From Thiomicrorhabdus sp. (GTDB lineage: Bacteria; Pseudomonadota; Gammaproteobacteria; Thiomicrospirales; Thiomicrospiraceae), in contig JALSJT010000204.1 of NCBI GenBank assembly GCA_026989175.1, positions 1 through 37,670 of the forward strand: DNA of 37,670 bases, written 5' to 3'. The notes below the pieces were generated by a model. That model did not search any database. It was not told where the DNA came from and worked only from the letters and a program-made list of their open reading frames with translations. Below, in pieces: positions 1-37,670 of the stretch. Made by a program: the position numbers and the translations under genes. Each line of letters opens with the position of its first letter. The stretch's first letter is position 1.

Positions 1-658
1 CATCGGTGATGGTTCCCGACAGCATGATGGGGACTTCATAACCGATCTCTTCTTCCACTTCTTTGACCGCAAAAATGGCGGCTTTGGCGTTTAACGTATC
101 AAACACGGTTTCAATCAGAATGGTGTCTGCTCCGCCTTCAAGCAACGCCACGGTGGCTTGTTTAAAGGCCGTGACCAGTTCATCAAAACAGGTGTTTCGA
201 TAGCCAGGATCATTCACATCGGGCGAGATAGACGCGGTACGGTTGGTAGGGCCAAGTACGCCCGCAACAAAGCGAGGCTTACCATCTTCTGCTTCGGCAA
301 TATCACACGCTTCTCGCGCAAGTTTAGCGGACTGGAAGTTGATTTCAGTGACGTAATCCTCCATGTCGTAATCGGCTTGCGCAATGGTGGTGGCATTAAA
401 AGAGTTGGTCTCAAGAATGTCGGTGTCTTGACGTAGAAAAGCTAAATGGATGTCTCGAATAACATCTGGTTTAGTCAATACCAAGATGTCATTATTGCCT
501 TTGATGTCCATGTGATAGTCGGTAAAACGATCCCCGCGAAAGTCCTCTTCGCTTAAATGCAGGTCTTGCACCATGGTGCCCATGGCACCATCCAGTACGA
601 CGACGCGTTCATTTAGTAAGGTTTTTAAGGCATTTAAGCGTTGGGTACGTTGGGTCAT
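1..658 (-). CDS. metH: Methionine synthase (cobalamin-dependent), N-terminal part, cut by window edge
   Basis: Translating the minus strand from the ATG at 656-658 gives an open frame of about 219 residues running off the left edge. It begins [20 protein letters not shown] and continues with [28 protein letters not shown] and [13 protein letters not shown], which are signatures of the homocysteine-binding barrel of MetH. The enzyme transfers a methyl group from methyltetrahydrofolate through cobalamin to homocysteine to make methionine in the cytosol. The zinc-binding cysteines and the folate, cobalamin and reactivation domains would lie beyond the window. It is transcribed divergently from argS. 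A free-standing N-terminal module (split metH) cannot be excluded because only the first part is visible. Confidence 0.93.
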
Positions 659-928
659 TTAAGCATCATCATATTCGGGTGAGGGGGCGATATTTTAACG
701 GAAAGCGTTGAATTCTTAAATGTTTCTAGTGAATAAAATAGGGGGGGAGAAAATTTTAGCGCACTTTTTTCAAGGTGGCTTGGGTGATCTTGTACCGAGA
801 AAGGGGGCTAAATTTCGCCTATTAATCTTGAAAATTTAGTAAAATATCTGGCTATTATAATTATATCGTTACTCCACTCAAATAATGATATGTCATGCCT
901 AACCTTCCTCAAGTAAAAGAGATCTTTC
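659..928. other. Divergent intergenic region metH / argS
   Basis: These 270 bases hold the promoters of two divergent genes. A TATAAT hexamer at 856-861 is a plausible minus-10 box for argS, with only a weak minus-35 candidate (around 835-840). A G7 tract in the form TAGGGGGGGAGAAAATTTTA lies at 739-758 and matches a motif recurring elsewhere in this window. I see no riboswitch or small ORF. Confidence 0.5.
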
Positions 929-2692
929 ATGAAGCAGAAAATTGCGCAAATATTAGCCGATGTTGTTCAACAGTTAAAAGAGCAGAGGGTGATTCCTGAA
1001 TCGCTGAACCCGAGAGTGAATGTTGAAAATACACGAGATAAAGCGCATGGTGATTTTGCGACCAATTTGGCGATGATGCTCACCAAAGCGGCGGGTATGC
1101 CGCCAAGAGCGTTGGCTGAAAAAATTGTTGCGTTGGTGGCCGATGAGGCGGTGATTGAAAAGGTTGAGATTGCGGGACCGGGATTTATTAACTTTTTTGT
1201 CAATGACTCCGCTAAATTTGCAGTGGTTAAAACAGTGCTGAGTCAGCAAGGTGATTTTGGTCAATGCAATGTGGGGCAAGGGCGTTCAGTATTGGTAGAG
1301 TTTGTTTCGGCAAATCCAACGGGGCCTTTGCATGTAGGGCATGGTCGAGGTGCGGCTTATGGAGCCAGTGTTGCGAACTTATTAGCCGTGGCAGGATTTA
1401 AGGTCTCTCGTGAGTACTATGTGAATGATGCTGGGCGTCAGATGGATATTTTGGCGACCTCTGTTTGGTTGCGTTATTTATCGTTGTGTGGCGAAACGTT
1501 TGTTTTTCCAAGCAACGGCTATAAAGGCGACTATATCTATGCGATCAGTGAGTCTTTGAAAACTCAGTTTGGTGAGACCTTAAAACGAACCGCTTTAGAG
1601 GTGTTTGCGGGAGTGACGCCTGATGAAGGGTGTGAAGAGGGGGATAAAGAAAAACATATTGATGGTCTGATCGTTAAAGCAAAAAACCTGTTGGGTGCCA
1701 CGCATTACGAGGAAGTCTTTAGTGCCGCAGTAAACAGTATTTTATCGGATATTAAAGAAGATTTAGCTGGGTTTGGTGTGACATTTGAAGAGTGGTTTTC
1801 AGAGCGCGCTTTAATGGAAACGGGCGTGATTGATGCGGCGATTGAAAAGTTGCAAGCGGCCGATAAAATTTATGAAAAAGGTGGCGCACTTTGGTTCCGA
1901 TCGACCGATTATGGCGATGAAAAAGATCGTGTTGTGGTGCGTGAAAATGGCTTAAAAACCTACTTTGCCTCAGACATCGCCTATCACTTCAATAAGTTAG
2001 AGCGCGGCTTTGATCTGTTAATTGATATTTGGGGTTCCGATCATCATGGCTACGTACCACGGGTCAAAGCGGCGATGCAGGCAATGGATACCAACCCTGA
2101 TGCACTCGAGGTATTGTTGGTGCAGTTCGCTATTCTGTATAAGGGGGGGGAGAAATTAGCGATGTCAACGCGAAGTGGTCAGTTTGTGACGTTGCGTGAG
2201 TTGCGTGATGAAGTTGGACGGGATGCCGCGCGTTTCTTCTATGTGCAACGGAAATCAGAACAGCACATGGATTTTGACTTGGATTTAGCGGTCTCTAAAT
2301 CCAATGAAAACCCAGTCTATTATATTCAGTATGCCCATGCGCGAATTTGTCGTGTACTGGTGCAGTCGGAAGAGAAAGGCTATGTCTTTGATGCTGAAGT
2401 AGGATTGGCTTCGTTGGGTCTTCTTGAGAGTGAGCAAGAGGTACACATTGCCACGGAATTGGCAAAATACCCAGAGATTGTGGCACGTGCCGCTTTGGTT
2501 TATGAGCCACATCAGATCGCCTATTATTTAAAAGATTTAGCACACGCACTGCATGCTTATTACAATGCGAGCCAGTTTATTGTGGAAGATGATGCCTTGC
2601 GTCAAGCACGCTTAACGCTGATCTCTTCGGTGCAACAAGTGCTCAAAAATGGCTTGGCAATTTTAGGTGTGTCTGCGCCAGAGAAGATGTAA
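929..2692 (+). CDS. argS: Arginyl-tRNA synthetase
   Basis: Class I aminoacyl-tRNA synthetase that charges tRNA-Arg with arginine in the cytosol. At 587 residues it has the usual length. The N-terminal tRNA-recognition domain contains GDFATNLAMML near residue 45. The HIGH signature appears as HVGHGRGA near residue 135, and the KMSKS-type loop reads AMSTRSG near residue 410. A DALR-type anticodon-binding domain follows, with YAHARICRV near its start. The ATG at 929 follows an AAAAGAG ribosome-binding site at 915-921. The next gene begins at the base after the stop codon, so the two are almost certainly cotranscribed and translationally coupled. The G8 run at 2143-2150 encodes the Gly-Gly just before the KMSKS loop. 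Confidence 0.97.
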   Translation: MKQKIAQILADVVQQLKEQRVIPESLNPRVNVENTRDKAHGDFATNLAMMLTKAAGMPPRALAEKIVALVADEAVIEKVEIAGPGFINFFVNDSAKFAVVKTVLSQQGDFGQCNVGQGRSVLVEFVSANPTGPLHVGHGRGAAYGASVANLLAVAGFKVSREYYVNDAGRQMDILATSVWLRYLSLCGETFVFPSNGYKGDYIYAISESLKTQFGETLKRTALEVFAGVTPDEGCEEGDKEKHIDGLIVKAKNLLGATHYEEVFSAAVNSILSDIKEDLAGFGVTFEEWFSERALMETGVIDAAIEKLQAADKIYEKGGALWFRSTDYGDEKDRVVVRENGLKTYFASDIAYHFNKLERGFDLLIDIWGSDHHGYVPRVKAAMQAMDTNPDALEVLLVQFAILYKGGEKLAMSTRSGQFVTLRELRDEVGRDAARFFYVQRKSEQHMDFDLDLAVSKSNENPVYYIQYAHARICRVLVQSEEKGYVFDAEVGLASLGLLESEQEVHIATELAKYPEIVARAALVYEPHQIAYYLKDLAHALHAYYNASQFIVEDDALRQARLTLISSVQQVLKNGLAILGVSAPEKM

Positions 2693-3340
2693 GTGACTCG
2701 GGATTATCGCCATGGTCATGGCCAGAAACAGTCGTTTCAGCGCCGGTCTCAACAAGAAGCGCCGAGTAAGGAGGCCTCCTCTGTCGGTGCAATCTGGTGG
2801 GCGACCATTATTGTTTCTACTGTATTAATCGCTGTTTTTTTTATTGTTAAACACTTCTTGATGCAAGAAAGTGCGCCTTTAAAAATAACGGATCAAGTGG
2901 TGCTTCAAGAAGAGGGGGAAGAAGAGTCGATCGCGTCGCCTGAAGCCGTGGTTGAATCGTTATCGTTGCAGGCAACTGAGGACGTATTACAAGAGGACGA
3001 GTCTGAGAGTGTCGACACAAAAGTTTTGAAGCACTACTCTTTTTATCATGGCTTAAGTCAAACGGAAGTGGTGGTTGAGGCGGAGTTGATTTCAGTCGCG
3101 TTAACGCAACCTTATTACATTCAGGCGGGCTCTTTTGGTTCGGAAAAGGTTGCCAAGCAAGAGCAGAGGCGTTTAGCAAAGCATGGACACGTTTTAACGG
3201 TTTCCGCTCTAACCAAGGGCAGCCGAACTTATTATCGTTTACGGGCGGGGCCTTTTACCGATCGGCTTGTTATGAATAAACAACGTAATGAGCTACGAAA
3301 GTTTGGTGTGGATACGTTGTTAATTAAAGCGACCAAGTGA
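2693..3340 (+). CDS. SPOR-domain inner-membrane protein (FtsN-like)
   Basis: A 215-residue bitopic membrane protein. It has a short basic cytoplasmic N-terminus (RDYRHGHGQKQSFQRRS), one transmembrane helix at about residues 33-57 (AIWWATIIVSTVLIAVFFIV), an acidic periplasmic linker rich in Glu, and a C-terminal SPOR domain at about residues 139-213 starting YYIQAGSFGSEKVAKQ. SPOR domains bind denuded septal peptidoglycan, so a role in cell division or septal wall remodelling is likely. A SPOR gene directly after argS is a common gammaproteobacterial arrangement. The start is GTG at 2693, with no spacing after the argS stop, implying translational coupling. Calling it FtsN itself would be speculative because the linker is short and the essential FtsN helices were not identified. 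Confidence 0.85.
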   Translation: MTRDYRHGHGQKQSFQRRSQQEAPSKEASSVGAIWWATIIVSTVLIAVFFIVKHFLMQESAPLKITDQVVLQEEGEEESIASPEAVVESLSLQATEDVLQEDESESVDTKVLKHYSFYHGLSQTEVVVEAELISVALTQPYYIQAGSFGSEKVAKQEQRRLAKHGHVLTVSALTKGSRTYYRLRAGPFTDRLVMNKQRNELRKFGVDTLLIKATK

Positions 3341-3365
3341 TGGTACGATAATTTTTTAAATCCAG

Positions 3366-4421
3366 TTACTTGCTACTCTCTGGGGGAATTTGTGTTTCAT
3401 CAATCACACAGTTTCGACCGCTGTTTTTGGCTTGATAGAGTGCTTTGTCTGTACGCTCAATAAAGGACTTTGCATCTTCATAGTCTCCTCGGTAGGTCGC
3501 GACACCAAATGAGGCGGTAATGGTTTTAAGTGGCTCGGATGAGTTTTTCCGTTTTAAGTGGGCGGACTGAATCGCCTCTCTAATTTGATGCGCACGTTCG
3601 ACGGCTTCGTCTAAACTGGAGTTTGCGAGTAAAATAGCAAATTCTTCCCCCCCATAGCGACAGATGGTTTCATTGTCCGTTTTGTCTTTTTGCATAATAC
3701 TGGCAAAGTAACGCAGTACACTGTCACCGACCAAATGACCATAGGTGTCATTGAATAACTTAAAGTGATCAATATCACAAAGAATCATCGCGAGGCTTTC
3801 AGGGGCATTTTCCGCTTCCAGCATGAGCTCTTCAATGGCATTATTAAACGCTTTTCGATTGCCTATTTGGGTTAGTTCATCTTTTAAGGCTTCCGCTTGT
3901 GCTTCTTGTAACTGTTTACGAAGCTCTTTCACCGCTTCAGCATTGTGAATCATCTCATTCTGAATATTGAGAGAGCCCTCTTTAATTGAAGAGGCGGCGC
4001 TGATTACGGAGTCTGTGATGCGTTTAATATCTTCACTGTTTAAGTCTGGATTGGAGAGTTCACTGGAGCACTCATCAAGCTGCTGGGTGTGACTTTCTAA
4101 TTTGTCACTCCATGCATTCATTTTTTTGACCATCGCATCAATTAAGCGTCGAAAGGCTCGGTCAAACTCAGAAGTGCTATCTTCTTTTTCTGCTAGGTAG
4201 GTGTCATAAAGTCGTTTACCAACTCGATCATTGTAGCCAAAAGGGTCATTTAAAATTGCATCCATCTCTTGGCGTAGGGCAGGGATGTTCCCTTTAACAT
4301 ATTGATACCAAACATAGTAATTTAGCGGGCTGGGGTTGATGTTTTGCTCTTTAAAGGTCTCAACGAGCCTGTCAAAAATACGAATGGCTTTTTGGGGGGC
4401 ATCTTTTACATCAACGATCAT
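3366..4421 (-). CDS. Soluble GGDEF diguanylate cyclase
   Basis: Synthesises the second messenger c-di-GMP from GTP. The C-terminal GGDEF domain carries DELTQIGNRKAF, DIDHFKLFNDTYGH and the active-site loop RYGGEEF, all intact. The inhibitory I-site RxxD, expected five residues before the loop, reads T-D-N-E, so product inhibition through it is unlikely. The N-terminal ~180 residues are a predominantly helical, cytosolic sensory region (YYVWYQYVKGNIPAL) leading into a coiled coil; I do not recognise the ligand. No membrane helix or signal peptide is present. I chose the ATG at 4419-4421 (MIVDVKDAPQKA); the frame stays open to 4655 but that extension overlaps ubiK and is low-complexity. The gene is convergent with the SPOR gene and divergent from ubiK. 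Confidence 0.9.
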   Translation of the reverse strand: MIVDVKDAPQKAIRIFDRLVETFKEQNINPSPLNYYVWYQYVKGNIPALRQEMDAILNDPFGYNDRVGKRLYDTYLAEKEDSTSEFDRAFRRLIDAMVKKMNAWSDKLESHTQQLDECSSELSNPDLNSEDIKRITDSVISAASSIKEGSLNIQNEMIHNAEAVKELRKQLQEAQAEALKDELTQIGNRKAFNNAIEELMLEAENAPESLAMILCDIDHFKLFNDTYGHLVGDSVLRYFASIMQKDKTDNETICRYGGEEFAILLANSSLDEAVERAHQIREAIQSAHLKRKNSSEPLKTITASFGVATYRGDYEDAKSFIERTDKALYQAKNSGRNCVIDETQIPPESSK

Positions 4422-4637
4422 AATGAGTTTAGACCTTTTTTTGAACAGAGAAAATTTCTGAGTGTGTTCGACAATTCTAACATGAATAAAATAGGGATAG
4501 TTAATGTTGAAAACAGCTCTATTTAAAAAAGGGGTAAGGGGTCTATGTTTCTTTATTTCGAGTGGTATAAATAAGGAGAACAGAGTATAGTTTGGCGATA
4601 GAAAAAAGATGTTAAACAATCGATATAGGAGTAGAAA

Positions 4638-4874
4638 ATGCTGAATGCAAGTCAATTAGACGAGATGGCGAGAAAGATAGCGGGCGTGATTCCACAAGGG
4701 GTGGGTGGGATTCCTTCCGAGGTTCAAGCACAAGTTAAAGTCATTTTAGCACGCACATTTGAAAAAATGGATCTAGTGAGTCGAGAGGAGTTTGATATTC
4801 AGGTTGCGGTGTTGGCGAAAACACGACAAAAGCTTGAAAAACTTGAGAAGACGGTGGCAGATCTTGAAAAATAA
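4638..4874 (+). CDS. ubiK: Ubiquinone biosynthesis accessory factor UbiK (BMFP family)
   Basis: A 78-residue protein matching the BMFP/YqiC family in length and layout: an N-terminal amphipathic part (MLNASQLDEMARKIAGVIP), the conserved stretch RTFEKMDLVSREEFDIQ around residues 46-62, and a C-terminal coiled coil (LAKTRQKLEKLEKTVADLEK). In E. coli, UbiK partners UbiJ in the soluble Ubi complex for aerobic ubiquinone synthesis and associates with membranes. A TAGGAG ribosome-binding site precedes the ATG. It sits 9 bp upstream of comM, the usual gammaproteobacterial pairing (yqiC-yifB), and is probably cotranscribed with it. Confidence 0.9.
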   Translation: MLNASQLDEMARKIAGVIPQGVGGIPSEVQAQVKVILARTFEKMDLVSREEFDIQVAVLAKTRQKLEKLEKTVADLEK

Positions 4875-4883
4875 GGGTTCATT

Positions 4884-6416
4884 ATGAACCTTGCAGAGGT
4901 GACAAGTCGGGCATTAAATGGCATTCACTCGCCAAAAGTTTTGGTTGAGGTTCATGCGAGCAATGGGTTGCCCTCGTTTTCGATTGTGGGACTGCCTGAA
5001 GCCTCGGTTAAAGAGAGTAAGGATCGAGTTCGCAGTGCGTTATTGAGTTCAGGGTTTGAGTTTCCAGCAAAAAGAATCACGGTTAATTTAGCCCCCGCGG
5101 ATCTTCCAAAATCTGGTGGGCGTTATGACTTACCGATTGCGGTGGGTATTTTGGTGGCAACCGGGCAACTAAATGCGGTGAATCTCTTCAATTTTGAATT
5201 GATCGGTGAGTTGGCATTAAATGGAGAGATCCGTGCTGTAAAAGGGGCGTTACCCAGTGTTCTTGCGGCTAAAGAGGACGGTAAGTCTTGTATTTTACCG
5301 GTGAATAATGATGAGGAGGCGATGGTCTCTTTACTGGATGGACAAGAGCAAGCATACTTTGTTTTGGTTAAAGACTTAAAAGAGGTGTGTCAGGTTTTGC
5401 AAGGGGAGAGGATCTCTCAACCCGAAATGTATGCAGGAATTCACTCAATAGCATCGTTGCATTATGACCGTGATTTGTCTGATGTGGTGGGTCAATATCA
5501 GGCCAAGCGAGTGTTGGAGATTTGCGCCAGTGGACATCACTCTTTAATGATGGTTGGTCCTCCGGGTTCTGGTAAAAGTATGCTGGCTTCTCGTTTGGTA
5601 ACATTGCTGCCACCATTAACCAATGAAGAGGCGATTGAATCTGCTGCGATTCATTCAATTTCAAATGCAGACGTTCGGATTCAGGGGTTTTATCAGCGAC
5701 CGTATGAAAGTCCGCATCATACCTCATCGGCGGCGGCCTTAATTGGCGGTGGCTCTTATCCAAAACCTGGTTCGATCTCTTTGGCGCATCACGGAATTCT
5801 ATTCTTAGATGAGTTACCAGAGTTTAATCGTAATGCGTTAGAAGCGTTGCGAGAACCATTAGAGACAAAGCATGTGGATATCTCTCGGGTGAATCAACAG
5901 ATTCGCTTTCCCGCGGATTGCTTGCTTGTCACGGCAATGAATCCTTCGCCATCTGGATTTTTTTCGGACGACCCACTAGGTCGTTGTACGGATACGCCTG
6001 ATCAGATTGCTCGGTATCAGAAGAAAATTTCAGGGCCTTTGTTGGATCGAATAGACCTTCACTTGGAAGTTCCGCCTGTTGATATTTCTGAATTACAGGG
6101 AGAAGGAGAGCGGGGTGAGAAGAGTGCGGATGTTCGTCAGCGTGTGATGACAACACGAACTATTCAATTGGAGCGTCAAGGGTGTTTAAATTCTGCATTA
6201 ACGGTACCGGATTTACAGCATTATGTCTCGCTAGATAGCATGAGTAAAACCATTTTAGAGGGTGCGGTTAATCAGTTAGGGCTCTCTGCACGTGGCTATC
6301 ATCGCGTCTTACGTATTGCTCGAACCTTAGCCGATATGTCAAATTCAAAGACGGTAGAGAGCCCGCATATTGCAGAGGCTTTAAGCTATCGCGCTTTAAA
6401 TCGGAGTAAGGTGTAA
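4884..6416 (+). CDS. comM: ComM / YifB family Mg-chelatase-like AAA+ ATPase
   Basis: A 510-residue full-length member of the ComM family, a hexameric helicase that promotes branch migration during integration of DNA taken up by natural transformation. The N-terminal ChlI/Lon-protease-like domain covers about residues 1-170 (VEVHASNGLPSFSIVGLPEA). Walker A GPPGSGKS lies near residues 224-231 and Walker B ILFLDELPEFNRNALEALRE near residue 305. The C-terminal Mg-chelatase domain ends with RGYHRVLRIARTLADM. Presence of comM fits natural competence but does not prove it, since the gene is widespread in non-competent bacteria. Its stop codon overlaps the next start by one base. Confidence 0.93.
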   Translation: MNLAEVTSRALNGIHSPKVLVEVHASNGLPSFSIVGLPEASVKESKDRVRSALLSSGFEFPAKRITVNLAPADLPKSGGRYDLPIAVGILVATGQLNAVNLFNFELIGELALNGEIRAVKGALPSVLAAKEDGKSCILPVNNDEEAMVSLLDGQEQAYFVLVKDLKEVCQVLQGERISQPEMYAGIHSIASLHYDRDLSDVVGQYQAKRVLEICASGHHSLMMVGPPGSGKSMLASRLVTLLPPLTNEEAIESAAIHSISNADVRIQGFYQRPYESPHHTSSAAALIGGGSYPKPGSISLAHHGILFLDELPEFNRNALEALREPLETKHVDISRVNQQIRFPADCLLVTAMNPSPSGFFSDDPLGRCTDTPDQIARYQKKISGPLLDRIDLHLEVPPVDISELQGEGERGEKSADVRQRVMTTRTIQLERQGCLNSALTVPDLQHYVSLDSMSKTILEGAVNQLGLSARGYHRVLRIARTLADMSNSKTVESPHIAEALSYRALNRSKV

Positions 6417-7102
6417 TGGATCCTATTTTAATTACGGCTTTAGTGGTTGGTTTTTTAGGAGGGGTGCACTGTTTAGGCATGTGTGGTGGCGTCGTTGGTA
6501 CTTTGACCTTTAGCTTGGACTCAAAAGTACAAGCCAGTTGGTGGCGAATGTTGCCTTATCAGATGGCTTATAATTTAGGTCGCATTTCAAGTTATGTTCT
6601 GATTGGGGCGCTATTTGGCTTTTTGGGCGCATCCATTGGTTCAATTGCAACCTTTCTCCCGATTCAGCAAGGGTTGCAGGTGGTTGCTGGGTTGTTTATG
6701 ATTGCGTTAGGGTTGTACTTGGGCGGTTGGTGGTTCGGTATTGTTGTGATTGAGCGCGTTGGACAGGTGGTTTGGAAAAAAATAGCCCCTTACACCAAAC
6801 GATTAGGAGCGGTTAAAACGATTCCTCAAGCGTGGTTATATGGTCTTATTTGGGGCTGGCTACCGTGTGGGTTGATTTATAGCATGCTGATTATGGCAAT
6901 GAGTTCAGGGAGTGCAATGGACGGAGCTTTGATTATGTTTGCGTTTGGTCTAGGAACTTTACCCAATTTATTGTTGATGGGAGTGTTTGCCTTTTATTTT
7001 ACTAAGTTGGCTCAAAACCGATGGGTTAGACGATTTGCGGGGATAAGTGTTATCTCAATGGGGATTTGGCAGCTTTATCTTGCTTTTTCAGTGAGCGTTT
7101 AG
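6416..7102 (+). CDS. TauE/SafE (DsbD_2-type) six-helix membrane protein
   Basis: A 228-residue polytopic inner-membrane protein with about six hydrophobic helices. It belongs to the family annotated as sulfite exporter TauE/SafE or DsbD_2-like cytochrome biogenesis membrane region. The diagnostic N-terminal motif GGVHCLGMCGG holds Cys19 and Cys23, and a second family motif, WGWLPCGLIYSML, lies near residue 145. Members often sit beside cbb3 oxidase maturation or copper-handling genes, suggesting a role in metal or thiol redox handling, but the substrate is not established and no oxidase genes are visible here. The ATG overlaps the comM stop codon (TAATG), so translation is coupled to comM. 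Confidence 0.82.
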   Translation: MDPILITALVVGFLGGVHCLGMCGGVVGTLTFSLDSKVQASWWRMLPYQMAYNLGRISSYVLIGALFGFLGASIGSIATFLPIQQGLQVVAGLFMIALGLYLGGWWFGIVVIERVGQVVWKKIAPYTKRLGAVKTIPQAWLYGLIWGWLPCGLIYSMLIMAMSSGSAMDGALIMFAFGLGTLPNLLLMGVFAFYFTKLAQNRWVRRFAGISVISMGIWQLYLAFSVSV

Positions 7103-7108
7103 ATGCGT

Positions 7109-7137
7109 GCTATCCCCTGTATTTTTTAGGGGATAGC
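7109..7137. terminator. Hairpin between convergent SafE-like gene and lapE
   Basis: A perfect 9-bp stem, GCTATCCCC (7109-7117) with GGGGATAGC (7129-7137), encloses an 11-base loop that includes a T6 run. It lies 6 bases after one stop codon and 11 bases before the other, convergent, stop. No clear T-tract follows the stem on either strand, so Rho-independent termination is only moderately supported. Confidence 0.55.
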
Positions 7138-7147
7138 CGTGGATGGA

Positions 7148-8482
7148 TTACTCTTGTGAGTAGTCTTTATCGACGGTTGCGTAGTTAATGTTGATATTCA
7201 GCGCCTCAATGAGTTTTCCCATGGCGTTGAGCGTTCGATACTGTGCGGTATTGAGCTCCGCTTCGGTTTCAATTCGAGTTAATTGCGCACTGATATACTC
7301 ATTTTCGGTGTTGAGCAGATCCAAGAGGGAGCGACGTCCTAAATGGAACTGTTTACGATAACCCTGTAAGGTTTCGTAGGTCAGTTGAATGTGTTGGTCA
7401 ATATAGATCATCTGCTCTTCTAAATATTCATTCGCTGCCCAAGCGTAGCTTAGATTTTCAATGGTTTGTCTGCGAGAGTTGTTTCGGATCTCTGTTGCTT
7501 GCTGTACTTCACTGGCGGCGGAGTCTCGTTGTGCGATATCTTTTCCGCCATTATACAAGTTGTAACGGAGTCGTAACATCGCTTGTAAGTTATGATTCTT
7601 TCCTTCAAACCCATTGATATTATTGTCGAGTGTTTTTTGAAGTTCTAAATCAATTCGTGGGTAATAAGCTTGCGCAGCCGTCGCATGTTGTGCTCGGGCT
7701 TCCGCAATGTCGGCATTAGCAGAGCGCAGTGTTGGATGATCTGTTAACGCAATATTAATCGCTTCTTCCAACGAAGATGGGAATTGAAATTGCATGGTTG
7801 GTTTGATTAACTGTGTTTCGGGCATGCGACCGAGTACCCGTTGAAATCGAGAGCGGGCATCAATGTAATTGTTACGTGTAGAGATTAAATTTGAGTTCGC
7901 AAGCGCCAGTCGTGCTTTTGCTTGATCGACTTCAACCTGGTTTCCAATACCGGCTTCTGTGCGCTGTTTAATTTGATCTAAAATTCGTTCATGTGTCGCT
8001 TTGCTTTCACGCGCTAATCGCATTGAGTCTTGTTGTTTTACCAACTCAATATAAGCGACAACCATATCGATGGCAATTTTATTTGCCGTCGCTTGAGCAT
8101 TGTAGCCTGCGGCATCTAAACGTGCGGTTTGACGGGAAATCTCATTAACCGTGGCATACCCTTCAAAAAGATTTTCAGTCAAACGCAAGCTGGCTTCGGT
8201 TCTCGCTAAGCTGGTTTTGGGGGAACCTTCGCGTTCAATCTCTTCTAAGCCAATGCCTGCATTGAGATCAATTTTAGGATACCAGCTGCCTTCGGCACCC
8301 TTTAGGTCGGCCTGTACTGCTTGATGTATTTTAAGTTGTTCACGAAACTCTGGATTATGCAGTATGGCATCTTCCACTGTGGTTGCCAGATCCATGGCAT
8401 AGCTGGTATTTGTCATGCTGAATAAAGCAACAATACCACTAAGTGTGACTAAAAATTTAGGGCGTGAGAATGGTCTATTCAT
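7148..8482 (-). CDS. lapE: TolC-family outer-membrane channel of adhesin secretion (LapE/AggA-like)
   Basis: Outer-membrane exit duct of a type I secretion system. The 444-residue protein starts with a signal peptide (MNRPFSRPKFLVTLSGIVAL, cleavage near SYA-MDL). Two repeats of the OEP helical-barrel fold follow: AILHNPEFREQLK near residue 38 and the second-repeat equivalent ALTDHPTLRSANADIAEARA near residue 245. GRRSLLDLLNTENEYISAQL near residue 380 is typical of TolC/AggA proteins. It is the last gene of the leftward Lap-like cluster, 39 bp after the regulator gene. With LapB and LapC it should export a large RTX-type adhesin to the cell surface. The assignment as lapE rests on context. Confidence 0.9.
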   Translation of the reverse strand: MNRPFSRPKFLVTLSGIVALFSMTNTSYAMDLATTVEDAILHNPEFREQLKIHQAVQADLKGAEGSWYPKIDLNAGIGLEEIEREGSPKTSLARTEASLRLTENLFEGYATVNEISRQTARLDAAGYNAQATANKIAIDMVVAYIELVKQQDSMRLARESKATHERILDQIKQRTEAGIGNQVEVDQAKARLALANSNLISTRNNYIDARSRFQRVLGRMPETQLIKPTMQFQFPSSLEEAINIALTDHPTLRSANADIAEARAQHATAAQAYYPRIDLELQKTLDNNINGFEGKNHNLQAMLRLRYNLYNGGKDIAQRDSAASEVQQATEIRNNSRRQTIENLSYAWAANEYLEEQMIYIDQHIQLTYETLQGYRKQFHLGRRSLLDLLNTENEYISAQLTRIETEAELNTAQYRTLNAMGKLIEALNININYATVDKDYSQE

Positions 8483-8521
8483 AGATAAGGTTCTTTTGTG
8501 TAGTAGGTAATTATCAGTATT

Positions 8522-9124
8522 CTACCAGTTGTGTATCTTTAAAGCTAAGGCTAATCGATCAGATACTTGAAGTTTTTCAAAAACATTATGTAGGTGTGAT
8601 TTTACGGTGCGTTCTGTAATGCTTAATGTCTTGGCGATTTCTTGGTTACTTTTCTTGTTAAGCACTTGTTCAACCACTTGAATTTCTCTAGGGGTTAGTT
8701 CCTTTTTCCAATCACTGCTTTTAATCGGGGATTGACCAACTTGACCAATCATCGCTTGCATGATCTCTGAGCCTAGCCAAATGCTTCCTGAGTTAATGGT
8801 TGTGAGTGCTTGCTGAATTCGATCGGCTGTTGCATGGGTATTCAGATACCCTTTTATGCCTTTTTTAAAAAGCTCTATGCCCTCTGTTGTTGAAGGTCTA
8901 TCACTAAAGGCTAAAACATCAAAGCCTTGTTGACACAGCAGTGAAATCTTTTCTGGATTCATGTTACTGGATAGATGAATAAGTAAAATAACATCGGAAT
9001 AAGAAAATTCTTGACTGAGCGTTTCTAGATCGTAAAGAATTTTAGCATCCGAACCACAAGCAGTTAGCCAGTTTTTTAGGGCGTTTGGACTGTTTATAAA
9101 AATTAAAGGGCGTTTCATTTGCAT
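8522..9124 (-). CDS. LuxR-type regulator with degenerate receiver (CsgD/VpsT-like)
   Basis: A 200-residue transcription factor. The C-terminal LuxR helix-turn-helix (about residues 138-200) is intact: LTPREIQVVEQVLNKKSNQE, then ITERTVKSHLHNVFEKL. The N-terminal ~120 residues have a receiver-like fold, but the phospho-acceptor Asp at the end of strand 3 is missing (VILLIHLSS) and the strand-5 Lys is replaced (GYLNTHAT). A degenerate receiver plus LuxR HTH is the architecture of CsgD and VpsT, master regulators of curli/cellulose and Vibrio biofilm matrix. VpsT binds c-di-GMP through a W[FLM][TS]R motif; the aligned segment here reads W116-L-G-S, lacking the Arg. It lies inside the Lap-like cluster, so regulation of that cluster is likely. 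The TAAGG upstream supports the first of two nearby ATGs. Confidence 0.85.
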   Translation of the reverse strand: MQMKRPLIFINSPNALKNWLTACGSDAKILYDLETLSQEFSYSDVILLIHLSSNMNPEKISLLCQQGFDVLAFSDRPSTTEGIELFKKGIKGYLNTHATADRIQQALTTINSGSIWLGSEIMQAMIGQVGQSPIKSSDWKKELTPREIQVVEQVLNKKSNQEIAKTLSITERTVKSHLHNVFEKLQVSDRLALALKIHNW

Positions 9125-9253
9125 CTTTAGCCTTAATTTGATTAAAGGTAAGTGGTCTATTCAAAGGGGTATTCATTATTTTTTGAATGCCTTCCCCCCC
9201 CCCAGCCACTAAGTGCGTATTATATACAATATTTTTAGCAGTATCATTTAATT
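9125..9253. other. Gap between lapC and the LuxR-type regulator, with C10 tract
   Basis: This 129-bp gap is AT-rich except for a run of ten C at 9194-9203. It is long enough to hold a separate promoter for the regulator and lapE on the minus strand. No hairpin with a T-tract was recognised. Confidence 0.45.
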
Positions 9254-10687
9254 TTATGACTCTCTTAAGGCTTGGTCTTTGGCTTTGATTATCGGCTTTA
9301 ACAGGTAGTCTAGTAACGTATGTTTACCCACAATAATATCAACACTTGCGGTCATTCCTGGGAGTAGGTATAAAGGGTTGTTTGCGGTGCCTAAATGGTT
9401 CTCATTGGTCTTAATTCGAGCAATATAGAAGCTGTTTCCCTCTTCATCGGTAATCGTATCGGCAGAAATTTGTGTGACAACCCCGTCTAATCCACCATAG
9501 ATTGAGAAGTCATAGGCGGTAAATTTAACCTTTGCCGTGAGTCCGTTGTAAATAAAGCCGATGTCGGCGGGTAGGATTTTGGTTTCAAGGACGAGAGTGT
9601 CATTTTCGGGAACAATTTCTATAATATCGCTTCCTGGTTGAATAACCCCACCAATGGTATTTACAAAAAGTTGCTTGATGGTTCCACTAACGGGAGACCT
9701 TATTTCGGTTCGAGTGACTCGGTCGGCCAATGCCGTTTTGGACTTTTCAAGTTGACTGATCTCTGCCAGTACTTGGTTGAGCTCTTCATGCGCTTCATTC
9801 ATAAAGTTCTCTTTCGCTTCAATTCGTTTTGAACGGAACTCTGTAATCACCGATTGCAGTTTTGGGATTGAAAATTCAACCGATTTTAATTTGGAATAGG
9901 CTTCGTTCTCTTCGCGTTGAAGTTTGAGTAGGTCTACGTGTGAAGCAATCCCTTGATTGACCAAGGGTTCCGTTAAATCAATTTCTTGTTGTAACAGCTG
10001 AAGTGTACGCTTGAGTTGAACCAGTTGATTTTGAGCTTCACGTAACTCAAGCTTTTTTTGCTCAATTTGTTCAACAATAATCGTATCATTGGTTTTGTGT
10101 TGTCGAGCTCTTGCTTTGTACAAATGATGTTCACGGTCATATAAGGATTGTATTCGACTGTCTTGTGAAATTTCATGCGGTTTAAACGGTTTATTAAAGG
10201 CTTCAGCTTTTAAGCGTTGGGCACGTGCCGTAAGCTGTGCTTCTTTGACTTCACTTTCATCATAGGAGCTTGAAAACTGTATATTGTTGAGCTTCATTAG
10301 TATTTGGTTTTTTGTAACATGGTCTCCGGTTCGTACAAAAATCTCTTCAACAATCCCGCCCTCTAAGTTTTGAATGACTTGAATTTTGGTGGAGGGGACA
10401 ACCTTGCCTTCGCCTCGTACAATTTTATCTAACTCGGCGTAGTTTGCCCAAGTGATGAGCCATATTACTACAAATAAAATAACCCATACCAGCCACTGTG
10501 ATCGTGCGGTGGGCTTTTCAAGTGCAGCCTGACTCAGGCTAGACATGAATTCAATATCTTGTGCGATAATTTTCTCTTTTTTCTGTTTTGCGTGCTCTTG
10601 TTTTTTTAGTAATGCATCCGCCTCCTCTTGTGTCGAGGCGTCTTTAGAGGTTTTGTGAGAAGTAGGCAGATTATCTGAGTTTGTCAT
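9254..10687 (-). CDS. lapC: HlyD-family membrane-fusion protein of type I secretion (LapC-like)
   Basis: Periplasmic adaptor that links the ABC exporter to the TolC channel. The 477-residue protein has a cytoplasmic N-terminus of about 65 residues rich in Lys and Glu and one membrane anchor at about 66-83 (WLVWVILFVVIWLITWA). The first half-lipoyl segment is IQNLEGGIVEEIFVRTGDHV, followed by a long coiled-coil hairpin (about residues 150-320), the second half-lipoyl segment TRTEIRSPVSGTIKQLFVNT, and a beta-barrel C-terminus with LLPGMTASVDIIVGKHT, a hallmark of HlyD proteins. Its ATG overlaps the lapB stop codon as ATGA, so the two subunits are translationally coupled. Confidence 0.93.
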   Translation of the reverse strand: MTNSDNLPTSHKTSKDASTQEEADALLKKQEHAKQKKEKIIAQDIEFMSSLSQAALEKPTARSQWLVWVILFVVIWLITWANYAELDKIVRGEGKVVPSTKIQVIQNLEGGIVEEIFVRTGDHVTKNQILMKLNNIQFSSSYDESEVKEAQLTARAQRLKAEAFNKPFKPHEISQDSRIQSLYDREHHLYKARARQHKTNDTIIVEQIEQKKLELREAQNQLVQLKRTLQLLQQEIDLTEPLVNQGIASHVDLLKLQREENEAYSKLKSVEFSIPKLQSVITEFRSKRIEAKENFMNEAHEELNQVLAEISQLEKSKTALADRVTRTEIRSPVSGTIKQLFVNTIGGVIQPGSDIIEIVPENDTLVLETKILPADIGFIYNGLTAKVKFTAYDFSIYGGLDGVVTQISADTITDEEGNSFYIARIKTNENHLGTANNPLYLLPGMTASVDIIVGKHTLLDYLLKPIIKAKDQALRES

Positions 10688-12918
10688 GAGGTTTTCTTTT
10701 TACTAATTTTGCCCGTTTTAAGGGCGTCTAATACGGATTGCTTCGGGCCATCCGCAATCATTTTTCCGTGATCCATCACCATGAGTCGATCGACGAGTTG
10801 TAATAAGCTCATTTTATGGGTTACTAAGATTGTGGTGCTACTTAGTGTCCCTTTTTTCAATCGGTCAATCATGATTTGCTCGGTTTTGGCATCCATCGCA
10901 TTGGTGGGTTCATCAAATAGATAGATGGGCGAGTCGAGGAGAAGTGCTCGTGCGACGGCAATACTTTGTCGCTGCCCACCTGATAATGATTTTCCACCTT
11001 CATCAACTTTTAAGCTGTAACCTGAGGGGTGTTGTTTGATAAAGTCATCTACACCAGCTAATTTGGCCGCTTTGAGGATTGCACTGTCGTCAATATAGGG
11101 GGCTTTATAGGAGATATTATCACGTACGTCACCGCTAAAGAGGGTAACGTCTTGTGGTACGTAGTTAATATTACGCCTTAACTCCGCAGGATCGAGTTGT
11201 GAGATATCAATACCATCAATAAGAATTGACCCTTCATCAATTCGATAGAACCCTAAGATAAGTTTTTCAATCGTCGATTTACCGGAGCCAATTCGGCCAA
11301 TAATGGCGACTTTTTCGCCGGGTTCAATAATGAAACTTACTTGATGAAGTGCTTGCTTCGTTTCACCAGGGTAGGTAAAGCTTACGTTATTAAACTCAAT
11401 GCGCCCTTCAATATGAGGGTGTTGAATAAATCGCTTATTGGCCGGTCTTTCAATCTCTTTTAGCATGAGTTCATTTAACGAGTCGAGCGCTGTTTTCGTT
11501 TGAGAGTAGGAGGTGGTTAGATTGGCAAACTGCCCCATAGGGCCGATGGCTCTTTGACTGAGCATAACCGTGGCAATGAGTCCGCCCATGGTTAAATTGC
11601 CTTCGGTAATAAAGTAAACACCAGTAAGGACAATGAGAACGGTGCTGATTTGTTGCATAAATCCAGTCATTCTTCCAATGGAACTTTGTAACATTTTAGA
11701 GCGCAGACTGGCTTGAGCAATCTCTCCGATGGCTTGTTCCCACTTCCATTGAGAGCGTGCTTCAACCCCAAGTGATTTGATGGTTTCCATTGCGGTAAGC
11801 GTTTCAATCAGTACCGCATTTTTTTGACTATTAGCTTGATAGGTTGCTTCAATACTACGTTGAATAGGGCCTTTTAATAAAAAGCTATAGAGCAAAATAA
11901 TGAGGATAATGGAGAGGGGAACTAAAACAATGAGACCAGCAATATAAAAGATAACCAGTAAAAATATAATCGTAAAGGGAAGGTCTACCAGTGATGCAAT
12001 CGTACCAGAGGTAAAGAAATTTCGAATGCTATCAAACTCTTTAAGGGTGTTGGCAAATGCCCCAATAGAGCCATTGCGATTGGCCATGGTTAAGCCTAGG
12101 GTTTGCTCAAAAATTTTACCAGACATGATGACATCGCTTTTTTTACCAGCAACTTCCAGAAAATAGGAGCGTAAATATTTGAGTAAAATATCAAATAGAT
12201 AAATAACACTGACACCGATAGCGAGTACCCATAACGATTCGATGGCATTATTTGGTACGATGCGGTCATAGACGTTCATGACAAAAAGAGGGGTGGCTAA
12301 AACAAAAATATTGATGACAATGGAGGCGATTAATACATCTCGATAAATGGATTTTGATGCCCATAGGGTGCTCCAAAACCAGTGACCATCTTGAAATCCA
12401 AGTAAGTTTTCGGTTTTTTTCTCATGATGCATTTTGACGGTGAGGTAGATGGCATAGCCTGTATAGTCGGCTTCCAGTTTTGCAATGTCAATCGTTAGTG
12501 AGCCCTCTTTTGCTTCGGGTAAAATAATTTTAGCAGTACCCGCCTCGATATCGAGCTGTTCTAAAATACAGGCTTGGTTTTTTTTAAGCACAAGAATACA
12601 AGGAAGGACTAAATTAGAAATACTCTGTAGAGGCCTCTCTTTAAAGCTGGCGATTAAGTTGGCACGCTCGGCTGCGCGGGCAAAAATTTTAGGAGGAATG
12701 CAACCATCTTCAATAGGAAGCCCAGCAATTAAGGCCTCTTTCGAAAACGGTTGGCGGTTTAATTTGGTATAGATAACTAAACAGTCCAATAGAGGACTGT
12801 GAAGTTCCGTGTGCAAGGGCGCTTGATGATCTTTATCGGTCTCTTTTTCGAAATTATCTGAGGTTAATTTTGCTTCGGTATCGGATTGAGATACGGTGTT
12901 TTTTGCTATTGATTCCAT
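10684..12918 (-). CDS. lapB: Type I secretion ABC transporter with C39-like domain (LapB-like)
   Basis: Inner-membrane ATPase that powers adhesin export. The 744-residue protein has an N-terminal peptidase-C39-like domain (about residues 40-170) with no recognisable catalytic Cys, i.e. a C39-like substrate-docking domain as in HlyB and LapB. A six-helix transmembrane region follows (about 195-470), then an ABC domain. Walker A GRIGSGKST, Q-loop NYVPQDVTLFSGDVRDNI, signature LSGGQRQ, Walker B IYLFDEPTNAMD and the switch His in LVTHK are all intact. It follows lapD by 29 bp and overlaps lapC by 4 bp. A C39-like domain without protease activity fits adhesins secreted without leader cleavage. Confidence 0.94.
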   Translation of the reverse strand: MESIAKNTVSQSDTEAKLTSDNFEKETDKDHQAPLHTELHSPLLDCLVIYTKLNRQPFSKEALIAGLPIEDGCIPPKIFARAAERANLIASFKERPLQSISNLVLPCILVLKKNQACILEQLDIEAGTAKIILPEAKEGSLTIDIAKLEADYTGYAIYLTVKMHHEKKTENLLGFQDGHWFWSTLWASKSIYRDVLIASIVINIFVLATPLFVMNVYDRIVPNNAIESLWVLAIGVSVIYLFDILLKYLRSYFLEVAGKKSDVIMSGKIFEQTLGLTMANRNGSIGAFANTLKEFDSIRNFFTSGTIASLVDLPFTIIFLLVIFYIAGLIVLVPLSIILIILLYSFLLKGPIQRSIEATYQANSQKNAVLIETLTAMETIKSLGVEARSQWKWEQAIGEIAQASLRSKMLQSSIGRMTGFMQQISTVLIVLTGVYFITEGNLTMGGLIATVMLSQRAIGPMGQFANLTTSYSQTKTALDSLNELMLKEIERPANKRFIQHPHIEGRIEFNNVSFTYPGETKQALHQVSFIIEPGEKVAIIGRIGSGKSTIEKLILGFYRIDEGSILIDGIDISQLDPAELRRNINYVPQDVTLFSGDVRDNISYKAPYIDDSAILKAAKLAGVDDFIKQHPSGYSLKVDEGGKSLSGGQRQSIAVARALLLDSPIYLFDEPTNAMDAKTEQIMIDRLKKGTLSSTTILVTHKMSLLQLVDRLMVMDHGKMIADGPKQSVLDALKTGKISKKKTS

Positions 12919-12947
12919 ATTGCCTGTCGTCTTTCGTATGATGCGGG

Positions 12948-14900
12948 TTAACGCTTTTCTTTGTGTATTAAGGCCGAAGGAGCGCCATAATAGTACCCTT
13001 GGAAGTACTCGGTACCTAAATCAGCAAAGGCTTTCTGTTGCTCTTGATTTTCAATGGCAACGGCAATGATATTAATATCTAAACTTTTGGCAAGTTCGCA
13101 TAAACTCGCAACATAATTTTTGGTTTGTTCATCGATGCAGATGGTTTTGCTAAAAGAGGGGTCTAATTTAATGTAATTGGGTCGTATTGTTTGAAGATAG
13201 CTTATATTGGTTAGTGCACTCCCAAAATGGTCTATTCCAAAGCCAACCCCGAGTTGTTTGAACTCTTCAATAAGAGGCCAAGCGGTTCCTTTTTCTTCAA
13301 GAATGAGTCTTTCGGGCAGCTCAAATGATAAGCTTGAGAGGTGTGCTTTTGACGTTGTTAATGTTGTGATGAGCCACTTTTTAAAGAGGGGGTTCTCTAA
13401 CACGGACTTGGATAGATTTACGGCAACCGGGTGGTTAGAAGGGTGCTGTAAAAATTGTAAGACTTTCTGAATAACCAGTTTGTCAATTTCTTCAATTCGA
13501 TTAAGTTGTTCAATCGCAGGCATAAAGTAGCCAGCAGAGCGAACGATACCATCAAAGTCGGTTAAGCGAATTAAGACTTCTTGATCGTGAATTTCACGAT
13601 TATGGTCATAAGAATTTTGTTGAAAAAGTAAAAAGCGTTCTTCAAAAAAGGCTTGATCCAATTTTTTATCCCACGCAAGGTGAGAGGGACGACTACTTTT
13701 TTCCGTCTCATAGAAATAGACTTGATTTTCTCCTAATTGATTCGCCTCACTCATTGCAAAATCTAAGTTTGCTAAGAGTGTGCTACGTGTTTGACCTGGT
13801 TCATAGCAAATATAGGCGATGGATAGACTGGTTTTTGATGCTTCAATAGAGAGCTGCTTTAGGATTTTTGAGAGGCGCTTGGTAATAATTTCTGCTTGCG
13901 GTTGAACTTGTTTGGGGTCTGAGTTGGGTAAGACAGCAACAAGCTCCGTGCCATTGAGGCGAGCAAAAAGGCTGTTGCGATGGTACAGGTTTGACTGTAC
14001 TTCTTCAGCCAGTGACTTGATGAGTTTATCCCCGGTAATATAACCATATTGTTCATTGAGAATTTTAAGGTTTTGTATACGCACAAGGCAAATGGTACCT
14101 GGGATGGCGTCCTCTTTAGGGTCTAATAAGCTATCGAGCAACATCTCAAAGTGGCGGCGATTATGAAGCTCAGTCACCGGATCTTGAAAAGCCATTTTTT
14201 GTAGCTTTTCGGCCGTATTAGCATCCCGTTCAAAAATCATTTTTAGCTTAGAAACCATGGCATTCATTGCCGCAACGACTTCACGAAACTCCGTCGTTTT
14301 AGGCAGAGGTTCCTGAATTAAGTACTCTTTTTTGACAATGGCCTTTGCTTGTTCTTCCATTTTTTTGAGTGGTGCAAGCATGACTTTAAGAGCATAAATG
14401 ATGATGAGTGTTGAGACGATTGCTGCCAATAAGAACCAAGTTAATAGGGTTACGGTGGAGTTCCATAGTTCAATGTATGCATAGCCTGTATGACTGGTTA
14501 CGCTAAGCGTACCAACGGGAATCCAACCCGACTGAACCAGTGCTTCTGCGGTAGGGGCAGAGAGCTCTATGGTATGGATAAAAAATTCAGGAACATCTTC
14601 CATAGTTTCTGTGTTTTCTCTCTGGTAAAGGAGCTCTCCTTCCGTATTTTTTAATGTAATGTTTTTGTAATAGCCTCGATCAAATACCGCATTAATCATG
14701 GTTTCCATGCTGGATAGGTCATTTGGGTCTTGAAGTGAGCTAAGAGAGAGTCCAAGAGAGGTTGCAGTATCTTGTGCGTGAGAGTGAAGTTGTTCTTGCA
14801 GAAAGTTTTTAGTGTTGCTCAAATTTAAGCTAAAGGTACCGGCTAATAGAATCATTAGTAGTGAAGCGATAAAAAGTACCATTTGTTTGTTTAAACTCAT
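12948..14900 (-). CDS. lapD: LapD-like c-di-GMP receptor (degenerate GGDEF-EAL)
   Basis: Inner-membrane receptor that senses cytosolic c-di-GMP and controls the periplasmic protease LapG. The 650-residue order matches LapD: N-terminal helix, periplasmic LapD/MoxY-type domain (about 25-150), second helix (LLTWFLLAAIVSTLIIIYAL), HAMP, GGDEF-like and EAL-like domains. Both catalytic signatures are lost: the GGDEF loop is RLNGTELVAVL near residue 315 and the EAL motif is EVLIRL near residue 437. It should therefore bind but neither make nor degrade c-di-GMP, as known for LapD. The start is the ATG at 14898-14900 preceded by AAAGGAAAA. Gene order lapG-lapD-lapB-lapC supports the assignment. Confidence 0.93.
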   Translation of the reverse strand: MSLNKQMVLFIASLLMILLAGTFSLNLSNTKNFLQEQLHSHAQDTATSLGLSLSSLQDPNDLSSMETMINAVFDRGYYKNITLKNTEGELLYQRENTETMEDVPEFFIHTIELSAPTAEALVQSGWIPVGTLSVTSHTGYAYIELWNSTVTLLTWFLLAAIVSTLIIIYALKVMLAPLKKMEEQAKAIVKKEYLIQEPLPKTTEFREVVAAMNAMVSKLKMIFERDANTAEKLQKMAFQDPVTELHNRRHFEMLLDSLLDPKEDAIPGTICLVRIQNLKILNEQYGYITGDKLIKSLAEEVQSNLYHRNSLFARLNGTELVAVLPNSDPKQVQPQAEIITKRLSKILKQLSIEASKTSLSIAYICYEPGQTRSTLLANLDFAMSEANQLGENQVYFYETEKSSRPSHLAWDKKLDQAFFEERFLLFQQNSYDHNREIHDQEVLIRLTDFDGIVRSAGYFMPAIEQLNRIEEIDKLVIQKVLQFLQHPSNHPVAVNLSKSVLENPLFKKWLITTLTTSKAHLSSLSFELPERLILEEKGTAWPLIEEFKQLGVGFGIDHFGSALTNISYLQTIRPNYIKLDPSFSKTICIDEQTKNYVASLCELAKSLDINIIAVAIENQEQQKAFADLGTEYFQGYYYGAPSALIHKEKR

Positions 14901-14970
14901 GATGTTTTTTCCTTTGAGATCTCTATTTAACTATCTGGAAGCGGGAGCGTTTGTGCTTAATTATTTCATC

Positions 14971-15636
14971 TTACTGGATTTTAAGTCGTTCTAATAGGTT
15001 ATTCCAAGCTTTTAGCTTCTTGGTTCCACCGGAGACTGAGCGTCCTTTTCCTCGCTGTTTTGCTAGCCAGAGTCCATCTCCGTTAAAGCTGTAGACAGGT
15101 ACTAGATCATTACGTTGGGTCGCTTTTAAAATACGTTTGTTAATGTTATCTAAAACGAGAGGGATAGATGTTGGTGTTTTAAAATAGGTTAAGACCATGT
15201 GTGCTTGGTTTAGGCGAATGGCCTTAACGTAAGTAAGGTATAGCTTTTTTTCTGAGACCCCAAGTGCTTTTAGGGTGAAGTATTTGGCAATGGTATAGTC
15301 TTCACAGTCACCAGCATCCGTTGAGAGCATCTCAACAGGGGTTGCCCAATAGTCTTTTTGCTTCCAATGAATAATATCGTCAATAAAACGTACTTCATTA
15401 AAAAAATCATTTACATTTTTAAGCTTGGTTGCTTCGGGTTGATTGATGTTGTCATCCACAAGCTGTTGCCAGGCTTGAAGACGCCGACCGGCAAATAAAC
15501 CATATGTTTGTATGGCATTTTGAATCTCTTGTTGTGATACGACTTGAGGAGCGGTACTCGCCGTCGACCAAATGACTCCAGAGGTGAGCAGTGTCAAACA
15601 AAAAATAAATGCCTTTAATCCATGCCATTTTTTCAT
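14971..15636 (-). CDS. lapG: LapG-like periplasmic cysteine protease
   Basis: Transglutaminase-like bacterial cysteine protease that clips the N-terminal retention module of LapA/BpfA-type adhesins and so releases the cell from a surface. Counting from the chosen start, the catalytic triad is Cys111 (in AGDCEDYTIAKY), His146 (LNQAHMVLTYF) and Asp163 (PLVLDNI). The acidic residues flanking the Cys (D-C-E) match the calcium site described for LapG. I start at the ATG at 15634-15636, giving the signal peptide MKKWHGLKAFIFCLTLLTSG. The frame can be extended 12 codons to a TTG at 15670-15672, but that buries the signal peptide. The mature protein of about 190 residues fits the family. Confidence 0.93.
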   Translation of the reverse strand: MKKWHGLKAFIFCLTLLTSGVIWSTASTAPQVVSQQEIQNAIQTYGLFAGRRLQAWQQLVDDNINQPEATKLKNVNDFFNEVRFIDDIIHWKQKDYWATPVEMLSTDAGDCEDYTIAKYFTLKALGVSEKKLYLTYVKAIRLNQAHMVLTYFKTPTSIPLVLDNINKRILKATQRNDLVPVYSFNGDGLWLAKQRGKGRSVSGGTKKLKAWNNLLERLKIQ

Positions 15637-15732
15637 AGCGTTAAGCTTATCGAGGCGCAGAGATAAAGGCAAATGATACCCGTTAAATTTTGATTAAAAA
15701 AAATAATTGGTATCACTTTATTAGTCGTTTGG

Positions 15733-16656
15733 TTATTTTGGAATCATTTCAGCGGGCAAGGTTAAGGTTGCATCATCCGGAAGTTCATTGAGTTTAATCA
15801 CTTGTAGTTCAATGCGGCGGTTTTTTTGGCGACCCTCTTCAGTTGAGTTATCGGCAATTGGGTACTGTTCGCCGTAGCCATTAATATAAACTTTAGGTGC
15901 AATATGTCCGAGCTCTTGAATAATAAACGCTTTTGCACTATTGGCTCTGCGCCAAGAGAGGCGAAGATTTAAGTCGTCGGATCCAACATAGTCCGTATGC
16001 CCTGTAATGAGAACAACGTCATCCTCTTTTAAGTTACTTAGCATGGCGGCATCTTTTCTTAAGATTGCTTTTTGGCTCTCTTGAATATCATGCGAATAGG
16101 TTTCAAAAATAATATTTGTTAATACGTATTCATGGGGTTCGCAACCGTGGCGATTTACCGTAGTATTGAGAGGTGTATCTAAGCACTCATCAATATTGTC
16201 ATTGACGTTGTCATGGTCGATATCTATGATTTCACAGCCATGCGCATCTACGGTTACCCCTTTTGGTGTGCCAGGGCACTTATCTTTACTATCAGGGACA
16301 CCGTCTTTATCTTCATCATTCTCACAGCCAAACCGATTTACCATGACGCCGGGCGCCGTATTTAAGCATTGATCAATACGATCGACAACGCCATCTTTGT
16401 CGTTATCCACTTCACAGCCATATTGATCAACTGCGGCACCAAAAAGGGTATTTAGACAGTGGTCGTATTGGTCTTTTACGCCATCTTGGTCTAAGTCTTT
16501 ATAGTAGGTTGTCGTTATTTTTGCATCATAGCTGGTTAACGCTTTAATCGCATGGGTTACAGGCTTCTCTTGGGAAGTCTCTTCTGCGTAAGAAGGGAGA
16601 GCGAGGCAGGTTGTTAATAAGCTGCTGGTAACGAGGGCTATTTTAATTTTTTTCAT
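15733..16656 (-). CDS. OmpA-family protein with thrombospondin type 3 repeats
   Basis: A secreted envelope protein of 307 residues. It has a signal peptide (MKKIKIALVTSSLLTTCLAL, cleavage after SYA), then four calcium-binding TSP3-type repeats at about residues 48-175, each with a D-x-D-x-D-G-V-x-D-like loop followed by a conserved C...GC pattern (for example DKDGVPDSKDKCPGTPKGV). A C-terminal OmpA peptidoglycan-binding domain covers about 180-295 (ITGHTDYVGSDDLNLRLSWR; NRRIEL). There is no OmpA beta-barrel. A protein of this type accompanies bpfG and bpfD in the Shewanella bpf biofilm locus, so a role in anchoring or assembling the adhesin system is likely but not defined. It is the first gene of the leftward cluster, with the MITE-like element 64 bp upstream. 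Confidence 0.9.
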   Translation of the reverse strand: MKKIKIALVTSSLLTTCLALPSYAEETSQEKPVTHAIKALTSYDAKITTTYYKDLDQDGVKDQYDHCLNTLFGAAVDQYGCEVDNDKDGVVDRIDQCLNTAPGVMVNRFGCENDEDKDGVPDSKDKCPGTPKGVTVDAHGCEIIDIDHDNVNDNIDECLDTPLNTTVNRHGCEPHEYVLTNIIFETYSHDIQESQKAILRKDAAMLSNLKEDDVVLITGHTDYVGSDDLNLRLSWRRANSAKAFIIQELGHIAPKVYINGYGEQYPIADNSTEEGRQKNRRIELQVIKLNELPDDATLTLPAEMIPK

Positions 16657-17031
16657 AAACGGCTCTAAGGTTTTTAAATAGATGTTTTTTCTGAAGGTTT
16701 TTACTTTTTTTATTTTATAGAGACCTTTGCACGAGGGGGACGCGAGAGAAAAAAGAGCTAAAATTTGACTGATTGAGGCGGGAATCGTAGGGAATAGCTA
16801 GCTATTCGCAAGATTTTCAACAAAAATCAGGCATATTTTTTAGCCTTTTTTATCCGTGTATTCTCTCGTGCAAAGGTCTCTTATAATTTTATAATAATTT
16901 AGGTAAAAGACTGTTTTAGCCTATTTTAATGGACATAATCATACACGTTTTTTTATTTTTGGTAAGGAATACTACTCAATTTATTTAGATAAAGTTGATT
17001 TTCGAGTTATATTTTTTACTTTTTAATGGAA
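16657..17031. other. Intergenic region upstream of the Lap-like cluster
   Basis: This 375-bp stretch separates the alcohol dehydrogenase from the OmpA/TSP3 gene, both leftward. It holds the palindromic MITE-like element (16720-16880); the remainder is very AT-rich. Any promoter for the cluster must lie in the 63 bp between gene and element, inside the element, or to its right. I found no convincing minus-10/minus-35 pair and no ORF. Confidence 0.5.
16720..16880. mobile_element. 161-bp MITE-like palindromic element with perfect 16-bp terminal inverted repeats
   Basis: The left end GAGACCTTTGCACGAG (16720-16735) and right end CTCGTGCAAAGGTCTC (16865-16880) are exact reverse complements. The similarity continues inward imperfectly for about 30 more bases (a shared AGCTAAAA/TTTTTAGC-type segment and GACTGATT/AATCAGGC). 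A 16-base perfect palindrome, GAATAGCTAGCTATTC, sits at the centre (16792-16807). TTATA occurs directly on both sides (16715-16719 and 16881-16885), consistent with a target-site duplication. There is no coding capacity. The ends resemble those I associate with IS5-family insertion sequences, so this is probably a non-autonomous derivative; the family assignment is inference. Confidence 0.75.
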
Positions 17032-18255
17032 TTAGAAGGTTTGTTTGAGTGCGTTTAAAAGTTGCTGATCTGTTAACCGTACAGGGTTTCCGAGCATACT
17101 GCCGCTACGGCAGTTTTCAATAACCTTGTCTAGGTTGCTTGATGTTAGACCATATTGGCTTAACCCATTGGGCGCATAGTGTTGAGTGAGTTTATGCAGG
17201 GTTTGTACCAGGTTTTGTAAGTTCACATCAGAATTTTGGGTAGTGATTGTGTTGAATAGTTGACTAATTTGTCGATACTTTTCTAAGCACTGCGTGGCAT
17301 CAGCGGTATCAATTGACTGCAAGGTTTCAATATTAAGTTGGGTGATTGGCGCAAGTAGTTTTGCACAAACAATACCATGTGGGGCTTTAAAGAACGCGCC
17401 AATCGGCCCAGCCAAACCATGTACCGCACCTAGCCCCGCATTGGCTAAGGTAATGCCGGATAGCGAGGCCGCCAGCATTAAGTTGCTATACCCTTCCTGT
17501 TGAATCGCTTCATTCGCATGGTTAATTTTTTCAAACGCCCCTTGAAAGAGGGTCATGCCTTGCCAAGCCAATGCATCCGTGATCGGGTTGCTTTTCAGTG
17601 TGGTGTACGACTCTAACAACTGAGTAAAGGCATCCATTCCGGTGGCATAAAGTATCTCTTTCGGGCAGGTTTTGAGCAGTTCGGGATCGAGCCAAACGTG
17701 TTTTGCCAGTAATTTATCGTCTCGAAACGATTTTTTAAACTGGCCGAGCTTGGATAACACGGCGTTTTTGGTGGTTTCACTGCCTGTTCCAGCGGTGGTT
17801 GGCACGGCAATAAATGGGCAGGTGTTTACGTTAAATGGCTTGCCGAGTCCAACACCCTCTAAATAATCCATCACGGAGGTTTGGCTTGGAATTAATCCTG
17901 CAATGGCTTTCGCCGCATCGAGTACACTGCCACCTCCCAATCCAACCACGGCTTGGGTGTCGGTATCGCACTGCTGTACGATCTCATCGACTTGATCAGG
18001 AGAGGGTTCACCTGAAATGATAAAGTGTTGCAGCGTAATATTGTGTGCTTGCAACTGGTTGAGTAGTGTGTGACCAAAGTAGCCTTCTATTGCTAAGGTT
18101 TTTCCCGTGATAGCGACCAGTTTTTTAGGACAATTTTGAATTAAAAAATCGGTCAGTTGTTGGCGAATGCCCCAGCCAAAATGTAGGGCAGGCATGGGGG
18201 CAAATTCAAACGGGGCGATAGAGGTTGATGCGATTGACATATTTATAGGTCTCAT
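17032..18255 (-). CDS. Iron-containing alcohol dehydrogenase (type III) family
   Basis: NAD(P)-dependent oxidoreductase of the iron-ADH fold, probably acting on an alcohol or aldehyde. At 407 residues it has usual family length. The Rossmann half carries VVGLGGGSVLDAAKAIAGL and FIAVPTTAGTGSETTKNAVL. The metal site is recognisable in ATGMDAFTQLLESY, AVHGLAGPIG and APHGIVCA. The usual second ligand of the D-A-x-x-x-H segment is Gln here (DAFTQ), a variant I recall from some subfamilies. The substrate cannot be inferred. The ATG at 18253-18255 overlaps the helicase stop codon; a second ATG six codons later (MSIASTSIAPFEF) is an equally possible start. No terminator separates it from rep. Confidence 0.88.
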   Translation of the reverse strand: MRPINMSIASTSIAPFEFAPMPALHFGWGIRQQLTDFLIQNCPKKLVAITGKTLAIEGYFGHTLLNQLQAHNITLQHFIISGEPSPDQVDEIVQQCDTDTQAVVGLGGGSVLDAAKAIAGLIPSQTSVMDYLEGVGLGKPFNVNTCPFIAVPTTAGTGSETTKNAVLSKLGQFKKSFRDDKLLAKHVWLDPELLKTCPKEILYATGMDAFTQLLESYTTLKSNPITDALAWQGMTLFQGAFEKINHANEAIQQEGYSNLMLAASLSGITLANAGLGAVHGLAGPIGAFFKAPHGIVCAKLLAPITQLNIETLQSIDTADATQCLEKYRQISQLFNTITTQNSDVNLQNLVQTLHKLTQHYAPNGLSQYGLTSSNLDKVIENCRSGSMLGNPVRLTDQQLLNALKQTF

Positions 18256-20288
18256 TAATTTTTTTTCAAAAAGGATTTTAAATTTGCAAGATGGGCATTC
18301 CCATGTTCCATCTGCTCCTCTTTACTCACCACCACACCGGGTTTTCCCTCCCATTGCAATGCGTCTTGGGGCAGCTCTTCTAAAAAACGGCTGGGTTCGC
18401 AGGGCGTGTCTTCGCCATATTTTCGGCGCTTGGTGGCATAGGTCATGGTCATGGTGCGTTGTGCTCGGGTGATGCCTACGTAGGCTAAGCGTCGCTCCTC
18501 TTCTAAGCCAGGCGATTCCATGTTCTGTTTGTGAGGCAGCATCTCCTCCTCCATGCCGATTAAAAAGACATGCGGAAATTCCAATCCTTTTGAGGCGTGG
18601 AGCGTCATTAAGCTCACCATGTCGTGTTTTTGGTCGGACTCATTACGCTCCATCATATCCATCAGCATCATGTGCGTCACAATCGTATTGAGTTTTTTAT
18701 CCTCGCCATCCTCCTCTTTGGCTTTGTTGACGATTCGTTCAATCCAAGTGACCAGCTCGCGAATATTATTGATGCGCTTCTCTGCGGCCTTTGGAGTGTT
18801 GGCATTTTCATGAATCCAGTTGTCGTATTCGATGTTCTCAATGAACTGGCGAATAAACTTAGTGACCTCTTCGCCTTCCGCCGCCTCGGCTTCTTGTGCC
18901 CAGCGGAGCAGTTGTTCACCAAAAAATTGCACGCGTTTTAACGCTTTTTCAGACAGGATGGTGGTCAAGCCAAACTCCTGCGTGGCGTCAAATAGACTGA
19001 TTTCACGCTTTGTCGCATAGGTGGCGAGTTTTTCTAGGGTGGAGGCACCAATTTCTCTGCGCGGGGTGTTCACAATGCGCAAAAAGGCCGCGTCATCATC
19101 GGGATTCACAATCAAGCGCAAATACGCCATGATGTCTTTGATTTCAGCATGGTCAAAGAATGACTTTCCACCCGAAATAACATATTGAATGTTTTGCTCT
19201 CGTAACGCACGCTCCATCAATCGTGATTGATGATTGCCTCGGTACAGAATGGCATAGTCGCTATTTTTACTGCGGGTTTTAAATTTATGGACAATAATTT
19301 CAGAGACCACCCGTTCGGCTTCTTGGTTCTCATTGGCGCAGGCAATCACTCTTAACGGATCGCCTAAGCCCATCTCGCTCCACAGCTTTTTTTCAAACAG
19401 ATGCGGGTTGTTCGAGATGAGTTGGTTGGCGCTTTGCAAGATGCGATTACTGGAACGGTAGTTTTGCTCGAGTTTAATTAGTTTAAGCGCAGGAAAGTCC
19501 TCTTTCAGCAATGCTAAGTTTTCAGGTTGCGCTCCACGCCATGCATAAATGGATTGATCGTCATCGCCCACCACGGTAAAGCGTGCTTGAATGCCTACCA
19601 AATATTTCACCAGTGCATATTGTGAGGCGTTGGTGTCTTGATACTCATCCACCAAGAGGTAGCGAACTTTGTTTTGCCACTTTTCAAGGGCTTCTGGGTT
19701 TTCGCTAAAGAGTTTAACGGGCAGGCCAATCAGATCATCAAAATCGACCGCATTATACGCATGAAGCTGTTTTTGATAGGCTTGGTATAAGATGGCGCGT
19801 GCTTGTTGCTGTGCATCTTTGGCTTGCTCTAAGGCTTGCTCAGGGGTGACGCGGTCATTTTTCCAACTCGAAATATCCCACTGCACGCCATCAAGCACTT
19901 CAGGGTCGATGGTCTGCTTGAGCATCAACTCTTTTAAAATTTGTCCGCTGTCTGCCGCATCCATAATCGAAAAGCTGGCTTTATAGCCTAACGCTTTGTA
20001 CTCTTGGCGAATGATGTTCAGCCCTAAGTTATGAAACGTCGAAACATTTAAGCCCTTAGCATTTTCATTCTTAAGCAACTTGGTGACCCGCTCTTTCATC
20101 TCTTTGGCCGACTTATTGGTAAAGGTAAGTGCGTAAATATTGTGGGCTTTAAAGTCGCATTTTCGAATTAAGTAAGCGATCTTTTCCGTAATCACGCGGG
20201 TTTTACCTGAGCCAGCGCCCGCTAAAACAAGGGCTGGGGTTTCAATGTGAAGTACGGCTTCGCGTTGTCGTTCATTTAGGCTGTGCAT
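18255..20288 (-). CDS. rep: Rep-type superfamily 1A DNA helicase
   Basis: A 677-residue ATP-dependent 3'-5' DNA helicase, near-identical in length to E. coli Rep (673). Helicase motifs in order: Q-motif LNERQREAVLH; motif I LAGAGSGKTR near residue 25; motif Ia TFTNKSAKEMKERV; motif II VDEYQDTN near 225; motif III VGDDDQSIYAWRGA; motif IV QNYRSS; motif V TLHASKGLEFPHVFLIG; motif VI EEERRLAYVGITRAQ. The start and opening segment follow Rep more closely than UvrD, and the C-terminus lacks the long UvrD tail. Rep helps replication forks move through protein-bound DNA and restart. It diverges from the methyltransferase gene and overlaps the dehydrogenase by one base. Confidence 0.92.
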   Translation of the reverse strand: MHSLNERQREAVLHIETPALVLAGAGSGKTRVITEKIAYLIRKCDFKAHNIYALTFTNKSAKEMKERVTKLLKNENAKGLNVSTFHNLGLNIIRQEYKALGYKASFSIMDAADSGQILKELMLKQTIDPEVLDGVQWDISSWKNDRVTPEQALEQAKDAQQQARAILYQAYQKQLHAYNAVDFDDLIGLPVKLFSENPEALEKWQNKVRYLLVDEYQDTNASQYALVKYLVGIQARFTVVGDDDQSIYAWRGAQPENLALLKEDFPALKLIKLEQNYRSSNRILQSANQLISNNPHLFEKKLWSEMGLGDPLRVIACANENQEAERVVSEIIVHKFKTRSKNSDYAILYRGNHQSRLMERALREQNIQYVISGGKSFFDHAEIKDIMAYLRLIVNPDDDAAFLRIVNTPRREIGASTLEKLATYATKREISLFDATQEFGLTTILSEKALKRVQFFGEQLLRWAQEAEAAEGEEVTKFIRQFIENIEYDNWIHENANTPKAAEKRINNIRELVTWIERIVNKAKEEDGEDKKLNTIVTHMMLMDMMERNESDQKHDMVSLMTLHASKGLEFPHVFLIGMEEEMLPHKQNMESPGLEEERRLAYVGITRAQRTMTMTYATKRRKYGEDTPCEPSRFLEELPQDALQWEGKPGVVVSKEEQMEHGNAHLANLKSFLKKN

Positions 20289-20395
20289 AAGGGGGTTTGG
20301 TGTTACCAGTTTTCAAAAAGGGCGAGAGTAAAGAGGTACAATATGATAAATCAAAACGACATAAATTACTTTAGTTACTTTAGGGATTCAGAACT

Positions 20396-20977
20396 GTGGC
20401 CACAATTGACGAACTTAAAAAAGATTTACAGATTCAAACCGAATTAATGGGTGCTTCCCTTATCTTTGCGACCACGTGGGGCGTGTTTAGTCCACGTGAA
20501 ATTGATTCGGGTACCGAGCTGTTCTTAAAGTATTTAGCTATTGAAGAGGATGAAGTGGCATTGGATATCGGCTGTGGCTATGGCCCACTGGGTTTAGCGA
20601 TTGCAGCTAATGCGCCAAAGGGTGAAGTTCACATGGTTGATAAAGATTTTGTTGCTGTTGATTATGCCAATAAAAATGCACAAAAAAATGGGTTATCCCA
20701 TGCGAAAGCGTACCTTTCAAATGGACTGAGTGCAGTCCCCAAAGACATTCAATTTTCAACGGTGGTGTCGAATATACCCGCCAAAGTGGGCAAAGAGATG
20801 TTGAGCATTATGCTGCATGACGTACATCGTCAATTGAAACCGGGCGGGCAGTTTGTGGTGGTGACCATTAATGGCTTGCGTCAATATATGAAACGTAATT
20901 TTATTGAGGTGTTTGGCAATTACGAGAAAGTTAAGCAAGGAAAAGACTACACCATCTCGAGAGCCATAAAAGAGTGA
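20396..20977 (+). CDS. Methyltransferase small-domain (MTS) protein, RsmC/YbxB-like
   Basis: A 193-residue class I SAM-dependent methyltransferase. Motif I (LDIGCGYGPLGLAIA, near residue 60) binds SAM and motif II is MVDKDFVAVDYA. The motif IV position reads SNIPAKVGKE, where RNA guanine-N2 methyltransferases of the RsmC/RsmD group usually carry NPPF/Y, and is closer to the N-x-P form of single-domain YbxB-like proteins. The N-terminal half-domain of RsmC is absent. An rRNA or other nucleic-acid target is likely but unproven. The start is GTG at 20396-20398, with AGGGA about 10 bases upstream; a later ATG at MGASLIFATTWG is possible. A poly-G palindrome starts a few bases after its stop. Confidence 0.8.
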   Translation: MATIDELKKDLQIQTELMGASLIFATTWGVFSPREIDSGTELFLKYLAIEEDEVALDIGCGYGPLGLAIAANAPKGEVHMVDKDFVAVDYANKNAQKNGLSHAKAYLSNGLSAVPKDIQFSTVVSNIPAKVGKEMLSIMLHDVHRQLKPGGQFVVVTINGLRQYMKRNFIEVFGNYEKVKQGKDYTISRAIKE

Positions 20978-20978
20978 A

Positions 20979-21040
20979 TATGACATAGGGGGGGGAGAAA
21001 TTTTCGTAATTAAATTTTCTCCCCCCCCCCCATGTCATTA
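20979..21040. repeat. Poly-G/poly-C palindrome
   Basis: The left arm TGACATAG8AGAAATTTT (20981-21004) and right arm AAATTTTCTC11ATGTCA (21013-21037) are near-perfect reverse complements around a short AT-rich centre. G8 is at 20988-20995 and C11 at 21021-21031. It can fold into one very stable hairpin. It starts only a few bases after the methyltransferase stop codon, but no T-tract follows the stem, so a standard Rho-independent terminator is not clear. Half-copies of the same motif occur elsewhere in the window. Confidence 0.8.
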
Positions 21041-21087
21041 TTGTTTTTGATCTAAAAAAGGTACAATGCCTTAACTTTAATTAAATT

Positions 21088-22056
21088 ATGTATTTGGAGC
21101 GTATTGTGTTCAGTATTTTTAAACCGTCTTTTGCCCTGTTTTTAGTGGTGTTTTTTAGTTTGTTTACGATCTCGCAAGCGGCAGATGCCAAGCGTTTTGG
21201 TGGTGGAAAAAGTTTTGGTTATTCTAAATCTGTGCCCCCTAAATCCTTTGATAAATCGTCTTCTAAGCAACAAGCCGCGCCAAAAGCGGCACCTGCTACC
21301 GCAGCGGGTGCGGGTGCAAAATCTCGTTCAGGCATGATGGGTATTTTAGGTGGTCTAGCGGCGGGTGGTCTATTGGCCGCGATGTTTATGGGCGATGGCT
21401 TTGAAGGGATTCAAATTATGGATATTCTGCTGTTTGCGTTACTCGCGTTTGTTTTGTTTAAACTCTTTAGACATTTTGCAGGGCGTTCAAGGTCTGAAAA
21501 TACGCCACAGCCTGCGTATCAAGCCAGCCACGAGCCTGAGGGAAATCTTCAAACGACACCTCAACCACAGAACATTGCTTCACGTGAAACGGCGCAAGAA
21601 TATAACCCAAAATCTGGCGAATCCATTTTTGGTTCTAATCTAGGCGGTTCGGTCAGTGAAGAGGCGGTGCATGTTAGTGAAGCGCCTGCTTGGTTTAATG
21701 CCGAACAATTTGTAGAAGGCGCAAAGGGCCACTTTATTACGCTGCAAAAAGCGTGGGACAGTGCCGATTTATCCGAGGTAGAATCTTATTGTTCACCTGA
21801 ACTGTTTGCTGCCATTAAGCAAGAGATGCAAGGGCAACAAGCGGGCGAGCATCAGACGGTGGTGGATACACTGGATGCTGAAATTGCCGATATGGCGGTT
21901 GATGGAGAGTACTTTGTGGTTAGCATTCGTTTCAGTGGCTTTATTGAAGAAGACGCTTCAGAAGGTGCTCATGCCTTTAATGAAGTTTGGCATATCCGTC
22001 GTTTAGCAAATGATGAAGGCACATGGGAAGTGGCTGGAATTCAACAAAAGAGCTAG
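21088..22056 (+). CDS. Tim44-like domain membrane protein
   Basis: A 322-residue protein with a hydrophobic N-terminal signal or anchor (FALFLVVFFSLFTISQAADA), a low-complexity Gly/Ser/Lys/Ala stretch to about residue 75, a hydrophobic region at about 80-128 (GILGGLAAGGLLAAMFMGDG and ILLFALLAFVLFKLF), a polar linker, and a C-terminal Tim44-like domain at about 205-320 (WFNAEQFVEGAKGHFITLQK, AWDSADLSEVESYCSPELFA). Bacterial Tim44-like proteins are common in proteobacteria, and their function is poorly defined. Either the ATG at 21088 or the in-frame GTG at 21106 could be the start; the GTG has TTGGAG just upstream and would place the signal peptide nearer the N-terminus. Confidence 0.85.
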   Translation: MYLERIVFSIFKPSFALFLVVFFSLFTISQAADAKRFGGGKSFGYSKSVPPKSFDKSSSKQQAAPKAAPATAAGAGAKSRSGMMGILGGLAAGGLLAAMFMGDGFEGIQIMDILLFALLAFVLFKLFRHFAGRSRSENTPQPAYQASHEPEGNLQTTPQPQNIASRETAQEYNPKSGESIFGSNLGGSVSEEAVHVSEAPAWFNAEQFVEGAKGHFITLQKAWDSADLSEVESYCSPELFAAIKQEMQGQQAGEHQTVVDTLDAEIADMAVDGEYFVVSIRFSGFIEEDASEGAHAFNEVWHIRRLANDEGTWEVAGIQQKS

Positions 22057-22068
22057 GGATAATTTACT

Positions 22069-22545
22069 ATGGCAATGTTGTATGTAGCAAGAAATCGTAG
22101 ACGAACTGTTTTGCGTAGCATGGCAATTTTTACATTTTTTTTAGTGACATTAACAGGCTGTAGTAAAGCGCCCGTGAGCTTAACCTCGGCACAGTTTTTA
22201 GAGAGCTTGGATCGAGGGTCGGGTAATTTTGATCGGGTGTTAAAAATCTGTTTTTCAGAGCCTTTGAAGGATACCTATTATCATAAGGTGGCGATTGTCA
22301 CCAAAGAGAATGTTAAAATTTTGGGTGGTGGTTTTTTAAAGCCGCTGGCGTCTGATCCAACCAGTAAGTGCCATTTACGAAATGTGTATTCGTATATCAA
22401 TAAAGACTCGCCGGTTGAAGCGCGTCAGTTGATTAAAGATTACGTGGTTGGGGGTAATGTGAGTCAAGTGTTGATACAGGTTTATAACGACAAGCCAAAA
22501 GGCAAAGAGTTACCCATTGCAGAGAAACTATTCCGAAATTTATAA
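22069..22545 (+). CDS. Predicted lipoprotein of unknown function
   Basis: A 158-residue protein I do not recognise. A basic N-terminus (ARNRRRTVLR) precedes a hydrophobic stretch and a lipobox, LTGC at about residues 28-31, so it should be processed to a periplasm-facing lipoprotein. The mature part has two further Cys (in KICFSEP and SKCHLRN) that could form a disulfide. It lies 12 bp after the Tim44-like gene and is followed by a good terminator, so the two probably form an operon and may act together in the envelope. Confidence 0.75.
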   Translation: MAMLYVARNRRRTVLRSMAIFTFFLVTLTGCSKAPVSLTSAQFLESLDRGSGNFDRVLKICFSEPLKDTYYHKVAIVTKENVKILGGGFLKPLASDPTSKCHLRNVYSYINKDSPVEARQLIKDYVVGGNVSQVLIQVYNDKPKGKELPIAEKLFRNL

Positions 22546-22570
22546 GATGATTTTGGGGTGTTAATTTATC

Positions 22571-22601
22571 AAAGCCTGGTTTTTTAAACTGGGCTTTTTT
22601 T
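22571..22601 (+). terminator. Rho-independent terminator after the lipoprotein gene
   Basis: AAAGCCTGGTTT pairs with AAACTGGGCTTT, with G-U pairs in the middle, and is followed by an unbroken T-tract ending at 22601. It would end the Tim44-like/lipoprotein transcript. The T-tract finishes only a few bases before the truD start codon, which leaves little room for a separate truD leader. Confidence 0.8.
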
Positions 22602-22605
22602 ATGG

Positions 22606-23826
22606 ATGTTTAAAGTGACAGAATTTCAAACCGCAGACATGATCGCTTTACATTATGCTTGGGGCAAGCCAACCATCTCAGGGCTGTATAAAGTATTGCC
22701 TGAAGATTTTATTGTGGAAGAGCAGATTGCATTTGAGTTAAGTGGCGAAGGGGAGCATCTTTGGTGTTGGGTTGAGAAAAAATCGGAAAATACCGACTGG
22801 GTGTTGCAACAACTGGCGAAGTGGGCAGGTGTGTCACCTGCTAAAGTGAATGTCGCGGGGCAGAAAGATCGTCATGCCGTGACGCGACAGTGGTTTAGTA
22901 TTCACCTGCCAAAGCGTAATAACCCCAGTATTGAGACCTTTAATGTTAATAATGTCACCATTTTAAACACGGTTCGTCACCAACGAAAACTGCAAAAAGG
23001 GGGCTTGTCGGGTAATCGATTTACTTTAACGATTCGTGACCTTCAGGGTGAAGAGGGGGGGCAAGGTGAATTGAGCTTGCTCAAGAGAGGGTGCCCTGGG
23101 GTAGAAAATTTAATTGAAATATTGCAAGACCGTTTACAAACGATTCAAACAGCAGGTGTGCCCAATTATTTTGGAGAACAACGCTTTGGTTTACATGGGC
23201 GCAATATTAAGCAGGGCGTTAAATTATTAGCGGGTGAGCTCCCCAAGGTTAAGCGTAATCAAAAAAGTTTGTACCTCTCCTCAATTCGTTCTTGGATGTT
23301 TAATGTGCTGTTGAGCGAGCGGATTGAAGCGGGAAGCTGGAACCAACTGCTTTTGGGCGATATATTGCAGTTAGAAGGCTCGAACAAATGGTTTGTTGAG
23401 GATGGTTCAGAGGATTTGTCGGCACGTGTCGCGAGTGGCGATTTGCACCCAACTGGGGCTTTGTACGGCCGTGGTGTGTTGCCAACACAAGCACTGGCGT
23501 TGACGGTAGAGCAACAAATAGCCGACGGTTTTTCAAGCTGGATTACAGGGTTGGATGAGTATGGCGTTGAACAAGCGCGTCGTGCGTTACGGGTCATGCC
23601 ACAGGCGTTCACATGGCAGTGGTTGAGTGCGTCAAGTACCACCTCAGAACAGGGTGAAGCCTTGGCTCAGGCGTTTAAACCCTTTGAAGAGCGTTCGTTG
23701 CGGTGGCAAGAGAATCCTGTATTAGAACTGTCGTTTACGTTACGTGCAGGCAGTTATGCCACGATGGTGATGAGAGAGCTTTTATTAGGAGAGGATTATC
23801 AACTTAAATTAAAAGCATTGAAATAA
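22606..23826 (+). CDS. truD: tRNA pseudouridine(13) synthase TruD
   Basis: Isomerises U13 of certain tRNAs (tRNA-Glu in E. coli) to pseudouridine. The conserved opening KPTISGLYKVLPEDFIVEEQ and the catalytic motif AGQKDRHAVTRQWFS (Asp near residue 88) are present. PNYFGEQRFG and GNRFTLTIRDLQ are further family signatures. At 406 residues it is longer than E. coli TruD (349), with insertions including one around LQGEEGGQGELSLL. The start is uncertain: candidates are ATG at 22606, GTG at 22615 (VTEFQT) and ATG at 22639 (MIALHYAWGKP); none has a strong ribosome-binding site. The upstream terminator ends almost at the first ATG. Confidence 0.93.
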   Translation: MFKVTEFQTADMIALHYAWGKPTISGLYKVLPEDFIVEEQIAFELSGEGEHLWCWVEKKSENTDWVLQQLAKWAGVSPAKVNVAGQKDRHAVTRQWFSIHLPKRNNPSIETFNVNNVTILNTVRHQRKLQKGGLSGNRFTLTIRDLQGEEGGQGELSLLKRGCPGVENLIEILQDRLQTIQTAGVPNYFGEQRFGLHGRNIKQGVKLLAGELPKVKRNQKSLYLSSIRSWMFNVLLSERIEAGSWNQLLLGDILQLEGSNKWFVEDGSEDLSARVASGDLHPTGALYGRGVLPTQALALTVEQQIADGFSSWITGLDEYGVEQARRALRVMPQAFTWQWLSASSTTSEQGEALAQAFKPFEERSLRWQENPVLELSFTLRAGSYATMVMRELLLGEDYQLKLKALK

Positions 23827-23854
23827 AAAAAAACCGCCAGATGGCGGTTTTTTT
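23825..23854. terminator. Bidirectional terminator between truD and the chemoreceptor gene
   Basis: A perfect stem AAACCGCCA/TGGCGGTTT (23831-23850) with a two-base centre is flanked by an A-run on the left and a T-run on the right, so it can terminate transcription from both convergent genes. The truD stop codon is at 23824-23826 and the chemoreceptor stop at 23872-23874. Confidence 0.93.
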
Positions 23855-23871
23855 AGAACGATGGTTTGGTA

Positions 23872-26646
23872 TTAAAAATCTGTCCACTCATCATCCGAGC
23901 CTGCACTCGGTTGTGCGGGGGCAGGGGTTTGTAGTGCCGCAGGTTTAGGCGCTGTTTTAACATAGGTTTTTATGGGGTTAGCTTGCGTAACCGCCATGGT
24001 TTTTTTAGCTGATGTTTTTGCTACACTAGCCGGGTTTCTTGTGGGGGTACTTATTGCTGGAGCTGGTCCTGAGCCAGTAACTTCTTGTTCTAGTTGGGTG
24101 ATGAGTTCAATCACCTCGTTGGATTGTTCAATCAATTTTTCAATGGCTTCATTGGCTTCATCGATTTTATTGTCGTGTTTTAGATCGACGATTTGACCAA
24201 TTTGTGCATGGAGTTCATTGTGAATATTGATCAGCTTTTGAAAGGTGCTTGAGCTGGCGAATTGCTGCCCTTCGCTATTTATCCATTTGCCCAGCGCACA
24301 AAGTGTTGGGTCTTTTGCAGAGGTTGGATCAAAGTCAATGTCAATGTCATTAACATAAGCACGCGCCTTGACTCGCCACTGTTTATGACCGCGTCGTGCA
24401 CTTTCAAAATCAAAGTCATCATGATTTTGAAGATTTATGTTATTCGATTCATTAATGGTGAATTTTGCTACATTTCGTTGCATGTGCTTGGAGATCTCTC
24501 CCAGCTCTTCTGAGGTGGCCGCCGTCTCCTCGACTAGTGCAGCATTTTGTTGTACCGCCGTATCAATGTTGGTGATGGAGGAGTTGACTAGGCTCACCCC
24601 TTCACTTTGTTCATTACTGGAGGCAGCAATCTCTTCAATGATCTGGTTTACATTAGAGATGGACTCGACAATATCATTTAAGACATCACCAGAGCCTTTC
24701 ACATGAACCGTACCTTCGGAGACTTTTTTAACGGTATCTTCAATTAGGTTACGAATATCTTTAGCGGCCTCAGAGGATTTTCCGGCTAAATTACGAACCT
24801 CGCCTGCCACAACTGCAAAACCACGACCATGTTCACCCGCACGTGCCGCTTCTACCGCTGCGTTGAGAGCTAATAGGTTGGTTTGGAAGGCGATGCTGTC
24901 AATTAAGCCGATAATGTCATTAATTTTTTGACTCGACGCATTGATCTGCTCCATCGCATCAATGGCACGGTGCATGACCTCAACCCCTGAGCTGGCTTGT
25001 TGTGCGGTGGTTTGCGTGACTTTCGACGCTTCTCGAGAGTTATCGGCATTTTGTTTCACTGCGGCGGTCATCTGCTCCATGCTGGAGGCGGTCTCTTCTA
25101 GTGAGGCCGCTTGATCTTGAGTTCGACTATTGAGGTCAATACTGCCTTGATAAATTTGCTCCGCTCCGCCGTTGACAGCATTGGTCGCCGCTTTGGTTTG
25201 TGAAATCATTGAGTTTAAACTGTCTACCGCGACATTTAAACTGTCTTGCAGTACGGCAAACAGCCCAGAGTAGTGCCCTTCAATGTGACTGGTCAAGTTC
25301 CCTTCTGAGAGAGAGATGGCAACTTTAACGGTCTCATTAATGGGTTTTTCAATGGCGATAAGCAGGTCATTGATCGATTGGCTGAGCTCTTTTGCGACAC
25401 CGTCAACACGGCTTAAGTCAATACGAGCATCGAGTTTACCTCGTTTAGCGGATTGAATGGTGCTATTCACCTCTTGCAGTAACTGCACCTCAGCGGTTTT
25501 ATCTCGCCACTCTGCAATGGTAGCGGTACGAATGCCTGCGCGGTTAAAGACAGGAATCGCATAGATCTCTAAATGGGTGTCACCGAGCGTAATTTTTCCT
25601 AGATAGGGTTCCGTTAGGTTCTCAAGAATTGTTCGCTGATGCGAGGGCGTTTTGTGAAATACATCAATATTTTTCCCAATTAAGGTGGAGGCATTAAAGT
25701 TAGGTAAGACGGCTTGAAGAATCTGTTCTTTGTCTTTTAAGAAGGCAACCATACCATGGTTCATATAGTTGATATTAAGGTTCGCATTGGTAATCATGAT
25801 ATTGCTTGACACTTGGTCCATCGCCGTTTGTAGGAGGTGTGCTTGGTCAAGTTGGTAAGCGGACTCCTCTATTTGTTCGCGTGCCGCTAAGTAGACCGAG
25901 CGAATTGCGGTTTTACGTTGTCCAAGAGGGGTTGAGGGGTCAAACCACTCATTGCTTAAGTGCTCCCGAGATGCGATGGTTTTGAGATCTTTTTGAGTGA
26001 GTGCATGCGATTTATTGAGGTATAGACCGTATAAAAAAGGAGGAACAAGCCCAGCAAAAAGGATTGCTAACATGGTTGGGATGCTGTAACCATCAATAAT
26101 GGCATAGGTTAACATTGGAACCAGATAGATTAAAAATACCAGCAGGGGGAGTTGGTATTGCGGCGAAAGCCGAGCTAAAACATTAAGTTTGCGCCAGTTA
26201 GGACCATAAAAAATACGCCCAGATTGAATTTTCGCCTTGCCCGCTTTAATGTCTTGATAGGCTTTGATCGCGGCTTGTTTTTCAGCTTCCGTTGCAGGGG
26301 TACGGATCGACATATAGCCACTAACTTTACCGTTGGTGTAGATGGGGGTCGCGTTGGCTCTTACCCAGTAAAAACCGCCATTTGCACGGCGATTTTTGAC
26401 AATTTGTGACCAAGTGTTACCAGCTTTAAGGGTGGCCCATAGATCGGCAAAAACGGCTTCAGGTACATCGGGGTGGCGAATAATATTATGCGGTTGACCA
26501 ATCAGCTGATCTCGGCTAAAGCCACTGGCGGCTTCAAAGGCATCATTGCACTCAATAATATTTCCAGTCAAGTCTGTTTTAGAGACTAAGGTTAGTCCGT
26601 CTGGAACAATGTACTCTTCATTCGTAATGGGCTGATTATTGCGCAT
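23872..26646 (-). CDS. PAS-containing methyl-accepting chemotaxis protein with C-terminal CZB domain
   Basis: Chemoreceptor of 924 residues. An Aer-like N-terminal PAS domain (about 10-125, GFSRDQLIGQPHNIIRHPDV) suggests redox or energy sensing. A hydrophobic region at about 168-215 anchors it without an evident large periplasmic domain. A second PAS-like segment (about 275-390), a HAMP-like region and the MCP signalling hairpin follow (tip IAFQTNLLALNAAVEAARAG). After this comes a chemoreceptor zinc-binding (CZB) domain with its His/Cys pattern: RRGHKQWR, LCALGKWI and HNELHAQ. The last residues are EWTDF, a match to the xWxxF pentapeptide that tethers CheR/CheB in E. coli receptors. It diverges from the hybrid kinase gene. 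The ligand is unknown; CZB domains can bind zinc and respond to it or to hypochlorous acid. Confidence 0.92.
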   Translation of the reverse strand: MRNNQPITNEEYIVPDGLTLVSKTDLTGNIIECNDAFEAASGFSRDQLIGQPHNIIRHPDVPEAVFADLWATLKAGNTWSQIVKNRRANGGFYWVRANATPIYTNGKVSGYMSIRTPATEAEKQAAIKAYQDIKAGKAKIQSGRIFYGPNWRKLNVLARLSPQYQLPLLVFLIYLVPMLTYAIIDGYSIPTMLAILFAGLVPPFLYGLYLNKSHALTQKDLKTIASREHLSNEWFDPSTPLGQRKTAIRSVYLAAREQIEESAYQLDQAHLLQTAMDQVSSNIMITNANLNINYMNHGMVAFLKDKEQILQAVLPNFNASTLIGKNIDVFHKTPSHQRTILENLTEPYLGKITLGDTHLEIYAIPVFNRAGIRTATIAEWRDKTAEVQLLQEVNSTIQSAKRGKLDARIDLSRVDGVAKELSQSINDLLIAIEKPINETVKVAISLSEGNLTSHIEGHYSGLFAVLQDSLNVAVDSLNSMISQTKAATNAVNGGAEQIYQGSIDLNSRTQDQAASLEETASSMEQMTAAVKQNADNSREASKVTQTTAQQASSGVEVMHRAIDAMEQINASSQKINDIIGLIDSIAFQTNLLALNAAVEAARAGEHGRGFAVVAGEVRNLAGKSSEAAKDIRNLIEDTVKKVSEGTVHVKGSGDVLNDIVESISNVNQIIEEIAASSNEQSEGVSLVNSSITNIDTAVQQNAALVEETAATSEELGEISKHMQRNVAKFTINESNNINLQNHDDFDFESARRGHKQWRVKARAYVNDIDIDFDPTSAKDPTLCALGKWINSEGQQFASSSTFQKLINIHNELHAQIGQIVDLKHDNKIDEANEAIEKLIEQSNEVIELITQLEQEVTGSGPAPAISTPTRNPASVAKTSAKKTMAVTQANPIKTYVKTAPKPAALQTPAPAQPSAGSDDEWTDF

Positions 26647-26905
26647 GCCTTAAACTCCTAACTGAATGTAAATGGTTATTGCCATTCTATGGTAAAGCTA
26701 GGTTGGATTCTAGTGTAAAAGTAATAAACCTTTTGATTTGTCTATACAATGAGTAGATACACCTAGGTAGCTTGGTGCGAAAGGAGGGGCTTAATCTCTT
26801 AGGCGGGTAAAAATACTAAGTATTGTGTGTAAGTTTCATTGATATTTAAAACGTGCTCAGGTAGAGTGAGTGGTTTGATTGTTTTTATTATTTTAGGCGA
26901 TTACT

Positions 26906-29866
26906 TTGGGTAAAAATACGCTCTCATTCGGTACCCCTTTTTCACAAACCTCAACCTTAAAACGTGGTCTCTCTTTTGGGGTTTTCACTCTGGTGTTCTG
27001 GTTGTTCATGGTAGGGCTTACGGTGTTTGTCTACTTCTTTTCAGACTACTTGATTAAACAGCACTATGAAAGAGTTAAAGCCGGTGTGACGATTTCAGCA
27101 AAAGGACTTGCGAATGTCATTGATGAACGGATTGATCAACAGCGTTTAATGGTAAAAGCGCTGGCGATTCATAATGAAGAGCAAATTTATGAACTCGCAG
27201 CAGGTGGCGGCTATCCATTTGATCTTTTTAAGTTATCAGAGCACATTAAGGATCTTTTGCCCAATGCAACGCAGTTTGCGATTTTAGATGGGCAGGGAAA
27301 TTTGGTGGCTGGCAGTGAGCGATTACATATTGGGGGTAGTTGTCACACAGATATACAACATAGTATGCATTCCTTCCCTAGTGAGGTCTCTTTTTTAGGG
27401 CCTCATAGCTCGCCTGATGGCACAATTCATTATGACGTGGCTTATCCGCTGAAAAATAACGCTGGAGACTTTGAACAGCGTGCGGTACTTTTTTTAAGTT
27501 TTAATTTTAATGATCTTCATGAGAAAATTGTTCACTTTAATACCGATACTTTTGAATTTGTTTTAGTGAAGTCAGAAAAGAACCCTATGGTCATCGTGTC
27601 AGATAAAGGTATTGCTGTCAGTGAATACGGAAGCAAGCTGGAGCCATCGGTTTTGGAGAGTGCTTTGGTTCAAACCCCTGTTTTAAGTGGTCAGTGGCTA
27701 TTACTTGGGCTGCCAAAGCCTGGTGTATTTGCAAATTATGTTCAGCGTGTTTGTTGGACAGCCTCTCTCTTTTTAGGCGCCTTTTTTATTTTTATGGTCT
27801 TGCTTTTACAGTATCTTCGTAAAATTGAGCGGGCACGGCAGCGACTTGAGAGTAATTCGGTTCAGGATGCGCTGTTTAATACGGGGCCAACCGTCCTGTT
27901 TCAGAAAAAAGCCGATAGTAATATGGCGGTGGAGTATGTCTCGCCAAATGTACATGCTCTGCTGGGCTGTAGTGTACAAGAGGTGTTAAACAAAGGCTCT
28001 TTTGTGGAATTGATTATGCTGGAAGATGTGGCCACCGTGCGAATGGCGGTGTTAAATGCCTGTACACACCATGAGCAGGAGGTCAGTTTAGAGTACCGTG
28101 TTAAGTATGCTCAGTATCAAGGCTATCACTGGGTGTATGACCTAACGCGTATTGTGTATGACGCACAGGGAAAAGCCTCCCATCTACAAAGTTATGTCAC
28201 CTCCATTCATGCACAAAAAATGGCAGAGCAGCGCGCCAGTCATCTGATCGAAAGTGCGCCTGATGCGTTGGCGGTAACAGATCGCTATGGTATCGTTCTA
28301 AGGGTGAATCAGGCATTTGAAAAAATGTTTGGTTATGAGCGTGAAGATTTGGTTGGGCTCTCTTTAGATTTGTGCATTTATGAGAACACGCAAGACGATT
28401 GGCACCAACGCATTAAGCAACTGTTGGATGATGAAGGGCTGGATTCGGTATTATTGGGTACCGATGCAACAATCTCTGCGATTACACGAGAAGGAAAAAC
28501 CTTTACGGTTGAGGTGGGTTTTAGTCGAGTGAATACGTTGGACGATATTCAGTTGGTGCACACCATTCGCGATGTCTCGATACAAGTTCAAGCGCAACAT
28601 CAAATGCAGGTCGCAAAGGAGCGTGCGGAAGCCTTGGCAAAAGCTCGAAGTCGCTTTGTTGCCACCATGAGCCATGAAATTAGAACCCCATTAAACGGGG
28701 TGCTGGGGATGTCTAACTTATTAAAAAACACATCATTAAGTTCACAGCAATCAATGTATTTGGATGCGATTGAGCAGAGTGGTCAAGCATTGTTAAAGGT
28801 CGTCAATAATATTTTAGACTTTGCCAAGTTAGATGAAGGGGGGGTGAATTTAGAGGCGAAAGCGTTTGATTTGAATGCAGTGGTTCGAGATGCCTTACAA
28901 ATTCTGAATTTGCAAGCGATTGAAAGTGAGGTGGAGGTCTCTTTTGAAAGTCGTTTGCCCAGCCAACTTCAGTTGATTGGCGATGCAGGGCGTGTTCAGC
29001 AGGTCTTGTTGAACTTATTAAGCAATGCCATTAAATTTTCACCACAAGGTCGAGTGGAGGTGATAGTTACCCTTCGAGCGGTTGAGCAATCTCCTTCAGG
29101 AGTGGTGAGGGTATTGGTTGAAATAAAAGATACCGGTATCGGTATTTCAGAAGACTCACTGGAACAACTGTTCGATTCTTTTACTCAAGCAGATGACTCT
29201 ACGACACGTAAATTTGGTGGCACAGGGTTGGGTTTGACGATCTCAAAACAGTTGGTGGAACTTATGGGGGGTACAATTGGGGTGGTCTCCGAAGAGAACG
29301 TCGGAAGTCTTTTTTGGGTTGAGATACCCTTTCAAACGGCTTTAGCTCAGCGATGTTTAGAGAATCTTGAAGTGCATGAAAAAAATGAACCTGTCCGGCT
29401 ACCGGACTTATTGAAAGAGACTAAAAAAACAGAGGGGTCTACACCAGTTTTAGAGAGGCAAGCGTCTCCCATTTTAGCTGGAAAAACCATCTTGTTAATT
29501 GAAGATAATGAGACAAATCAGGAGATTGTGTTAGCGTTTGTGCAGCGTTTAGGTGCACGAGTTGATATTGCTAAGAATGGACTGGAGGGGTTGTCTTTTT
29601 GGCGCATGGGGGCTAAACAATATGATCTGATTTTAATGGATTGTCAGATGCCGGTTATGGATGGCTATGAGGCGACGATTTTGATTCGTAAAGAGGAGAT
29701 GTTATCACAAACAACGGATGCTATTCCAATTGTCGCTTTAACCGCAAATGCTATGCCAGAAGACCGAGCGCGCTGTTTTTCGGTTGGCATGAACGATTAC
29801 ATTACTAAGCCGATAGATATTGAGCTGTTTAATCAAACCTTGATTAAGTGGATTATTTCAGCCTAG
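26906..29866 (+). CDS. Hybrid sensor histidine kinase (periplasmic sensor-PAS-PAS-HisKA-HATPase-REC)
   Basis: Inner-membrane two-component sensor of 986 residues. Two helices (about 23-48 and 276-302) flank a periplasmic domain of about 225 residues resembling a Cache-type sensor. Two PAS domains follow (about 310-440 and 450-560), then HisKA with FVATMSHEIRTPLNGVLGMS (phospho-His near 590) and the ATPase domain with N-box LLNLLSNAIKFSPQG, G1 DTGIGI and G2 GGTGLGL. A C-terminal receiver (about 860-984) carries the phospho-Asp in LILMDCQMPVMDG. There is no HPt domain, so a separate phosphotransfer protein is expected. The start is TTG at 26906, with AGGCGA about six bases upstream. No partner response regulator is adjacent. 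Confidence 0.92.
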   Translation: MGKNTLSFGTPFSQTSTLKRGLSFGVFTLVFWLFMVGLTVFVYFFSDYLIKQHYERVKAGVTISAKGLANVIDERIDQQRLMVKALAIHNEEQIYELAAGGGYPFDLFKLSEHIKDLLPNATQFAILDGQGNLVAGSERLHIGGSCHTDIQHSMHSFPSEVSFLGPHSSPDGTIHYDVAYPLKNNAGDFEQRAVLFLSFNFNDLHEKIVHFNTDTFEFVLVKSEKNPMVIVSDKGIAVSEYGSKLEPSVLESALVQTPVLSGQWLLLGLPKPGVFANYVQRVCWTASLFLGAFFIFMVLLLQYLRKIERARQRLESNSVQDALFNTGPTVLFQKKADSNMAVEYVSPNVHALLGCSVQEVLNKGSFVELIMLEDVATVRMAVLNACTHHEQEVSLEYRVKYAQYQGYHWVYDLTRIVYDAQGKASHLQSYVTSIHAQKMAEQRASHLIESAPDALAVTDRYGIVLRVNQAFEKMFGYEREDLVGLSLDLCIYENTQDDWHQRIKQLLDDEGLDSVLLGTDATISAITREGKTFTVEVGFSRVNTLDDIQLVHTIRDVSIQVQAQHQMQVAKERAEALAKARSRFVATMSHEIRTPLNGVLGMSNLLKNTSLSSQQSMYLDAIEQSGQALLKVVNNILDFAKLDEGGVNLEAKAFDLNAVVRDALQILNLQAIESEVEVSFESRLPSQLQLIGDAGRVQQVLLNLLSNAIKFSPQGRVEVIVTLRAVEQSPSGVVRVLVEIKDTGIGISEDSLEQLFDSFTQADDSTTRKFGGTGLGLTISKQLVELMGGTIGVVSEENVGSLFWVEIPFQTALAQRCLENLEVHEKNEPVRLPDLLKETKKTEGSTPVLERQASPILAGKTILLIEDNETNQEIVLAFVQRLGARVDIAKNGLEGLSFWRMGAKQYDLILMDCQMPVMDGYEATILIRKEEMLSQTTDAIPIVALTANAMPEDRARCFSVGMNDYITKPIDIELFNQTLIKWIISA

Positions 29867-29884
29867 AAGGGTGTTTTTTTTTAA

Positions 29885-30487
29885 ATGAATTGTTTTAAAA
29901 AAATTCCCCCCCCCTGTTTCTCCAGCCTGTCAGTGGTGATTTTAGCGGGCGGGCAGGGTAAGCGCATGGGAGCTCGTCAAAAAGCGTTGCTTCCTTATCA
30001 AGGAAAGCCACTGTTAAGTTGGGTGATTCAGGGACTCGCAGAGAAACAACTTCCGGTTTTATTGAATGTTAATTCGCAGGACTCTGCTTATCAATCGTAT
30101 GATTTACCGCAGTTTTCAGACCAGTATCAAGGATTTTTAGGACCGCTTGCGGGAATGCAGGCCGCTTGGGACAATGTTGCATCGGATTGGATTGTCTTTG
30201 TTCCCTGTGATAACCCAAGTTTACCGAACCATTTAATTGAACGACTATTGCAAAGCTATTTCATACATCCTGCGCCATTGGTGGCGGTTCATGATGGAAA
30301 AAGAGTACAGCCACTATACTTATTAATGCATCGTAGCATGAAGCCTGCATTAGAGAGGGCACTTGAGCAGTCCCATCTAAGTGTTTCACGCTGGATTCAG
30401 GAGAACTCGCATGTGCTGGCGGATTTTTCAGATCAACCACAATTTTTTCAAAATATAAACACGATAAACACGCTTGAATCGTCTTAA
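29885..30487 (+). CDS. mobA: Molybdenum cofactor guanylyltransferase MobA
   Basis: Transfers GMP from GTP to molybdopterin to form the bis-MGD cofactor for enzymes such as formate dehydrogenase and nitrate or DMSO reductases. The 200-residue protein has VILAGGQGKRMGARQKALLP (nucleotide-binding loop plus the conserved Lys), FVPCDNPSLP (metal-binding Asp) and GPLAGMQAAW. The usual N-terminus starts only a few residues before the LAGG motif; here the annotated start adds about 16 residues (MNCFKKIPPPCF) encoded by an A-run and a C9 tract at 29906-29914. A GTG near 29934, just before VILAGG, is a possible alternative start. It lies 18 bp after the kinase gene. No other molybdenum genes are visible. 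Confidence 0.88.
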   Translation: MNCFKKIPPPCFSSLSVVILAGGQGKRMGARQKALLPYQGKPLLSWVIQGLAEKQLPVLLNVNSQDSAYQSYDLPQFSDQYQGFLGPLAGMQAAWDNVASDWIVFVPCDNPSLPNHLIERLLQSYFIHPAPLVAVHDGKRVQPLYLLMHRSMKPALERALEQSHLSVSRWIQENSHVLADFSDQPQFFQNINTINTLESS

Positions 30488-30590
30488 CTGAATGCTTGCG
30501 TGATCGCTCAAGCGACTCAAAAATCCCGCCTTTCCATGTGATTTGAGTATAAAATAGCCCCCTTCCTAATTTAATAAAAAACGAATCACT

Positions 30591-31667
30591 ATGAGCAATG
30601 CACAGCTAATCCTAATTGATAAACGTAATCAACCTTTAAAAGAGTATCTTGTTGCGGTCGCCGCTTCGGATGGCCTGAATATTCGTGGGGTTGAAATCAT
30701 GGCTTCACCGGCCAAAGGAGAACGGTCATTGCTCAATGCCAATGTGGTGATTCCGCCTTTAGAAGCCTTTGATTTTGACGTTAAAAAAATAGCCGATTCG
30801 TTGCTTGAACAATTAATGGTTGGCGAAGAGGCGGTACCAGTACAAACGTTTATTGAAAAGTGCTCAGAAGAGGAAGCTGTTCGTACGGCTCTGACTAAGT
30901 CGCTTCCTAAACTGCGTAAAAAAATAGAAGCGTTATTGAAAGAGTTTTGCCAGTCGGATGTGATCGGTTTGATTCAAGAGCGCCGTAATGATGCGTTGTA
31001 TAAGTTAAAGCAACACGATTCGGAATTGAAGGGCAAAAAGGTTGTCTGTATTGATATTGAAGCCACCAATGTCTCAACGCACCCTGAAGCAGATATCATT
31101 CAAATCTCCGCCTGTGACCTTGAAGGCAATGAACTGTTTAACCAGTTAATTAACCCCGGTTACGACATTCCAGAGAATGAAAAACACAATATCACCACCG
31201 AAATGGTCGAAGGCCAGCCGTTATTGGCCGAAGCGTGGGATGATATTCATGCGGTCTTAAAAGAGGCCGACGTGGTGTTAGCGTATAGTACGGAAAGTGA
31301 CTACATGTACCTTGAAAAAAGTGCAGAAAAAAAACTGCTCCCCTTTGAATTGGATTACAACCACTGGTTGGATGTGGCAGAGTTGAGTAAAGATTTACAC
31401 GGTGCACTGCGTTGGCACAGTGAAAAAATGTACTGGTTCTATAAGACGCCTAAATTGACCATGGCGTATGAAAAGGTATTGGGCAAAGAGTTTCCAGGCG
31501 ATGCGCATGATGCCTTGGCCGATGCACGTGCCACCGCAGAGTTGTTTAATGCGATGTTAGAAAAAGGTCGTAAGTCACAAGTACAGCAAAAGAAGGTGGT
31601 GAAAGCCAAAGAAGTGATTACCAATAATCCTTTTGCCGCAGCATTTGCGAACGCCAAGCGTAAGTAG
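30591..31667 (+). CDS. DEDDh 3'-5' exonuclease (DnaQ-like) with uncharacterised N-terminal domain
   Basis: A 358-residue protein whose C-terminal half (about 150-335) is a DnaQ-type exonuclease. Exo I is VCIDIEAT (Asp154, Glu156), Exo II lies around AYSTESDYMYLE, and Exo III is GDAHDALADARAT (His and Asp near 304-309), giving a complete DEDDh set. The first ~145 residues (MSNAQLILIDKRNQPLKEYL ...) contain helical segments such as LPKLRKKIEALLKEF and do not match a family I know; they may recognise the substrate. The C-terminal tail is basic (KKVVKAKEV, FANAKRK). The substrate (RNA, DNA or repair intermediates) is not determinable. Its TAG stop lies inside the G-tract that also serves as hisI's ribosome-binding site, so the two genes are closely coupled. 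Confidence 0.82.
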   Translation: MSNAQLILIDKRNQPLKEYLVAVAASDGLNIRGVEIMASPAKGERSLLNANVVIPPLEAFDFDVKKIADSLLEQLMVGEEAVPVQTFIEKCSEEEAVRTALTKSLPKLRKKIEALLKEFCQSDVIGLIQERRNDALYKLKQHDSELKGKKVVCIDIEATNVSTHPEADIIQISACDLEGNELFNQLINPGYDIPENEKHNITTEMVEGQPLLAEAWDDIHAVLKEADVVLAYSTESDYMYLEKSAEKKLLPFELDYNHWLDVAELSKDLHGALRWHSEKMYWFYKTPKLTMAYEKVLGKEFPGDAHDALADARATAELFNAMLEKGRKSQVQQKKVVKAKEVITNNPFAAAFANAKRK

Positions 31668-31705
31668 GGGAGAAAAATTATGTGTGAAAAAAATTTCCCC
31701 CCCTC
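31665..31705. repeat. Poly-G/poly-C palindrome over the exonuclease stop and hisI start
   Basis: TAGGGGAGAAAAATT (31665-31679) is followed 11 bases later by AAAAATTT-type sequence and C7 (31697-31703), an imperfect version of the 20979-21040 palindrome. It supplies the exonuclease TAG stop, a GGGGAG Shine-Dalgarno 7-8 bases before the hisI ATG, and the first codons of hisI. Confidence 0.6.
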
Positions 31706-32132
31706 TTTTAAGCAACTTGAGAAAGCCAGTCAGGGTGACTGTTTTGATTGGGAGGCGCTTAAATCTCAGGTTAAGTTTGATGCAAACGGTTTAATTCCCG
31801 CCATCGCTCAGCAATTTGACAGTAAAGAAGTGCTCATGATGGCATGGATGAACTTACAATCGCTAGAAGAGACGCTCGCCACAGGGCGTGTCTGTTACTG
31901 GTCGCGTTCACGACAAAACTACTGGCGCAAGGGCGAAGAGTCTGGGCAAGTGCAGTTACTAAAATCCTTAGCGTTTGATTGCGATGGCGATACGATTTTA
32001 CTGAGTGTCGATCAAACAGGCCCCGCGTGTCATACCGGCAGAAGGAGTTGCTTTTACAGTCAAGTGGCAGGTAAGCAAGTTGAAATTACCAGTGCACCCT
32101 TGATTGATCCTGAAACACTGTATAAAAAATAA
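31680..32132 (+). CDS. hisI: Phosphoribosyl-AMP cyclohydrolase
   Basis: Third step of histidine biosynthesis: opens the adenine ring of phosphoribosyl-AMP. The 150-residue protein carries the monofunctional HisI core: AQQFDSKEVLMMAWMNLQSL, GRVCYWSRSRQNYWRKGEES, DCDGDTILLSVDQTGPACHT and RRSCFY, including the Cys residues that bind zinc and the Asp residues that bind magnesium. There is no HisE (phosphoribosyl-ATP pyrophosphatase) domain, so hisE must be elsewhere. The N-terminal ~30 residues precede the core and start MCEKNFPPSF, encoded partly by a C7 tract. No other his genes are nearby. Confidence 0.93.
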   Translation: MCEKNFPPSFKQLEKASQGDCFDWEALKSQVKFDANGLIPAIAQQFDSKEVLMMAWMNLQSLEETLATGRVCYWSRSRQNYWRKGEESGQVQLLKSLAFDCDGDTILLSVDQTGPACHTGRRSCFYSQVAGKQVEITSAPLIDPETLYKK

Positions 32133-32252
32133 CGACAAAATTTCTTCCCTCCCTGCCAAGGGTAGGAGTTAAAGTCTTATATCCAGATTTAAATACGCCA
32201 GCAACATAATATCGTTACCCCAACTCTCCCATTGCCAGGGGAGAAGTTTTTA
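32133..32252. repeat. Possible small inverted-repeat element with terminator-like hairpin
   Basis: The left segment TTCCCTCCCTGCCAAGGG and the right segment CCCATTGCCAGGGGAGAA are approximate reverse complements about 70 bp apart, with AAAATTTC outside the left end and AGTTTTT outside the right. The right part alone folds as TCTCCC (32225-32230)/GGGAGA (32239-32244) followed by AG and T5, which could terminate hisI. The interior has no ORF. This is a weak call. Confidence 0.4.
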
Positions 32253-33890
32253 AGCCAGCGCTTCATTCACGATCGCTTTGGCCTCTTCTAAAATCTGCTC
32301 TAAATGCGCCGTGTCTTTAAAACTTTCCGCGTAAATCTTATAAATATCTTCGGTGCCCGATGGGCGAGCGGCAAACCAGCCATTCTCAGTGGTAATTTTT
32401 AACCCCCCTATGGCGGCGCCATTGCCGGGTGCGTGTGTGAGTTTGGCGGTAATTTTTTCACCGGCAAGGGTATCGGTCTTAACCATTTCGGGTGAGAGGT
32501 TGCTTAAAATCGCTTTCTCTTCTCGATTGGCGGGCGCATCAATGCGACGATAAACGGGGTTACCAAATTTTTCGGTCAGTGCGTGATACAGCTCAGCGGG
32601 GTCTTTGCCTGTTACGGCCGTTATTTCTGCGGCCAGTAAATTGAGGATGATGCCATCTTTATCGGTGCTCCAAGGTGAGCCGTCAAAACATAAAAAAGAC
32701 GCACCTGCCGACTCTTCGCCACCAAATCCAAAGGTGCCCGTTTGTAACCCCTCAACAAACCATTTAAAGCCAACGGGTACTTCGATTAAGTTCAGGTTAA
32801 GTGCATTGGCGACACGGTCAATCATCGCACTGGAGACAAGCGTTTTTCCAACAGCGGCATTTTTTGGCCAGTTAGGGCGGTGGGTAAATAGGTATTGAAT
32901 CACCACCGCTAAATAGTGGTTGGGATTCATCAGTCCAGCGGACTTGGTGACAATACCATGTCGATCGACATCGGGGTCATTGGCAAAGGCTAAATCGTAA
33001 CGCTCTTTTAGCTCAATTAGCCCCGCCATAGCATAAGAGGAGGAGCAATCCATACGGATTTTTCCATCTTTATCAACATGCATAAACGAGAAGGTCGGAT
33101 CAACTTGTGGATTCACAATCTCTAAATTTAAACCATAATAATCAGCAATGGGTTGCCAAAAATCAATGGCCGCGCCACCCATTGGATCGACCGCTAAGGA
33201 GAGTCCAGCTCCTTTAATCGCCTGCATGTTGACCACTTTATCAAGGCTTTCGACATAGGGGGTGATAAGATCGGTTGGGGTCACAAATTCCGAAGCGAGT
33301 GCATCGGTTAAAGGGAGTCGTTTTACCGCAAGCAGACCTTTTTGAATAATAACATTGGCACGGTCTTGAATCCAAGACGTCGCCTCGGTATCCGCTGGAC
33401 CACCATTAGGGGTGTTGTATTTAAAGCCACCATCTTTGGGAGGGTTATGCGAGGGCGTAATCACAATGCCATCGGCCAGCCCTGCGGATTTCCCTTGGTT
33501 ATGGCGTAATATGGCATTGGAAATAACCGGGGTAGGCGTGTATCGTCCGTTGGATTGAATAATCGTGCCTATCTGGTTGGCCGCAAACACTTCAATCGCC
33601 GTGGCATGTGCGGCTTCCGATAAAGCGTGAGTGTCCATGCCAATGTAGATGGGGCCATTGGTGTTTTGTAAATAACGATACTCAACAATCGCTTGGCAGA
33701 TGGCGGCGATATGGTCTTCATTAAAGGTGCAAAGCGTTGAGCAACCACGATGCCCCGAGGTACCAAAGCTCACCGCTTGGCTGATTTGTTGCGCATCGGG
33801 TTTTAACACATAATAATCCGTCATTAATTTTGGAATATTTTCTAATAGATGATAGGGGGCTTTTTTACCCGCAAAGGATGTATGTGTCAT
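32250..33890 (-). CDS. pgm: Phosphoglucomutase, alpha-D-glucose type
   Basis: Interconverts glucose-1-phosphate and glucose-6-phosphate, linking glycolysis with glycogen and cell-surface polysaccharide synthesis. The protein of about 546 residues fits the E. coli Pgm type. [11 protein letters not shown] lies near residue 45, the phospho-Ser loop reads [11 protein letters not shown], and the magnesium loop is NDPDVDRHG. The sugar-binding loop GGEESAG and the phosphate-binding loop [16 protein letters not shown] are also intact. I start at the ATG at 33888-33890 ([13 protein letters not shown]) because it aligns with Pgm N-termini; the frame stays open upstream to 33935 with extra ATGs. It diverges from cbpA. 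Confidence 0.93.
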
Positions 33891-34025
33891 AATAGGTCTC
33901 ATTGTCAAAAGTTTGCACAGATCATAGCTTGTCATGACGTGAAAAGCGAAAAAAAAGTTGCGATCACACCATGGAATGATGAATGGGTATTTGAGAGTAG
34001 TATGTATGAATTTTAATGCATTTCT

Positions 34026-34054
34026 CTTGAATTCGTCTGCTTTAACCCTTATCT
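34026..34054 (+). promoter_or_regulatory. Candidate heat-shock (sigma-32-type) promoter for cbpA
   Basis: CTTGAA at 34026-34031 and CCCTTATCT at 34046-34054, separated by 14 bases, resemble the sigma-32 consensus (CTTGAAA, 11-16 bases, CCCCATNT). The distance to the cbpA ATG at 34105 is suitable. Support is by pattern only. Confidence 0.4.
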
Positions 34055-34104
34055 ATTAGAGTATTATTGATGTGTATTAAGATTATAGAGAGAGAATTAG
34101 ATTA

Positions 34105-35031
34105 ATGAGCCAAGATTATTATGCGAGTTTAGGAGTTTCACGCTCCGCAAGCGATGCGGAAATAAAAAAAGCCTACCGTAAAATGGCGGCTAAATATCAC
34201 CCAGATAAACCAACGGGGGATGAGACTAAGTTTAAAGAGATTAGTGAGGCCTATGAGACCTTAAGCGATCCAGAAAAGCGCAAACTGTATGACCAGTTTG
34301 GTGCCGATTACGAACAACGCCAAGCAGGTGGTTTTGGTGGTTATCAACAGCATCATGCTGGTGGGTTTGGCGGCGGAGAGGATTACAGCGATATTTTTAG
34401 CTCTATGTTTGGCGGCGGAGGTTTCGCGGGTGGACAAGGTAGTCAAGGAGGCTTTGGTCAGCAGCAAGCTCGCCCTCAAAAAGGTGAAGATCAAACCGTT
34501 GCTGTTATGGTTACCTTAGAAGAAGCGATTGAAGGTACGGAAAGAATTATTAATGTGCAAACGGGCAATGCACGTTCGAGCGCTTCTTCGTACGATACCC
34601 AGCCAATCAAAGTGCGAATTCCTGCCGGGATTACCCAGGGCAAAAAAATTCGTGTGAAAGGTAAAGGGTATAGTGGCTTTAATGGCGGGCCAAATGGCGA
34701 TGTCATTATTGAAATCAATCTGCAAAAACATCCGTTGTTTCGAGTGGAAGGCAATGATGTTTATTTGGATCTTCCGGTGACCCCATGGGAAGCCGCGCTG
34801 GGTGCAAAGGTAGAAGTCCCAACGCTTAAAGGTAAGGTTAAGATGAACATTGCCGCAGGGACACAATCGGGTGGTAAATTGCGAATCAAAGGACGAGGTT
34901 TAGGCCAAACACCGGGGCATCAGTATGTGATTGTACAAATTCATACCCCGCCCGCTAAAACAGATGAGCAAAAAGCCTTCTATCAACAGATGGAAGAAAA
35001 AATGCCTTTTAATCCAAGGGCGCATTTTTAG
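34105..35031 (+). CDS. cbpA: CbpA-type DnaJ co-chaperone
   Basis: A 308-residue class II (type B) J-protein, close to E. coli CbpA (306). The J domain spans residues 1-70 with the HPD motif in [13 protein letters not shown], followed by a Gly/Phe-rich region (about 75-130, many GGFGG repeats) and two C-terminal substrate-binding beta domains ([40 protein letters not shown]). The zinc-finger repeats of DnaJ are absent. It stimulates the DnaK ATPase and may bind DNA as CbpA does. No cbpM follows; the next element is a terminator. An AGAGAGAGAA stretch supplies the ribosome-binding site. Confidence 0.9.
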
Positions 35032-35047
35032 AAAGTCGTAAATAAAA

Positions 35048-35070
35048 GGGAGCAAGTTGCTCCCTTTTTT
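35048..35070 (+). terminator. Rho-independent terminator after cbpA
   Basis: The stem GGGAGC (35048-35053)/GCTCCC (35059-35064) with a five-base loop is followed directly by T6, 17 bases after the cbpA stop codon. This is a classic intrinsic terminator. Confidence 0.93.
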
Positions 35071-35085
35071 ATAGTCAAATTAAAT

Positions 35086-35151
35086 TTGGGGTCAGAGTAA
35101 GGTTAGCAGACTGCTTGGAAGGGTATCAAAGGGTTTTTACTCTGACCCCAG
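35086..35151. repeat. GGGGTCAGAGTAA-bounded palindromic repeat, copy 1
   Basis: GGGGTCAGAGTAA (35088-35100) and its exact reverse complement TTACTCTGACCCC (35137-35149) bound a 62-bp segment. The ends are identical to those of the copy at 37366-37433, while the 36-base interior differs and pairs poorly. No ORF is present. It lies between the cbpA terminator and the TRAP gene. Confidence 0.85.
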
Positions 35152-35224
35152 TATTTGAATGTATGATGAATAGTCTCTACTTTATGGTAAAGTATGCGGT
35201 AACAATGATTAAGGAAGATAGAAT

Positions 35225-36331
35225 ATGAAACGTAGAGATTTTATTGGTGCCATTGCAGGGGCAACCGCAGCGACCGCGTTAACCGCGTGTGGAACGGAGA
35301 GTGGTTCGATGAACAGTGGGGGCGATTGTACGCCTGCGAAACCAATTAAATGGAAGATGGTGACCACTTGGCCTAAAAACTTTCCGGGTTTAGGCACGGG
35401 CGCGAATAATATTGCCAAGCTAATTACCGATATGTCAGGCGGTCGTATTGAAGTTAAGGTGTATGGCGCAGGTGAGTTAGTCGGTGCGTTTGAAGTGTTT
35501 GATGCTGTCTCACGTGGTAATGCACAGTTGGGTCATGCGGGGGCGTATTACTGGAAAGGTAAAATTCCAGCGGCCGCTTTTTTCTCTGCGGTGCCTTTTG
35601 GTTTGACCGCGAATGAGATGAATGCGTGGTTATATTATGGCGGCGGTTTAGAGCTGTGGGAAGAGGCGTATAAACCGTTTGGTTTGATTCCTAACCCCGG
35701 TGGAAATTCAGGTACTCAAATGGGTGGCTGGTTTAATAAAGAGATTAACAGCCTAGACGATTTAAAAGGGTTGAAGATGCGCATTCCTGGGTTAGGAGGC
35801 GAGGTATTGAGCCGAGCGGGTGGTATTCCTGTCACACTTCCCGGGGGCGAACTTTTTCCAGCGTTACAGTCGGGCGCATTAGATGCGACCGAATGGGTAG
35901 GCCCTTACAATGATTTGGCCTTTGGGTTTTATAAAACCGCTAAATACTACTACACCCCCGGTTGGCATGAGCCCGGTACCGCGATGGAGTGTATGATTAA
36001 TGAAGAAGCGTTTAACGAACTGCCTGCCGATTTACAAAGCATTGTGCGCAATGCTATTAAAGTCGCCAATGCCGATATGTTGGCGGAATATACTGCACGT
36101 AACCAGCAAGCACTGCACACGCTGTTAACCGAACATAATGTGCAGCTGCGCCACTTCCCAGATTCGGTACTGAAAGCGTTAAAAGAAATTTCAGCCGAAG
36201 TGGTGGAAGAGGAAGCTAAGCGTGATGCGCTCTCCACTAAAGTTTGGGCATCGCAAAAAGCATTTAAAGAGCAGGTGATGCAGTGGACGGAAGTGTCCGA
36301 ACAAGCCTATTTAAGAGCGCGTTCTTTGTAA
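35225..36331 (+). CDS. TRAP transporter substrate-binding protein, DctP/TakP family
   Basis: Periplasmic solute receptor for a sodium- or proton-driven TRAP transporter. The 368-residue protein starts with a Tat signal, KRRDFIGAIAGATAATALTAC; the LTAC could also act as a lipobox. The DctP fold follows: WKMVTTWPKNFPGLGTGANN, KVYGAGELVGAFEVFDAVSR, LKGLKMRIPGLGGEVLSRAG, and ALQSGALDATEWVGPYNDLA. These stretches resemble the TakP subgroup that binds 2-oxo and hydroxy monocarboxylates. No DctQ or DctM membrane subunit lies nearby, so it is an orphan receptor here. ldhA follows by 31 bp, which fits a lactate or pyruvate-like ligand by inference. AAGGAAG precedes the ATG. Confidence 0.9.
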   Translation: MKRRDFIGAIAGATAATALTACGTESGSMNSGGDCTPAKPIKWKMVTTWPKNFPGLGTGANNIAKLITDMSGGRIEVKVYGAGELVGAFEVFDAVSRGNAQLGHAGAYYWKGKIPAAAFFSAVPFGLTANEMNAWLYYGGGLELWEEAYKPFGLIPNPGGNSGTQMGGWFNKEINSLDDLKGLKMRIPGLGGEVLSRAGGIPVTLPGGELFPALQSGALDATEWVGPYNDLAFGFYKTAKYYYTPGWHEPGTAMECMINEEAFNELPADLQSIVRNAIKVANADMLAEYTARNQQALHTLLTEHNVQLRHFPDSVLKALKEISAEVVEEEAKRDALSTKVWASQKAFKEQVMQWTEVSEQAYLRARSL

Positions 36332-36362
36332 ATAAATCAGAATACATCGGAGGTTATACCCC

Positions 36363-37346
36363 ATGAAAATCGTATCCTATAGCTGTAAACCGTATGATAA
36401 ATGTGCGTTGAGTGAAGTGTTTGATGCGTCATGGACGTGTACCTATTTAGATGTGCCACTGAATTTAGATTCCATTGGCTGTGCTCAGGGTGCTGAGATA
36501 GTCACTGCTTTTGTCAATGATCGTTTGGATGCTGAGGTGCTAACTCAGTTGGCCAGCGGAGGCACGAAACTGTTGGCATTACGGTGTGCGGGCTTTAATC
36601 ATGTAGATTTGGTGTGTGCAAAATCACTTGATATTGCGGTGGTTCGTGTTCCCGCCTATTCGCCTTATGCCGTTGCAGAACATACCATTGGACTGATGTT
36701 GGCACTCAACCGCAAGTTGTATCGTGCCTATAATCGTATTCGAGAGGGCAACTTTTCACTTAACGGCATGTTAGGGTTTGATATGCACGGCAAAACCGTT
36801 GGTATTGTGGGTGCAGGACGCATTGGTCGACTGGTTGGCTCCATGTTAAAGGCGTTTGGTTGTCGAGTCTTAGTGTACGATCCTTACGAAAGTGAGGTGT
36901 GCCAAGCACTAGGCTTTGAACAAGTTGCGTTAGAATCTATTTGGCAAGCGGCAGATATTATCAGTTTACACTGCCCGCTTACCGAAGAGACCAAGTGCTT
37001 GATTAATGGGCGCAGTATCGCTCAAATGAAAAAAGGGGTGATGCTGATTAACACTGGGCGAGGTGATTTGATTTCAACCCCTGATGTCATTAACGCCCTT
37101 AAGTCCAAACAGATTGGGTATTTAGGGTTAGACGTCTATGAAAAAGAGGGGGCACTCTTCTTTGAAGATCACTCCGATGAGATTATTTTAGACGATGTAT
37201 TCGAGCGACTGCTCACCTTTCCGAATGTTTTAGTCACTGGGCATCAAGCCTACTTCACTCAAGAAGCCTTATCGCATATTGCAGAAACAACCCGAGATAA
37301 TATCCGAGCTTACCAGCAAAATGAACCGCTATTAAATAGCTTGTAA
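36363..37346 (+). CDS. ldhA: D-lactate dehydrogenase (LdhA-type 2-hydroxyacid dehydrogenase)
   Basis: NADH-dependent interconversion of pyruvate and D-lactate in the cytosol. The 327-residue protein matches the LdhA group: RCAGFNHVDL, VPAYSPYAVAEHTIGLML, the NAD-binding loop VGIVGAGRIGRLVG near residue 146, catalytic Arg in INTGRGDLIST, Glu in LDVYEKEG and His in VTGHQAYFT. The insertion FFEDHSDEIILDDVFERLL is typical of fermentative D-LDHs. A GGAGG ribosome-binding site precedes the ATG. It is probably cotranscribed with the TRAP receptor gene, suggesting that uptake or sensing of a small organic acid is tied to its reduction or oxidation. Confidence 0.93.
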   Translation: MKIVSYSCKPYDKCALSEVFDASWTCTYLDVPLNLDSIGCAQGAEIVTAFVNDRLDAEVLTQLASGGTKLLALRCAGFNHVDLVCAKSLDIAVVRVPAYSPYAVAEHTIGLMLALNRKLYRAYNRIREGNFSLNGMLGFDMHGKTVGIVGAGRIGRLVGSMLKAFGCRVLVYDPYESEVCQALGFEQVALESIWQAADIISLHCPLTEETKCLINGRSIAQMKKGVMLINTGRGDLISTPDVINALKSKQIGYLGLDVYEKEGALFFEDHSDEIILDDVFERLLTFPNVLVTGHQAYFTQEALSHIAETTRDNIRAYQQNEPLLNSL

Positions 37347-37357
37347 TAGGGGGGGGA
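37347..37357 (+). repeat. G8 tract immediately after the ldhA stop
   Basis: TAGGGGGGGGA directly follows the ldhA TAA and continues as GAAAAA, matching the poly-G motif seen at 739, 20987 and 31665. It sits nine bases before the second GGGGTCAGAGTAA palindrome. Confidence 0.6.
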
Positions 37358-37365
37358 GAAAAACT

Positions 37366-37433
37366 GGGGTCAGAGTAAGATAAGGCCATGCTTTTCTAAC
37401 AGAACAAGCATGGCTTTATCTTACTCTGACCCC
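37366..37433. repeat. GGGGTCAGAGTAA-bounded palindrome, copy 2 (28-bp arms)
   Basis: The left arm 37366-37393 and right arm 37406-37433 are reverse complements at 27 of 28 positions, around a 12-base loop. The arms begin GGGGTCAGAGTAAGATAA, and the outer 13 bases equal those of copy 1. It forms a very stable hairpin between the convergent ldhA and the next gene and is followed by TTGTTTTTTTTA, so it may also act as a terminator. Confidence 0.88.
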
Positions 37434-37442
37434 TTGTTTTTT

Positions 37443-37670
37443 TTACTCCGTTGTTTCATCAGGGCGACACTGTTTTTGACTGGCTTTGGCAAACATCGCT
37501 TGATGGTTCTTTTGGCGATAGCTACGATCAACATACTGCTCGGGTTGTTCTGGAATGAGGTAGATGTATTGGCCACGGGTTAAATCTTCATCGCTGTAGC
37601 TGGGATTTTGGTTGTCTTCAACGGTAACGGGGGCGATGACGGCAATCTTTAGATCTGGCGCTCGGGCTTT
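37443..37670 (-). CDS. C-terminal end of an unrecognised protein, cut by window edge
   Basis: The minus strand is open from the right edge for 75 codons to a TAA at 37443-37445. The visible sequence includes KIAVIAPVTVEDNQNPSYSD, TRGQYIYLIPEQPEQYVDRS and a polar end with one Cys (KASQKQCRPDETTE). I do not recognise the family. It is convergent with ldhA, and the palindrome at 37366-37433 lies just downstream of both genes. The frame is supported by its length and position rather than by homology. Confidence 0.6.
   Translation of the reverse strand, partial: KARAPDLKIAVIAPVTVEDNQNPSYSDEDLTRGQYIYLIPEQPEQYVDRSYRQKNHQAMFAKASQKQCRPDETTE

Follow-up and report, generated by a model that had tools for sequence, protein, structure and literature searches.

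The G8/C11 palindrome at positions 20981–21037 of the window (the whole stretch of DNA analysed, 37,670 nucleotides long) is made up of two copies, placed head to head, of a short motif that recurs throughout the genome, and has no class of its own. The motif, with the consensus A-G(7-9)-A-R-A-A-A-W-T-T-T, is almost certainly a real, maintained and clade-specific feature, carried by 6 of the 32 Thiomicrorhabdus genomes. By analogy with the uptake sequences DUS of Neisseriaceae and USS of Pasteurellaceae, its most likely role, which we put forward tentatively and short of calling it probable, is that of a signal for preferred uptake in natural transformation.

The G8 tract (20988–20995), the C11 tract (21021–21031), and the flanks TGACAT (20981–20986) and ATGTCA (21032–21037) were all confirmed in the window sequence. 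The palindrome and its surroundings comprise the following features.

20396–20977, plus strand: gene for an MTS (methyltransferase small-domain) protein, its stop codon just 5' of the palindrome
20981–21037, no strand assigned: palindrome, an inverted pair of the G-run motif, TGACAT - A G8 AGAAATTTT - loop - AAATTTTCT C11 - ATGTCA (from sequence, fold, and counterparts in L071 and L072)
20987–21004, plus strand: motif copy 1, A G8 AGAAATTTT (from sequence)
21010–21031, minus strand: motif copy 2, G11 AGAAAATTTAA (from sequence)
21038–21049, plus strand: T-rich stretch TTATTGTTTTTG directly 3' of the stem, a possible terminator tail of the upstream gene (sequence, read in its context)
21088–22056, plus strand: downstream gene for a Tim44-like domain protein, in the same direction, starting 50 bases 3' of the palindrome

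The RNA fold of 20976–21045 has an energy of −34.6 kcal/mol, compared with a mean of −17.6 for shuffled sequences (z = −5.8), and none of 200 shuffles folded as well. A reading of the window made earlier from its letters (the sequence-only reading) was thus right to describe a very stable palindrome with a shared flank; the unknown class in which it placed the palindrome gives way to the inverted pair of a dispersed motif. Its remark that the hairpin lacks a T-tract holds in that no pure T-tract follows the arm, but the stem runs straight into the T-rich TTATTGTTTTTG. No RNA family was detected by an Rfam search of the window, and an automatic terminator scan did not call the palindrome. Counterparts of the palindrome occupy the same place in L071, where T7 follows (C7T7), and in L072; the corresponding site contains an unrelated hairpin in L073 and half of the motif in L074. 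With a motif-pair hairpin in three of the five species compared, the position seems to require a hairpin, a role that the motif pair appears to fill in those three.

Because a stable GC hairpin lies just after the stop codon and is followed by a T-rich stretch, the window hairpin may act as the transcription terminator of the upstream gene, and the C7T7 in L071 is consistent with such a role. It is quite improbable, however, that the motif as a whole is explained in this way, with the palindromes being ordinary rho-independent terminators and the single copies their remnants: although a T-rich side is present in 7 of 25 and 2 of 8 pairs, ~85% of the motif copies are single, and ~63% of the runs lie within genes, many of them conserved in frame.

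When G runs of at least seven were aligned, A preceded the run in ~80%, and A, G/A, A, A, A, A/T, T, T, and T followed it, the AT-richness on the 3' side ending ~10 bases on. The unit is degenerate and ~17 bp long. The TAG taken by the sequence-only reading as the start of the unit is merely the commonest left end, the A before and the A after the G run being more constant. Its count of at least five TAG(n) units in 37 kb is likewise sensitive to how the ends are drawn: TAG5+..AGAAA occurs three times (0.05 expected), and relaxing the ends yields five G≥7-AGAA copies, at 741, 2143, 20988, 21021 (minus strand), and 37349. The copies and variants outside the palindrome are listed below.

739–757, plus strand: motif copy TA G7 AGAAAATTTT, upstream of argS
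2142–2159, plus strand: motif copy A G8 AGAAATTA, in frame inside argS (Tyr-Lys-Gly-Gly-Glu-Lys-Leu)
3641–3653, minus strand: variant copy G7 AAGAAT, inside the open reading frame 3366–4655
29898–29914, minus strand: variant copy G9 AATTTTTT
31688–31703, minus strand: variant copy G7 AAATTTTTT, at the start of the phosphoribosyl-AMP cyclohydrolase gene
37347–37362, plus strand: motif copy TA G8 AGAAAA, immediately 3' of the stop codon of a 2-hydroxyacid dehydrogenase gene

Two other repeats were observed in the window. A second dispersed palindromic repeat, GGGGTCAGAGTAAG / CTTACTCTGACCCC, lies at 35077–35156 and 37359–37440, the latter copy directly after a G8 motif copy, an arrangement also found after the motif copy at L046:1338. 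A perfect inverted 17-mer, AGAGACCTTTGCACGAG, at 16719–16735 and 16865–16881 is among the most over-represented words of the window genome and not of G045, the genome of a second species. Among over-represented words there are also the palindromic GAATACCTAGGTATTC in the window genome and CCCTAATCCCCAGATAGAAA in G045.

Of the window genome (G000; 1.98 Mb), 820 kb was read directly in a sample leaning towards motif-bearing contigs, and the whole-genome figures are counts of TAG5+..AGAAA, of the 13-mer GGGGGGGAGAAAA, and of a core-plus-AT-tail pattern. The genome-wide count called for by the sequence-only reading gave 65 occurrences of TAG5+..AGAAA, compared with 2 of the reversed pattern. Scored against an order-4 Markov model, the 11-mers most in excess in the window-genome sample are GGGGGGGAGAA and GGGGGGAGAAA, and GGGGGGGAGAA ranks first in the sister genome too; an undescribed dispersed repeat family, as had been suggested, is therefore apt as a description, but the copies do not resemble transposed repeats. 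Runs of at least seven G or C number 295 per 703 kb in G045 (25–32 expected from the Markov model) and 223 per 685 kb in the window genome (24–25 expected; the sample leans to motif-bearing contigs), approximately tenfold above expectation in the clade, whereas Thiomicrorhabdus chilensis has 5 per 400 kb (3–10 expected), equivalent to background. The density of G runs amounts to ~320–420 per Mb, and their length distribution has a second peak at 7–8, which is absent from poly-A runs.

The nearest related loci of the window are from Thiomicrorhabdus, and the boundary of the motif falls inside this genus. The window genome contains 105 copies of the exact 13-mer GGGGGGGAGAAAA, five others have 43–106 each, and 26 further genomes of the genus have none; the looser core-plus-AT-tail pattern gives 191–422 copies per clade genome, compared with 1–25 outside. 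In a one-locus gene tree, the five placeable members (the window genome and four that correspond, in size and in identical motif counts and places, to the metagenome assemblies D96SM.bin.15, S012_112, S013_67, and S012_68) are monophyletic with support of 99/99. A longer 17-mer had no copies in 368 other gammaproteobacterial genomes, among them a non-clade Thiomicrorhabdus and two further genera of the same family, and no exact 17-mer was present in the viral contigs searched. No paper on the motif was found in a literature search confined to open-licence papers.

That the runs are a poly-G artefact of assembly or sequencing is the least credible of the explanations considered. The named clade members are metagenome assemblies, and several motif copies sit within ~130 bases of contig ends in G000 (C3:7036, C63:10029, C118:112, C159:115, and C183:48), where the assembly may have been interrupted by the runs or hairpins. 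Assemblies of at least two naming styles nevertheless have the motif in common, along with its flanks and orthologous sites, and other metagenome assemblies of the family are devoid of the motif.

The position of the runs relative to genes, which the sequence-only reading had proposed to record, shows an approximately fourfold enrichment between genes, ~37% of the runs lying in the 9% of the DNA that is intergenic; sites are found on both strands. Close inverted pairs in G045 are mostly head-in (24 versus 6 head-out, p = 0.0014), and those in the window genome show no such excess (8 versus 9). The spacing of runs follows a Poisson distribution, with neither domain structure nor evenness beyond random. 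A polar motif of the Chi or KOPS type was considered and rejected, the strong replichore orientation expected of it being absent; the G-rich strand carries 66% of all runs, no more than base skew would give. In G045 we also noted a 100–140 bp repeat flanking small genes in a cassette-array-like layout (L216:13573–15630, and also L239, L217, and L219). Several copies of this repeat carry a poly-G hairpin, single copies occur elsewhere in the same genome, and some of the flanked genes look, from their open reading frames, like toxin–antitoxin pairs.

It is conceivable, if rather unlikely, that a chromosomal protein (a nucleoid organiser, a repair or segregation factor, or a global regulator), acquired or changed by this clade, binds the motif, with selection keeping the sites. 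The intergenic enrichment, the weak strand bias with GC skew (56/72 and 61/87), and the conservation of sites between species described below point in this direction. Against it stand the explanation of the strand bias by base skew without Chi- or KOPS-like polarity, and the Poisson spacing without domain structure; a regulator, moreover, is ill-suited to sites deep in housekeeping genes on both strands.

Conservation of the sites was assessed between the window genome and G045, which are 79% identical in aligned DNA. Of the G runs at least seven long, 37 of 66 and 38 of 52 (64%) have a counterpart of six or more in the other genome, whereas runs of exactly five or six G are kept in only ~20%, a figure calculated from these counts, and A runs of at least eight in ~34%. 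Of the synonymous glycine GGG codons within long runs, 44 of 66 and 38 of 49 (67–78%) are kept, compared with 41% and 40% outside runs (p = 8e-5 and 3e-7). Since these GGG positions are synonymous, whatever constrains or drives them acts at the level of DNA or RNA, and not of protein. We set aside as evidence the choice of GAG over GAA following the run (p = 0.019 and 0.002), since G000 also favours GGG-GAG where no long run is present. The host genes are largely housekeeping genes, with homologues of argS, murD, holB, kdtA, mutL, fliI, cheA, rnfC, and dus among them; their frames are open, and orthologous coding runs keep frame when aligned. Frameshifts in the homologues of argS, murD, holB, kdtA, mutL, cheA, and fliI should be harmful.

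Length variants of single loci were also found. Two contig ends carry assemblies of a single locus, with G11 in one and G10 in the other (C3:7036 and C118:112), and two nearly identical copies have G6 and G7 (C37:219 and C134:14734), these being assembled lengths in which sequencing error is possible. Slippage at the G runs, which had been proposed from the unequal tracts of the palindrome, is accordingly likely as judged from such variants, but alone it leaves the fixed flanks and the conservation unexplained. For this reason we regard it as unlikely that biased mutation suffices, with G runs, once formed, expanding by slippage and persisting without selection or drive. The second run-length peak at 7–8 and the length variants are what it would produce; the lack of such a peak in poly-A runs, the A before and ARAAAWTTT after the run, run conservation across species well above that of short G runs, and the frame-keeping lengths of aligned coding runs are not, and the conservation at synonymous sites weakens it further. 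Loss of MutS was rejected as a cause, MutS being found in 32 of 32 genomes, and its presence also weakens the case for biased mutation.

G7–G11 is the classic slippage-prone tract, and the runs resemble the poly-G contingency tracts of Campylobacter, Helicobacter, and Neisseria in varying in length, also between assembled copies. That they are phase-variable tracts switching genes on and off is nonetheless very improbable: the motif has many more copies and fixed AT-rich flanks, its sites are mostly in housekeeping genes or intergenic, and the open frames are kept between orthologues. Contingency loci switching surface or restriction genes were rejected on the same grounds of housekeeping hosts and retained frame. 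With REP and MITE repeats the motif shares its dispersal and the palindromic form of some copies; it differs in having no element ends, in its ~17 bp unit, and in showing interspecies substitutions in conserved genes, and a mobile repeat was rejected since orthologous coding sites show substitutions and not insertions. The G-run unit seems instead to evolve in place, because it is ~17 bp long and degenerate, lies in frame in conserved genes, and is kept at synonymous sites. Altogether, maintenance across the clade, between species, and at synonymous sites speaks against a repeat spread by transposition, against phase-variable genes, and against an artefact of sequencing.

The reading we favour, an uptake signal, would account for the motif as follows. 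A sequence-specific process acting on DNA would hold it in the genomes: a surface receptor would give preference to fragments with the G run and its AT-rich, easily opened tail, and motif copies arising by mutation would be spread and repaired through recombination. Facing pairs after genes would have been reused as hairpin terminators, the window palindrome probably among them. The likeness to DUS and USS lies in a combination of features by which those systems are described (PMC12616744, PMC3630211, PMC2346458): copies by the hundred, restriction to one clade, a tail rich in AT, sites that are maintained and tolerated in reading frames, and inverted pairs at gene ends, which here are in excess only in the sister genome. 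Here, too, copies number in the hundreds (191–422 of core plus tail per genome) and exceed Markov expectation, the restriction to 6 of 32 genomes follows phylogeny (five members placed, one locus), and copies in both coding and intergenic DNA and on both strands are tolerated in frames; the G-run density is within the 200–500 per Mb of the Apl-type USS (PMC12616744).

Like the USS, the motif joins a short GC core to AT-rich DNA, occurs by the hundred on both strands in and between genes, is specific to a clade, and forms inverted pairs able to serve as terminators; unlike the USS, with cores AAGTGCGGT or ACAAGCGGT, its core is a G homopolymer of variable length, a single AT tail of ~10 bp comes directly after the core, and the host family is Piscirickettsiaceae. 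It resembles the DUS in being clade-restricted, over-represented, kept in permissive coding and intergenic positions, and present in inverted pairs, and differs in its unrelated sequence and fewer copies; in contrast to both systems, it is known from sequence alone. A homopolymer core of variable length would be unusual for an uptake signal, and the copy number is at the low end for DUS and USS. HIP1 of cyanobacteria offers a further parallel as a highly iterated short word of unclear benefit in one lineage, but is an 8-bp palindrome with far more copies than the G-run motif.

As for the competence machinery, ComEC was found in five of the six clade genomes (not in G045, which is 79% complete), DprA and a PilQ-like secretin in all six, with secretin matches below the curated cut-off, and ComEA in three; a FimT/GspH-type pilin was not found in any of the six. 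This machinery is also present in motif-less relatives, and therefore does not discriminate.

The uptake-sequence systems described in the cited papers are two, DUS and USS (PMC12616744, PMC3630211, PMC2346458). It is possible, in a suggestion resting on analogy and made with some reserve, that Thiomicrorhabdus has a third, independently evolved family of uptake signals, built of a homopolymer core (G8) and an AT-rich tail. If so, the sharp boundary inside the genus would make it possible to study how such a system is born, by comparing sister species that have it with those that lack it. Should the motif be no uptake signal, hundreds of slippage-prone G8 runs, some of them kept in housekeeping genes across genomes 79% identical, would still need a reason.
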